From a virus, in the IMG/VR virus record IMGVR_UViG_3300017783_000047, positions 1 to 46,806 of that record: a stretch of 46,806 nucleotides of DNA, one strand, 5' to 3'. Within the stretch, counting starts at the first letter, position 1; each line of letters begins with the position of its first letter. Below the pieces are notes generated by a model, which was not told where the DNA came from, ran no database searches, and saw nothing but the letters and a program-made list of their open reading frames with translations. Positions 1 to 46,806 of this stretch are shown here, piece by piece. The position numbers and the translations under genes were made by a program.

Positions 1-1020
1 AGTAGGAGCACCAACACCAGCACCGATGTCTGCAATCGCTTGGTAGACTTTTGATGCATTCTGAATGATTGCATATCTAGAATAAGCAGTGCCTGCATCA
101 TAGTTAGCATACTTACTACCCTCAGTAGCAGTAGCAATAGGCACATTTGTTGAACTTTGAAGACGACCGTACTTATCTACTGTAAATTTAACAGTGTTTA
201 CAGTTTCAGTTCCTAAGAGTTCTCCTTTTGATCCAACAGAATTTACAGATGTGAGACTTTCTGTATTATAGTCACCGTCAGAATGAGCGGATGGGTCTGG
301 AACAACAGTGGTATTTGCTAAGTCAATTGTAGGATTGCCATTAATACCGTCCCCATTACTAACGACAGTTCTTCCTGATGAAGAGTCAATATCTCTAACT
401 GTAATATTGCCAATCGATGTTCTAGAAATTAAACCAAAACCAGCAGAACCATCAGTAAGGTTTGTGATTGCTGTTAAATCATTGTCATATGGTTGTGCAG
501 AACTTCCAACAACAGTACCATCTAATCCATATGCTTGGATTGTTGTTGGATTTTCAGCATTAGTTACCCTACCCTTAGCATCAACAGTAACTTTTGTATA
601 AGTTGCAGAAGCATTCTCTGTTCCATCATAATGAGGGAGTGTTGAGATTAGACCGAGAACAGCATTAATATTGAGGTTTGCAGAACCGTCAAAAATACCA
701 GAACCAGTAACGTCTTGTGATAATTGAATCTGACGAGTTGAAGATAATCTCGATGCAGTAGAAGCATTACCAATTAGTGTTGCAGTAACAGTACCTGCTT
801 GAAAGTTTCCGTCAGCATCTCGCTGCACCAACGTATTTGCAGTGGATGAAACCGATTCAATAGGTCTTCCATACCTAAGAGAGTTCCATGCAGTAACACC
901 ATCCCCAATTTTTATGCGACCCGTATCAAGTTCAATCCCAAGTTCACCTTGAGCAAGAGTTGGATTCGCATTACTCCATTGGGTAGCTGAACCACGTCGT
1001 AACTGAATTCTATTTGCCAT
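1..1020 (-). CDS. Tail fibre with MTD-type N-terminal domain (partial, runs off the window)
   Basis: An open frame begins with ATG at 1018-1020 and reads 340 codons without a stop to the first base, so the C-terminus is missing. The first 50 residues (MANRIQLRRGSATQWSNANP, then LAQGELGIELDTGRIKIGDG) are the phage fibre N-terminal signature shared with the Bordetella phage major tropism determinant and many cyanophage fibres; in those proteins this part attaches the fibre to the baseplate or forms its stalk. The rest is Ser/Thr/Asn/Gly-rich with motifs such as DAKGRVTNAENPT and DKYGRLQSSTNVP, typical beta-rich fibre shaft repeats. It has its own late promoter and is separated from the upstream genes by an intrinsic terminator, so it is a separate transcription unit. 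I infer a role in host recognition. The receptor-binding tip is outside the window. Confidence 0.85.
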   Translation of the reverse strand, partial: MANRIQLRRGSATQWSNANPTLAQGELGIELDTGRIKIGDGVTAWNSLRYGRPIESVSSTANTLVQRDADGNFQAGTVTATLIGNASTASRLSSTRQIQLSQDVTGSGIFDGSANLNINAVLGLISTLPHYDGTENASATYTKVTVDAKGRVTNAENPTTIQAYGLDGTVVGSSAQPYDNDLTAITNLTDGSAGFGLISRTSIGNITVRDIDSSSGRTVVSNGDGINGNPTIDLANTTVVPDPSAHSDGDYNTESLTSVNSVGSKGELLGTETVNTVKFTVDKYGRLQSSTNVPIATATEGSKYANYDAGTAYSRYAIIQNASKVYQAIADIGAGVGAPT

Positions 1021-1052
1021 TCCCGAAAATTGCTGAGATTATGCTTCTGAGT

Positions 1053-1060
1053 TATTTATG
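1053..1060 (-). promoter_or_regulatory. T4-type late promoter CATAAATA for the tail fibre gene
   Basis: The minus strand reads CATAAATA here, matching the NATAAATA -10 element of T4-like cyanophage late promoters (recognised by the gp55 family sigma factor). It lies about 33 nt before the fibre ATG at 1020 and just after the terminator at 1066-1090, as expected for a new late transcription unit. Confidence 0.7.
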
Positions 1061-1065
1061 CCATT

Positions 1066-1090
1066 AAAAAGGGGGGAATTAAACCCCCCT
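1066..1090 (-). terminator. Rho-independent terminator after the tail cluster
   Basis: On the minus strand six G (1084-1089) pair with six C (1071-1076) around a 7-nt loop, with one more A-T pair at the base, followed directly by five T (1066-1070). It begins 5 nt past the stop of the 75-aa gene at 1095, so it ends the gp8-to-small-gene transcription unit and isolates the downstream fibre gene. Confidence 0.85.
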
Positions 1091-1094
1091 GTCA

Positions 1095-1322
1095 TTATTC
1101 TGTTTCTGTTACTTCTTCTTCGGGAGGATGAGACATAGTTTCTTCCTCCTGAGGAGTTTCCGAATAGTATTGAAGTGTTTCAATAGCACCCTGAAGTTTC
1201 AATGCAGTAACCTCATTATCTCTAATTTTTTTAGATAGTGACTTGTTTTCTTCAAGAAGATTATTCATTCTCTCAGTAAACTGAGTTAGCATTTCTTCTT
1301 GAGAAACTTTTTCAATCGTCAT
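1095..1322 (-). CDS. Small coiled-coil protein, 75 aa
   Basis: I do not recognise a named family. The protein begins MTIEKVSQEEMLTQFTERMN and has heptad-like spacing of Leu, Ile and Met over about residues 5-60 (LLEENKSLSKKIRDNE and on), so a parallel coiled coil or helical hairpin is likely. The last 20 residues are a Glu/Pro-rich acidic tail (EEETMSHPPEEEVTETE). It starts 2 nt after the preceding 75-aa gene and is followed by the terminator, so it is the last gene of this tail transcription unit. Position suggests a minor virion component or a chaperone for the adjacent fibre and DUF4815 proteins; that is inference only. No signal peptide or membrane segment. Confidence 0.75.
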   Translation of the reverse strand: MTIEKVSQEEMLTQFTERMNNLLEENKSLSKKIRDNEVTALKLQGAIETLQYYSETPQEEETMSHPPEEEVTETE

Positions 1323-1324
1323 AA

Positions 1325-1552
1325 TTAACCTTTTTGAGTTTGAACTAACGTTAGTAAAAGTGATTTGATTTCACTCATCTCTGATTTTAGCGCAGAAACA
1401 TCTTCTTGTAAAGCCTTTTGAGTTTGTGCTTGCTTTTGTCTGGAATTATATTTTTTCATATATTCACTATACTCATTATTGTCAGTGAACTCAAACGCAC
1501 CAGAGGTGGATTCTCTCATCCACCCAGTATTATTTTTGATTGGTTGTTTCAT
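1325..1552 (-). CDS. Small coiled-coil protein, 75 aa, translationally coupled
   Basis: Unrecognised short protein. Its ATG overlaps the stop of the 2,665-aa gene in a TAATG arrangement at 1550-1554, which supports the start and suggests translational re-initiation. The N-terminal half (GWMRESTSGAFEFTDNNEYS) looks like a small folded or binding segment. From about residue 30 the sequence becomes Lys/Gln-rich, and residues 45-72 (LQEDVSALKSEMSEIKSLLL) form a clear heptad coiled coil. Its length and coiled-coil content match the next gene (1095-1322), so the two could pair. Function in tail or fibre assembly is inferred from position only. Confidence 0.75.
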   Translation of the reverse strand: MKQPIKNNTGWMRESTSGAFEFTDNNEYSEYMKKYNSRQKQAQTQKALQEDVSALKSEMSEIKSLLLTLVQTQKG

Positions 1553-4500
1553 TAGACAGCAAGAGCGATTGCACGGAGGTCCTTAATGTAAGGTGCATAT
1601 GCCTGATTATCAGATACAAATACCACTTTAATTTGGTATTCGACAAAATCTAAACCAGTAGCTTCATACTCATAATCTCGGAAGATTTCAGTTTCATCCG
1701 TTCCAGGGATAGTGGCATCTCCTGCCGCAGTAGAGAAGAAATTATATCCTTCGTCTTCAATTACCCCAGTAGATCCAGTAGGAAGTGTTCTATATAGCAC
1801 TTTAATTGTCGTTCCAGGTGGACGGAAACCCGCAAAGAGAACCTTGAGTGAAGTTGACGTGTTGCTCAAGGATGCCACCTTAGAAATATATACTGCATCA
1901 TGAGTATCTCCAGATGACAACAGAGCAGTGTTCTCATCAACAGGACTATTAATTCTACTACTAACAAGAGTAGCAGACATTCTATCCGTATCAATTACAG
2001 GTGTGATATTACTCTTAGTGGACGTTAATGATACGTCCATTCTAAAAGATTTAGCACCAGCAAGTTCTGCATCTTCATTAACCTTGGAACAAATCATTTG
2101 AGGTTCATCAAAGTAATTGTCATCCCCAAGGACTACATCTTGGAATAATCCATTATTAACAAAAGAATTTTGACTGAGTTGAACTCCATCATTGATAGAT
2201 GTGCCCGTGACTGTATTAATTCTAGCGTTAATTTCAGTATTCGGTAGAATCATAGTTTGTAGGGAAGGTACGATAATTTCATACTGCAGGTTTTGCGTTG
2301 CAATTCCTGTTATTCCACCACTAACAATACCAGATGTTGAAATCGATGTAGTTGTAATATCGTAAGAATCTAAAGTTGGATTGCTGATGTTAGAGTGTGT
2401 TTTGTTAATTTCAGTTAGAGGAATACCATCTAAGTTATAACATTCAACTACAGTTTCATCTGCATGTGCTACAGCAGTAGTTCCAGCAACACCCCTTTCA
2501 GAAACAGTGATTGTCTTACCATCCGAACTGACAGCGGAATATGACATAATCTCATCTTCAATCTTAATATAACCCAGATTGGATACTCCGATATTAGCAC
2601 CATCGATTCTTGAATGGAATGCAATGGCGTCATTAACGAGTACCGATAAATCGCTAGTTGAGATAGAAGAAGTCAAGAAGGTGGGATTAATTTCAGATGT
2701 AATCCCCTCGATAGTTACATTGTTATCAAGATCGTGCATACCATGATTTGAATGTAAGATTCTAACCAGTTTCTCACTTGTAGCGTAAGTTGGAGTAGTA
2801 GTTGCATACGAATCAGTGATAGATGCAGGACTTCCTGTAGTGGTATCTCCACTATAAGCAATAGTATTAACTGTTGCAGTAGCACCAGAAGTTCCACCTG
2901 TAATAGTTTCTGTCGAAGGAGTAAACTCTGTAGAAACATACTTCAGTGTCAACGTATTAGTTCCAGAGGTCCAAGTTACAATTTCTGCAGTAGGAGCAGT
3001 AGAAGAATTTCCTGTAATAGTTTCACCAACAGTGAAATCACCTGAAGTTCCAGTAACAACCAGTGTTGCAGTAGTTTTGGATGACACAATTCTATTTGTA
3101 ATTACACCACCTGTATCAGAACCTGCTTGCCAAGCACCACTAACATCGTTAATGGTTAAAGTTCTTACTGATCCCACATCAGTAATTGCAGTAATTGTAC
3201 CCTCAGAAAGAGTAGTTTTTTGATACAATCTTGCACCAATTGTGTAATTTAATGAGTTGTCATTAAGAACTAGTTTTAAAGATGGTTGGAAAGTTTGAAC
3301 AGGTTCTGATCTCAACTTCAACTTACCATTATTACCAATATCAAGTTCTGCATTATTAAAGACTACTGTAGAAGTTGCAGTTGTATCAAAATCTGCTCTA
3401 TAAAGATTGAATTTGAGATCTTCGTACTGGTCAGCAGTCCATGTTGTTGCGTTCTGTGACTTAAACAAGACACCTGCATATGGTTGCTCAGAGATTGTTC
3501 TATCCCCAGTAATATCAACTTCACCCATTCTTGAAATCCAGACTTTATATTCATTAGAGTCAGAGAACAAGACAAAACAATGTTCAATTGATGGTGGAAT
3601 GTAGACAGGTGCCCTGAAAACAAAGTTGGTTGCAATAGCACCTGTTTCTGAAGTTTGAATATCTTCAGGAACAATAGTAACATCAGAGAATGGAAGGATA
3701 TTTGCAGTAGGATAACCATTCTCCATAGTTCTAATCTGCATAGAGATTGGAATATTGGTATCCTTTGTATTGAAATAAATGTCTACAGACGATACAAATA
3801 CACCACCTTCTTCTTCAATCAAGAATGATTGTGCAAGAGGATCCCACCAACCAACTTGCCTATTCCTAGTACGAGTAGTACGAACAGTTCTGGATTGAGT
3901 TACTGTATCACGAACAATATCGGCATTACGAATAGCAAGAACATTTTCTTGCAAAGTATTCAATGTTCCCGATGCTTGATATTCTGCTTCTGCAGCAGAA
4001 TCAACAGCACCAGCTAAACGACTATCAGTTTCATTAGTAGTCAGACGAATTGTTCTTGTGCCAGTTGCCCAACGAGGAGCAGGGTCTGCAATTGGAGGTG
4101 CAGGTTCTCCAGGACCGCCTTGAACTACTATATCAGGTGTTGCTGGAGGAATAAAGAATGATGCTCTAAATTTACCAGTTCTATCAGATACCAATCTTCT
4201 ATTTGCCATGACTGCTCGTGCCCCAGATTCGCCTTCGATAATTTCACCTACTTGGAAATTACCATAAGACTTACCTGCTGCTTGACGTGCCGCCGTCAAA
4301 ACATTAACATTGAGAAGCGCAGTTGTAGAAGAATATGAAGCCGGAAGTTCTGTATCATCATATGGACTATAAGTATAGAAACCATTTGGTGGCAGTACAA
4401 CAAACTTGGCACCACTAGTAAGACCAGTTACAGTTTCACCAACAACAAATGGAGTAGAATTTGTTCTATTATCAACTGCGGGGTCTTTAATTAATTCAAT

Positions 4501-7500
4501 GAGTTTTGGTGTGATGTAATCATCAATCTTTTTACCATCAAAGAATGCATAGAACTTAGTTCTTGGCTTCATCCTTGCGACATCAAGTCGTACATTCCTG
4601 GAACGAATCCATGGAATCGTTGTTCTTGCGACGACGGAATCACCTAAACTACGCTCATCAATTCTAGGAGTAACTTGAGTTCTGATACCAGTCCTAACTT
4701 GACCTCGTGTGGTAATAATCCTTCTTCTACGCATAAGTGCGAGACCTCTTCCCCACGCAGAGCGTCGTCTAGAACGCCATGTACGTCCTCTTCTTCTTCT
4801 AACTGTTCTCCAAGTAGTATTCCAAGAATTCCATTGAGTAGGAGCAAATCCATTTTGGTCTACATTTAATCTTTCTGCTGTTGCATTAAAGTCTCCTTCA
4901 ATGTTAGTCACTCGTCTAGGAATTCTCGTAGTATCTACCCAATCATCTGAAGCTGGTGTCAAATCAATTCTTCCAATATATGTAAATACATTGAATGGGT
5001 TGACATTTTCAACACGAGAAGCGTATGGTTGCTCAATAATATTGAGTTCTGTGTAGGGGAGAGTAATTAGTGGTCCTGTTATTTGATAATTTGCAGATAA
5101 TGCTTCATTAACCTCCATTGTGACATTAGTTGTGTAATGAGAAGGATGGCACGAACCTTCCTGAAAATCTAGAGAACTAGCAAAATCGGGGTCTGACATC
5201 TCACACTTAGAATGATCTGTAAAGTCATCTACAAAGAATCCATTCTTCAAACGATTGAATCCATCTGCATCAGTAAGTTCTAATGATAAGGTATTACTCT
5301 CCAACATATTAAGAGAGGTGTAGTATTCGACCTGATTTAAACGAGTTTCAATTTTACCAATATCTCTCATGGTAAATCGTTTGTTCTCAGAAAGAGTAAT
5401 CAGAACATCTTGATCAGGTTCAAATCCATATGGTTTGTGCTGAAGTGTTGCTAAAAGCATACCTTCGGCAATATCATCGGGTAAAATTGGTTCTTCTGCA
5501 TCTTTACCAGTAATGACTTGGAAATCGCCATCAGGAGTAAGGAATAGTTTGTCAATTCTAGAAAGATACCAATCATAATCACAACGGAAATCGCTATCCA
5601 ACTTAGGAATATCAAAAATAGTTCCAGTAGGATTACCACTAACATTGAATACTCTTGATTTGAAATCGAATGTGGAACAATTTACAAATGCAGGAGATGC
5701 TACAGTTCCATCACCGTTATAAAGACTCTTAATTCCAGGACGGAAATCTAGATAATCGGCAAGATATTTGGATGCAAAGAAAGGAATGTCTTTATAACTG
5801 GTGTTCAGATAGGACTGACCACCAAAATAATCACCTGTAGCAGAATGACTATAATAATCAATAACAATTTTTAACTTTCTAATAGGAAGTGCAAATCCCT
5901 TCAGACGAATAAGTCTGGAGCAATCATACATAAATCCTGTTTGAGATGGCGATAATGCATATCTATTAGTTACATCTTTAGAACCCTCAATAACAGAACC
6001 ATCGGCATCATTAATAATTCCGACAACTGCATCTTCATTACTATCAACACCATTAACAGTTTCTCCTAAAGTAAACTTACCTGAGATGTAAACGAGAGTA
6101 AGTTTTAATGTAGATGAATCGAATTCAACTACACGAGCTCTTGCACCAGAAGATTTGCCAGCAATAACAGAACCAGTCTTAAAGAACTTAGGTTCAACTA
6201 AAGTGATTGAAGGAATTACAGGATCGTTATTGTCTAAAGATTCATAAACAGCATGTAATTTATAAGCATCTGTAAGACCTAAGGAAATTTCTTGATCTTG
6301 AATTCTAGTGCCATAAAGATTGGAGTATGTTAAATTGTAATTCTGCTTATCTAAGTTATCGACAGTCTTATTGACTTTTAAAACAAACATCTGTTGAGGA
6401 GATTTTGTTTTTCTCTGCACAACATTTTTAGAAATAGTTGCAGTAACTTTAATTGACGATATATTAGTTAAGTTATCAATTTGGAGAGTTGTTCTATCTG
6501 CAGAAGTGAATGAGGTGAAACCAAAAGCACCAGCATCGCCAGTTGCAAGTGGTATCTGAGAACCTACAGGATAAGATGCATTACTACTACCCAATACAGT
6601 GAATGAGAAGTTGACTGCTGAAATTGCAGAGAACTGTTCGTTTTCTGGTAATGTGATAGAAACAGAATCGCCTGCAGGTGTCTGAGAATCAAATGTTCTC
6701 CTGACAGTCATAGATTCGTCAGAAATAGACCTAATATACTCTTTTGGCATTTGAGTAATAAGATCTGTTGTCTCTTCATTACCAAAGAGAGAAGCGCGAT
6801 AGCGAATTGCTGCAGTGAATGTTCCTGGCGTTGGGAAGTTTGCTGAAGGTGGAGTAACATTTACGATTTGATTTGCATTATCAAAGATAAAGTTATCCGA
6901 AGATGTACTTAATGATGCTGGATTTACTTTATCAACATCAACAAATGTTGTCTCACTGAAGTAAATTCTATCGCCAGGTCTTAAATCTGCTCCAAAATTG
7001 GAATTGAGACCAACAATTTGATGAGTACCAACAGATGCAATATCGACAGTCGCTCCATTTCCATGGATGGCAGACACTGGAATCGTACATCCATTCCCAT
7101 GAATTGTCGCTACATCAAACGTTAGTGATGCACCACCGCCACCTCCAAGATTTCCATCAACAATTGTAAAGGTCTCATCTACTACAAATCCTGTACCGTC
7201 GTCAGTAATAACAATAGTTGCTGCACCTGTACCATCAACAGCAATAGTAAATGTAGCACCACTACCAGAAGCATCTGTAGTGTAATCGGATGCTGTAATC
7301 GTATATGTTCCTTCCGTTCTACTGGCATCAGCAGCACTGATAGTGTCAATAGTAGCGATTCCAGATGCATTTACGTTCGTAATCGTAATTAATTCTGCAT
7401 TTGCATATCCACTACCATCAGATAATGCTGAAGAATTAACTGCTACTGTTTGAACAGCACCATTAGCATCTGCAGTAATATCAACAATAAGACCAGTACC

Positions 7501-9549
7501 AGAACCAGCTGAAGTTGTTGCAAGTCCAGTAGTAGCAGTATATCCAGTGCCTGCAGTAGCAATAGCACCTAATGTATTAACACCACTAGCTCTGGAGTTT
7601 GTAATAGTAATAGTTTCATCAACAACATATCCTGTTCCAGGAACATTGATAGTAGTTGACGTGATAACTCCACTGGATGCAGTGAAATCTAAAGTTAACC
7701 CTGTACCTGAACCAGAAGCAGTTGTGACGATTGCAGTACCAGTATCAGGGTAACCAGTACCACCCACAAGAGTATCAACAGTTAATACGTCACCATCAAC
7801 GTCATCATAGGTAAATGTTGCACCATTAATAGAGTAGTTATCTTCTAAGATTAAATCTGCAGTAAATTCAATCTGTTGAGTTCCCTCATCTCTTCCAACA
7901 ATCTGTCTTGAATCTGAATACTGATACTTATAAGTATCGACAATAACATCTAGAGCGATGCCATCGATGGTGGTCATCTCACCATCTTGGAAAGAACCAT
8001 TTACTTGATAGATTTGAATATGGTCATCCGACGATTCTGCACCTACAACTAGTCCTGTTGCACCAGAAGATGCACCTCTGATCATAGAACCTTCGTTAAT
8101 ATTAACCTGAGAAGCAAGTTGCAAGATGGTAATCATCTGCACATCAAACAGATTTGCTTTGTATCTGTCATTGGCATTTCCAAAGTTTTGATCTGTATCA
8201 CTAGAATATTCTAGTGAATTGAATCGACCATAACCAATGATATTGCCAGCAGATACACCAGGAGTAACAGTAGCACTATCTCTAAATTCTACTGTTTGAT
8301 ATGCGTTGCTAACAGACGAACCTGTAAAGTTTGGGAATCCCCAAATATTATCAACATTACTATAGTTCCCCAATTCAAAAGGAATGATACCATTTTGCCT
8401 AGCATCAGTAACTCTTGGTTTTAAGAGATCGACATATGTTGGAGATAGAGTTTTAATTCTATATCCCTTTACATATGCAGCACCTGGTCCAATTTCAACT
8501 GAATAATATTTTTCTGCTGCTGTGTTTCCACCCGAAGTGATTGCACCAGCCTCATAAACACCATTATTAAATCCATCATCCAAATTTTCTCTCATCAAAA
8601 TTTGGAAATCGTTGACAGTGTAGTCACCAGACTCTTCATAAGTCCTGGTGGCCATTGTCCTTTCAAGTTCATTATATGCACTTCTATCTACGAGATTTTC
8701 AACCCTACTACCATTGATACGAAGTAGTTCGATGAAATCTTTGTCTGCGTCATCAGAAAGAAGTTTCTTACTTAATCTAGTGCTAACTTTAAATCTATGA
8801 GAACCAGGAGCAGCATAGTTTGAAGTTCCTGCTGCATTATCATTCAGACTGCTATCATCTTCTGGTGTTACAATAGACTCTAAAATATCTAAACCAATTC
8901 TGTATTGGGGAGTAGTTCCATACTGATCAAGAAGAATATACTGATAGGGAACGTCTACAAAGAAACCCCGAATAAAGTATACACCTTCCTGGATATAAGC
9001 AACAGAACCAGACTGAATCGAGCTTGTTGGAAGAAGTTGTGCAAAAGGAGATCCAACCTCAATCAATGAAGTCCCGAAAGTAATTTCTGTATCGGTGACC
9101 AACTGCTCATTATCTGAAAATACTGTCTGGGTGTTTCCTTCACCACCAGATTCGATATACTTTACATACAGTGTAATGTAATTCTTTTCGGATTCTGTTT
9201 CTGAGACAGTATAAAGCACTTTTGCTTTAATTCCAGAAGTCAATCCTTCAATAATTTTTCCAGCTAGTTGAGTTCTATAATCTTCAACATTAGCACCAAG
9301 AAACGACTCTTGGAGCATGATGGCATCAACATTCAGGTCATAACCAACTTGACCTGGGATGACCATTGCGCCATCTTTGAATAAATGCTGACCTACACTC
9401 TCTACCTGCCTTTGCAGGACGCTTTGCATCGTAGTAAGTTCTCTTGCCTGAATTGGGAATCCAGGACGAAACAATACCCTATAGAAATTCTTATCCTTAT
9501 CAAAGTCGTCGTAATAAGGAGAGACGTTGAGATTTGTATTTTGTGCCAT
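1552..9549 (-). CDS. DUF4815 virion tail structural protein, 2,665 aa
   Basis: The N-terminus (SPYYDDFDKDKNFYRVLFRP, then GFPIQARELTTMQSVLQRQV) is the signature of the DUF4815 family, large structural proteins of cyanophages. About residues 1-550 carry this domain. Residues 583-806 hold GSGY/GTGY-type beta repeats ending in a glycine run. Residues about 1060-1200 contain an SSGARA..GxFTLGETV module. Residues 1560-1625 carry an unusual Arg cluster. The following segment (IPWIRSRNVRLDVARMKPRT, YAFFDG) and the AQSF segment resemble conserved parts of other phage tail proteins. The last 700 residues contain more T/S/G-rich beta modules (SGDFTVGETITG). It lies downstream of gp8 with a TAATG start-stop overlap. 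I infer a baseplate-peripheral or fibre-anchoring role. It is a continuous frame with no sign of decay. Confidence 0.88.
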   Translation of the reverse strand: MAQNTNLNVSPYYDDFDKDKNFYRVLFRPGFPIQARELTTMQSVLQRQVESVGQHLFKDGAMVIPGQVGYDLNVDAIMLQESFLGANVEDYRTQLAGKIIEGLTSGIKAKVLYTVSETESEKNYITLYVKYIESGGEGNTQTVFSDNEQLVTDTEITFGTSLIEVGSPFAQLLPTSSIQSGSVAYIQEGVYFIRGFFVDVPYQYILLDQYGTTPQYRIGLDILESIVTPEDDSSLNDNAAGTSNYAAPGSHRFKVSTRLSKKLLSDDADKDFIELLRINGSRVENLVDRSAYNELERTMATRTYEESGDYTVNDFQILMRENLDDGFNNGVYEAGAITSGGNTAAEKYYSVEIGPGAAYVKGYRIKTLSPTYVDLLKPRVTDARQNGIIPFELGNYSNVDNIWGFPNFTGSSVSNAYQTVEFRDSATVTPGVSAGNIIGYGRFNSLEYSSDTDQNFGNANDRYKANLFDVQMITILQLASQVNINEGSMIRGASSGATGLVVGAESSDDHIQIYQVNGSFQDGEMTTIDGIALDVIVDTYKYQYSDSRQIVGRDEGTQQIEFTADLILEDNYSINGATFTYDDVDGDVLTVDTLVGGTGYPDTGTAIVTTASGSGTGLTLDFTASSGVITSTTINVPGTGYVVDETITITNSRASGVNTLGAIATAGTGYTATTGLATTSAGSGTGLIVDITADANGAVQTVAVNSSALSDGSGYANAELITITNVNASGIATIDTISAADASRTEGTYTITASDYTTDASGSGATFTIAVDGTGAATIVITDDGTGFVVDETFTIVDGNLGGGGGASLTFDVATIHGNGCTIPVSAIHGNGATVDIASVGTHQIVGLNSNFGADLRPGDRIYFSETTFVDVDKVNPASLSTSSDNFIFDNANQIVNVTPPSANFPTPGTFTAAIRYRASLFGNEETTDLITQMPKEYIRSISDESMTVRRTFDSQTPAGDSVSITLPENEQFSAISAVNFSFTVLGSSNASYPVGSQIPLATGDAGAFGFTSFTSADRTTLQIDNLTNISSIKVTATISKNVVQRKTKSPQQMFVLKVNKTVDNLDKQNYNLTYSNLYGTRIQDQEISLGLTDAYKLHAVYESLDNNDPVIPSITLVEPKFFKTGSVIAGKSSGARARVVEFDSSTLKLTLVYISGKFTLGETVNGVDSNEDAVVGIINDADGSVIEGSKDVTNRYALSPSQTGFMYDCSRLIRLKGFALPIRKLKIVIDYYSHSATGDYFGGQSYLNTSYKDIPFFASKYLADYLDFRPGIKSLYNGDGTVASPAFVNCSTFDFKSRVFNVSGNPTGTIFDIPKLDSDFRCDYDWYLSRIDKLFLTPDGDFQVITGKDAEEPILPDDIAEGMLLATLQHKPYGFEPDQDVLITLSENKRFTMRDIGKIETRLNQVEYYTSLNMLESNTLSLELTDADGFNRLKNGFFVDDFTDHSKCEMSDPDFASSLDFQEGSCHPSHYTTNVTMEVNEALSANYQITGPLITLPYTELNIIEQPYASRVENVNPFNVFTYIGRIDLTPASDDWVDTTRIPRRVTNIEGDFNATAERLNVDQNGFAPTQWNSWNTTWRTVRRRRGRTWRSRRRSAWGRGLALMRRRRIITTRGQVRTGIRTQVTPRIDERSLGDSVVARTTIPWIRSRNVRLDVARMKPRTKFYAFFDGKKIDDYITPKLIELIKDPAVDNRTNSTPFVVGETVTGLTSGAKFVVLPPNGFYTYSPYDDTELPASYSSTTALLNVNVLTAARQAAGKSYGNFQVGEIIEGESGARAVMANRRLVSDRTGKFRASFFIPPATPDIVVQGGPGEPAPPIADPAPRWATGTRTIRLTTNETDSRLAGAVDSAAEAEYQASGTLNTLQENVLAIRNADIVRDTVTQSRTVRTTRTRNRQVGWWDPLAQSFLIEEEGGVFVSSVDIYFNTKDTNIPISMQIRTMENGYPTANILPFSDVTIVPEDIQTSETGAIATNFVFRAPVYIPPSIEHCFVLFSDSNEYKVWISRMGEVDITGDRTISEQPYAGVLFKSQNATTWTADQYEDLKFNLYRADFDTTATSTVVFNNAELDIGNNGKLKLRSEPVQTFQPSLKLVLNDNSLNYTIGARLYQKTTLSEGTITAITDVGSVRTLTINDVSGAWQAGSDTGGVITNRIVSSKTTATLVVTGTSGDFTVGETITGNSSTAPTAEIVTWTSGTNTLTLKYVSTEFTPSTETITGGTSGATATVNTIAYSGDTTTGSPASITDSYATTTPTYATSEKLVRILHSNHGMHDLDNNVTIEGITSEINPTFLTSSISTSDLSVLVNDAIAFHSRIDGANIGVSNLGYIKIEDEIMSYSAVSSDGKTITVSERGVAGTTAVAHADETVVECYNLDGIPLTEINKTHSNISNPTLDSYDITTTSISTSGIVSGGITGIATQNLQYEIIVPSLQTMILPNTEINARINTVTGTSINDGVQLSQNSFVNNGLFQDVVLGDDNYFDEPQMICSKVNEDAELAGAKSFRMDVSLTSTKSNITPVIDTDRMSATLVSSRINSPVDENTALLSSGDTHDAVYISKVASLSNTSTSLKVLFAGFRPPGTTIKVLYRTLPTGSTGVIEDEGYNFFSTAAGDATIPGTDETEIFRDYEYEATGLDFVEYQIKVVFVSDNQAYAPYIKDLRAIALAV

Positions 9550-11081
9550 TAGAACTCGATTACGATTTTGATGTCTTCTACTTGGTCGTTTGCACGACTA
9601 ATTGCTCTTCTATTATCTATATAAACAACTTGACCGCTTCCAGATTTAATTTCTGGTTTAGCATATCCATTATTAAATTTCATACCCAAATCATATTCGG
9701 TATTGTTAATAGTTCTAGAAGAAGTATTGGGAACTGCAGGAAAATTTACATCTGGTTGCCCAGCTGCACCTGAAGTTGCACCAGCGATGGCATTAGAACC
9801 ATCGAATTCGTTTTGTGTACCTGTAACTTCTGGGAAAATACCATCAACAGCGTTCTGATAATACTTCAGAAGTTTGGTTGTGGGATTCCAAGAAATTACT
9901 CGTCCGCGAGCAGTTGTAGTTTGACCACCAACAACCCTACTTTGAGTGATAATTTCATCGGGTGCATAATTTCCCTGGAAAGTTGGAGAGAAGATAACTG
10001 CTTTTGCTGCAGACACTGTGAGGTCTGCAATAAGTTCTTCGGTGCCGAACTTTAATGGGTTAGTAATCAGACCAATACGACGATAATCATTGTCAATTGG
10101 GAAGTCGCCAGCACCTTCATCGTATGAAAGTTTGGCATTAATCATAACCCTAAAAGCACCCAACTCAATTGATGGAGACTCGCCATGTCCACCTGGGGGA
10201 GGAATAATAACGTCAATTTGAGCACCAGTACCTGTACCAATACCAGTAATATTATCTACACTAACTTTACCGAATGTATATCCAGTACCACCAGATGTAA
10301 CGGTAGAAGAAATAATCTTACCACCATCAACAACAATAGATAATCTACCACCAGCACCATCGCCATTAATGGCAACATTATCATAAGTTCCATTATTATA
10401 TCCAGAACCAGAAGAGTTGATAACAACGCTATCAATTTCTCCAGCAACAGCATTAGTTCTTACCGCGTCATTTGCAAAGACGGGCATGTAATCGTTGGAG
10501 AAAAACTTAAGAACTGAAGCAACTGGAATAGTGTACATATACTTCCAACGATATCCATCGCCAGTAGTAATAATAGATGTAGAAGTACCAGTAGGTTCAA
10601 CTGTAGAAGGTTTGCCGTTAGGATCTGATGGGGAAGTTCCGTTATAAATGCACTTATATACCTGATATTGAGAATTTACAACATAGAAATCCGAATCATA
10701 TAATTTAGTGGCACCAGAAGATGCTGTCTTACTAGGAGAATAGTCATGACGATACATGTCATAAGTAAAACCTAGTCCACCCGTAGTTTCTTCGGGAGAA
10801 ACCCAATCGATTCTCCTAACAACCTGAATTGTGTCTGAAGCAAGAACTCGCTTCAGAGAAATCATGTCATCAAAAGAATTTGAGAATTCTTGAAAAGAAT
10901 CTACTGCTTGAGGGGGAGAATTTTCATTATCCCAAGATTGGGGTCTACCAATGAATAGGTACACTCTGTCTCTGTCCTCACCCGCAGCTGCATCGCTTTG
11001 GTTAGCATCGGGACCTTCAAGCGATTTGATAAATTTATTCGCGGAATAAATTCTAAACTGATCAGTAAGTAAAGCTGCCAT
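9549..11081 (-). CDS. 8: Baseplate wedge subunit gp8
   Basis: In T4, gp8 is a baseplate wedge protein of 334 aa that binds gp7 and gp10. The match to remembered T4 gp8 covers three landmarks: an N-terminal FIGRPQSWDNENSPPQAVDS (T4 has a similar FGRSEPW..N segment before PTDS), the central GDGYRWKYMYTIP (T4 GDGYVWEYLFEIP), and the C-terminal NRRAISRANDQVEDIKIVIEF-like ending (T4 NRPPIIMAMDQTEEINILFTF), including the ITNPL element. At 510 aa it is about 175 aa longer than T4 gp8. The extra length is mainly an insertion at about residues 215-300 made of two GSGY/GTGY beta repeats like those of its neighbours. Gene order (gp6, giant gene, two extra genes, gp8) supports the call. A late promoter lies at 11112-11119. 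Confidence 0.88.
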   Translation of the reverse strand: MAALLTDQFRIYSANKFIKSLEGPDANQSDAAAGEDRDRVYLFIGRPQSWDNENSPPQAVDSFQEFSNSFDDMISLKRVLASDTIQVVRRIDWVSPEETTGGLGFTYDMYRHDYSPSKTASSGATKLYDSDFYVVNSQYQVYKCIYNGTSPSDPNGKPSTVEPTGTSTSIITTGDGYRWKYMYTIPVASVLKFFSNDYMPVFANDAVRTNAVAGEIDSVVINSSGSGYNNGTYDNVAINGDGAGGRLSIVVDGGKIISSTVTSGGTGYTFGKVSVDNITGIGTGTGAQIDVIIPPPGGHGESPSIELGAFRVMINAKLSYDEGAGDFPIDNDYRRIGLITNPLKFGTEELIADLTVSAAKAVIFSPTFQGNYAPDEIITQSRVVGGQTTTARGRVISWNPTTKLLKYYQNAVDGIFPEVTGTQNEFDGSNAIAGATSGAAGQPDVNFPAVPNTSSRTINNTEYDLGMKFNNGYAKPEIKSGSGQVVYIDNRRAISRANDQVEDIKIVIEF

Positions 11082-11111
11082 TTGATAAGGGGATACGTTC
11101 CTCTACTAGTC

Positions 11112-11119
11112 TATTTATG
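11112..11119 (-). promoter_or_regulatory. Late promoter CATAAATA for the gp8 transcription unit
   Basis: The minus strand reads CATAAATA about 31 nt before the gp8 ATG and overlaps the stop codon of the 1,544-aa gene (11115-11117). It fits the NATAAATA late motif seen at three other sites in this window. Confidence 0.65.
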
Positions 11120-14100
11120 AGGTTTGTACAACCGTCTGATATTCAATATTTTTAATGCGATAAGAAGCACCAGCACTACCTGCTATTTTCTCACCTCCTA
11201 AGATAGCATATGCTATCGCACCAGAACCAGTTGTATCTGATACATCATTAGTAAATGTAATTGTTGGGTGTAAAATATTAGTTGTAATTTCCTGCTTATA
11301 ACCATATCCACCATTACTAATAGTTACAGAACTAACTTGGTCACCTGCTACTGTCATTACTGCAACCGCTGTTGATTGAATATCACCAGCATTTTCAATA
11401 ACTACAGTTGGTGGTGCTGAATAGTTTGTACCAGGTTCTTGTACAACGATATCGACAATTGAACTCCTAGCAGAAAATTCGTTTAGGAAACCGTTAACAC
11501 CAATATTAACATTACCTGTATTAAATGGTGTAATACTTTGAACAACCAATATACCCGTTGAAGTATCCCAAGAAACTACTGTTCCAGTAACTCCAGAAAG
11601 ATCGCCTGTTACAATCTCATTCACTCCATAATTTTGACCATTTCCATCGGCCTTATCTAAGGTAATCTTAACTTGTGCTGAATGTTCGACACCCTCGGAC
11701 AATCCACCCGCAGTAGAAACAGTTGCGAATTTTTGCTCAGGGAATGGAGTTGCATCTAGGATATTATCACCAATAGCAAATAGAGTGGTATTTGTACCAC
11801 CTTGTGTTTCTTCAATACCATATAGTGAATTGAAGATTCCGCCGTCTAAACTAATTTGATTTTCGTAATCCGTTCCTGCATTTGACAAATCAGGAATACC
11901 ATCTCCAGCACCATCGTTCTCTGCAATGTCAACAAAGTCGATATCATCGACAGTTACAATTCCAGTCAACTGCAATCTAAAGATTTGAGAACCTATACTA
12001 ACTTCTGTTGTATGTGGAAGTGCTGATCCTCCAGCACTTTCTGGTAATCCAGCATTAAATTGAACAATGGCATCTTCTGTAGAGGCAATACCAGCATCAA
12101 TAAATGCCAGTTCGTCAACTTCAAAAGTTACAAATAATTCCCTAGTGCTTGGTCTCCAATCGTAAACCTTGGCAATCTTACTACTAGCAGTTTCAACCCT
12201 TCTAATAACTCTATCACCAACATTAAAGTTGTAGTTGGAAATACCAGCAACATCTTGTGATGTATCAAGAATTATCCTTTGGTCGTAATTAAAGTTGGTT
12301 CCTCTAGTAAGACCTGTAAACTTTCCTCTGCTTTTTCCAGTATATGTAACAATCTCATTATTGAGAAGGAATGTACCAGAACCAGGGAATGCATCTGTAG
12401 ATGATACAAAAATTTCTTCAGAAGATGCATCAATATCTTTAGTAAGACCAGTAAGGTATTGGAAAGCACTATTGAATGATTGTCTGGCTTTTGTAGTCCT
12501 CTTCAAGTTAATCAGTTTTGTGAAGATGATATTAGGAGGATTTACATAACCACCACCCTGGTCAAGAACATCTATACTCGTTATTACACCTTGATTAATA
12601 TTGGCAATTGCCTTCGCACCCTGTCCTCCTCCACCATCAATTAAGATGTATGGGGAAGTTTGATAAAAATCACCCTCATCAATAATATTGATACTCGTAA
12701 CTTTGCCTAAAGAACTAATAGAGGCAGCACCCTGAGCACCCTGTCCACCACCACCTTCAAATATCAAAGTTGGAGGGGTTGCAAATGATCTACCTTCATT
12801 AAGTAGAGTCAATCCTGTAACTGATTGAACTACAGGAGATGCGGTTGCACCAGAACCTTCTCCACCGATAATTTGTGCCACTGCAGGAGAAAAATATCCA
12901 TCTCCAGTTTTAGTCATTTGAATGTATGATACAGTTCCATCGTCTTCTAAAACTACATTGCCCTCAGCAATAGTGGGAACTTCTGTTGCTAAATCTGGAA
13001 CAGTATCACCTTCAAACAAAGGTGTTCCAAAATATGTTGGTCCGACGCAATATGGAAAAGTTGGATTGCCTGAAGAATCTTCTGTTAAAAAATATGCATA
13101 TGTTCCATTAGGATATTCTGGAGTAGATATGTAACTACCATTATGTTCATCTAGGGTGCCTGCAGTCTCATCATAAATGTAATCTTGATAAAGACTACCC
13201 ATGGCATAACCATCTTGAACAGTTCTTATTCCATAGGATGCATTAGCATAACTAAAAGAATTTAAAACTCTAGGTGAGTCCGAAGGCATTGCAATAGTTA
13301 ATGACCTTGTAGTTGCAGAAATAAATCCCGAAATATAATTGTCATAAGTTACAGAAGAACCATCCAGAGTGTATGTAATACTTGGATGTTCATATAAATT
13401 CAGTTTATTTGCAATATCTGAAAGGTCTGATGCAGGATGCCAACCATCTTCAGCAGTAGATAGTAGTAAAATATTTCCATCATTAGAAGAATCATCCTGA
13501 TTGAAAACGTAAGTTTTACCTCGCTTCAGATTCAGGAAGGATGGAGAGGCAGCATCATATAAAAATTTATTATTACTAACAGTAACAGCATACGTGACTG
13601 TTTCTGCAGCAACTTGTTCGGGTCTTGCTCCGTCTACTTCAATACCAGATTTGAGACGATATGAGGAGGATGCTCTTACTACAGAGTTATTAGATCCAAA
13701 ATATCCATATGGTCCATAAATGGGATAACCGTCAAAGGACATACCCAAAATTTTAGAATGTCCGTCAGGATGACGAGATAAATCCTGTACTCCACCACCA
13801 TAAGTTATAGACTTAAGTCCATAAGAATCAAAACCAGTACCACTGTTGCCAAATTGGTAAACGTAAACAAGTTGATTTTCTTTTCTGGAGTCTGGAGGAA
13901 TACTTATAGTTACACTATTTAAAGTATCGAAGTTATAGTTGTTATATGAAACTAGGACACTAGAACCATATGCAGTACCACCAAAAAAGACTCTAAGACT
14001 TTCTTGAACATTATCAGGATTTTCGCCGCCATTGGTATCAGTTCCCCTGATAACTTCAAATGTCAACGTAGACACATTGCGGAGATCTAAATATAGTCTG

Positions 14101-15749
14101 AGTTGTCTGTTACCAGCTTGTCTTCCAAATACAATATGCCTACCAATATCAAATCCACCAGATGTTCCAGTACCATTTCCACCATCTTCAATTCCTATGT
14201 TCAGAAAACTAGCGAGTGAACCTGTATACTGAGTTTGAATCTCATCAGGTAGAATTACAACATCTTCATTGTAGTAATCTCTGATATAATAATTATTTTC
14301 GGGTTCTTCATCTTCAATTTCAGTATCAAGAACCATATACCCTTCATGCCCAGCATAACCAGACATATAACGGTGATACTGACAATAATAGTAAATTCTA
14401 TTAGTTTCGTCAGCATTCATAATGAATAATGCTCGGAACGGATTTTCATAATCGGTTCCGAGAGCACCTGATGCTCCAGTACTATTATAATATAAAGTAC
14501 CAGCATTCAATATACCATCTTGTGTGGTACTGAATTGCATTGGATGTCCAAAAGGAAAAGTATCACTAACTTGATTACTAGGATCATCCTGATTCCAAAT
14601 AATTACATAATTCCGTTTAACTTTAATATTCTCTGGAGCGAGATAATATTGTCCTGCAATAAAAGGTCCAAACTCCTCAGCCTCTACGCCAAAGTCAATA
14701 TAAAAAATACCTGCAGGGAATGTTGTGGGTTCTGTAGAAACTGTGAATGAAAATCCAGTAGAACCCAATATTCTATCTTCTACAGTAAACACTCCAGTTA
14801 CTTGTCTAATATAGACTGAGGTGATTAAATTATTACCATCTCTTATAATTTTTGCAATTTCTCCAGATACAGAATTATCCCCAATCTTTAATACTGTTCT
14901 TCCTACCTCCATAGGATTAAGAACTTCATCAATACCAGATACAGTTAGTAATACATTATCAACTTCAGTTTTTACATTCCAAGTAAAAACTTCATGCAAT
15001 CCCCAATCAAGCACTCCATGTGTAGTTTTAAAATGCTCAACTAATTTAGATGACTGATAGTAATAAGTTTGATTATCGATAATTCCATCGTATACATCAG
15101 TATTCTTAGGGTTATCATTATAGACTGTATCTAATTCAAATCCTTCTGGAGCACCACCAACTGCATTTCCCCATTCTGGTGTATGGAGTAATGTACCATT
15201 GGCCATAATGCCAAGTGATTTATTCTTCTGAAAAGGTCTATTTTGACCAAAAGGTACTTGCTTACCCCCTCTATAAATGAAAGTTTGATCGAAACTTCTA
15301 TCTACAATAGAACCCGCTCCACCAGAACGTTCTGAGAAAATATCAGCGGGTTTGGGGTCATTATCAGATACAATTCTGAGTCTATCCGTATCGGATTGGA
15401 AGGTTCCTAAAGTTGGTGAGTTTGGATGACTTTGCCAAATTCTATTAACATCAAAAGAATCTACAACACCAGTAGTTTCTGCCGAGGGGATAATATTAAG
15501 TCTTAATGGGTCATACCCCCTACCCCTACTAAGAACACGTACATGAACAATCTTACCTGAAGGACCATCAATGATAGGATATAGTAAACATTCTTCACTA
15601 GGTGTCCCACAACCAGTGACCGTTAATCTTGGAGGATCTTCAGGGTCATATCCACTTCCAGGATTAATAACCTCTACTGCGCGAACGCCAAATAATTTGT
15701 CAAAGATTGGTTTAATCTCTGCGCCAGAGCCAGGAACTGTTCTTGCCAT
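11115..15749 (-). CDS. Large tail protein with YHYH and cupredoxin-like domains, 1,544 aa
   Basis: The N-terminus (about 1-110) has GSGY-type beta repeats. Residues about 376-475 form a cupredoxin-like unit: VKRNYVIIWNQDDPS, then His402 (GHPMQFSTTQDG) and Cys456-x2-His459-x2-Met462 (YCQYHRYM), the His/Cys/His/Met set of type-1 copper sites. Residues about 655-680 contain HSKILGMSFDGYPIYGPYGY and about 870-900 PEYPNGTYAYFLTED, both hallmarks of YHYH-domain proteins. A second, weaker cupredoxin-like stretch (LKRGKTYVFNQDDSS) lies between them near 730. The C-terminal 600 residues are GSGY/GGGGQGA repeats and TSGA-type modules. It lies between the 408-aa fibre-like gene and gp8, within the baseplate cluster. 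No T4 counterpart is recognised; the position could correspond to a peripheral wedge or fibre-attachment protein. Metal binding is inferred from residues only. Confidence 0.82.
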   Translation of the reverse strand: MARTVPGSGAEIKPIFDKLFGVRAVEVINPGSGYDPEDPPRLTVTGCGTPSEECLLYPIIDGPSGKIVHVRVLSRGRGYDPLRLNIIPSAETTGVVDSFDVNRIWQSHPNSPTLGTFQSDTDRLRIVSDNDPKPADIFSERSGGAGSIVDRSFDQTFIYRGGKQVPFGQNRPFQKNKSLGIMANGTLLHTPEWGNAVGGAPEGFELDTVYNDNPKNTDVYDGIIDNQTYYYQSSKLVEHFKTTHGVLDWGLHEVFTWNVKTEVDNVLLTVSGIDEVLNPMEVGRTVLKIGDNSVSGEIAKIIRDGNNLITSVYIRQVTGVFTVEDRILGSTGFSFTVSTEPTTFPAGIFYIDFGVEAEEFGPFIAGQYYLAPENIKVKRNYVIIWNQDDPSNQVSDTFPFGHPMQFSTTQDGILNAGTLYYNSTGASGALGTDYENPFRALFIMNADETNRIYYYCQYHRYMSGYAGHEGYMVLDTEIEDEEPENNYYIRDYYNEDVVILPDEIQTQYTGSLASFLNIGIEDGGNGTGTSGGFDIGRHIVFGRQAGNRQLRLYLDLRNVSTLTFEVIRGTDTNGGENPDNVQESLRVFFGGTAYGSSVLVSYNNYNFDTLNSVTISIPPDSRKENQLVYVYQFGNSGTGFDSYGLKSITYGGGVQDLSRHPDGHSKILGMSFDGYPIYGPYGYFGSNNSVVRASSSYRLKSGIEVDGARPEQVAAETVTYAVTVSNNKFLYDAASPSFLNLKRGKTYVFNQDDSSNDGNILLLSTAEDGWHPASDLSDIANKLNLYEHPSITYTLDGSSVTYDNYISGFISATTRSLTIAMPSDSPRVLNSFSYANASYGIRTVQDGYAMGSLYQDYIYDETAGTLDEHNGSYISTPEYPNGTYAYFLTEDSSGNPTFPYCVGPTYFGTPLFEGDTVPDLATEVPTIAEGNVVLEDDGTVSYIQMTKTGDGYFSPAVAQIIGGEGSGATASPVVQSVTGLTLLNEGRSFATPPTLIFEGGGGQGAQGAASISSLGKVTSINIIDEGDFYQTSPYILIDGGGGQGAKAIANINQGVITSIDVLDQGGGYVNPPNIIFTKLINLKRTTKARQSFNSAFQYLTGLTKDIDASSEEIFVSSTDAFPGSGTFLLNNEIVTYTGKSRGKFTGLTRGTNFNYDQRIILDTSQDVAGISNYNFNVGDRVIRRVETASSKIAKVYDWRPSTRELFVTFEVDELAFIDAGIASTEDAIVQFNAGLPESAGGSALPHTTEVSIGSQIFRLQLTGIVTVDDIDFVDIAENDGAGDGIPDLSNAGTDYENQISLDGGIFNSLYGIEETQGGTNTTLFAIGDNILDATPFPEQKFATVSTAGGLSEGVEHSAQVKITLDKADGNGQNYGVNEIVTGDLSGVTGTVVSWDTSTGILVVQSITPFNTGNVNIGVNGFLNEFSARSSIVDIVVQEPGTNYSAPPTVVIENAGDIQSTAVAVMTVAGDQVSSVTISNGGYGYKQEITTNILHPTITFTNDVSDTTGSGAIAYAILGGEKIAGSAGASYRIKNIEYQTVVQTS

Positions 15750-15757
15750 TTACTTTA

Positions 15758-16984
15758 TTAGTTTACTACGACGATAGTGCCAGCCATGGCGGCGTGTACG
15801 GTACACTGATAATACAGTGTTGTAGGAGCATCCATAGGAACAGTCCAATAGAGAACTGAAGTACCATTACCAGACTGTCCAACAGTGTATGGATTCCCAG
15901 AAAGTCCTGTTGTTGATTGAATTCTCAATGGATGACTTGCGCCATTTGAACTATTGTCAAAAGCGTAAGTGAATCCCCTATAAACGTAAATGGTTGGGTC
16001 ATCTTGTGTTACAGGAAATCCAGCACCACTAAAAGTAAAGTGATTAAATCCATTAGAACCCAGTTCAAACCAAGTTAAAGGACTTTGACTTCTAACCCAA
16101 TTTGTGCCGTTATAATAGAAACTATCACCTTGCACCAGACTACTCAAATCAACATTTGATAGAGTATCTAATGTACTTGGAACAACTCCAGAAAAATTAA
16201 CTGTTACAGTATCTCCAACAATTGCTGTATCAATATCAGTGCCTCCCGCAATAATTAAAGTATCAGTTCCACTGTTTGCAGTAGTACTACCTGTATCAGC
16301 AGTAACAGTTTGGAACAAATTTAATGCTGTGAGTCCAGACTGGTCGTCTTGAGGAATCCACTTACTGGAAGAAGCACTCCACTTTAATACCTGGTCATTA
16401 GCAGGTGCAACTGTAGTAGTGTCAACATCATTTAAAAAATCAATACTCGAATATTCTGTCGCTATCTTCGCTGCAGTATCACCAACACCACCCGCAGTTA
16501 CATTAATATTTACATAGGGGTTGTCATCTCCGTCAACAGTGAAAAAATATCCAGTATATGTTGCTGATGCAGGAGCTACACCAAGACTGGTGTATTCATT
16601 GATATATCTAATTTTTGTAGGAAAATCTACGGTCCCATCATCACCATCAAAGGTTGAAGTGATAGAACCTGCAACAATCCTCAAATCTCCAGTACCATTT
16701 GGAACTAAAGAAATGTTATTGTTACTTGATGATGTAATATTATTATTATTTACATCTAATGCTGTTGTTAGGAGACCTAGATCTCCAGGTACAAAACTGG
16801 TTCCGTTATACTTCAACACTTGGTTTGTTGCAGCGTTGCTAACGTTAAGGGTTAGATTAGTTCCGTTACCAAAAGCAGAATAAATTTCATCAAAGTTGTC
16901 ATTAATTTTATCACCACCAACACGAAGGGTATCCCCCGTGTTGTCATTTGCTGTAGTACCTAAACCAAGTGATTGTTTTGTCAT
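15758..16984 (-). CDS. Fibre-like tail protein with C-terminal cupredoxin-like domain, 408 aa
   Basis: The N-terminus (QSLGLGTTANDNTGDTLRVG, then GDKINDNFDEIYSAFG) is a motif at the start of many phage tail-fibre and whisker proteins that mount on the baseplate. The middle (about 45-300) is Thr/Asn/Gly-rich beta sequence with NNNNITSSSNNNISLVPNGTGDL, common in cyanophage fibres. The last 110 residues begin with TIYVYRGFTYAFDNSS and contain His351 (ASHPLRI), Cys394, His397 and Met400 (YYQCTVHAAMAG), a type-1-copper-like ligand set with C-x2-H-x2-M spacing. There is no signal peptide, so this is not an exported host-like plastocyanin. A perfect late promoter lies 18 nt upstream, and the next gene begins 8 nt after its stop. 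Role in the tail is by inference. Confidence 0.82.
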   Translation of the reverse strand: MTKQSLGLGTTANDNTGDTLRVGGDKINDNFDEIYSAFGNGTNLTLNVSNAATNQVLKYNGTSFVPGDLGLLTTALDVNNNNITSSSNNNISLVPNGTGDLRIVAGSITSTFDGDDGTVDFPTKIRYINEYTSLGVAPASATYTGYFFTVDGDDNPYVNINVTAGGVGDTAAKIATEYSSIDFLNDVDTTTVAPANDQVLKWSASSSKWIPQDDQSGLTALNLFQTVTADTGSTTANSGTDTLIIAGGTDIDTAIVGDTVTVNFSGVVPSTLDTLSNVDLSSLVQGDSFYYNGTNWVRSQSPLTWFELGSNGFNHFTFSGAGFPVTQDDPTIYVYRGFTYAFDNSSNGASHPLRIQSTTGLSGNPYTVGQSGNGTSVLYWTVPMDAPTTLYYQCTVHAAMAGTIVVVN

Positions 16985-17001
16985 CGTTGTAGGTTTTTAG
17001 T

Positions 17002-17009
17002 TATTTATA
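17002..17009 (-). promoter_or_regulatory. Late promoter TATAAATA (perfect T4 consensus)
   Basis: The minus strand reads TATAAATA between the stop of the giant gene (17012) and the ATG of the 408-aa gene (16984). It is the best match to the T4 late promoter in the window and would give a very short leader, restarting transcription after the 21-kb gene. Confidence 0.8.
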
Positions 17010-17011
17010 TG

Positions 17012-20000
17012 TTATGGGAGGACCTCAGGATCAATAATCTCTTCACCGTAATCTGCGAGATTTGGTGCGGTCCAATCATCAGGAACTTCACTCTCAACTA
17101 AGACATTAGGATTCTTGTAGCTACTGCCAACAGAATTAACTTCCACATTAGCAATACCAACGATTGCCCTAATCTGTGCGTTAAATCCACTGATAGAGTC
17201 AACTCTCACAATAGGTCGTGAAGTATAACCAGAACCTGGTGCAGTAATACTGACGGTTTCGATAAATCCATTAGTAAGAACTGCTGTTGCCTCAGCATTT
17301 TGTCCAAATACAGACCCAAGATAATCGAATGTAATCAAGGAGTTGGACGATTCAATAACAGCAACCTCGCGGTCTTCAGTTTCACCTTCAATGGAAAGTA
17401 AATCTCCTGGTTCGATAGGAGGAACAACTTCCGAAGCATCAACGTCAGCTTCAGAACCAACGTATGAGAACGCTACGAATGTAGAACCTACGCGAGGAAT
17501 TTCAGAGAAGATAATCCTCGAACCAACGATACTAAAACCAACTCCAGGTTCTTGAATGACTCCATTCAAGGAAACAATAATATTATTTTCTGGTCTGATA
17601 GTACTAGATCTAACACCTTCCGTAAGTGTCAATGAGTAGAACACTTCATCTCTCTTGAGGTTAAATGACTGGCGTAAAGAATCAAACTCGAATCCAATGT
17701 TATCAAGTTGTCTCAATTTACCAACATAGAATCCTGTAAAGGTGGACCCGATATCAGGAGGTTCAGCGAACTGAATCTTATCAGAGAATGCATTATATGC
17801 ATTACCTGCACCAGGAGGTTGTAGGATACCATTAACGAAGATGAGCATATGACCTGCAGGGTCAGGTAGATATGCTGTTCCGTTACTGATAGTAAGATTG
17901 AAGGTAGTTTGTACACCATCAAATCCTTTAGATGCTCTCTTAACGCGAGCATTTGAAGTAACAAGGTCCAAAATTACAGACTTGTAATTATCAGCAGCAA
18001 TAACATAATCATTTTCTGTCCAAGCTCCCACGATTTCATTTAAGAAGAGGCGCTTGTTAATACCAACGGCACTGATGTTATTAATCCTAGCAGATGCTCC
18101 ACCCTCAACAGTAATTTTAGTAGAGATTGTCGCAAGTGCCTCATAATTTACACCGCCGCCCCCAGTACCAAAGTCTGCGATTTGCTCAGTAATTGTGAAA
18201 TCACCATCAATAGGTGCAACATAAACATAATTATTAACGGTGTCAACTCCCGTAATAATAGCTCGCTTGCTAGCATCCTTACCACCAACATACTTGTAAA
18301 CATAATTGCCTACAGTGAAATCAGCGGCAGAATTTACACCAAAGCGAACATAACCACCTGAGATAATTCTATCTCCGATTGTAACGTCAAGTCCTTGGTA
18401 TGACTGAACTTCGATGTACAAGTCAGTTGTGCCACCATATACAACAGCGGTTTTATCAAAGGTGCCAACTAAAGTCTCAGTATCTACAGTCAATCTACCG
18501 CCAGAATTATCGAGAACTGCTGCTTCACTTCTCAAGAACGTTGTAGGTTGCGCTGTCTGACCAGAGGTATAACCAAGGAAAGGAATATCCTCAGTAAAAT
18601 CACCCACAAGTTTAATAACATGCAGTCTATCTTCAATCGAACTCAACGTTGCCGTAGTGGTATTTGCCTGACCTACAATAACATCAGAGATTTGCCAGGT
18701 TCCTGCGGTAACTTCGACATCCAGATACTTGTAATTTTCATCTTCATGGAATTGATATACTGTACCAGTTATAGTGGCATCTCCCTGTTTCTGAACTGCC
18801 TCACCCATCGTGAATGGACCATCAGTAATATCTCCATCAATACGGAATCTCTTATAAACTTTAGCGATTTTCGCCTCATTTACATTGATTCTCTTAATTT
18901 CGGCATTGGCATCACTATACAAACCATAGAAGAAATCTGCTCTACCAAGACCACCAGAAATTCCAGGAGGAACGTATGTAATTCCATATTCCTTAGATGG
19001 AACTACAATACCACTGTTTTGAGTGACACCAACATAATATGTTGCATTATCTAATTGCTGTCTGTAGAAGTCTATATTTTCTCTGGCAATTCTTAAGAAC
19101 GGATCGGTGTCATATCCCGCTCTCCAAGTAGCATTATCAAATGCCAAGAATGTTGATTGTGGTGCTGGAGAAGTTAAGGTTCCGTCAAGTGCAGATTCTA
19201 GATATGATTCTAGGACTTCTAAAGTATATCTCTTAGCGTTATATTCAGAGTTGGAATAGAACACTTCACCACCGACAGATGTATAAGCATCAAATTGCCC
19301 CTTATTGAGTTTAGAACCCCAAAGATAAATGCCATCACTACCGTTTCCAGCAAAGGTGGGGACGTTATTAGGACCTCGCATGAGTATCCGATTTCTAATG
19401 CTACTGAATCCGAATGAGAATTCAATAGTAGAATAGACTCTAAACCATCCATTACCGTAAGGAATAACACCCACACCAGCAGGTTCTGTGGTGGCAACAT
19501 TAAATCTCAAATTATCTTGACCTGATACGCCACCAATGCTGACACCATCAATCAATATTTCCGAATCTATAATCCATGCAGAACCACCATCAGTAACGGT
19601 AACTACTGCAGTATTTGGTGCATTTTCGTGGTCAATGACAATATCAAATACTCCACCAAGTCCACCAGTCGATGAACCAGTAACTCCTGTATAAGTTCCT
19701 GTCATAGCAGATCTAGTATTAACTACAATTTCTTTGACAGTTAACAGTTCTCTATTTTTAACAATCAATCCACCTTGAGGTTGGAAGATAGAACCAGTAT
19801 CACCATTGTTAAGATCGACATCAAAGAACAATCTCTGTACACCAGGTGTTCCAGTGTCTAATCGGACATCAAATCTAACATTTTCATATTCTCCCTTCTT
19901 AACGAAAGTGGATATTGTATAAACTTGGGACTCACCTTCACTTAAAGAACCTTCATCAAAAGAGTTGGAGGAATTATCGAATGTAAGAGATCCATCATCG

Positions 20001-23000
20001 AATGTGTTGGAAGACGCTAATGCATAATCTCTAGAAGCGATGTGTGTAGCATCATCAGTAGATGCTCTTAGTTTATCTGCAGTAAGTGTGCCATCTGGTG
20101 CAACGGCAGTATTAGCAGCAAATGTTGTTCGAGTCTGAGTCCAATTGACTTGGAATGCTTCAGGATTAGTATATAGATTTGTGGTTGAGAATTCACCCTC
20201 AATTGGCGAAGTAATTAGTCTAGCATCCGCAAATGTCTGGATATTACCAACATTAGTGTAATAATCAAACTCACTACCAACTCCACTGACGTTGATGTCA
20301 GCAACAGTTCCGCTAATACTACCAGTTAAAGAATCGCCATCAGCAAATAGCGTACCTGTAACACTTCCAATAAAGATTACGGATTCAACATCTTCCAAGA
20401 CAGTTGCAGTTCCGCCACCGCTAGAAGTGACAGTTTCTCCTTTATTAAATCTTGCAGTATCAAGAACAACGTTAACGTTTGTAATTGTTGCTGCACTGTC
20501 AGGACTACCACCACTGATTGTAACGGTTGGAGGAGTTGCAGGAACATAACCTCTACCACGTTCGGTAATGATGATATTTTCAACTACTCTCAAAGTGCTA
20601 AATGTTGCTGTAGGATCCGTAGTTGTTCCAGAATCAGAAGGAGCATTCTCGAAACTAAGAGTTACTACACCTTCAAATTGCTTACTATTGCTTACTAAAC
20701 CAAGTCTAGTAACAGCATAGTGGTCATATAAGAATCCATCAGTATAAGTTGGTTGGATGATTCTAAATCTAGTTGCCTCGGTTTTTGCTCCAACAGGAAC
20801 TGAAACCGTGACGGGAGTAATTTCAGAGAAGTTAGTGTAGTTCTGTGCTCCACCATTAGAACCGCCATAAATTAAAGTTGCTGCATTAGTCCAAGTGCCG
20901 CCCTGGTCAGTGGAATATTGGAACTTCAAGTCCTCATTATCACCAGGTGCAGCAGCACCATTAGAACCAGTACCAGCAATGACATATACTCTGATAGTGT
21001 CTAAGTTTTCGGTATTGGTATCAGATACGGTTGCTTCACGAGTACCACTTGCAGCACCAAATTTAATGTGTCTGACGCCAGTCTTAAACCCACCAACAGT
21101 ACCAATAGCAGAACCACTATCGGTAACTTCAGTACCACTACCAAATCCAATGAAATCGTCGGCATCGAATACTCGACCATCATAAGTTAGAGAATTAACA
21201 GTACCTCCAGAAAGAGTTGCCGTAATGCCATCATTCGATACATTAGAACCAGACATAATAACAACTGGAGGCATATCAAATCCAGAACCAGCACTATCAA
21301 TAGTGATAGCATCAATTAAACCAGATGCTTCTAATACTGCTGTTGCTGTTGCTGTAATTCCACCAGATACAGGTGCAGGAATTGTAATCGTAGGAGTGGT
21401 TCTATAACCAGCACCAGAAGTAAACTGAAGTTCACTAATAACACCCTGTTTAGTAACAGCAATTCTTCTTGATTGTTGAGTATTACCAGAAGTCACATCG
21501 GTAATTACAAAATCATGAGAGAGATTATCGATAATTCCATCAACATAATCATTATAAACCCAACTGCCTGTCCCAAACTCATTATCAATTGTTAGGGCAA
21601 GTTCGGTCTTATAGTAATTTTTATTGAAGAGAATCTGTTGAGCAGCATATCTACCTTTGATACCTGCAGGAGAAAGAATCTTAACTGCAATATCAATTAA
21701 CTCACCAAACTTTGCTTTAACTGGTTCAATATCAGTTACAGATATTGCATCACGATATGCTGTTTCTGCTGTATGTAATGCAGCATACTGTCCAGCAGAT
21801 ACCACACTACCAGCATTATAAAGAACGTTTTCTATAGCAGAAATACCAAGTCCTCTCAATCTCTCGATTGCATAAATCGTAGATGTCAGTTGCTCTTCAA
21901 TATGGTCAATAGAGAGATTTGCAGTTAAGTATAACTCGATTGCTTCAATTGTACTATTGGTGCCACCAGTTTGAAGGTCAGAAATAGCACTAAGGAGAAT
22001 GAGTTTGAGGTCTCTTTCACATTTTGTTTTGCCTGCAGTACCAACGCCAGGATAATCGAATGCTCTGTATGTAATACCATTTAAGATATAAGTAAACTCA
22101 GCATCAGTAAGTCCTGTTGCTTCAGTAGCAATATACTCTTTATTGAAGTATAGTCTATCTGCTGCAGTGGCAAAATCAGCACCAGTAGGAGCAATAAGAT
22201 CATTTAACTGAGTGGTTAAAGTATCAATTGCAGATTGGACGTTTGCACAGTTACCTGCATCATTTGTAATACCCCAATCACCAATAATTAGTGCTGTAGT
22301 ATTATCACTGGTTAAGTCACCAGTAATTGCTTGCTTGGAATAGAAACCAAGACGCTCATGAGCATAAATCGATTGGAATAACTGCAATCTAACATGCTGA
22401 ATTTCATTATTATTACCAAGATAGAACTTACCAGCAGTAAGTGTATTCTTATTGCCGCCATTTTCAATGTCTTTAGCAATACCATCAAGGATTAATCCAA
22501 GGTCTTGCTTACATCTTTCAGTTCCAGAACCACTACCATCAGTATTTCTTGGCATATCCAAAGAAAGGTCTGGATATCTAGAAATCATATCTGCTGCTGC
22601 TTTATCAACAATTGCCGTTCTATTATAATTAATAAGATTTGCAGCATCACGGAATCTATATTGTGATGCTTCATCAATCTTATTAGTGTAGAGGGTATCG
22701 CTACTATTCAGTACATAATCACCATCGAAAGGAATCTCTAAGTATTCATCTACCGTAGCACCGATAAACTCAACAGTAGGAGCAACTCTAGTGATTGTTC
22801 CTAAGTGATCAACTGGAGAAGCAAGGTCAGCATTAGTTAGAGTGTCAATTACAATATCAAGTAAATTATCTACCGTAGTCTTAACATCAGCACAGTCTCC
22901 TGTAGAGTAATTTAACTTACTAATAGCATTGGAAGAGGCAGAAACAAATACATGAGTATATCTTTGACCCTCAGGAGAAATACCAACATTGACTGTAATT

Positions 23001-26000
23001 GTAGTAGCAGCTACTGCAGTAATGGCAAGAACTTTATTGTAGAAGGGGTCGTCAATTCTGGGATATGAATGCTGTGTTTCATTATTGTCGGAACTGCAGG
23101 TGAAAGTAAGACTTCCTGCAGCAATAGAAACTTGGTCTGAAGTAGTTAAACTATGACTACCAATGGTCAGAACCATATCACCTGTTGCCGAATCATATGT
23201 CGCTCCCGTAGGAGTGAATTGTGCATATACTGTATTATCAGAATCGGTAAGAGTAGTATCAGTAAATTGTGTTACACCATGAGAACCAGATACACTCCAA
23301 AGAACGTTGTTAACAATATAAGGAATGATATCTCCAACTTTATTATATGCCCATACAGTTTCATCAATCTCAGTCTCAACATGGTTAAGAGCTATAGCAT
23401 TGAGGTCTGTTCTATCAACATATAGTGCTGCGGCATCCCAGATGTGATTGTTTGTACCATTGCGAAGATCTTCAACAATAGATTTAACAATATCCTGAAT
23501 ATCATCTTCACAATTAATACCTTCATCAGCAGCAACACTGTCTGTGACTGCAGATACGAATGTATGTAAGTAGTTACCACCAGTAACAACTGCATTTGCT
23601 GCAGCAGATACAAAGGTATGAGCATATTGATCTGCCTGTGCAGAAACTCCAACGTTAATAGTTACAGTTCCAGTTTGTTTGATTAGTGCGCCAGTAGTTG
23701 CAGATACAAATGCGTGTGTAGATGTATCACTAGATTTTCCAATATCGATTGTAAATGTATCACTATCAACAACCGTTACTGCAACCCACTCACCCCTGAT
23801 AGGATCAGTTTGTCTTGGATATGTATGATTTGTGGCATTACTATCATAAGCACATGTGAATGTTAATGAATTGTCAGCAATTTGAATTCTATTACCAGTT
23901 GATAATGAGTGAGCACCAGAAGTATTGACTGTTAGAATACCAGTTGCAGGATCATATGTTGCACTACCAATATCTTGTGTTGATGTTCCGACTGCAGTAA
24001 CTGCAAGAGAAGTATTATATGCAGGATCCGTTACACGAGGATATGTTTTCTCTAAGGTGTTACCATCTTGAGTGCAGGTGAATGCAAATGCGTTGGCAGA
24101 CAATCTAATATCAGTTCCAGCATTGATTGTATGATTAGCAATCGTCATTACGAATGCACCAGTTGCAGGATCATATGTTGCAGTAGATGGTTGGAAATTA
24201 ACTAAAGGAGAAGGTCCAACATTAACTGTTAAATTATTACTGCTAGAAGATACGATTGGAAGAGCAACATCCTTAGATGCTGGATCCGTTACACGAGGAT
24301 ATGTCTTATTAGTAGCATTTCCATCCATCGCACAAGTAAAGGTCAATGCATTATCATTGATCTTAATTCTATCTTTCTCAACAGTAATCGCATCCGTTAA
24401 AGCACTAACAAAAGTATGTGATGATGTATCACTAGAAATACCAACATTAACATCAAATGTATTTGCAGATACATTAGAAACTGTCAACCATTTACCAGCA
24501 ACAGGGTCTGTGGAACGGGGATAAGGATGATTTGTGGCATTACTATCTGTAGCACATGTGAATGTAATACCACCAACTTTAATATTAATTTTGTCACCAT
24601 TTATCACACCATGACCAGCCCTCGTGATGGTCAATACACCCGTTGCAGGAACGTAAGATGCAGTTGTGGGAGTTATTGTTCCACCATTTGTAAACGTATT
24701 TCCAGTCACTGTCAATGACAATAGACCAGTTGCAGCATCATAAGTTGCACCAGTTGGAGTAAAGCGAGTACCTGGAACAACAAGTTCTGGATATCTCGAT
24801 CTCAGTAGAGATACAGTTTCTTTTGCAACAAAGACTGCATTCTTCTCTAGTAAAGTTGCAGCATCCAAGTATCTGTGAGAATTTCCAGTGAATCCAGCAA
24901 CTACTGCACTACCGTTAGCATCAGTATTTGCTTTAATTGCATCATTGTTAAAGAACTCACCTTTGGTAAAGTCTTCAATACCAGACCAATCTTGAACAGA
25001 TGTTGCTCCCTGTGTTTCGTCGAAGTGTAGTAATAGTTTTGTATTTGTATCACCTTGGAACATGCCATTACGTGGAGTAAAGGCAGCAGCATAGCGACCA
25101 ATATTAGAAACTCTAAATTCGTCAATGTATCCAGCGAAATTATCACTGCCAGCATAATCAGAACCGATATGTACGGGTCTAGTCGTTCCATAGTTGGTAA
25201 CGTCAGCAGTGTCTGTACCTTGCTGTACGCCGTCCAAATAAAGTCTTACAACACCTGCAGTTCTAGACACTGCAACATGATACCAGGTGTCTACTAGGAG
25301 CGTTGTAGCGCCATTAATAGTGATTCCACCGTTAGTTCTATTGTACTGAATTGTATTGCCATTAAGGACCAACTGTGCAGCAGAATCGTTGACTGCAGAC
25401 CTAAAGTCGCAAATAACTTTTGCTCCTGTAGCAATAGTGGTTGTTTTGATGTAGCATTCAATAGTAAATTCACCCGTACCAAAACCGAAATTAGATGCCG
25501 TTGCAATATCTAGATATTCGTCAATAGGAACTGCGCCCACATTAACCGTAATTGTGGTAGCGGTAACTGCACTAATAGCACGAGCACTACCAGAGGCAGG
25601 ATCAGTAGCACGAGGATATGTGTAATTATTAGTATTATTATCAGATGCACAAGTGAATGTAAGTGTGTTATCGGTAATAGTTACTGTATCCGATGTGGTA
25701 AGCGCGTGCGCTCCAATCTCTAATAATAAGACTCCAGTAAATGGGTCGTATGTTGTTCCTGTAGCTGCAGTATATGTAAGAGACCCATCAGAAATAGAAT
25801 CTGCAGTTCCACTTACAAATGCATGAACACCAGTTCCCTTAGAAAGAGCTAAAGAACCAGAACCATACTTTTTATTGTAAGTATTGATTTGAGCACCAGC
25901 ATTAAAGTTAACTGTATATGCATCTGTTCCACTTACTAAACTATTACCAAGTTTACCGAGGTAAACTACTTTTTGTGCTTGATTGAATCCAAGAACTTCT

Positions 26001-29000
26001 GCTTTAGTATCTCTGGTACGAATGTTTTGTCCAAGAGTGAAGAATCCATTTCCAAATTCATTGGTTAATGTAAGTTTTCTTACAGAAAGATCTTCGTTAT
26101 CAGTAAAATCACCACTTTCGTTACCAAATTCTAATTTATAATTTCTGATGAATTCACCTTCAGTGAAAGCACCCGAAGCAGTGTCATAAGGAATGACGTA
26201 ATGATTTACATTTTCATTTTCAGGGAATTTGCTATTGAACTCGGTTACATTATCACCAACTTCAACAACAGAAACTTGAGAACGTGAAATATCGTCAATA
26301 ACAACATTAGGATATGTAATAGAAGCAATTCTATCAAACAGCAGACCAAAGAATGTAGAACCTTCAGAGATTTCTACTTGTTCAACTACTTCTAAAGTGG
26401 TTGGATCTGTATATGGTGCTGTAGATGTGATTCTAGCAACAACCCCAGATTGTGAAGCGATAATAACATCATTTAATTGAATATCAAATAATCCAGGAGT
26501 AGATTGATATGTACCAGTGGTCTTACTTAAAATAAGGTCATCGGTAATAGTAATGTTTGTGCCATAGAAAGGAGAATTTTCTTGATGTTGTAAAGAAGTA
26601 GTTCCTAACTGTGCCCTAGTGACATTAATAGTTGTAGATTCTGAATTATTAGTAACAGAATTAACGAGTACAATCTCACTTCCGATTTGGTAGTTATCAC
26701 CAATAGTGAATGCAGTACTAGCAACGGCTGCTGGAGTATTTAAATCTGAATCTGTTGCGATAACTTCAAAATCAGTAGTAGAAATACCTACTGTATAGCG
26801 CAACTTAGCAACTGGTGTTTCTGCACCCTTCTCAAGGTTAACATCTTCAACAGTAGCAGTATCACCAGTCAAGTTTTTAATACTCTCGCCAAAAATGAAC
26901 AAACCATTGTTCACGACTGTTGTCTGAGTTGCAAATAATGCACTGAATCCAGTAATATTACCTAGAACAAGTTCACTAGCAATAAATTGAGTTCCTTCAG
27001 TAAAGAATCCAAATATTGTATTACCAACGACTGAGGTTACTGTAAGTCTAGATCCAGAACTAACACCATTAATAGAATTACCGACAAGAGGGAAAATACC
27101 ACTAATACTAGTAAATTCAAGACTAACAGTAGTAATTTGAGAAATCTCAACATTTACATATTTGACACTTGCAGGAGGTTGAGGTGCTTCAGCAAATACA
27201 ATAGAATCACTTTGAATTTGGAAGGAAGTATCTGGTGTTTGTACAACACCATTCAAAATAACCATCAATTGATTTGCATTGGCAATTACAGAATCACCAT
27301 TATTAACGGTAAGTGGGAATGCTGTCCTAACACCATCAAAGAGAGTTGAAATATCATCGACTCTTTGAACAATCGAAGTTAGAATATTCTCCGAAGAAGT
27401 TAGTCTTTTTTGACGGAAAAGAATTTCACTATTGTTAAAATCCTCGTAGATTGGTTCTACTAGAGTGAAGTTCTGAATATTAGGAACAATTGCCTCATTA
27501 GCAAGTTCAACGGACTTGGTTAATTCAAAATCAGTTACCTTATTGGGAATTGTAGTAAACTCATTAATACTGAGTTCACCAAAAACCTTGAATGATGCTG
27601 GATGAACATTTCTAATTAAAATGTCCTTCCACTCACTAATAGATACTGAAGACTTAACTGCATACGAGAAATCTTGATAGTAGTAAGAGTCTTGAATTTT
27701 TTGTACAATCTCGGAAGGTTTGCCGACATCATCAATAAATTGACCAGTTGTCTTAGTAATAGGACCAACTTCGAGAACACCTCTTGCAATCTTCAGGTCA
27801 GAAATATTACCAGAAGATTTAGAAATGACACCAGTAACACTATTACCTAAATTAAAGTTTCCTGTATAATCTACAATCTTAAGAATTCTAGGTCCAACTT
27901 GCCATCCAGAGTTAGTAGAAACATATCCAGTTGCTGTTGCTGTTTCTAAGGTATCGCCCTGGTAAACCAGTTCGCCTTCTAAGAAGGTCGAAGTAATAAC
28001 ATTACCAGTTGCAGCACCACCGAAAGAGAACGTGAGTACTTGTTGGCGACCAGTACCAGGGTTAACGAATGCTAATGCATCACCCAATTCTGCGTTTGCT
28101 GCAGTGATTGCAATTTTTAATTGGTCACCCTCAAGGGAGTTTGCAGCACCAGCAATTGCATAGTAAGTATTTGTTTTAGTAAGTCTACCAACAGCACCAG
28201 ATGCAATCGGAAGTTCTGCACCATCACCAATATCAACTACATCTAAAGTAATTTCAGAACCATTTTGAATTCCATGTGGGAAAGCAAACTGCAACAGACC
28301 TAAGTCTTGGTTGACAGTGTAGTTGAAGGAAGATTTAAGTTGAACGGTGGGTTCTGAAGAATATCCTGACCCAGGGTCTTTAACATCAATAGTACTCAAT
28401 CTACCATTCTTAACGGTTGCTTCTGCGATTGCTCCGCTTCCACCACCACCTGTGATAACAACTGTTGGTGCTTGAGTATAACCAGAACCAGGGTCTGTAA
28501 CAGCAATGTTATCAAGAATACTAGTATTAGTTAATTGAGCGTTGATTGGGAACGAGATTTCAGGTCTTAAAGTGTAATCATGAGGATAGTCGAAACCAAA
28601 GTTGTTATTTTTAAGATTTTTAATCTTACCAATTTCAGTACCTAAGGTAAAGATTGAAGCACCAGTACCGAAGGATGGAATAACAACTTCTAATTCGGCA
28701 CCCGAACCTGTCAATCCAGCACCAAGAATTCCAGAAATTGATTCAATATCAATTGTTGCTGTGGTATATCCTTTACCAGGACTTGTGACGGATACTCTTT
28801 GAATTTGACCAGGAATTACACCACCTTCATCATCCGTTCCATCAGAAACTATAATTTCTACAAGACCACCTTCACCATCACCAGTAATAGGAACACTAGA
28901 ATAGGTTCCTACTGCATATTCAGTACCAGGGGCATTGATAGAGACTCTCTCAATATTTCTGGTCGATTGAATTGTTTCAATAATAGGCAGTTTATTATAG

Positions 29001-32000
29001 AATCCACCCGAATTGACAATTCTTATATCACCAATAGAACCAACCGCCTTCTTAGAACTTGTGGTATAGGTAGTATTGATAATGTTTGCTGGACCTTCTG
29101 GTTGATTAATCAGTTTGAATTCAAAAACATTATCTCCACTAGTAATTGTTCCTCCAGAAGTGTCGGTAACTTCAAATGTACCAACATATGGAGAGAAGGT
29201 AACATCAAGGTAACTATTGCCAATAACAGGAGAATCTGCACCTGTTCGTGAAGGATCGAAATAGTAAGAGATATTAGTAATAACATTCTCTTCTACTTTT
29301 AGTTTTACTGTAGGTGTTGGGGCACCGCCGCCAGTAACACCTGGAGTTCCAACTCTCTCAATAGAGTTGAAAGAATACTCCAACTTATACAGAGGGTCTT
29401 TGGAGAAAGATAAGTTTCCACCAACCAGTGAAGAATGACTTAAATCAAACAAATACTGATGACCATAATACATCTTCAGAACAGGTGATTTAACGAAGAA
29501 GTTAACAGTTGCTGCAGAGTCTGAAGGAGAGGATACTGCTGCTACAGGTAGTTTGTATGTAAATTCAATCGGACTGATAACTCTTTCTACTGGGAAGGAA
29601 CCATCATATTCGTCATAATTTGCTAAACCTACCGTTCTTGTAGGATTACCATCAACAAACATTTGCTGACCAGCAGTCAAATAATGTAAAGAGTCACTAA
29701 TGACATATACGGTATCGCTATTTGCAACCGCAGTTACTTGTAAAATCTTAGCGAGATTTGCAATTAAGGTAATCTTAGTTACGCCCGTAAGATTTGTAAT
29801 TTGAATCGTCGAATATGCCGAATTATAAGAGACATCATTGGAACTTACATTAATAACCGATCCAACAACAAACGCAGACGAACCAGAGACTTCATCAATT
29901 CTGATTGAATAGTCATCGTCAGCATAATCTTTAAATTTAGCAAACTCGTCAAGATTATCAGTACCTCCGATAGTACTAGGGGCATCATAATCGGAAAGAT
30001 CGATATTAAATGTTCCTGGTGTAGTATTAACTACTTGAGGGAACGTATATGAAATGATGTTACTATCAGCTGGAATTGGACCTACTAGACCGTATGTGCT
30101 TTGCTCATTGAACTGTACAGTTGCCAAGTTTCCAATATTAGTATCATCAGTCCAAGAATTGTTATTGACTGCCAAGTAAACTTTATTAGTAGTAGTATCT
30201 ACTGATGTGATATATCCACTGTTTACAAAGGTGCTTCCTGTACGAAGTTCAAGTTTCGACCCTACTGTAAAATTGAATGGTTGATTAATAGTCAATTCTT
30301 GAATATTATCAATCTTAACCGTATTGTAGGTTTTAAAGTAGTACCTATCAGCAACGGATGCCTCAACCTTAAGTTTTTGAGAACCTGGAGATGGAACTGT
30401 AGCAGTTCTAGAACTCCAAATATCTCTGAAGTACGTGACAGTTGTACTATCTTCTGTCATCGATGTTGAAGATTCGCTATAGTCGAGAGACTGCAATCCT
30501 GGGTCTCCTAAACTATAACCAACATTAACCATTGTAATTTCATTTCCTGTTACAGGACTAACAGCAGTTCTAGTCCATCCATACTGAGTGTTTGCACCAG
30601 CTGCTGATGCACCCAACCTGGCAGCATCAGCATTTTTATCAGTCTTTAATACGAATCCATTATAAGAAATGAGATCGTATCTATCTTGTTGTTCAGTAAA
30701 CCAAGCAGTATCAGTCCAAGTATATGCAAGAGCAACTGCATCAGCAACAGGGAGAACTAAAGGATTGCCAAAATCTGTGGGAGCAGTAGGAAGCACATAA
30801 CGATTCCTAATACGAATATCGTCAAGGAAGAATTGTCCTTGCTTATCTGCACTGAAAGCGCCAGAGGTAGTAAATCCTGGAGCATTACCAAAATGAATGT
30901 CCTTAGAACCTAATTGAGTATTAGCAACAGTACCACTAATAACTTCAATGCCATTTACATAAACTTTAAATAAATTTTCAGTTTTAGTTAGTGATATTAA
31001 TTGCCAAGTATCATTAGCAAATAATCCTGTTTGTGACGATACTGCAGCAGTTCCGCCACTAAATTTAGTAGTATTATCGGTTACAACTAATTCTAGTCTA
31101 CCTTCATTTGCACTACCATCAGTATTGTAGTATAACCAAATACCACCTGTCGTATCCTCACCATCACCAATTGCAATTAACGTATTGTAATCAGCACTAA
31201 GAGTATCTGCATTACCATTATCATCATCCTTGTAGATGAGGAAGTCGATAGTAAAATCGCCACCAAGATTATTACCTAGACTAGAACCAGGAATTTTTGC
31301 TGCTGAATTTTCCCATGTAGAACTTTGTCCCGTTTGGAATCCATATATCTTAAGATATCCACCAGTGCCATCTACAGCAATAGAACCATTGAGTCCAAGA
31401 GTGGTCATTGTGTGATGACCTGTTGTATCGGAAAGATCGGTATCAAATCCAAACAACCCTTCATTTCTATTCCAATATGTTTGTCCAGCAATATAGACAT
31501 CACCTGAATTATCAACATTCAAAGTTTCGGCTACAATACCCTCAACATTGTTTTCAGTAAAACTGTTAATTGTATGATTTAAAACTTTACCTTTATAATC
31601 AACCTTAACGTTAGCAACAGTTTGTTTTTCTGTAGTATTATCTACTCTGGTATAAACCAGGTTCAGATTGCCAAAGATGTCAATTTTTGCTCTTGGAACT
31701 AAATTAATGTCTCTTCCAGGAGCAGCATATGAATAACTCCAAATACCAACTCCATCAGAAGATCTAAATTTACCAATCCAGAAATTTTCTCTATTGGTAT
31801 CATTAGATTTTAATTGAAGAGTTGCAGAAAGATACAGTTCATCGAATTCATCAATTGCAATACTGGGATTTAACAGACTGTATATGTTATTAGAAACTTT
31901 TCTAATCCAGGAAATATCAATATTACTAATTCCTATTACTGCTCTACCGAAGACAATATCTTTATCTGCTTCAGAAACACTCGTAGATGTTTCCATTAAG

Positions 32001-35000
32001 AAGTATGGTTGACCATCAGACCCTAGAATAATATCAAGAACTTTTTCATTCTGAGTATTAGATGTGAGTTTTCTCTTTACACTAAAGGTTCCTGCAGAGT
32101 CTACTACTGCAATAAAACCATCATAAGGGTTTGTAGAGTTTGTATTGGTATATCCAGAGATAATTAGACTATCAGTTCCATATCTGAGGATCTTAGTTAC
32201 GTTATCAGAGCGAGTTCCACCAGAAATACCAGCATACGCTCTTTGCCACTCTAAAGTAGCAGATAATCCATCATTAGATTCTGTATACTTACAGATAATG
32301 ATATCAGGATTATATGCATCTAAAATAGAAGTATTTGGTTTATTGACACCGACAACCCAAATACTTTTGCCCTCAACGTAAATACTTTGAAATTCTGTAA
32401 AGGCAAGACCTGAAGAAAGTTTTAGAGTTTTATTCCACTCACTAACACCAGATACAGAAAGTTTTGAGATAACAGCAATTGTATCGCCACTACTATCAGT
32501 AGTTTTACCACAAATATATGATTCTTTACTGTCCGTAACAAAAGTATCATTAATAATGACATCATCTTCATTAACTATTGAAGAGATGTAGTAATCAGAT
32601 TTTTTGAATACTTGAGGATGAGAAAGTATAACTCTTGGATTAGTAGTATAACCGTTACCAGAATTTAAAATATTAACTCTATTAACAGACCCAACTGAAT
32701 CAACAACTGCTTCCAATTCTCCACTTACCCCATCACCATCAATGATAATTGTTGGGGGAATATCTTCATTGTAACCACTACCAGATTGAGTGATATTAAT
32801 CGTCTCAATACCTTTAAGTTGTCTGACTACAAATTGCTTATTGGTGGTCTCTATGTTTTCAGTATAATCAACAAAAACAGTATCACCAATAATAAGATTA
32901 TGAGGTTCAGATGTTTGAACAACACCATAGTTTTCTGAAGTTTTATATTCAAAATCATAGGATGCGATAGATTCGCCTTTAATTGTAGAAACCCTAGCAG
33001 ACGCACCACTACCACCTGTTTCTGAATTATCAAAGATTAATTTATCATCAACCTGATAACTTACACCAGAATTTTCAATTACAAATCCTGTTACAGAGGC
33101 ATTTTCAAATTTACTAATTGTTTCAACTTCAATATCAACTTTAGAATCAGTTTTTACCTTAGGGAAATAATCATAGATTTGAAGAGGAGGTTCTTCTAAA
33201 ATTTGATCGGGATCATCAGTTTCATCTTGGTTGATAACACCATCTCTATTCTCATCTTCAACATCAAATAATAGCAATGTGCCATCTTCTAATGTCAATG
33301 AATTCGTCGATGCATTAGGAGTTCTTTCAACGTCAATATCAACATTTTCATAGGGATCGCGATAACGAACAACCCCAGTTGGAATATTTTGCTGAATAGC
33401 AGATTCTGAAAGATTTAAGTTATCTACAATGGAATTGAAACTAGGTCCAATGATATAAGGATATGCAGGATTGCCAGCTTCTGTAGAGTCAATTGTAACA
33501 AAATAGCAATATGTTCCATCTGGAAATTCTGGTGTTTTACAGAAACGACCATTATATTGGTCTAAGTCTCCTAGACTAAAGATATACTCATAATCTTCAA
33601 CAAAAGTTCCTGCAGGATCGGTACTCAATAAAGAACCTTCAGTTCTAATAGGAGTTGGATTTGAAGGACTGACGACTAAATCAGACTTCAATCTATAAGA
33701 AGTAGAGATTCTAACAATATTAGATGATTGATCTGTAGGGTCTTGATATCCATAAGGTCCATATATTGGAGTTCCGTCAAATGCCCAACCAATAATAGGA
33801 GAATGGTCCTTGTTAGATTCTAATGATGCTTCAGTAATAACACCATTAGTACTAACTAAGTTATCCCCAAGAATGAATCTCAGTCTTTGTGGATTGGATA
33901 GGTGTGCATACTCTCCACCATACTGGTTATTATACCCCTCAAACACTGCTCCTTGAGAATCATCAAAAGTAGTAGATTCTTGTAAGTTATACGTCCATTG
34001 GAATACATTTGCATCGAATTGCGCTTCGTCACCAACAGAAACTAGGGTAATGATAGTAGTTCCTTGAATATAATTGATACCTCGGTTTAAAAGTTCAATA
34101 CTAGTAACTCTACCAGCATTTTCTCCAGCAGTATCAATAATTGCTCTAGCTTGAGCACCAAAACCAACACCCTGAATTTGAACCTCAGGTGCTGTAGTAT
34201 ATCCAGAACCAGCAGAAATAATTGCTACAGAAATAATTCTTCCATTATTGATGATGGCTTGGGCAACAGCACCAGAACCAGAACTCAATGTTACTGTAGG
34301 TTGAGAAGTGTATGAACTACCTTGAGACTGAATATTAACTTCTTTGATAGGACCACGAACAGATGCTGTTCCAGTTGCACCAGAACCTTCGCCTCCAACA
34401 ATAGTAATAGATGGTTGTGAAGTATATCCAGAACCACCATTAGTAATTAAGATGTTGGAAACTGTTCCTTTTGTGATAATAGCAGTTGCTGCTGCTCCAG
34501 AACCGCCACCACCAACAATAGAGATGAGAGGAGAACTAGTATAACCAGAACCAGCAGTATCTACAGAAATATTGTTAATAGAACCATTCACAACAACCGA
34601 TGCTGCTGCTCCAGAACCGCCACCACCAGTAATGCTTAAATTTGGTGGCGATGCTGCATCATAATTACGACCTGCATTCAAAATTCCAATTGATGTTAAG
34701 GGTCCAAAAGTTTTTGTTAATACAGACTTATAAGACCAAACAGATACACCGTTTACCCAAGAACCAATAGGACCTGGATTAATTAAACTCTTAGTTGAGA
34801 TAGTAGTTGTAGATTTTGGAAATCTATTCAGTTTACGTTGATTACCTGGTAACAAAGCAGACCCAGGGAAGGGTCCAATATTATAATTAGGAATACCAGT
34901 TGAAGCAACATAAACGTAATTATCATTAAAGAATGAATTCAGTACGTTTGTGGTGTATACTGAGATATTTTTGTTGATTGCAGTATCTGTTGACTTACCT

Positions 35001-38000
35001 TTATTCAAGTCAACGGATACTAAGATATTTCCTTGAGGAGCAACCAATGCTTGTTGAGGAAGACGATACTGGAAGATAAGATCGCTATCTCTAGAAGTTA
35101 CTTCAAATGTTCCGTTATAGATGATTGGATTTGCACCATATATGGTAACTTGGTCTCCAACCAAGACTCCATGAGGATTGCTGCAAGTTACAGTTGCTGA
35201 TTGATTATTATCTCCACCAAAAGTAATTCCTGAAATACTGATGAGTTTTTTAACATTATACAACCATGTTGTCAATAATGATTCATCACTACTACCACCA
35301 AGTTTAGCAACTGTTAATTTATCACCTGGAAGATAGTAAGAACCACTGTCAGTAAGATTTGTTCGTTGAGCATCAACAATACCAACAATGTCCATTACGA
35401 CTTCTTGAAGCGTTCCTTGGTTCAGATAAACTCTGAAATTGGAAGTTACTTCTGTTGCCGAGTCCCAAACTTTAGGATCTACTCCAACCGAACCAGTAAA
35501 GTTTCTAGTACACTCAATAAACTGGTTTAAAGACTTTTCTTTATAACGAACTACTTCCGTAGTACCAATTACAAATTCGCCGTTTCTTTCTGGCCAACCA
35601 ATCGTAGAATCGACCGTAATGATACCAGTCTCTCCATCTAAAGGTTCTGCAAGTTTTGTTTTGTAGGGAACAATGAAAGAACCTTGAATAGTTTCTTCTG
35701 AAAGAACTAATTCATAAATTGTAGTATTTGAAGTGTTGATTGCAATGTAATTTTCTACAAGAGCACTTGCATCCTGTACATTTACATCAGCAATATCTGC
35801 CGATTGTGAAATTAGTGCATCTTGAATATTTCTAGGATCACCACTGACTAAGGTTGCACGCAGAATAGTGTTAATAGACCAAGTTGCTGCAGATGGTTTG
35901 ATAATTTGGTCTTTAGGATAAGAAACAGAAACAGTTTCTCCATACAACAACTTAAATAAGTAGGAAATACTAAATTCAGTACCTTTTGTTTCATAGAATC
36001 TTTTGATTGTCTTAATTGATGTTCTAACATCAATTGACTTATAGTCTAATTCTGGTACGTCAGGAAGATACTGTTCAACATACTTGTCCAGCAATCTTTT
36101 TATGAACAGAGCATCTAGACATTTTACTTCTGTATCTACTGAAGCTTCGGAAGCAGCAGTATTTGCAGAGAATACTGCATTGCCTTCTGCATCATACGAT
36201 GTAATGCCACTAGATGCCCTTGCACACCCAATGAACTGTGCTTTCTTATAATTCCTACCTGATTGAAGAACAGAGAACCCTGTAATCTGATTAATGCCGA
36301 TCTCACATGATGCTTCTGCTTCAGGTGGACTTTGAATAAGAACTATAGGAGGATTTGAAATATCATAACCAGAACCAAAGTTAGTGACATTGATATCAGT
36401 AATTCTACCGTTAAAGATAGACGCTACTGCAGTAGCACCAGTACCAGTACCACTATCAATGATATACACAGAAGGAACATCTTCATAACCATCACCACCG
36501 TCAAGTAGTTCAATGGTTGTAAGTCTTCCATCAGCATCGATTATACTCTCCAGTACCTGAGCACCAGTTGGCTGAATCAGTTTAATTCTAGGTGTAGTAG
36601 TATATCCTTGCCCACGATTGTTGATGGTAACTCCAGTCAGTTTCCCATCAGTAATTACCGTAGTAAACGACGGATTGATTGGATTATCTCCAGTTGGTGC
36701 ATCAATATAAATTACTGGTGGTGTGCTATAACCTTCACCTTCAGAGATGATAGGAATCGGACCAGAAATACTACCATCAGCAATAGTTACAGGACCTATT
36801 TCTGCTCCACCAGGTTGCTTGAATGTAATTCTTGGGATAAATGTGTATCCACTACCAGAACTATCCAGTTCCAATGCGGTGACGGAACCATCAGTTACTG
36901 TTGCTCGGATTGAAGAAGTAACAGAATCTGCTAAAGATGGAGATTCAATTTGTACAATAGGTGGATTTGTCTCGCTATATCCCTTACCACCACTAAGAAG
37001 TTGTAAATTCTTGATTCCATTAATTAATGCTTCTGCCGCTCCACCAGTTCCACTATCTCCAGTAGAATTGACTGTAATTTTAGGTGGATTTGAAAATTTG
37101 TACTCGGACCCCGTTTCATTGATTTTGACAGAGGAAAGACCTCCATTATCATCAATTCTTGCATATGCCGATGCGCCAGAACCAAAAGAAGGAATTGGTG
37201 CTTCAATAGAAAGAAGGGTCAGACTTCTACCACTAAGGGGAGCAAAGTTTCTAAAGATGAATAAATCTTTATCAAAAACAAAATCTCTCTTGGGTACAAG
37301 TAACTGATTGTCATAATACGCAAGAATATATTCATCAGAATCAGGAATATATGCTGCTGAATTATTAGTAACTTTAAATTCTCTGACACCATCACCAAAT
37401 GAAGGTGAAATGTTGTCTAGAACAATAATATTATTTTCTACAAAACCGCTAAGAAAATTGATACTGGACAATTCTTCACTATCTGCAGGAAGAACTTGTC
37501 TTGGTGCAGTAGTGAATACAATATTTCCACTATCTACAGTAAAATCTACTCCAGGAATGAGATACTCATCATAAACCTGAACAATTAGATGATTTGCACT
37601 TGGAGGAACAATTGGTCTATCTTGAGAAGTTAATGGAAAACTTCTAGTTACGCCATTAAAATTTCTAAGTGGACTTTGTAGTTCTACCCATTTTAATTTA
37701 ACCTGGTCATAAGAAATACCAGGACCTAATGAAATATTTGGTGAAGATTGACTTTTTTCATAAAAGATAACTTCATCACCAATCAGAATGCTTCCATTCT
37801 CTTCTAAAAACAGTTCAACACTTTCAACAGAGATTACATCATCTGTTGCAGAAACAAGTTGAGAAAGTTTAGTTTTTCCATCTAAAATATCAACGTCTAA
37901 TTTATCAATATCTAAGTAATTTAGAAAATTGTTAAGAATGTTTTGTCCTAATCCCGTTTTCTCCTGGGATTTGTAGTAATACTCAATGAATTTCGAGAAC

Positions 38001-38071
38001 AATTCATATTCAGACCCAATAAACCCAGGGAGTTGATTAGGAATTGCTTGAGAGACCTTATTAATACTCAT
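17012..38071 (-). CDS. 7: Giant baseplate wedge protein, expanded gp7-like, 7,019 aa
   Basis: One uninterrupted 21-kb frame between gp6 (4 nt upstream) and the gp8 genes, where T4 carries gp7 (1,032 aa). Three segments resemble the T4 gp7 C-terminal region in order: residues 20-60 (YELFSKFIEYYYKSQE), 675-735 (ETKGTEFSISYLFKLLYGE; T4 STKGIEASYKFLFKVLYNE) and 3465-3500 (WKDILIRNVHPASFK; T4 WKSDVIRFVHPVGFG). Between and after them are inserted modules: GSGY beta repeats (about 294-610, 1117-1327, 3007-3247, 5440-5850), a YHYH domain (1357-1543), a propeller-like region (1843-2203), LamG-like domains (2203-2433, 4190-4357), a six-copy repeat (4094-5050), helical repeats (4847-5420), a carbohydrate-binding-like module (5957-6277) and DGVxxxFxLT/NGVxQxPG boxes near 143, 227, 3580, 6720 and 6797. 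Predicted role: baseplate wedge scaffold carrying large surface-exposed adhesive parts. No SD is visible; the start fits the gp6 spacing. Confidence 0.85.
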   Translation of the reverse strand: MSINKVSQAIPNQLPGFIGSEYELFSKFIEYYYKSQEKTGLGQNILNNFLNYLDIDKLDVDILDGKTKLSQLVSATDDVISVESVELFLEENGSILIGDEVIFYEKSQSSPNISLGPGISYDQVKLKWVELQSPLRNFNGVTRSFPLTSQDRPIVPPSANHLIVQVYDEYLIPGVDFTVDSGNIVFTTAPRQVLPADSEELSSINFLSGFVENNIIVLDNISPSFGDGVREFKVTNNSAAYIPDSDEYILAYYDNQLLVPKRDFVFDKDLFIFRNFAPLSGRSLTLLSIEAPIPSFGSGASAYARIDDNGGLSSVKINETGSEYKFSNPPKITVNSTGDSGTGGAAEALINGIKNLQLLSGGKGYSETNPPIVQIESPSLADSVTSSIRATVTDGSVTALELDSSGSGYTFIPRITFKQPGGAEIGPVTIADGSISGPIPIISEGEGYSTPPVIYIDAPTGDNPINPSFTTVITDGKLTGVTINNRGQGYTTTPRIKLIQPTGAQVLESIIDADGRLTTIELLDGGDGYEDVPSVYIIDSGTGTGATAVASIFNGRITDINVTNFGSGYDISNPPIVLIQSPPEAEASCEIGINQITGFSVLQSGRNYKKAQFIGCARASSGITSYDAEGNAVFSANTAASEASVDTEVKCLDALFIKRLLDKYVEQYLPDVPELDYKSIDVRTSIKTIKRFYETKGTEFSISYLFKLLYGETVSVSYPKDQIIKPSAATWSINTILRATLVSGDPRNIQDALISQSADIADVNVQDASALVENYIAINTSNTTIYELVLSEETIQGSFIVPYKTKLAEPLDGETGIITVDSTIGWPERNGEFVIGTTEVVRYKEKSLNQFIECTRNFTGSVGVDPKVWDSATEVTSNFRVYLNQGTLQEVVMDIVGIVDAQRTNLTDSGSYYLPGDKLTVAKLGGSSDESLLTTWLYNVKKLISISGITFGGDNNQSATVTCSNPHGVLVGDQVTIYGANPIIYNGTFEVTSRDSDLIFQYRLPQQALVAPQGNILVSVDLNKGKSTDTAINKNISVYTTNVLNSFFNDNYVYVASTGIPNYNIGPFPGSALLPGNQRKLNRFPKSTTTISTKSLINPGPIGSWVNGVSVWSYKSVLTKTFGPLTSIGILNAGRNYDAASPPNLSITGGGGSGAAASVVVNGSINNISVDTAGSGYTSSPLISIVGGGGSGAAATAIITKGTVSNILITNGGSGYTSQPSITIVGGEGSGATGTASVRGPIKEVNIQSQGSSYTSQPTVTLSSGSGAVAQAIINNGRIISVAIISAGSGYTTAPEVQIQGVGFGAQARAIIDTAGENAGRVTSIELLNRGINYIQGTTIITLVSVGDEAQFDANVFQWTYNLQESTTFDDSQGAVFEGYNNQYGGEYAHLSNPQRLRFILGDNLVSTNGVITEASLESNKDHSPIIGWAFDGTPIYGPYGYQDPTDQSSNIVRISTSYRLKSDLVVSPSNPTPIRTEGSLLSTDPAGTFVEDYEYIFSLGDLDQYNGRFCKTPEFPDGTYCYFVTIDSTEAGNPAYPYIIGPSFNSIVDNLNLSESAIQQNIPTGVVRYRDPYENVDIDVERTPNASTNSLTLEDGTLLLFDVEDENRDGVINQDETDDPDQILEEPPLQIYDYFPKVKTDSKVDIEVETISKFENASVTGFVIENSGVSYQVDDKLIFDNSETGGSGASARVSTIKGESIASYDFEYKTSENYGVVQTSEPHNLIIGDTVFVDYTENIETTNKQFVVRQLKGIETINITQSGSGYNEDIPPTIIIDGDGVSGELEAVVDSVGSVNRVNILNSGNGYTTNPRVILSHPQVFKKSDYYISSIVNEDDVIINDTFVTDSKESYICGKTTDSSGDTIAVISKLSVSGVSEWNKTLKLSSGLAFTEFQSIYVEGKSIWVVGVNKPNTSILDAYNPDIIICKYTESNDGLSATLEWQRAYAGISGGTRSDNVTKILRYGTDSLIISGYTNTNSTNPYDGFIAVVDSAGTFSVKRKLTSNTQNEKVLDIILGSDGQPYFLMETSTSVSEADKDIVFGRAVIGISNIDISWIRKVSNNIYSLLNPSIAIDEFDELYLSATLQLKSNDTNRENFWIGKFRSSDGVGIWSYSYAAPGRDINLVPRAKIDIFGNLNLVYTRVDNTTEKQTVANVKVDYKGKVLNHTINSFTENNVEGIVAETLNVDNSGDVYIAGQTYWNRNEGLFGFDTDLSDTTGHHTMTTLGLNGSIAVDGTGGYLKIYGFQTGQSSTWENSAAKIPGSSLGNNLGGDFTIDFLIYKDDDNGNADTLSADYNTLIAIGDGEDTTGGIWLYYNTDGSANEGRLELVVTDNTTKFSGGTAAVSSQTGLFANDTWQLISLTKTENLFKVYVNGIEVISGTVANTQLGSKDIHFGNAPGFTTSGAFSADKQGQFFLDDIRIRNRYVLPTAPTDFGNPLVLPVADAVALAYTWTDTAWFTEQQDRYDLISYNGFVLKTDKNADAARLGASAAGANTQYGWTRTAVSPVTGNEITMVNVGYSLGDPGLQSLDYSESSTSMTEDSTTVTYFRDIWSSRTATVPSPGSQKLKVEASVADRYYFKTYNTVKIDNIQELTINQPFNFTVGSKLELRTGSTFVNSGYITSVDTTTNKVYLAVNNNSWTDDTNIGNLATVQFNEQSTYGLVGPIPADSNIISYTFPQVVNTTPGTFNIDLSDYDAPSTIGGTDNLDEFAKFKDYADDDYSIRIDEVSGSSAFVVGSVINVSSNDVSYNSAYSTIQITNLTGVTKITLIANLAKILQVTAVANSDTVYVISDSLHYLTAGQQMFVDGNPTRTVGLANYDEYDGSFPVERVISPIEFTYKLPVAAVSSPSDSAATVNFFVKSPVLKMYYGHQYLFDLSHSSLVGGNLSFSKDPLYKLEYSFNSIERVGTPGVTGGGAPTPTVKLKVEENVITNISYYFDPSRTGADSPVIGNSYLDVTFSPYVGTFEVTDTSGGTITSGDNVFEFKLINQPEGPANIINTTYTTSSKKAVGSIGDIRIVNSGGFYNKLPIIETIQSTRNIERVSINAPGTEYAVGTYSSVPITGDGEGGLVEIIVSDGTDDEGGVIPGQIQRVSVTSPGKGYTTATIDIESISGILGAGLTGSGAELEVVIPSFGTGASIFTLGTEIGKIKNLKNNNFGFDYPHDYTLRPEISFPINAQLTNTSILDNIAVTDPGSGYTQAPTVVITGGGGSGAIAEATVKNGRLSTIDVKDPGSGYSSEPTVQLKSSFNYTVNQDLGLLQFAFPHGIQNGSEITLDVVDIGDGAELPIASGAVGRLTKTNTYYAIAGAANSLEGDQLKIAITAANAELGDALAFVNPGTGRQQVLTFSFGGAATGNVITSTFLEGELVYQGDTLETATATGYVSTNSGWQVGPRILKIVDYTGNFNLGNSVTGVISKSSGNISDLKIARGVLEVGPITKTTGQFIDDVGKPSEIVQKIQDSYYYQDFSYAVKSSVSISEWKDILIRNVHPASFKVFGELSINEFTTIPNKVTDFELTKSVELANEAIVPNIQNFTLVEPIYEDFNNSEILFRQKRLTSSENILTSIVQRVDDISTLFDGVRTAFPLTVNNGDSVIANANQLMVILNGVVQTPDTSFQIQSDSIVFAEAPQPPASVKYVNVEISQITTVSLEFTSISGIFPLVGNSINGVSSGSRLTVTSVVGNTIFGFFTEGTQFIASELVLGNITGFSALFATQTTVVNNGLFIFGESIKNLTGDTATVEDVNLEKGAETPVAKLRYTVGISTTDFEVIATDSDLNTPAAVASTAFTIGDNYQIGSEIVLVNSVTNNSESTTINVTRAQLGTTSLQHQENSPFYGTNITITDDLILSKTTGTYQSTPGLFDIQLNDVIIASQSGVVARITSTAPYTDPTTLEVVEQVEISEGSTFFGLLFDRIASITYPNVVIDDISRSQVSVVEVGDNVTEFNSKFPENENVNHYVIPYDTASGAFTEGEFIRNYKLEFGNESGDFTDNEDLSVRKLTLTNEFGNGFFTLGQNIRTRDTKAEVLGFNQAQKVVYLGKLGNSLVSGTDAYTVNFNAGAQINTYNKKYGSGSLALSKGTGVHAFVSGTADSISDGSLTYTAATGTTYDPFTGVLLLEIGAHALTTSDTVTITDNTLTFTCASDNNTNNYTYPRATDPASGSARAISAVTATTITVNVGAVPIDEYLDIATASNFGFGTGEFTIECYIKTTTIATGAKVICDFRSAVNDSAAQLVLNGNTIQYNRTNGGITINGATTLLVDTWYHVAVSRTAGVVRLYLDGVQQGTDTADVTNYGTTRPVHIGSDYAGSDNFAGYIDEFRVSNIGRYAAAFTPRNGMFQGDTNTKLLLHFDETQGATSVQDWSGIEDFTKGEFFNNDAIKANTDANGSAVVAGFTGNSHRYLDAATLLEKNAVFVAKETVSLLRSRYPELVVPGTRFTPTGATYDAATGLLSLTVTGNTFTNGGTITPTTASYVPATGVLTITRAGHGVINGDKINIKVGGITFTCATDSNATNHPYPRSTDPVAGKWLTVSNVSANTFDVNVGISSDTSSHTFVSALTDAITVEKDRIKINDNALTFTCAMDGNATNKTYPRVTDPASKDVALPIVSSSSNNLTVNVGPSPLVNFQPSTATYDPATGAFVMTIANHTINAGTDIRLSANAFAFTCTQDGNTLEKTYPRVTDPAYNTSLAVTAVGTSTQDIGSATYDPATGILTVNTSGAHSLSTGNRIQIADNSLTFTCAYDSNATNHTYPRQTDPIRGEWVAVTVVDSDTFTIDIGKSSDTSTHAFVSATTGALIKQTGTVTINVGVSAQADQYAHTFVSAAANAVVTGGNYLHTFVSAVTDSVAADEGINCEDDIQDIVKSIVEDLRNGTNNHIWDAAALYVDRTDLNAIALNHVETEIDETVWAYNKVGDIIPYIVNNVLWSVSGSHGVTQFTDTTLTDSDNTVYAQFTPTGATYDSATGDMVLTIGSHSLTTSDQVSIAAGSLTFTCSSDNNETQHSYPRIDDPFYNKVLAITAVAATTITVNVGISPEGQRYTHVFVSASSNAISKLNYSTGDCADVKTTVDNLLDIVIDTLTNADLASPVDHLGTITRVAPTVEFIGATVDEYLEIPFDGDYVLNSSDTLYTNKIDEASQYRFRDAANLINYNRTAIVDKAAADMISRYPDLSLDMPRNTDGSGSGTERCKQDLGLILDGIAKDIENGGNKNTLTAGKFYLGNNNEIQHVRLQLFQSIYAHERLGFYSKQAITGDLTSDNTTALIIGDWGITNDAGNCANVQSAIDTLTTQLNDLIAPTGADFATAADRLYFNKEYIATEATGLTDAEFTYILNGITYRAFDYPGVGTAGKTKCERDLKLILLSAISDLQTGGTNSTIEAIELYLTANLSIDHIEEQLTSTIYAIERLRGLGISAIENVLYNAGSVVSAGQYAALHTAETAYRDAISVTDIEPVKAKFGELIDIAVKILSPAGIKGRYAAQQILFNKNYYKTELALTIDNEFGTGSWVYNDYVDGIIDNLSHDFVITDVTSGNTQQSRRIAVTKQGVISELQFTSGAGYRTTPTITIPAPVSGGITATATAVLEASGLIDAITIDSAGSGFDMPPVVIMSGSNVSNDGITATLSGGTVNSLTYDGRVFDADDFIGFGSGTEVTDSGSAIGTVGGFKTGVRHIKFGAASGTREATVSDTNTENLDTIRVYVIAGTGSNGAAAPGDNEDLKFQYSTDQGGTWTNAATLIYGGSNGGAQNYTNFSEITPVTVSVPVGAKTEATRFRIIQPTYTDGFLYDHYAVTRLGLVSNSKQFEGVVTLSFENAPSDSGTTTDPTATFSTLRVVENIIITERGRGYVPATPPTVTISGGSPDSAATITNVNVVLDTARFNKGETVTSSGGGTATVLEDVESVIFIGSVTGTLFADGDSLTGSISGTVADINVSGVGSEFDYYTNVGNIQTFADARLITSPIEGEFSTTNLYTNPEAFQVNWTQTRTTFAANTAVAPDGTLTADKLRASTDDATHIASRDYALASSNTFDDGSLTFDNSSNSFDEGSLSEGESQVYTISTFVKKGEYENVRFDVRLDTGTPGVQRLFFDVDLNNGDTGSIFQPQGGLIVKNRELLTVKEIVVNTRSAMTGTYTGVTGSSTGGLGGVFDIVIDHENAPNTAVVTVTDGGSAWIIDSEILIDGVSIGGVSGQDNLRFNVATTEPAGVGVIPYGNGWFRVYSTIEFSFGFSSIRNRILMRGPNNVPTFAGNGSDGIYLWGSKLNKGQFDAYTSVGGEVFYSNSEYNAKRYTLEVLESYLESALDGTLTSPAPQSTFLAFDNATWRAGYDTDPFLRIARENIDFYRQQLDNATYYVGVTQNSGIVVPSKEYGITYVPPGISGGLGRADFFYGLYSDANAEIKRINVNEAKIAKVYKRFRIDGDITDGPFTMGEAVQKQGDATITGTVYQFHEDENYKYLDVEVTAGTWQISDVIVGQANTTTATLSSIEDRLHVIKLVGDFTEDIPFLGYTSGQTAQPTTFLRSEAAVLDNSGGRLTVDTETLVGTFDKTAVVYGGTTDLYIEVQSYQGLDVTIGDRIISGGYVRFGVNSAADFTVGNYVYKYVGGKDASKRAIITGVDTVNNYVYVAPIDGDFTITEQIADFGTGGGGVNYEALATISTKITVEGGASARINNISAVGINKRLFLNEIVGAWTENDYVIAADNYKSVILDLVTSNARVKRASKGFDGVQTTFNLTISNGTAYLPDPAGHMLIFVNGILQPPGAGNAYNAFSDKIQFAEPPDIGSTFTGFYVGKLRQLDNIGFEFDSLRQSFNLKRDEVFYSLTLTEGVRSSTIRPENNIIVSLNGVIQEPGVGFSIVGSRIIFSEIPRVGSTFVAFSYVGSEADVDASEVVPPIEPGDLLSIEGETEDREVAVIESSNSLITFDYLGSVFGQNAEATAVLTNGFIETVSITAPGSGYTSRPIVRVDSISGFNAQIRAIVGIANVEVNSVGSSYKNPNVLVESEVPDDWTAPNLADYGEEIIDPEVLP
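21810..23530 (-). repeat. Three helical repeat modules inside the giant gene
   Basis: Three stretches share the pattern C-x2-D-(L/I)-x-L/D-I-(L/V) followed by a DLxxGGN/T.xT segment, an A-x-x-LY helix, an IxHVxxxLxxxIYA.ER helix and a final AI. They lie at about 23310-23530 (CEDDIQDIVKSIVEDLRNG), 22300-22520 (CKQDLGLILDGIAKDIENGG) and 21810-22040 (CERDLKLILLSAISDLQTGG). They are the only strongly helical parts of an otherwise beta-rich protein and resemble helical modules I know from other marine phage structural proteins. Boundaries are approximate. Confidence 0.7.
22920..25790 (-). repeat. Six-copy protein repeat (about 90 aa) inside the giant gene
   Basis: The translated repeat has the pattern TPTGATYDPATG, then a beta segment with H/S-L-T-T-S/G-D, then SLTFTC.xDxN, YPRxTDP and TITVNVG, often ending HxFVSAxxDAI. 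I count six copies of LTFTC/ITFTC/FAFTC each followed by YPR.xDP. A LamG-like domain (about 25000-25500) separates the first copy from the others, and helical modules separate the fifth from the sixth. Copies differ clearly at the residue level, so this is not a recent tandem duplication. Boundaries are approximate. Confidence 0.75.
34090..34720 (-). repeat. GSGY-type beta repeat array in the giant gene
   Basis: Five to six near-tandem copies of a unit of about 40 aa with consensus (V/I)xNxGSGYTSxPxxxIxGGGGSGAAAxAxIxxGxVxxI. Copies include GSGYTSSPLISIVGGGGSGA, GSGYTSQPSITIVGGEGSGA and GSGYTTAPEVQIQGVGFGA. Related arrays occur at about 36240-37190, 28330-29050 and 20500-21450 of the same gene, and in the 1,544-aa, 2,665-aa and gp8 genes. 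Confidence 0.8.
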
Positions 38072-38075
38072 CTAA

Positions 38076-40112
38076 CTACGTGAAACAGGCGGATGTGTTT
38101 AGAGAACCAGAGTTATCGATATCACCAACATCAATCGTTGTTGGGATTACATTATATACCTTAGGCGTCAAACTATTTAGTGGGATTGTAGATGGCAATT
38201 GAGTTCCAATTGGGGATACAGAAACCTCTGGATTGACGATATTGATAATTGTTCCAGGATCAGAACCAGGGACAACTGAATTGTTTGACGGAATTACCAA
38301 TACAGGAATTTGTAGTCCATCAGACAATAGTGTAGGGTCAGCAACTGCGCCAGACCCAGTATTAGTATCAGTAATAACAATTGCATCTGCTGCTGGAACT
38401 CCATCACCAGAATTAATGACATTGATTGGACCAAAACAAATCTCACCAGTATTGTAATTTACAGTTCCTGCAGATTCACTAGTATAAACTTTTCTGTTGC
38501 CAGAATTATAGTAAGTTCTTAGATTGCCATATCCATCATCTTCAAATTGCTGGTCAACTCCAGGTCTATCAGCAGTTCGGAAATTTCCCGATTGGATGAC
38601 AGGTTCCTTCTTACATTCGGTATTATCATCAGCATCTTGGGATGGAGCACTATTATAAATTGGTGACCCAGTAGAAACGCAATAGGTATTAGTTTGGTTG
38701 GTGATTGGATTGATATATTTCAGTACAGTAATCTGTAAAGATACATCACTAATACACTTATTAGAAAGAACGATTGCTCTTTCTAAAGACTGGGAACTAA
38801 ATGTTGCATTAAAATTATTAATCTGAGTTTGAGTCGCCCACTGATTAACAGAATCGGAAATGTCCGTTTTAATTTGTGTACTAGTTGCTCCACAACCAGT
38901 ATCATATGTAATGAATATTTTGGGATTAATGTAGATGTTGTCTGGATCTCTAATTACAGGTTCGATAGATGCCATTGCATACTGTCTCAACTGTTCAGAA
39001 ATAGACTTTTTGGTCTGGTCATTCAATAGCGAACCAGTCCTAGTTTTAATTGCAACAAACACCTTTCCATAAATTGGTGGATTTAAAGAATCTCCACCGT
39101 ATGCAACCACCGCTTGAGCATTATCATAAAGATTCTTAGTAATTACTTCATAATCTTGTGCTGTAACTGCTCTGTATTGAGCAGAATATGCTCTAGGTGC
39201 ATTGAATTTAATAGATTCTACTGATTCTGGATTAGTACCTAGTTGAGATTTTGCTTTTACTGTCATATCAAAAGCATTTGGTGTATATCCACTGCCATTA
39301 GAATCTACTACAGAACCAATAAAGGCAAACGCTTGCACATTATTTGCTTCAACACCAGAGGTAGTGATATACGTCAGTTGTACGACCTCTCCATCCTTCA
39401 CAGAGCGTCCCACAACATCATCACCGAACTTGACTTCATATCGCATATCATCGCCCTCAGAGAGGAAATACGCCCTAGTTTCGGAAGTTAAGTTAGTAAT
39501 ATTCTCAACTTTGGAATATAAGTCGGAAGTAACAGATGTTTCGTTTGCTTTTACTTTTACAGAGAGTGTAGAAATATCTGCGTCTTGGGATTGAAGAATA
39601 TATCTTTGTTTTGCAAAAGTATTAACAATATAATTATAGTTGATTAATGCGCCTTCATAGATTTCAATATTATCAAATGTTGCTGCACCTGTAGACGGAT
39701 TTACTGCTGTTGTAATATCATCGATAATATTCCAAATATAATTACCACCAGTACAAATAGCACCCTTTCTGATTGTAATAGTGGAAGGGTAGAATCCACC
39801 AACTAATACTGTGTTTATATCTAACTGTAAACAGGCCCTAGATGACCTAATTGATTTTGGAGTATAATTTAAAAGTTTTGCTGCCTGGACTACATTGTCC
39901 CTTAAAGTAGCAGATGGCAAAAATGCTTCATTCATTGCCATGTTAGCAGTGAATGCCGAATAATAAGTATTGTATGCTAATGTATCAATAAGATACGAGA
40001 GTGACGAACCATCGAAATCATAGTCGGAAAACTCATCCCTAGTTCTTAGATAAGACTTGATTGAAGACTTAATATCTTCAAAATCTAATGCTGTTAAATT
40101 ATTTGGTTGCAT
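38076..40112 (-). CDS. 6: Baseplate wedge subunit gp6
   Basis: T4 gp6 (660 aa) forms the inner ring of the baseplate wedge with gp7, gp25 and gp53. This protein is 678 aa. Its first 80 residues match remembered T4 gp6: DEFSDYDFDGSSLSYLIDTL (T4 NEFLDYDFEGSRLNVLCDLL), then AYNT and ATLRDNVVQAA (T4 ANLRSSVVQAA). The middle contains YITTSGVEANN (T4 YISTNGADANG) and AVTAQDYEVIT (T4 CVTATDYDTFV), which belong to the baseplate J-like core. The ATG overlaps the stop of gp25 (TAATG at 40110-40114), suggesting coupled translation, and the giant gp7-like gene begins 4 nt after its stop. The last 130 residues are Gly/Ser/Pro-rich and include a GDGVPAAD segment resembling the GSGY repeats of neighbours. 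Confidence 0.93.
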   Translation of the reverse strand: MQPNNLTALDFEDIKSSIKSYLRTRDEFSDYDFDGSSLSYLIDTLAYNTYYSAFTANMAMNEAFLPSATLRDNVVQAAKLLNYTPKSIRSSRACLQLDINTVLVGGFYPSTITIRKGAICTGGNYIWNIIDDITTAVNPSTGAATFDNIEIYEGALINYNYIVNTFAKQRYILQSQDADISTLSVKVKANETSVTSDLYSKVENITNLTSETRAYFLSEGDDMRYEVKFGDDVVGRSVKDGEVVQLTYITTSGVEANNVQAFAFIGSVVDSNGSGYTPNAFDMTVKAKSQLGTNPESVESIKFNAPRAYSAQYRAVTAQDYEVITKNLYDNAQAVVAYGGDSLNPPIYGKVFVAIKTRTGSLLNDQTKKSISEQLRQYAMASIEPVIRDPDNIYINPKIFITYDTGCGATSTQIKTDISDSVNQWATQTQINNFNATFSSQSLERAIVLSNKCISDVSLQITVLKYINPITNQTNTYCVSTGSPIYNSAPSQDADDNTECKKEPVIQSGNFRTADRPGVDQQFEDDGYGNLRTYYNSGNRKVYTSESAGTVNYNTGEICFGPINVINSGDGVPAADAIVITDTNTGSGAVADPTLLSDGLQIPVLVIPSNNSVVPGSDPGTIINIVNPEVSVSPIGTQLPSTIPLNSLTPKVYNVIPTTIDVGDIDNSGSLNTSACFT

Positions 40113-40531
40113 TATTCGGGTCTCTGTAAAACAAATGAAATCGATTCGTTGATCGGTATACCAATTACCTTATATACTATAGTAATAGAGATTTTATTAT
40201 TCTCATAGATGGGAATAATATCAACTTTATTGAGACGCACTCTTTTTTCAAATTGCTTTATAGTAATCTCAATTTCTTCTCTAATTGCATCTATAGTAAA
40301 TGCATCTAGGGGTTCAAATAATAATTCAGAAACCCTAGATCCAATCAAAGGTTGAAAAGGTTTTTCACCAGGAACAGTCATTACTAAATTTTTGATTGAC
40401 TGTTTAATCGCGTTTTCATTAGTAAGAACACTCACGTCATCAGTAAATAAATTTCTAGCAAAAGAAATACCGAAGTCTTTAAAAGATCTTGAGTACTTTA
40501 CTTCCTTTGACGTGATTTTCTTGAGGGTCAT
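40112..40531 (-). CDS. 25: Baseplate wedge subunit gp25
   Basis: gp25 is the small wedge protein conserved across contractile systems; it contacts gp6 and gp53 and helps link the baseplate to the sheath. The protein is 139 aa (T4 132 aa). Recognisable parts are an N-terminal SFKDFGISFARN segment, IKQSIKNLVMTVPGEKPFQP (T4 has KNSLLGIITTRKGSRPFDPEFG) with SELLFEPLDAFTIDAIREEI after it, and a C-terminal VDIIPIYENNKISITIVYKV (T4 NVIPVYDDYTLIVEI). The family is called lysozyme-like in databases, but gp25 is a structural protein. A late promoter lies just upstream, and gp6 follows with a TAATG overlap. Confidence 0.93.
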   Translation of the reverse strand: MTLKKITSKEVKYSRSFKDFGISFARNLFTDDVSVLTNENAIKQSIKNLVMTVPGEKPFQPLIGSRVSELLFEPLDAFTIDAIREEIEITIKQFEKRVRLNKVDIIPIYENNKISITIVYKVIGIPINESISFVLQRPE

Positions 40532-40548
40532 TCTAATATACCGCCGTA

Positions 40549-40556
40549 TATTTATT
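40549..40556 (-). promoter_or_regulatory. Late promoter AATAAATA for gp25-gp6-gp7
   Basis: The minus strand reads AATAAATA about 18 nt before the gp25 ATG, in the 36-nt gap after the 49-aa gene. It fits the NATAAATA late motif and would drive the gp25, gp6 and giant gp7-like genes as one transcript of more than 23 kb. Confidence 0.65.
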
Positions 40557-40567
40557 TAGGCGTTAAC

Positions 40568-40717
40568 TTAACCTTTGCCTTGACCCCTATAACGTTTGCG
40601 AGCATTGTTTCTACTGGACGATGCATACTTAGTATGAGCACCATTTCCTTGACGAGTCTTTTTTGGTTGTGACTCGATACAATTTTGACCGCTAAGTGAT
40701 TTGGAACGTGTTGCCAT
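40568..40717 (-). CDS. Small basic cyanophage protein, 49 aa
   Basis: The frame starts MATRSKSLSGQNCIESQPKK and ends RKRYRGQGKG. It has about 12 Lys/Arg and almost no acidic residues, so it is strongly basic and probably disordered. The ATG overlaps the TAA of the PAAR gene (TAATG at 40715-40719), which supports the start and indicates coupled translation. From memory, short proteins beginning MATRSKSL and containing KKTRQGNG are common in T4-like cyanophages at this position, with no known function. Nucleic-acid binding or an internal virion role would fit the charge, but that is speculation. No cysteine cluster, membrane segment or enzyme motif is present. Confidence 0.8.
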   Translation of the reverse strand: MATRSKSLSGQNCIESQPKKTRQGNGAHTKYASSSRNNARKRYRGQGKG

Positions 40718-41283
40718 TAGGTTACTGCGCCTCCTGACGCTTCAATGAATACATTTGGACTACTGCCTGTTATGACAGAATTGCATGGAAATGCCGTAGT
40801 TTTATCTCCTAAAGGATCTCCAAATCTTGTAACTCTTCTGCCGTTAACAAAAACAGTAGTTACAGTAGAAAATGCTTTACGAGAATGACCAATAGGTAGT
40901 TCTCGACCCCCAGCAGTACCTTGAGTACACCAGAATGCTGGACTATTCAAGGTTACGAAACATTTATCCCCAGTCGAAGTAGTAGCGTGCTGTGTGGGCG
41001 TTGGATGGGGCGTTAGAATATCCTGGTCGAGTATAGGGAACATACCATTAACAATTACTGGTGCAATCGCTGGTGGTGGTTTAACAAGTGGAAGTTGTGC
41101 TATTGGTGGCCAAAGCGTGACTGCATCCATTGCAATGACAGGCATTGCTTTGATACGAGGGTCTAGGGGGATATGAGGACATCCACCCAGAACTCCACCA
41201 CCCAATCCTGGATGATGAGAAGAACCAGAACCTAAACCATGTCCTGAACATGTCCCCATATAGAGACCCATTCCCATTGTCAT
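40717..41283 (-). CDS. PAAR-type spike-tip protein (gp5.4-like), 188 aa
   Basis: PAAR proteins form the sharp metal-stabilised cone at the tip of contractile-tail spikes (T4 gp5.4). The C-terminal part (VFVNGRRVTRFGDPLG, then CNSVITGSSPNVFIEASG) is a PAAR motif with the typical VxVNGxxxxRxGD and xGSxxVFI pattern. The first 45 residues are a Gly/His-rich leader (GTCSGHGLGSGSSHHPGLGG), and the middle is Pro/Ile/Val-rich. At 188 aa it is about twice the length of T4 gp5.4 (97 aa). Candidate metal ligands are His and Cys residues in GDKCFV, FWCTQG and IGHSRK, but I cannot assign them. A strong SD (GGAGG) lies 9 nt before the ATG, inside the end of the 836-aa gene. The adjacent 836-aa gene may encode a partner. 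Confidence 0.85.
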   Translation of the reverse strand: MTMGMGLYMGTCSGHGLGSGSSHHPGLGGGVLGGCPHIPLDPRIKAMPVIAMDAVTLWPPIAQLPLVKPPPAIAPVIVNGMFPILDQDILTPHPTPTQHATTSTGDKCFVTLNSPAFWCTQGTAGGRELPIGHSRKAFSTVTTVFVNGRRVTRFGDPLGDKTTAFPCNSVITGSSPNVFIEASGGAVT

Positions 41284-41286
41284 TTT

Positions 41287-43797
41287 TTAAACCTCCAATA
41301 GTGGATTGCCATATGCCTTCCCTGCTGCTACTGCATTTTGTGCAGATCTTGACATATCATGAAGAAATAACATTTCTCCGCTAACAGACCAAGATGCACA
41401 CCCAGGACCAAAAGGTCCTGTCATGGTACAAGTTGAAGACGCTGCAGTTGCTGTTCCTGTTACGGGGTCCGTACTTGAAGTAGGACCAGGAATAGTCAAT
41501 ACTGGCGGTGGGCACTGAGTGGTATTAATACCTTCCGCCACAGGTCTACAACTTAGCGTAACATTAATAGTTGCTCTAGAAGCAGTATCAGGACTATATT
41601 GTTTTATAATATATTTAGTATTCTCGGACCCATAAGGTAGGTTACCGAGTCTACCCTGAACTGTCTCAACTAGAGTATCTGGTACATCATTATACGAAGG
41701 AATTACATCTTGTGTAAGACCACGTAAAAGAGCATCAGTTCTCACTTTAATGTTAGCTTCTTCCTCTACGATTGCACTTGCTAAATCTTTTTGAGATAAT
41801 CTACCCAAATGCGTCATATCGGAAGGTTTATTCATTATATCATATAATGGTGCAATAACACCAGCACTATACAATGATTGTGGTTGTATATCTTTTCTTC
41901 TAGATTCAGGGTCATACTTAACATCAATGTTACCCCTATTTGAAGTGACAGTAATCACTTCTGGATTTGAATCTATTTGCTCTTTAATCAAGGACATATC
42001 AGGATTTGGAGTTGGAGCAGCGTCATAATACTTTTTATATCGCTCTGTATGTCCCTCCTCGTATCCTGCATTCTTGTATGATGTCCTATCTTGAGACAAA
42101 GTATTGGAAACAAAGATTGCAGGAGGGTCATTATCATCATAAAGACTGCCACCATCAACAATTGCAATCGAAACTAACTGCCCACCACTAAAAATACCCT
42201 CAACAACTGCTGGACGACCTGCAGATGAAGGTGGACCAGCAGCAACTAACCTCGGTTCATTGCCATTTAACTCCGATCTCCGCACTTTACTACCCGAAAA
42301 CTCGATATTATACCCCGTTACTACTCCATTTGTAACAGTTGTAGACACTCGCGGCAATTTTACCTCATTAAAAATGTCTGGTGACCTCTCATCACGACTC
42401 AATGTCATGTATTGAACGGATTTTTCTATAAATTCATACTTACCAACCAAACATGCACGGTCTGGAATGCCATAACCCGCTTTTGCGACGATAACATGCG
42501 CTCTATCAGAGACATATGTCTGCTCTTTTATGAAATTATCCCCATCTCCTGATAAATAAATGACATGATGAGGGAAATTATCTAGATCTGTGTGATAAGC
42601 ACGCAATACTCGATGCCCATTTACTGTATCTCCCGTCCTAATAACATCAAATCCGCTACTTTGTCCTGTTAAAATCTCAGATGGACCAACATTAGTCACC
42701 CTTAGTTCTAATGTTAGTGTTGTTTCAGTGTTATCTGGTAACAAATATGGATAATTAAGAGTAAATGTGTCATTGATTTTATATCCAGTGCCAGAATTCA
42801 ATACTTCCATGACTTCCCACTGTGTACCATTGAATACTAAGGTGGCACCAGTGTCATCAAAGATAGGTGAGATTCTAAGTTTTATACGAAATCCATTTGT
42901 TTCCTCAGTTTCAAACTCCTGGTCGAATACTTCAAAGTCACCAAATGATTCGTCGCCTAATTGCCAAGGATTTTGTGATGAATTATATACCTGACCAATT
43001 CCTAATGATTCAGTATATACAGGTTCAAATGCTCCCCCACCATAAGAAACTGCAAACTCTGTTACTCCATCGGCTAATTGACTACTTAACTGACTATATG
43101 TAAATACTAGTTTTGTACTCTCTGTACCAATCCCAAATAAATCTGGATTGGGACAATCATCATCTCTAGTTAAATCTTGCCCACCATAAGTATATTTTAC
43201 ATCAGTTACACCAGGACTACAAGTGTGTGCTGTACATGGAACACAGGTTGTAGTGGTTTCTGTTGATGTTGTAGTAGAAGCAGGAACCTGTGGTGTTCCT
43301 TGTGTTGTAGTACTTGTTGTCCTAGTACAAGTTCTAATATAATAAACAGGGTTTCCAGCAATACCTGCATTATTAGATGTGTCAAAAATATATGATAACC
43401 AGGTATCACTTGATTGCCAATCAAAAGATAAGTCAGTCGGAATCCAATCATAAGCAATCTCTGAACCCCCATCACCTCCAAATGCAAATGTATTACACCC
43501 AACACCACGTACCTTCCCACAGTGTGCTAATGATGCTGCAGCACCCCCATCAGCAGCAACTCCATTACCTCTTCCACCTGCAGGTGATGAAGTTGTTGAA
43601 ATAGGAATCGTACTACTATTATGCATAACTGCATTACCAGTACGATCTGGTATATTATAATTACCCGTCCTGAATTGTGTTACAGGATACTCACTATACT
43701 TCATAGAAGTGCCCTCTCCAGGAACTGCTGAAGAAGGTAGAAATTTTTGACAGTGATTATCAGTCTCGCAATAATCGCCGTTATTTGTGCATCCCAT
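41287..43797 (-). CDS. Virion structural protein, probably baseplate or spike associated, 836 aa
   Basis: I do not recognise a characterised family. The N-terminus is Cys-rich (MGCTNNGDYCETDNHC, Cys 3, 10 and 16). Residues about 156-195 hold a Thr/Ser-rich linker bounded by cysteines (TCVPCTAHTC). Residues 330-380 contain a GSGTGYKINDTFTLNYPYLL unit, and about 545-580 a second GSLYDDNDPPAIFVS unit of the GSGY type shared with neighbouring tail proteins. Residues about 640-720 appear helical (SQKDLASAIVEEEANIKVRT). No lysozyme-domain motif of T4 gp5 is visible. It ends 3 nt before the PAAR gene and its last codons hold that gene's SD, so the two are translated together; a spike-shaft, hub or spike-adaptor role is plausible but inferred. 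The ATG lies inside the end of the preceding 96-aa gene. Confidence 0.75.
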   Translation of the reverse strand: MGCTNNGDYCETDNHCQKFLPSSAVPGEGTSMKYSEYPVTQFRTGNYNIPDRTGNAVMHNSSTIPISTTSSPAGGRGNGVAADGGAAASLAHCGKVRGVGCNTFAFGGDGGSEIAYDWIPTDLSFDWQSSDTWLSYIFDTSNNAGIAGNPVYYIRTCTRTTSTTTQGTPQVPASTTTSTETTTTCVPCTAHTCSPGVTDVKYTYGGQDLTRDDDCPNPDLFGIGTESTKLVFTYSQLSSQLADGVTEFAVSYGGGAFEPVYTESLGIGQVYNSSQNPWQLGDESFGDFEVFDQEFETEETNGFRIKLRISPIFDDTGATLVFNGTQWEVMEVLNSGTGYKINDTFTLNYPYLLPDNTETTLTLELRVTNVGPSEILTGQSSGFDVIRTGDTVNGHRVLRAYHTDLDNFPHHVIYLSGDGDNFIKEQTYVSDRAHVIVAKAGYGIPDRACLVGKYEFIEKSVQYMTLSRDERSPDIFNEVKLPRVSTTVTNGVVTGYNIEFSGSKVRRSELNGNEPRLVAAGPPSSAGRPAVVEGIFSGGQLVSIAIVDGGSLYDDNDPPAIFVSNTLSQDRTSYKNAGYEEGHTERYKKYYDAAPTPNPDMSLIKEQIDSNPEVITVTSNRGNIDVKYDPESRRKDIQPQSLYSAGVIAPLYDIMNKPSDMTHLGRLSQKDLASAIVEEEANIKVRTDALLRGLTQDVIPSYNDVPDTLVETVQGRLGNLPYGSENTKYIIKQYSPDTASRATINVTLSCRPVAEGINTTQCPPPVLTIPGPTSSTDPVTGTATAASSTCTMTGPFGPGCASWSVSGEMLFLHDMSRSAQNAVAAGKAYGNPLLEV

Positions 43798-44071
43798 TTT
43801 CGAGTTCGTTTAAACGTGAGTAAATGTTATCCAAATTCTCTTTTAGAGTAATGTGGTCCGCGCCACCGACAGGTTTGTAATATGTCTTGTCTGGTGTGGG
43901 TAAATTGCCGATTGCTTCCTCAATATCCTTTAGACGAGTCGCAATCTTTACAAACATCTCATTGATTAATACATGAGACTCTTCGTTGTCCTTTAATAAA
44001 AGGGCAATCTCTTCATTCGTTAACATTGGATTGTTTGATTTTGAAACTGTTTCCATCTTCTCCGATCTCAT
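43781..44071 (-). CDS. Small helical protein upstream of the baseplate genes, up to 96 aa
   Basis: Unrecognised protein. The core from residue 16 (MLTNEEIALLLKDNEESHVL) to residue 50 is strongly helical, then a loop (TPDKTYYKPVGG) and a second helix (TLKENLDNIYSRLNELENG) near the C-terminus, so a helical hairpin or coiled-coil dimer is likely. The start is uncertain. The first ATG (44071) would overlap the 57-aa gene by 59 nt; internal ATGs at 44056 and 44026 reduce this, and the one at 44026 leaves a 14-nt overlap and gives 81 aa. No clear SD supports one choice. The end overlaps the start of the 836-aa gene by 17 nt, so it probably belongs to the same structural transcript. Confidence 0.7.
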   Translation of the reverse strand: MRSEKMETVSKSNNPMLTNEEIALLLKDNEESHVLINEMFVKIATRLKDIEEAIGNLPTPDKTYYKPVGGADHITLKENLDNIYSRLNELENGMHK

Positions 44072-44186
44072 AATCTAGTTCTGTTCCGACATCCCATCCC
44101 AATTCTTCACATACACTCCATGGAATATTGAGAATTAAATCTCCGAAATCATCTTCTTCTAAAGTGGTTGTGAATCTATGGGACAT
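44013..44186 (-). CDS. AbrB/SpoVT-like small protein, 57 aa
   Basis: The short frame MSHRFTTTLEEDDFGDLILN, then IPWSVCEELGWDVGTELDYE, GEDGNSFKIKQ and a TGA, fits the single-domain AbrB/MazE/SpoVT fold: a beta strand, the IPxxxxxxLGW.xGxxL signature and a last FKI strand. In bacteria these domains bind DNA as swapped dimers and act as regulators or antitoxins; from memory, short proteins of this type occur in T4-like cyanophages. It starts 7 nt after the 72-aa gene stop, and its end overlaps the 96-aa gene, so it sits at the border between the small-gene region and the tail cluster. A regulatory role is plausible, but no toxin partner is visible, which argues against a toxin-antitoxin pair. 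Confidence 0.75.
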   Translation of the reverse strand: MSHRFTTTLEEDDFGDLILNIPWSVCEELGWDVGTELDYEIGEDGNSFKIKQSNVNE

Positions 44187-44193
44187 AACTGTA

Positions 44194-44412
44194 TTACATG
44201 CGATTGATTACCTGTGGATTACTTGTGGGATTGTCTTCTTTCCACTCAGTCCATAGTGTATATAGATCTTCTACAACCTGAGAAGCATAAGAGGATGTGT
44301 AATAGTCTGCACACTCGTACATCCGAGGGTCTAGAAATGACTCTAATCTTATCAGTTGCTCTAATGCCCATACACGAGTCTCTTGTCTCTCTATGCGAGT
44401 CTTAGCATCCAT
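44194..44412 (-). CDS. Hypothetical protein, 72 aa
   Basis: No family recognised. The protein begins MDAKTRIERQETRVWALEQL and contains IRLESFLDPRMYECADYYTS, then a helical VVEDLYTLWTEWKED stretch. It is predicted soluble and mostly helical, with many aromatic residues (four Tyr, three Trp). A good SD (GAGGT) lies 6 nt before the ATG (CTGAGGTAAAAAATG), which fixes the start. The gene is preceded by a 150-nt leader below a strong sigma70-type promoter at 44566-44594 and is followed 7 nt later by the AbrB-like gene, so these two may form an early operon. Function unknown. Confidence 0.8.
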   Translation of the reverse strand: MDAKTRIERQETRVWALEQLIRLESFLDPRMYECADYYTSSYASQVVEDLYTLWTEWKEDNPTSNPQVINRM

Positions 44413-44565
44413 TTTTTACCTCAGAAATTTTTTTAGATTGCCGTTAAAGTATTATTGAATAATATCTAAGGCGTCTGGGAACCTTTGTAGGTTAGGGTAG
44501 TGGCTTATTTTATATTTAAGGGGGCCAATATAACTGCCTAAGTAACAACAATCAACTGCCCTCTA
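44413..44565 (-). other. Non-coding leader of the 72-aa gene
   Basis: About 150 nt without a convincing frame between promoter and gene. On the minus strand it holds a second weaker promoter-like pair (TTGATT, 17 nt, TATATT), a TATAAAATA word one base longer than a late -10, and two short potential hairpins, AACCT-ACAA-AGGTT and TATTATTCAATAATA. Near the gene comes an A-rich segment and the SD. Confidence 0.4.
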
Positions 44566-44594
44566 AGTATACACCAAGTGCCTCAGAATGTCAA
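44566..44594 (-). promoter_or_regulatory. Strong sigma70-type promoter (TTGACA-17-TATACT)
   Basis: The minus strand has a perfect -35 TTGACA at 44589-44594, a 17-bp spacer, and -10 TATACT at 44566-44571. The -35 overlaps the stop codon of the 71-aa gene. It points to the 72-aa and AbrB-like genes and suggests transcription by host RNA polymerase without phage factors. Confidence 0.8.
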
Positions 44595-44806
44595 GGAGTA
44601 ATGTACATTGGTTCCTCTGTAGATTGCTCTACTATTGTCATACTCCATCCAATGTGTTTGAGATAATCAAAGGGAGACATTCTCTCTGTCTGAGGGTATC
44701 TCTCTCCCCTACCTTCTCTTACACCGTCGAGGAATACTTCTAGGTCATAGACTGATGCGAATGACCCTACAATCTCCTCAGAGTCATTGTGAATGAGATA
44801 CTGCAT
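44591..44806 (-). CDS. Hypothetical protein, 71 aa
   Basis: No family recognised. The sequence MQYLIHNDSEEIVGSFASVY, then DLEVFLDGVREGRGERYPQT, MSPFDYLKHIGWSMTIVEQS and a short tail, looks like a small alpha/beta protein, two strands and a helix first. I chose the ATG at 44806. A TTG at 44815 would add three residues (74 aa); an AAGGA lies only 1 nt before the ATG, too close to be a normal SD, so the start remains uncertain. It lies about 50 nt below a near-consensus sigma70 promoter with a hairpin at the transcript start. Its stop is inside the next promoter. Function unknown. Confidence 0.75.
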   Translation of the reverse strand: MQYLIHNDSEEIVGSFASVYDLEVFLDGVREGRGERYPQTERMSPFDYLKHIGWSMTIVEQSTEEPMYITP

Positions 44807-44834
44807 ATCCTTCAAGTGTTGTTAGTTAGATACA

Positions 44835-44854
44835 AGAGGTGTTTCTGAACCTCT
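44835..44854 (-). promoter_or_regulatory. Hairpin at the start of the transcript for the 71-aa gene
   Basis: Inverted repeat with 6-bp arms (AGAGGT / ACCTCT) and an 8-nt loop, immediately downstream of the -10 box at 44863-44868. It would form at the 5' end of the RNA, as a stabilising stem, or act as an operator. Confidence 0.4.
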
Positions 44855-44862
44855 ACAAGGTT

Positions 44863-44891
44863 ATTGTACCATGTTTCTGATACTTTGTCAA
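44863..44891 (-). promoter_or_regulatory. Strong sigma70-type promoter (TTGACA-17-TACAAT)
   Basis: The minus strand has -35 TTGACA at 44886-44891, exactly 17 bp, then -10 TACAAT at 44863-44868. It drives the 71-aa gene and is one of the two best sigma70-type matches in the window. Confidence 0.82.
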
Positions 44892-45121
44892 GTGGGGTTG
44901 TTGTAAGTCTCTCAGAGAGGATTAGAGGGTCTTAGAGGTCATTGATAAGCAATGCAAATATCAGCACTGTGTATCAGAAATTCTCCGAGTATTGTGAGGG
45001 GTTGACATCTGATAGGTTGCGTGCTAAGACTACAACTCCTGAGGACAATTAAGGAAGATAAAGAACACTAATACATTTAATAAAGGTTTTCCACAGTTTC
45101 CGCATTATCTGTGGAAAACTA
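44892..45121. other. Intergenic stretch between the 42-aa ORF and the promoter
   Basis: About 230 nt with no frame longer than about 15 codons on the minus strand and no tRNA-like structure. It contains a small palindrome (CTCTC-A-GAGAG near 44911), a plus-strand TTGACA without a good -10 (45002-45007), and the inverted repeat at 45086-45119. Confidence 0.5.
45086..45119. repeat. Inverted repeat of two DnaA-box-like TTTTCCACA words
   Basis: Arms of 11 bp (GTTTTCCACAG at 45086-45096 and its perfect reverse complement at 45109-45119) enclose 12 nt. Each arm contains TTTTCCACA, which I recall as the cyanobacterial DnaA-box consensus. A one-mismatch copy, TATTCCACA, lies nearby at 45178-45186. 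The structure can also form an RNA hairpin, followed on the minus strand by CTTTATTAAAT, a poor terminator tail. Confidence 0.75.
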
Positions 45122-45250
45122 TTAATTAGAGTCAGTACGGTTGTTATTACGTTGTTTGATGATGTAATCTCTCCAGTTATTCCACAGGATAGAAGTAATC
45201 TCTTTAGATGTTATCTTGACGTAATGTAGTTGTTCTTTGAATGAGGTCAT
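45122..45250 (-). CDS. Possible small protein, 42 aa
   Basis: The frame MTSFKEQLHYVKITSKEITS, then ILWNNWRDYIIKQRNNNRTD, SN and TAA starts inside the end of the 76-aa gene and overlaps it by 47 nt in another frame. The composition (aromatic and hydrophobic first half, basic polar end) is protein-like, and it fills a space that is otherwise empty. No SD is evident. It could be chance; conservation of the frame in related phages would decide. Confidence 0.35.
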   Translation of the reverse strand: MTSFKEQLHYVKITSKEITSILWNNWRDYIIKQRNNNRTDSN

Positions 45251-45434
45251 AATCTTGGTAGGATACAACTAGGTTAGTTTGATTTGTTTTATGTTTAGAG
45301 TGTAATGCTATATCAGGGTGTTTAGGATATTCATGAATACAGATAGTTACATATTGTTCATCGATGAAATTGATGTAACCAGTGTGATGTTTATAGGAGA
45401 CAGTTTGTCCCTTAACGAATTCCTTAAACTTCAT
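45204..45434 (-). CDS. Conserved cyanophage hypothetical protein, 76 aa
   Basis: The sequence MKFKEFVKGQTVSYKHHTGY, then INFIDEQYVTICIHEYPKHP, resembles a small beta-barrel: GQxVSYxxxxGYINFIDEQYVTICI looks like two to three strands of an SH3-like fold. The second half contains a conserved-looking H/K/N-rich part (LHSKHKTNQTNLVVSYQDYD). From memory, similar short proteins are frequent in T4-like cyanophages and have no known function. Its ATG overlaps the stop of the 2OG oxygenase gene (ATGA at 45431-45434), so the two are probably co-translated. RNA or protein binding through the barrel would be a guess. Confidence 0.82.
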   Translation of the reverse strand: MKFKEFVKGQTVSYKHHTGYINFIDEQYVTICIHEYPKHPDIALHSKHKTNQTNLVVSYQDYDLIQRTTTLRQDNI

Positions 45435-46045
45435 TGATTGTCCCTGTTGAATATAGAGTGAGTGAAATAGTTTAATGCAATAACGATACGATAAGGGGCA
45501 TCTGTATGATTAGAACCAGAGTGCATGATTCTATTATCGAAAGTGACCAATCTATTCTTTTTTGATTCTACTTCAGTATAGTTAAATTGTCCATCATCAG
45601 TAACAGTTCGGAATGTTGTTTTACCGTTGTTATCATTTACATAGTAGATAGAAGTAAGACCAGGGGAAGATTCATCAGTATGAAAACCGTGAAGGGTTTG
45701 TGTTTCTTCCCATGGGTGAATGTTGCCTTTCACTCTAAAAAGAACGTCAGGATTAAGTTGAGTAATAAGGGGTTGAATTAAGGGGCATTGTTCAGAGTTT
45801 TCCTGACCATATCTCCAGAATACATGAGAGAATTGCCAATTACGATTAGGGGCACAAACTATATCAACACCTTCATATTCACCATCTTTTTGAGGTAAGA
45901 CTTCACCCCAATACCAAGGGAAATAAGATGACACATCAGTCATTTCATTAATTAACCAATCACAATAATCATCAGGCATAAAATCATCTTGAACAATGAT
46001 ATTATAGTTAATGGGAGTGGATGCGATTGGGATACTTAATGACAT
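45431..46045 (-). CDS. 2OG-Fe(II) oxygenase, 204 aa
   Basis: Members of this superfamily use 2-oxoglutarate, O2 and Fe(II) to hydroxylate proteins, nucleic acids or small molecules; several occur in cyanophages. The iron ligands are visible: His122-x-Asp124 (GFHTDESSPG) and His175 (RIMHSGSNH), with Arg186 (APYRIVIALNY) as the probable 2OG carboxylate partner. The strand SIYYVND and the sequence KKNRLVTFDN give the usual double-stranded beta-helix order. The N-terminal 110 residues (DDFMPDDYCDWLINEM, PWYWGEV) are typical of the prolyl-hydroxylase-like branch of phage enzymes. The substrate is unknown. It is followed by the 76-aa gene with an ATGA overlap. No SD is visible before the ATG. All key residues are present, so it should be active. 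Confidence 0.9.
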   Translation of the reverse strand: MSLSIPIASTPINYNIIVQDDFMPDDYCDWLINEMTDVSSYFPWYWGEVLPQKDGEYEGVDIVCAPNRNWQFSHVFWRYGQENSEQCPLIQPLITQLNPDVLFRVKGNIHPWEETQTLHGFHTDESSPGLTSIYYVNDNNGKTTFRTVTDDGQFNYTEVESKKNRLVTFDNRIMHSGSNHTDAPYRIVIALNYFTHSIFNRDNQ

Positions 46046-46057
46046 GATATGATATAG

Positions 46058-46088
46058 TGTCTTACTAATGATTTATTATAGTAAGACA
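46058..46088. repeat. Perfect 10-bp inverted repeat before the 2OG oxygenase
   Basis: TGTCTTACTA at 46058-46067 and its exact reverse complement at 46079-46088 surround 11 nt of AT-rich DNA. A TATAAT word lies inside on the minus strand. It starts 13 nt before the oxygenase ATG and could be an operator, an RNA hairpin at the leader, or a weak terminator. Confidence 0.6.
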
Positions 46089-46153
46089 AGTAATAGGACT
46101 ATTGTATAGAAGCGGGCATAGATTGCTGCCCACTCTTTCTTAGTTTTAATCAT
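46076..46153 (-). CDS. Possible 25-aa membrane peptide
   Basis: A short frame reads MIKTKKEWAAIYARFYTIVL, then LLVLL and TAA. It begins with ATGA overlapping the stop of the 115-aa gene (46150-46153), an arrangement that favours coupled translation. The peptide has a basic N-terminus (three Lys in the first six residues) followed by a hydrophobic end of about 12 residues, as in small membrane peptides. Its end lies in the inverted repeat 46058-46088. No SD of its own is present. It may be real, but the length allows chance. Confidence 0.4.
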   Translation of the reverse strand: MIKTKKEWAAIYARFYTIVLLLVLL

Positions 46154-46497
46154 GCGAAGATATAACCGTTGTTGAAATCTTCTGTCGTGAATACTTTTTT
46201 GTCACCCAATTGTCCAGTGAACTTACGAACAAACCATTTGTAATTCTTTTGGAATACACCTTCACCAGCGATACAGAAGTAATCACAGAGTGCATTCAAT
46301 CGTGATTTAGTTGTTGTTGTCTGCCAACCGCCATCGAAGATTGTCATATCGTTGTCAGAAACCTCGGCAATCTTGTTACCGTGGAGACGTACAATAGAGA
46401 CACCAGATTCTTCGTTAAAGTGAACAGTAGTGTTACCATTACTCCAGTTGATGTTTGCCTGAATAGCGGCACACATTTGGGTTTCGATCTTACGCAT
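46150..46497 (-). CDS. Conserved cyanophage hypothetical protein, 115 aa
   Basis: The sequence MRKIETQMCAAIQANINWSN, then GNTTVHFNEESGVSIVRLHG, NKIAEVSDNDMTIFDGGWQT and TTTKSRLNALCDYFCIAGEG belongs to a family I have met in T4-like cyanophages and other marine phages: a helix with a short NWxxGNT turn, several strands (VxLHGNKIAEV), the FDGGWQTxTTKSRLNA block and a C-terminal VFQKNYKWFVR strand. No enzymatic function is known to me. It starts with CATCATGCG and no SD. A TTGCGC-16-TACAAT promoter lies about 45 nt upstream. Its stop overlaps the 25-aa ORF in an ATGA, consistent with an operon. Confidence 0.85.
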   Translation of the reverse strand: MRKIETQMCAAIQANINWSNGNTTVHFNEESGVSIVRLHGNKIAEVSDNDMTIFDGGWQTTTTKSRLNALCDYFCIAGEGVFQKNYKWFVRKFTGQLGDKKVFTTEDFNNGYIFA

Positions 46498-46542
46498 GAT
46501 GAGAGAGAAGAGGTTTAGCGGTTTCGTTTCCCGCTTGTCTGT

Positions 46543-46570
46543 ATTGTAGCAGTTTTGGGAGGGGGCGCAA
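46543..46570 (-). promoter_or_regulatory. Sigma70-type promoter (TTGCGC-16-TACAAT)
   Basis: The minus strand has -35 TTGCGC at 46565-46570, a C/A-rich 16-bp spacer and -10 TACAAT at 46543-46548, about 45 nt before the ATG of the 115-aa gene. The spacer is one short of ideal and the -35 is weak, but position and -10 fit. Confidence 0.55.
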
Positions 46571-46606
46571 CGGGTTTACCCGATTTTGGGTACAGTTCCC
46601 CGACTG

Positions 46607-46738
46607 TCACATGGCATCGATTTGGCGTTGAATAGTCTCGTTTCTTTCGTTAATAACATCCATCATCGATGAATCTAACAACTCAATGAGTAAGTTAGCA
46701 CCACAGATAACGATGATAGCAGCAAGAGCAATACGCAT
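46607..46738 (-). CDS. Small membrane protein, 43 aa
   Basis: The frame MRIALAAIIVICGANLLIEL, then LDSSMMDVINERNETIQRQI, DAM and TGA has one clear N-terminal transmembrane segment (residues 3-21, nearly all hydrophobic) after a single Arg, then a charged amphipathic helix. That is the layout of short inner-membrane phage peptides; a signal-anchor with a cytoplasmic or periplasmic helix is likely. Its start context (TCATCATGCGTA) is identical over 12 nt to that of the 115-aa gene and has no SD. Function unknown. Confidence 0.7.
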   Translation of the reverse strand: MRIALAAIIVICGANLLIELLDSSMMDVINERNETIQRQIDAM

Positions 46739-46762
46739 GATGAAAAGATTTAGTAAAGAATG

Positions 46763-46792
46763 TGAAGCGATTAAAGTATTATAAACGCTTCA
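46763..46792 (-). promoter_or_regulatory. Putative promoter region with inverted repeat around a TATAAT box
   Basis: A TATAAT word on the minus strand (46778-46783) lies between perfect 7-bp arms TGAAGCG (46763-46769) and CGCTTCA (46786-46792), 40 nt before the 43-aa gene. No good -35 is seen. A repeat enclosing a -10 box would suit a repressor site, but the evidence is slight. Confidence 0.35.
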
Positions 46793-46806
46793 GTTACATG
46801 CCATTC

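Follow-up and report, generated by a model that had tools for sequence, protein, structure and literature searches.

A cupredoxin-like domain with a predicted type-1 copper site at the C-terminus of the cyanophage baseplate protein gp9

The C-terminal third of gp9 in the DNA analysed here almost certainly has a cupredoxin fold, judging from its structural model, and very probably carries a metal site maintained by selection, judging from the conservation of four predicted ligands among its relatives. The DNA (referred to as the window; 46,806 nucleotides, positions 1–46,806 of IMG/VR virus record IMGVR_UViG_3300017783_000047) is near-identical to Synechococcus phage ACG-2014g (Kyanoviridae). 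The computed features, namely the fold class, the ligand positions, their strict conservation and the modular recurrence of the domain in tail proteins of marine phages, are well supported. Beyond these we infer metal binding, copper as the probable metal, and stabilisation of the joint between fibre and baseplate by the metal-loaded domain, a combined reading that falls just on the likely side.

Architecture of gp9

The gene (15758..16984, minus strand) encodes a protein of 408 amino acids that is identical to the gp9 of ACG-2014g, a baseplate wedge or long-tail-fibre connector. It matches PHROG 677 (E 1.5e-186), and its relatives are annotated as baseplate wedge or tail fibre connector. Residues 3–60 (16805..16978, minus strand) make up the N-terminal baseplate-attachment region, which matches Pfam T4_gp9_10_N (36.7 bits, cut-off 25, E 5.7e-9) and the PDB entries for gp10 and gp9 of T4-like phages; the baseplate motif proposed in the initial annotation is thus borne out. 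This region and the genomic place of the gene are alike in T4 gp9 and the gp9 of the window. Sequence similarity to T4 gp9 and gp10 stops at about residues 3–61, with none in the C-terminal domain. That domain is unannotated because the Pfam search of gp9 returned no family match in the C-terminal third.

Positions 15758–16090 correspond to residues 299–408. The cupredoxin-like domain itself is assigned to residues 301–408 (15761..16084, minus strand) by AlphaFold2, by Foldseek and by profile matches to copper nitrite reductase (CuNiR), amicyanin and plastocyanin. Three histidines (315, 351 and 397), three methionines (1, 384 and 400) and one cysteine (394) are present in the whole protein. 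The predicted ligands, which the ORF translation places exactly where the initial annotation had them, are His351 (codon 15932..15934; the N-terminal ligand, within an HP motif), Cys394 (15803..15805; the thiolate ligand and sole cysteine of gp9), His397 (15794..15796; the second histidine ligand) and Met400 (15785..15787; the axial ligand position). All four codons lie on the minus strand and all four residues are invariant.

Fold of the C-terminal domain

The AlphaFold2 model of residues 301–408, for which 55 natural sequences served as input, has a pLDDT of 95.9 and a pTM of 0.88. In the full-length monomer model (pLDDT 71.6) the C-terminal domain reaches ~92, and the rest is too weak for placement in a trimer. 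According to DSSP on the domain model, His351 immediately precedes the strand formed by residues 353–356 in the middle of the domain, Cys394 lies at the end of the penultimate strand (389–394), and the loop preceding the last strand (401–407) holds His397 and Met400. In the model, this arrangement of ligands and strands is that of plastocyanin. The initial annotation had held that a fold with the four residues far apart would speak against the site; as far as the strand positions from DSSP allow a judgement, the model gives no such dispersed arrangement.

Foldseek gives 16 matches in the PDB at E<0.001, every one of them a rusticyanin, copper nitrite reductase, pseudoazurin or plastocyanin. 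Lower ranks hold further pseudoazurins and plastocyanins, AcoP, small laccases, CueO and chains of coagulation factor V/VIII, the A domains of which are cupredoxin-like. One entry falls outside the cupredoxin set (SO1698, 3nji, rank 20). Among the PDB matches listed, TM-scores are 0.36–0.59 and rmsd values 4.5–10 Å, so the gp9 domain would be a distant cupredoxin. An immunoglobulin fold was considered and rejected: a single-sequence search gave weak matches to antibody light chains through YYxC, and both the profile and the fold searches favour cupredoxins.

Sequence relatives and known copper proteins

A profile (A1) built from 20 divergent copies of the domain, which share 25–83% identity with the gp9 copy of the window, matches PDB sequences of CuNiR (1.4e-5), amicyanin (5e-5) and plastocyanin (6e-5). 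When the profile is dominated by gp9 copies, amicyanin is the best PDB match (1.3e-4). All four ligands are in register in the A1 alignment to Chlamydomonas plastocyanin. The register of the first histidine depends on the alignment: it is lost against amicyanin and in one comparison by hhalign. The gp9 copy of the window matches no Pfam copper family. Weak matches to Pfam Copper-bind (PF00127) occur in five of the 20 relatives, and the copy in a P-SSM2 fibre protein exceeds the cut-off of that family (23.3 versus 21.2 bits). The PROSITE blue-copper pattern has a proline or glycine shortly before the loop histidine. It fits only 13 of 269 liganded copies; proline or glycine is mostly absent from this position, and the gp9 copy reads CTVH.

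A close parallel in ligand spacing is amicyanin from Paracoccus, which combines a cupredoxin fold with the same Cys-x2-His-x2-Met spacing (Cys92, His95 and Met98; PMC12723479) as Cys394, His397 and Met400. The spacing had been described as unusually short, a description that does not hold, as it recurs in amicyanin, in the engineered amicyanin-type loop of 2vmj (CTPHPFM, according to the entry title) and in CuNiR 9cck (CTLHPWMKGTI, versus CTVHAAMAGTI in gp9). The loops are not identical: amicyanin has CTPHPFM, whereas gp9 has CTVHAAM and lacks the proline, and the first histidine stands in PHN in amicyanin and in HP in gp9. Amicyanin is a free electron carrier, while the gp9 domain is fused to a baseplate protein. 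Plastocyanin, pseudoazurin, rusticyanin and CuNiR domains match the gp9 domain in Foldseek with a TM of only about 0.5–0.6, and the gp9 domain lacks an electron-transfer context.

Conservation of the predicted ligands

In the alignment of the 20 divergent copies, no column is invariant except H, P, C, H and M. All four ligands are kept in each of the 159 distinct complete gp9-type copies (two more were set aside as apparently incomplete at a contig end) and in all 26 that remain after dereplication at 80%; copies were sampled by similarity to gp9-type, and these counts fit close and intermediate relatives best. Shuffled gp9 sequences contain C-x2-H-x2-M in 8.5e-5 of trials, and this motif plus a histidine 20–70 residues upstream in 1.5e-5. 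The conservation of the predicted ligands is far stronger evidence than the shuffling figures, and it rules out a chance motif. A disulfide role for Cys394 is also rejected, as gp9 has no second cysteine.

The neighbouring gene (11115..15749, minus strand; PHROG 708) encodes a 1544-amino-acid baseplate wedge protein with a YHYH domain and two further copies of the module. The first of these (residues 371–465, 14355..14639, minus strand; profile match E 4.4e-21) contains H402, C456, H459 and M462, and the four ligands are kept in 76 of 77 relatives. The other (residues 714–834, 13248..13610, minus strand; HMM match 1.2e-25) has lost its ligands, which are present in only one of 41 relatives. 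The fold can therefore survive without the site. In L130, a relative from IMG/VR, the second of these two copies in the baseplate protein, too, has all four ligands. A distant copy in a fibre of phage RN05-S (L087:2947-3264) has lost the first histidine, the cysteine and the loop histidine and kept the methionine. Because the ligands are strict in gp9 while the domain persists elsewhere after their loss, the pattern points to selection on a metal site beyond the constraint of the fold. A purely structural relic, one of the options in the initial annotation, is disfavoured by the same contrast between gp9 and its sister copy. The proposal of a cupredoxin-like domain with a full type-1 ligand set gains support from the model, Foldseek, profiles and conservation alike.

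Distribution in marine phages

A search with the gp9 domain brought up 352 phage records, and every name among them refers to Synechococcus, Prochlorococcus, cyanophage, marine virus, uncultured or Pelagibacter. The domain is not confined to gp9: fibre proteins of further marine myoviruses, of T7-like podoviruses and of one pelagiphage have it too. It occurs with intact ligands inside long-fibre and other tail proteins of S-SCSM1, P-SSM2 and Bellamy, near the N-terminus of fibre proteins in the T7-like phages P-GSP1 and P-SCSP2, and, in a fibre of the Pelagibacter phage Baldr, towards the C-terminus. A role specific to photosynthesis is rejected, since Baldr keeps the ligands and its host is a SAR11 heterotroph. 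Conversely, the gp9 of phage S-H38 (L260:4001-5140) is without the cupredoxin domain and ends in another that shares 44% identity with the C-terminus of the S-SCSM1 long-tail-fibre protein; the gp9 C-terminus is therefore a swappable module.

A scan of genome contigs yielded a single gp9-type contig, NZVD01000020.1 (L263), binned in a Rhodopirellula MAG. Besides gp9 (domain 68% identical) it contains the adjacent baseplate gene, and it is probably of cyanophage origin, placed in a planctomycete MAG by the binning. The record of the P-HM2 structural protein PHM2_106 (L090) lists PF07686 (Ig V-set), and the protein holds two cupredoxin-like copies with all ligands; in current Pfam, immunoglobulin and copper families are matched only below threshold. 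In some structural proteins of cyanophages, a domain called 'Ig-like' may thus be a cupredoxin. A literature search confined largely to open papers found none linking cupredoxins to phage tails, and to our knowledge the phage tail is a place where the cupredoxin domain has not been described before.

Possible functions

In T4, gp9 is a trimer (18 chains). Its N-terminus binds gp7, its C-terminal domain receives the long tail fibre in a coaxial arrangement, and gp9 swivels with the fibre (PMC3004832). By positional homology, the cupredoxin domain would be the fibre socket. It was originally described as a tip on a fibre-like protein, which is doubtful given that the protein is gp9 and that the C-terminal domain of its T4 counterpart receives the long tail fibre (PMC3004832). 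The proposed mechanism is as follows. The C-terminal third of gp9 would form a cupredoxin domain whose type-1 copper site is intact and lies on an amicyanin-type loop, in the place where T4 gp9 receives its fibre. The site would hold a soft metal ion, most likely copper, acquired during or after assembly. With this ion linking the C-terminal hairpin and the His351 loop, the socket domain would stay rigid where fibre and baseplate meet. From the ligand conservation, the tail of the phage is likely to hold copper or some similar metal at this site, and copper itself is a reasonably likely native metal. The chances that the role of the domain is mainly one of structure or docking seem about even; its presence also at the N-terminus of podovirus fibres speaks against this role.

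Among the alternatives, the likeliest is a role in adsorption, although it too seems rather unlikely. Here the metal-loaded domain would contact a host surface molecule or a component of metal uptake, much as the Trojan-horse idea for phage tails has it for iron, but with copper. Iron-binding HxH motifs have been described in the fibre tips of T4 gp37 and of Alteromonas phage R22Y, where the Trojan-horse hypothesis was proposed (PMC11705849). They resemble the prediction for gp9 in placing a metal site on the adsorption apparatus, and differ in being His-x-His clusters for iron, whereas each gp9 chain would have a single His2-Cys-Met site, set in a cupredoxin domain. The mobility of the domain among marine phage adsorption proteins (gp9, fibres, and podovirus and pelagiphage fibres) is in keeping with such a role, as is the fact that all the matched records are by name phages of marine picoplankton or marine or uncultured viruses. 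However, the same ligands are found across hosts as unlike as cyanobacteria and SAR11, which counts against a single specific receptor. In addition, the corresponding domain of T4 serves as a fibre socket, and some of the proteins have the domain at their N-terminus, on the side of the virion.

Phages are assembled in the cytoplasm, where free copper is scarce. This favours a different metal, zinc or another, or Cu(I) only, forming a structural clasp without blue-copper chemistry, a reading slightly less likely again than adsorption. Phage tails do contain structural metals, the iron of the T4 gp37 HxH motifs being an example (PMC11705849), but a His-Cys-His-Met set with axial methionine in a cupredoxin fold is that of type-1 copper, and the family includes a Pfam Copper-bind member. 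It is improbable that marine cyanophages and their relatives bear on the adsorption apparatus a dedicated type-1 copper module whose copper comes from seawater or the infected cell and serves to attach the phage to its host or to trigger infection. The least likely alternative by far is a redox function, with electron transfer or redox sensing in the baseplate triggering or gating infection: the ligand set and loop are those of electron-transfer cupredoxins, but gp9 has no partner or second redox centre and its neighbourhood suggests no electron-transfer chain.

Implications and other features of the window

If the site of the preferred reading, a metal-loaded domain stabilising the fibre-baseplate joint, does hold copper, the tails of very common ocean viruses would be copper proteins; at the stoichiometry of T4, gp9 alone would contribute 18 sites to each virion. 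The discussion of phage tails as metal ligands in the sea, which centres on iron, would then extend to copper, and the fibre-baseplate joint would gain a coloured, mutable handle. An annotation is in any case gained for a domain of several hundred sequenced phages that has so far been labelled only 'connector' or 'hypothetical'.

Two other regions of the window may be mentioned. The gene at 45431-46045 (minus strand) matches a PHROG annotated as 'DNA endonuclease V' (2.6e-49) and, weakly, the Pfam 2OG-Fe(II) oxygenase family (1.6e-4); the endonuclease label may be wrong. At 17012-38071 (minus strand), a single structural ORF of 7019 amino acids takes up 21 kb of the window.

Follow-up and report, generated by a model that had tools for sequence, protein, structure and literature searches.

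The window analysed here, a 46,806-base IMG/VR virus record, belongs to a T4-like cyanophage genome, and the 1.6 kb around the site are 99.8% identical, in reverse orientation, to Synechococcus phage ACG-2014g (KJ019071, 174,885 bp, Kyanoviridae). The site is contained in a 388-bp gap (44816-45203) between two small minus-strand genes, 44591-44815 on the left (phrog_718, at the position of T4-GC_640 in annotated records) and 45204-45434 on the right (phrog_522, at the position of T4-GC_383). Such a gap is unusual in size, since the accessible part of PMC5931967 gives a median intergenic distance of 6 bp for the cyanomyovirus S-PM2d. No gene is annotated across the gap in the near-identical KJ019071 record, and in other phages a small gene (GC_383) reaches with its 3' end into the equivalent stretch. 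An open frame of 36 aa runs on the plus strand at 44942-45052, a stretch where the annotated genes of relatives are all on the minus strand; in both S-SSM5 and P-SSM7 the conserved block listed below is covered by short genes of this kind, and in several relatives the boxes are covered by the GC_383 tail. At 45431-46045 lies a gene annotated as 'DNA endonuclease V' (also phrog_274), with a sub-threshold Pfam match to 2OG-Fe(II) oxygenase (E 1.6e-4), which is the name of the S-SSM4 gene at a like position. Next to a gp6-like gene, one open frame on the minus strand runs for 7019 aa (17012-38071); in position only, it recalls the long phrog_2885 proteins that neighbour gp6 in two other contigs (L606, L608).

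The site lies 4.6 kb upstream of gp25, at the junction of a conserved structural module with a hypervariable region. When 2.5-kb flanks of the neighbour gene T4-GC_389 were taken from the best 80 of 134 relatives (L275-L354), the downstream flank was fully present in 78/80 and the upstream flank in 12/80. A genome end was considered as the reason for the short upstream flanks and rejected, as the contig ends are scattered all along the upstream side, a pattern that fits assembly being broken by a hypervariable region. The features of the locus are the following.

44863-44891, minus strand: sigma-70-like promoter TTGACA-17-TACAAT, from a consensus scan, reading leftward into the gene 44591-44815 (phrog_718; T4-GC_640 position).
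44996-45035, plus strand: conserved block GAGGGGTTGACATCTGATAGGTTGCGTGCTAAGACTACAA, TTGAC and CGTGCTAAGA columns kept in 21 phages, with a promoter-like -35 and a poor -10.
45056-45085, no strand: AT-rich stretch, candidate DNA-unwinding element, the least stable 30 bp of the element, abutting the boxes.
45087-45095, plus strand: DnaA-box-like word 1, TTTTCCACA, exact, kept in relatives.
45097-45104, plus strand: degenerate middle word TTTCCGCA, in the layout of the host oriC pattern GTTTTCCACNNTTTCCNCA.
45110-45118, minus strand: DnaA-box-like word 2, TTTTCCACA, exact, facing word 1.
45178-45186, plus strand: third word TATTCCACA, one mismatch, aligning with TTTTCCACA of Syn30.

The facing words form the perfect 11-bp inverted repeat reported by the first-pass annotation, GTTTTCCACAG (45086-45096) opposite CTGTGGAAAAC (45109-45119) across a spacer of 12 nt, and the third word was found where it had been placed, 60 nt off; in Syn30 an exact TTTTCCACA stands 91 nt from the core. 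Word 1 and the middle word constitute a double box, GTTTTCCACAGTTTCCGCA (45086-45104), whose middle word takes the form TTTCCACA in several relatives. In the conserved block, TAAGAC stands 17 nt after TTGACA and makes a poor -10. The spacer of the block (TTGAC...GTTAGG...CGTGCTAAGA.TACAA) is partly conserved as well, and therefore the block is not a plain promoter. The GTCAAG columns of the promoter at 44863-44891 are retained across the alignment of 21 phages. Windows of 30 bp less stable than the AT-rich stretch make up 0.5% of the genome in ACG-2014g, 0.2% in ACG-2014d and 0.05% in Syn33; the stretch is weaker in P-SSM7, where 8% of the genome windows are less stable. A cluster of DnaA-box words adjoining AT-rich DNA, as is asked of an oriC, is hence found here, weakly in P-SSM7. 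The conserved feature reaches farther left than the first-pass annotation had drawn it, to about 45000; that annotation had also missed the upstream block and the AT-rich DNA, as well as the overlap with coding sequence seen in relatives.

Conservation of the element was analysed with several baits. A blastn search with 44990-45135 retrieved 241 phage records, every one named cyanophage or Synechococcus or Prochlorococcus phage, 177 of them spanning at least 80% of the query. The element measures about 120 bp and is terminated by the facing words. Among 21 aligned phages, drawn from blastn matches to a query with the words in it, the common layout is GGGGTTGACA - spacer - CGTGCTAAGA.TACAA - AT-rich DNA - TTTTCCACA - TTTCCGCA - facing TGTGGAAAA, with ACG-2014d, where the words run head-to-tail, as the exception. 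A sample independent of the words was provided by the loci fetched through T4-GC_389: 46 of the 80 have at least 990 nt upstream, and 41 are distinct (38 with stricter duplicate removal). The inverted repeat, proposed earlier as something to look for in related phages, is there: the exact facing pair TTWTCCACA/TGTGGAWAA occurs in 41/41 distinct loci from these best 80 of 134 relatives, and in 38/38 after the stricter removal, where GTTTTCCACNNTTTCCNCA is exact in 17/38. The block is present as exact CGTGCTAAG in 36/41. With the upstream motif as bait, 61 distinct matches preceded by TTGAC were obtained, and a TTCCACA word lies within 170 nt in 56 of them; the other five are three incomplete sequences and two complete ones (L166, L181). 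With a profile ending before the boxes, 77 distinct elements were compiled from blastn-derived phages and loci fetched by the block motif, the word-pattern loci (L005-L123, L494-L595) being left out; as part of this set was fetched by the block motif, its figures for the block are inflated. At least two exact words, that is, the close-set boxes expected for cooperative binding, are present in 71/77, one word in 1/77 and none in 5/77.

Box number and orientation vary among the relatives. Laboratory cyanophages with the element include S-RIM8, Syn33 and S-CAM22, and the boxes of S-RIM8 are untranslated. The other DnaA-box form, TTATCCACA, is present in S-SSM4, S-SSM6b and two contigs (L164, L183), and both forms agree with the cyanobacterial DnaA-box 9-mer (TTTTCCACA, variant TTATCCACA). 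No exact word was found at the block in P-RSM1, P-RSM4 and metaG-MbCM1, nor probably in P-RSM3 (weak block match, E 0.0037); these are four of the seven diverged phages fetched, and the other three, S-MbCM6, S-RIM14 and S-SSM6b, keep words. P-RSM1, P-RSM3 and P-RSM4 are Prochlorococcus isolates, yet P-SSM7 is one too and has the pair; therefore, host genus alone fails to explain the loss of the boxes. Since the block persists where the boxes are lost, it must have a job of its own.

Bare word counts are unremarkable, and it is the arrangement and the conservation of the words that exceed chance. In the 46.8-kb window exact TTTTCCACA is found only as the two facing copies, TTWTCCACA is observed twice versus 1.6 expected, and matches with at most one mismatch number 11 versus 19.8 expected. 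The whole of KJ019071 contains four TTWTCCACA, two of them at the site. Across 20 related complete phage genomes, 42 of the 113 TTWTCCACA sites are no more than 150 nt from the element, another 18 fall at 150-1000 nt, and the remaining 53 lie elsewhere; from the rate elsewhere, 0.09 and 0.52 sites would be expected in the two nearer classes, the 20 genomes being related and not independent. The reversed control pattern gave 54 matches in total in those genomes, and therefore the 53 sites elsewhere look like background. Many copies elsewhere had been named beforehand as an argument against a dedicated site; few further ones exist in the window, in KJ019071 and in the 20 complete genomes.

The double box extends beyond the phages that carry the block. 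In its strict form, GTTTTCCACARTTTCCRCA, it was found in at least 119 viral stretches versus 7 for the reversed pattern, and 110 strict double-box loci were classified, 35 with the upstream block and 75 without it. Eighteen of these 75 are on diverged T4-like contigs with a gp25 relative 36-53% identical, and in 18/18, where the block was not detected, the double box is upstream of gp25, at 2.9-10.2 kb; sides and distances were read from match coordinates, and the contigs are not independent. Among the rest of the 75, one locus has a wedge-protein relative only (box upstream) and one a GC_383 match only. Neither the block nor any of the seven phage proteins searched for was found at 55/110 loci. 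In the three contigs examined (L606, L608, L619) T4-type baseplate wedge families are present. In T4-like and unassigned phage contigs (L643, L591, L606, L608, L619, L627) arrays of TTTTCCACA/TTTCCACA are denser than in the marine phages.

The identity of the words was anticipated by the first-pass annotation, which took them for cyanobacterial DnaA boxes, and this assignment is well supported. In the accessible part of PMC4674748, most cyanobacteria have TTTTCCACA as their DnaA-box consensus, and domain IV of Cyanothece DnaA binds box pairs. Moreover, GTTTTCCACAGTTTCCGCA matches the double DnaA box of the host oriC next to dnaN. The joint pattern GTTTTCCACNNTTTCCNCA occurs in 18/201 host-family genomes, once in each, and its reversed control in none; the pattern was composed after the oriC of WH7803 had been seen, so that the host match is partly by design and is a consistency test rather than a blind prediction. 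An exact match is absent from the other 183/201. In 17 of the 18 a DnaN match is on the same locus, roughly 125-200 bp off, and in the remaining genome (G020) the pattern is at the genome end and the dnaN match begins at base 25. WH7803, host of many such phages, has GTTTTCCACGTTTTCCCCA at bases 5-23 and a dnaN match from base 174; the words at its oriC, TTTTCCACG/TTTTCCCCA, each have one mismatch. Other genomes of the same genus have GTTTTCCACGGTTTCCACA and similar forms at the equivalent place, and GTTTTCCACAATTTCCACA, present in two host-family genomes, is one base from the commonest phage version. No genome-wide enrichment of TTTTCCACA was found in the hosts (WH7803, 14 versus 15 for the reversed control; RCC307, 8 versus 7). 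WH7803 encodes a full-length DnaA that aligns end to end with the DnaA of known structure 8btg, with FGGKDHTTV opposite FGGRDHTTV in the C-terminal DNA-binding domain, and no such C-terminal domain was found in 3/3 phages searched. In six host oriC loci (L476-L480, L484) a run of TAC repeats (CTACTACTAC) is directly right of the double box, and the phage element is without such a run. These host repeats resemble the 'DnaA-trio', a trinucleotide motif known from other bacteria.

What is observed is the sequence, how it is conserved, how it resembles the host oriC and the low stability of the adjoining duplex; we infer DnaA binding, DNA opening and origin activity. That the site is a host-DnaA binding module is, as a prediction from sequence, likely. 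To serve as part of a phage origin would be its most likely function, an assignment made tentatively. The two taken together, a host-DnaA binding module of T4-like cyanophages that is most likely part of the phage replication origin, come close to, but stay short of, an even chance. Boxes next to melting DNA are the layout of DnaA-dependent origins, and a promoter-like block next to melting DNA that of T4 origins. Host DnaA would load onto the boxes early in infection, and the loaded protein would help to open the adjoining AT-rich stretch; a transcript from the conserved block might serve as primer, and the phage helicase-primase could then start. Against an origin stand the loss of the boxes in some Prochlorococcus phages and the example of T4 itself, which is not known to need DnaA for starting replication; T4-type phages are held to be independent of the host initiator.

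The relation to GC skew, which had been suggested as a check, gave no support, as no extremum coincides with the element in the four phage genomes analysed. Detrended GC skew of the four whole genomes has its minima at 88-101 kb and its maxima at 20-36 kb. Third-position skew peaks at 51.2 kb in ACG-2014g, 53.4 kb in Syn33, 15.5 kb in ACG-2014d and 23.1 kb in P-SSM7, with the element at 45.1, 46.7, 36.8 and 46.0 kb, respectively; these third-position maxima come nearest to the element, 6-7 kb away, in ACG-2014g and Syn33 and are not common to the other two genomes. Skew in the four genomes is dominated by the strand bias of the genes, and the switch expected at an oriC was not seen. No description of DnaA boxes or of an origin in T4-like cyanophages was found in the open-access literature searched, a scope outside which most subscription papers lie; within the literature searched, the element thus names a precise candidate origin where none was found. 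If the proposal is true, phage replication would be linked, through a conserved host-oriC-like module present in hundreds of T4-like cyanophage records, to the cell-cycle control of the host.

Several other explanations have to be weighed against a phage origin. In one of them, which we regard as less likely though a serious rival, the boxes would hold host DnaA, like E. coli datA/DARS, and so slow host initiation or reset DnaA, with no phage start. Boxes can act alone in such a role, and the extra boxes nearby are variable in place and number; according to the accessible part of PMC5835720, datA contains two boxes of consensus sequence and four with one misfit. However, the phage element offers few strong boxes only, and a sink would need neither an AT-rich stretch nor the block nor a near-constant layout. 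Transcription control, by which host DnaA on the boxes would repress or time the GC_383 family on the right and the GC_640 family on the left, is a serious rival of similarly low probability. In 10 of the 20 phages inspected an exact TTTTCCACA stops 0-1 nt short of the start codon annotated for GC_383, which keeps a regulatory role in play; in S-RIM2 it is 3 nt from that start, and in S-H25 a copy precedes an unannotated upstream ATG. In many loci a word moreover precedes GC_389 by about 35 nt, and there is a promoter-like site nearby. The constant boxes, on the other hand, are at the 3' end of GC_383, not at a promoter, and GC_383 of the window has no box at its start. Counted up to 3 nt before the annotated ATG, TTTTCCACA is present in 11/20 phages (L124, L125, L127, L128, L132-L134, L138, L139, L142, L004), and no clear Shine-Dalgarno is found there.

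A different host or phage protein might recognize TTTTCCACA, the likeness to DnaA boxes being coincidental. The exact word is not used at the oriC of WH7803; but word, doubling and spacing all agree with the host oriC, and position 3 varies between T and A, as in DnaA boxes, which makes a coincidence improbable.

The facing pair could also have been kept as a peptide or as a hairpin. On the gene strand it reads F-S-T...V-E-N, and in 18/41 distinct loci and 8/19 isolates translation of GC_383 runs through it, so that it forms the tail of the protein (FSTDNAEIVENIK and similar). Were it maintained for encoding FSTDNAEIVEN, the untranslated copies would be remnants; however, the 9-mers are still exact in the 23/41 loci where a stop 0-1 codons upstream leaves the pair untranslated, the 18 translated loci have no synonymous change inside the 9-mers while the codons between them vary, and head-to-tail arrays exist without this peptide, so that such an origin of the conservation is quite improbable. 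Coding may account for part of the conservation in some phages. Since the 9-mers are exact where untranslated and free of synonymous change where translated, it is the DNA word that appears selected.

With regard to RNA, the consensus fold of 56 sequences with 14-nt spacing returned the stem of the facing repeat at -8.6 and -9.0 kcal on the two strands, with shuffles near 0, and no further helix was predicted; a fold of 76 sequences, in which the boxes are misaligned, gave 0.0 kcal, as did shuffles. A stem changing with its pairing kept had been raised as a sign of an RNA terminator. No compensatory change was seen, and the words themselves are constant. In 97 facing exact pairs, which include loci fetched by word pattern, the bases just outside the 9-mers are pairable in 45/97 and those just inside in 21/97, with A opposite C in 57/97. 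The words are head-to-tail in ACG-2014d (four), L164 and L183 (three each, one being TTATCCACA) and L196 (three). The Rfam gathering search of the window was empty, and the conserved pairing with compensatory change and U-tract of a structured RNA or terminator was not found. An RNA hairpin stabilizing or terminating a 3' end is thus very improbable and an RNA role unlikely, for although the window has a perfect 11-bp repeat, the 56 sequences a consensus stem and one weak terminator-like prediction was obtained, the stem is without covariation, its flanking bases pair in a minority of cases, some arrays are head-to-tail, and neither another helix nor a U-run past the stem was found. Hence the DNA word, rather than a hairpin or a peptide, seems to be kept.

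A host-DnaA module within a phage origin can be compared with several known systems. Plasmid and phage origins that use host DnaA, such as P1 oriR, combine DnaA boxes with adjacent AT-rich DNA on a mobile replicon; boxes and AT-rich stretch are shared by the cyanophage site, where no initiator gene or iterons were recognized alongside. With E. coli datA/DARS the element shares the compact cluster of DnaA boxes outside oriC, although it has fewer boxes than datA, and a datA/DARS-like action on DnaA-ATP would be an analogy only. With T4 oriF (ori-uvsY) it shares the T4-type phage, a promoter-like block beside easily melted DNA and a place in the wider neighbourhood of gene 25. In T4 the annotated position of oriF is the start of uvsY, adjacent to gene 25, whereas the cyanophage site is about 68 kb from uvsY and 4.6 kb upstream of gp25; synteny with T4 oriF was therefore rejected. 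DnaA boxes are not known to be part of T4 oriF. The cyanobacterial oriC beside dnaN (described in print for S. elongatus, Anabaena and Cyanothece, and located here in marine Synechococcus) shares with the phages the TTTTCCACA-type words, the abutting double box GTTTTCCAC-NN-TTTCC-N-CA and AT-rich DNA nearby. The phage element differs in its extra facing box and in having no adjoining dnaN; it is without the CTAYTAC run to the right of the host boxes and has the TTGAC...CGTGCTAAGA block. It is conceivable, as a more speculative proposal, that T4-like cyanophages start, or help to start, their replication via host DnaA, the grammar of the host oriC having been grafted onto a T4-type promoter/unwinding origin. 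Such a graft would have been gained or lost by lineage, as the block occurs without boxes in some Prochlorococcus phages.
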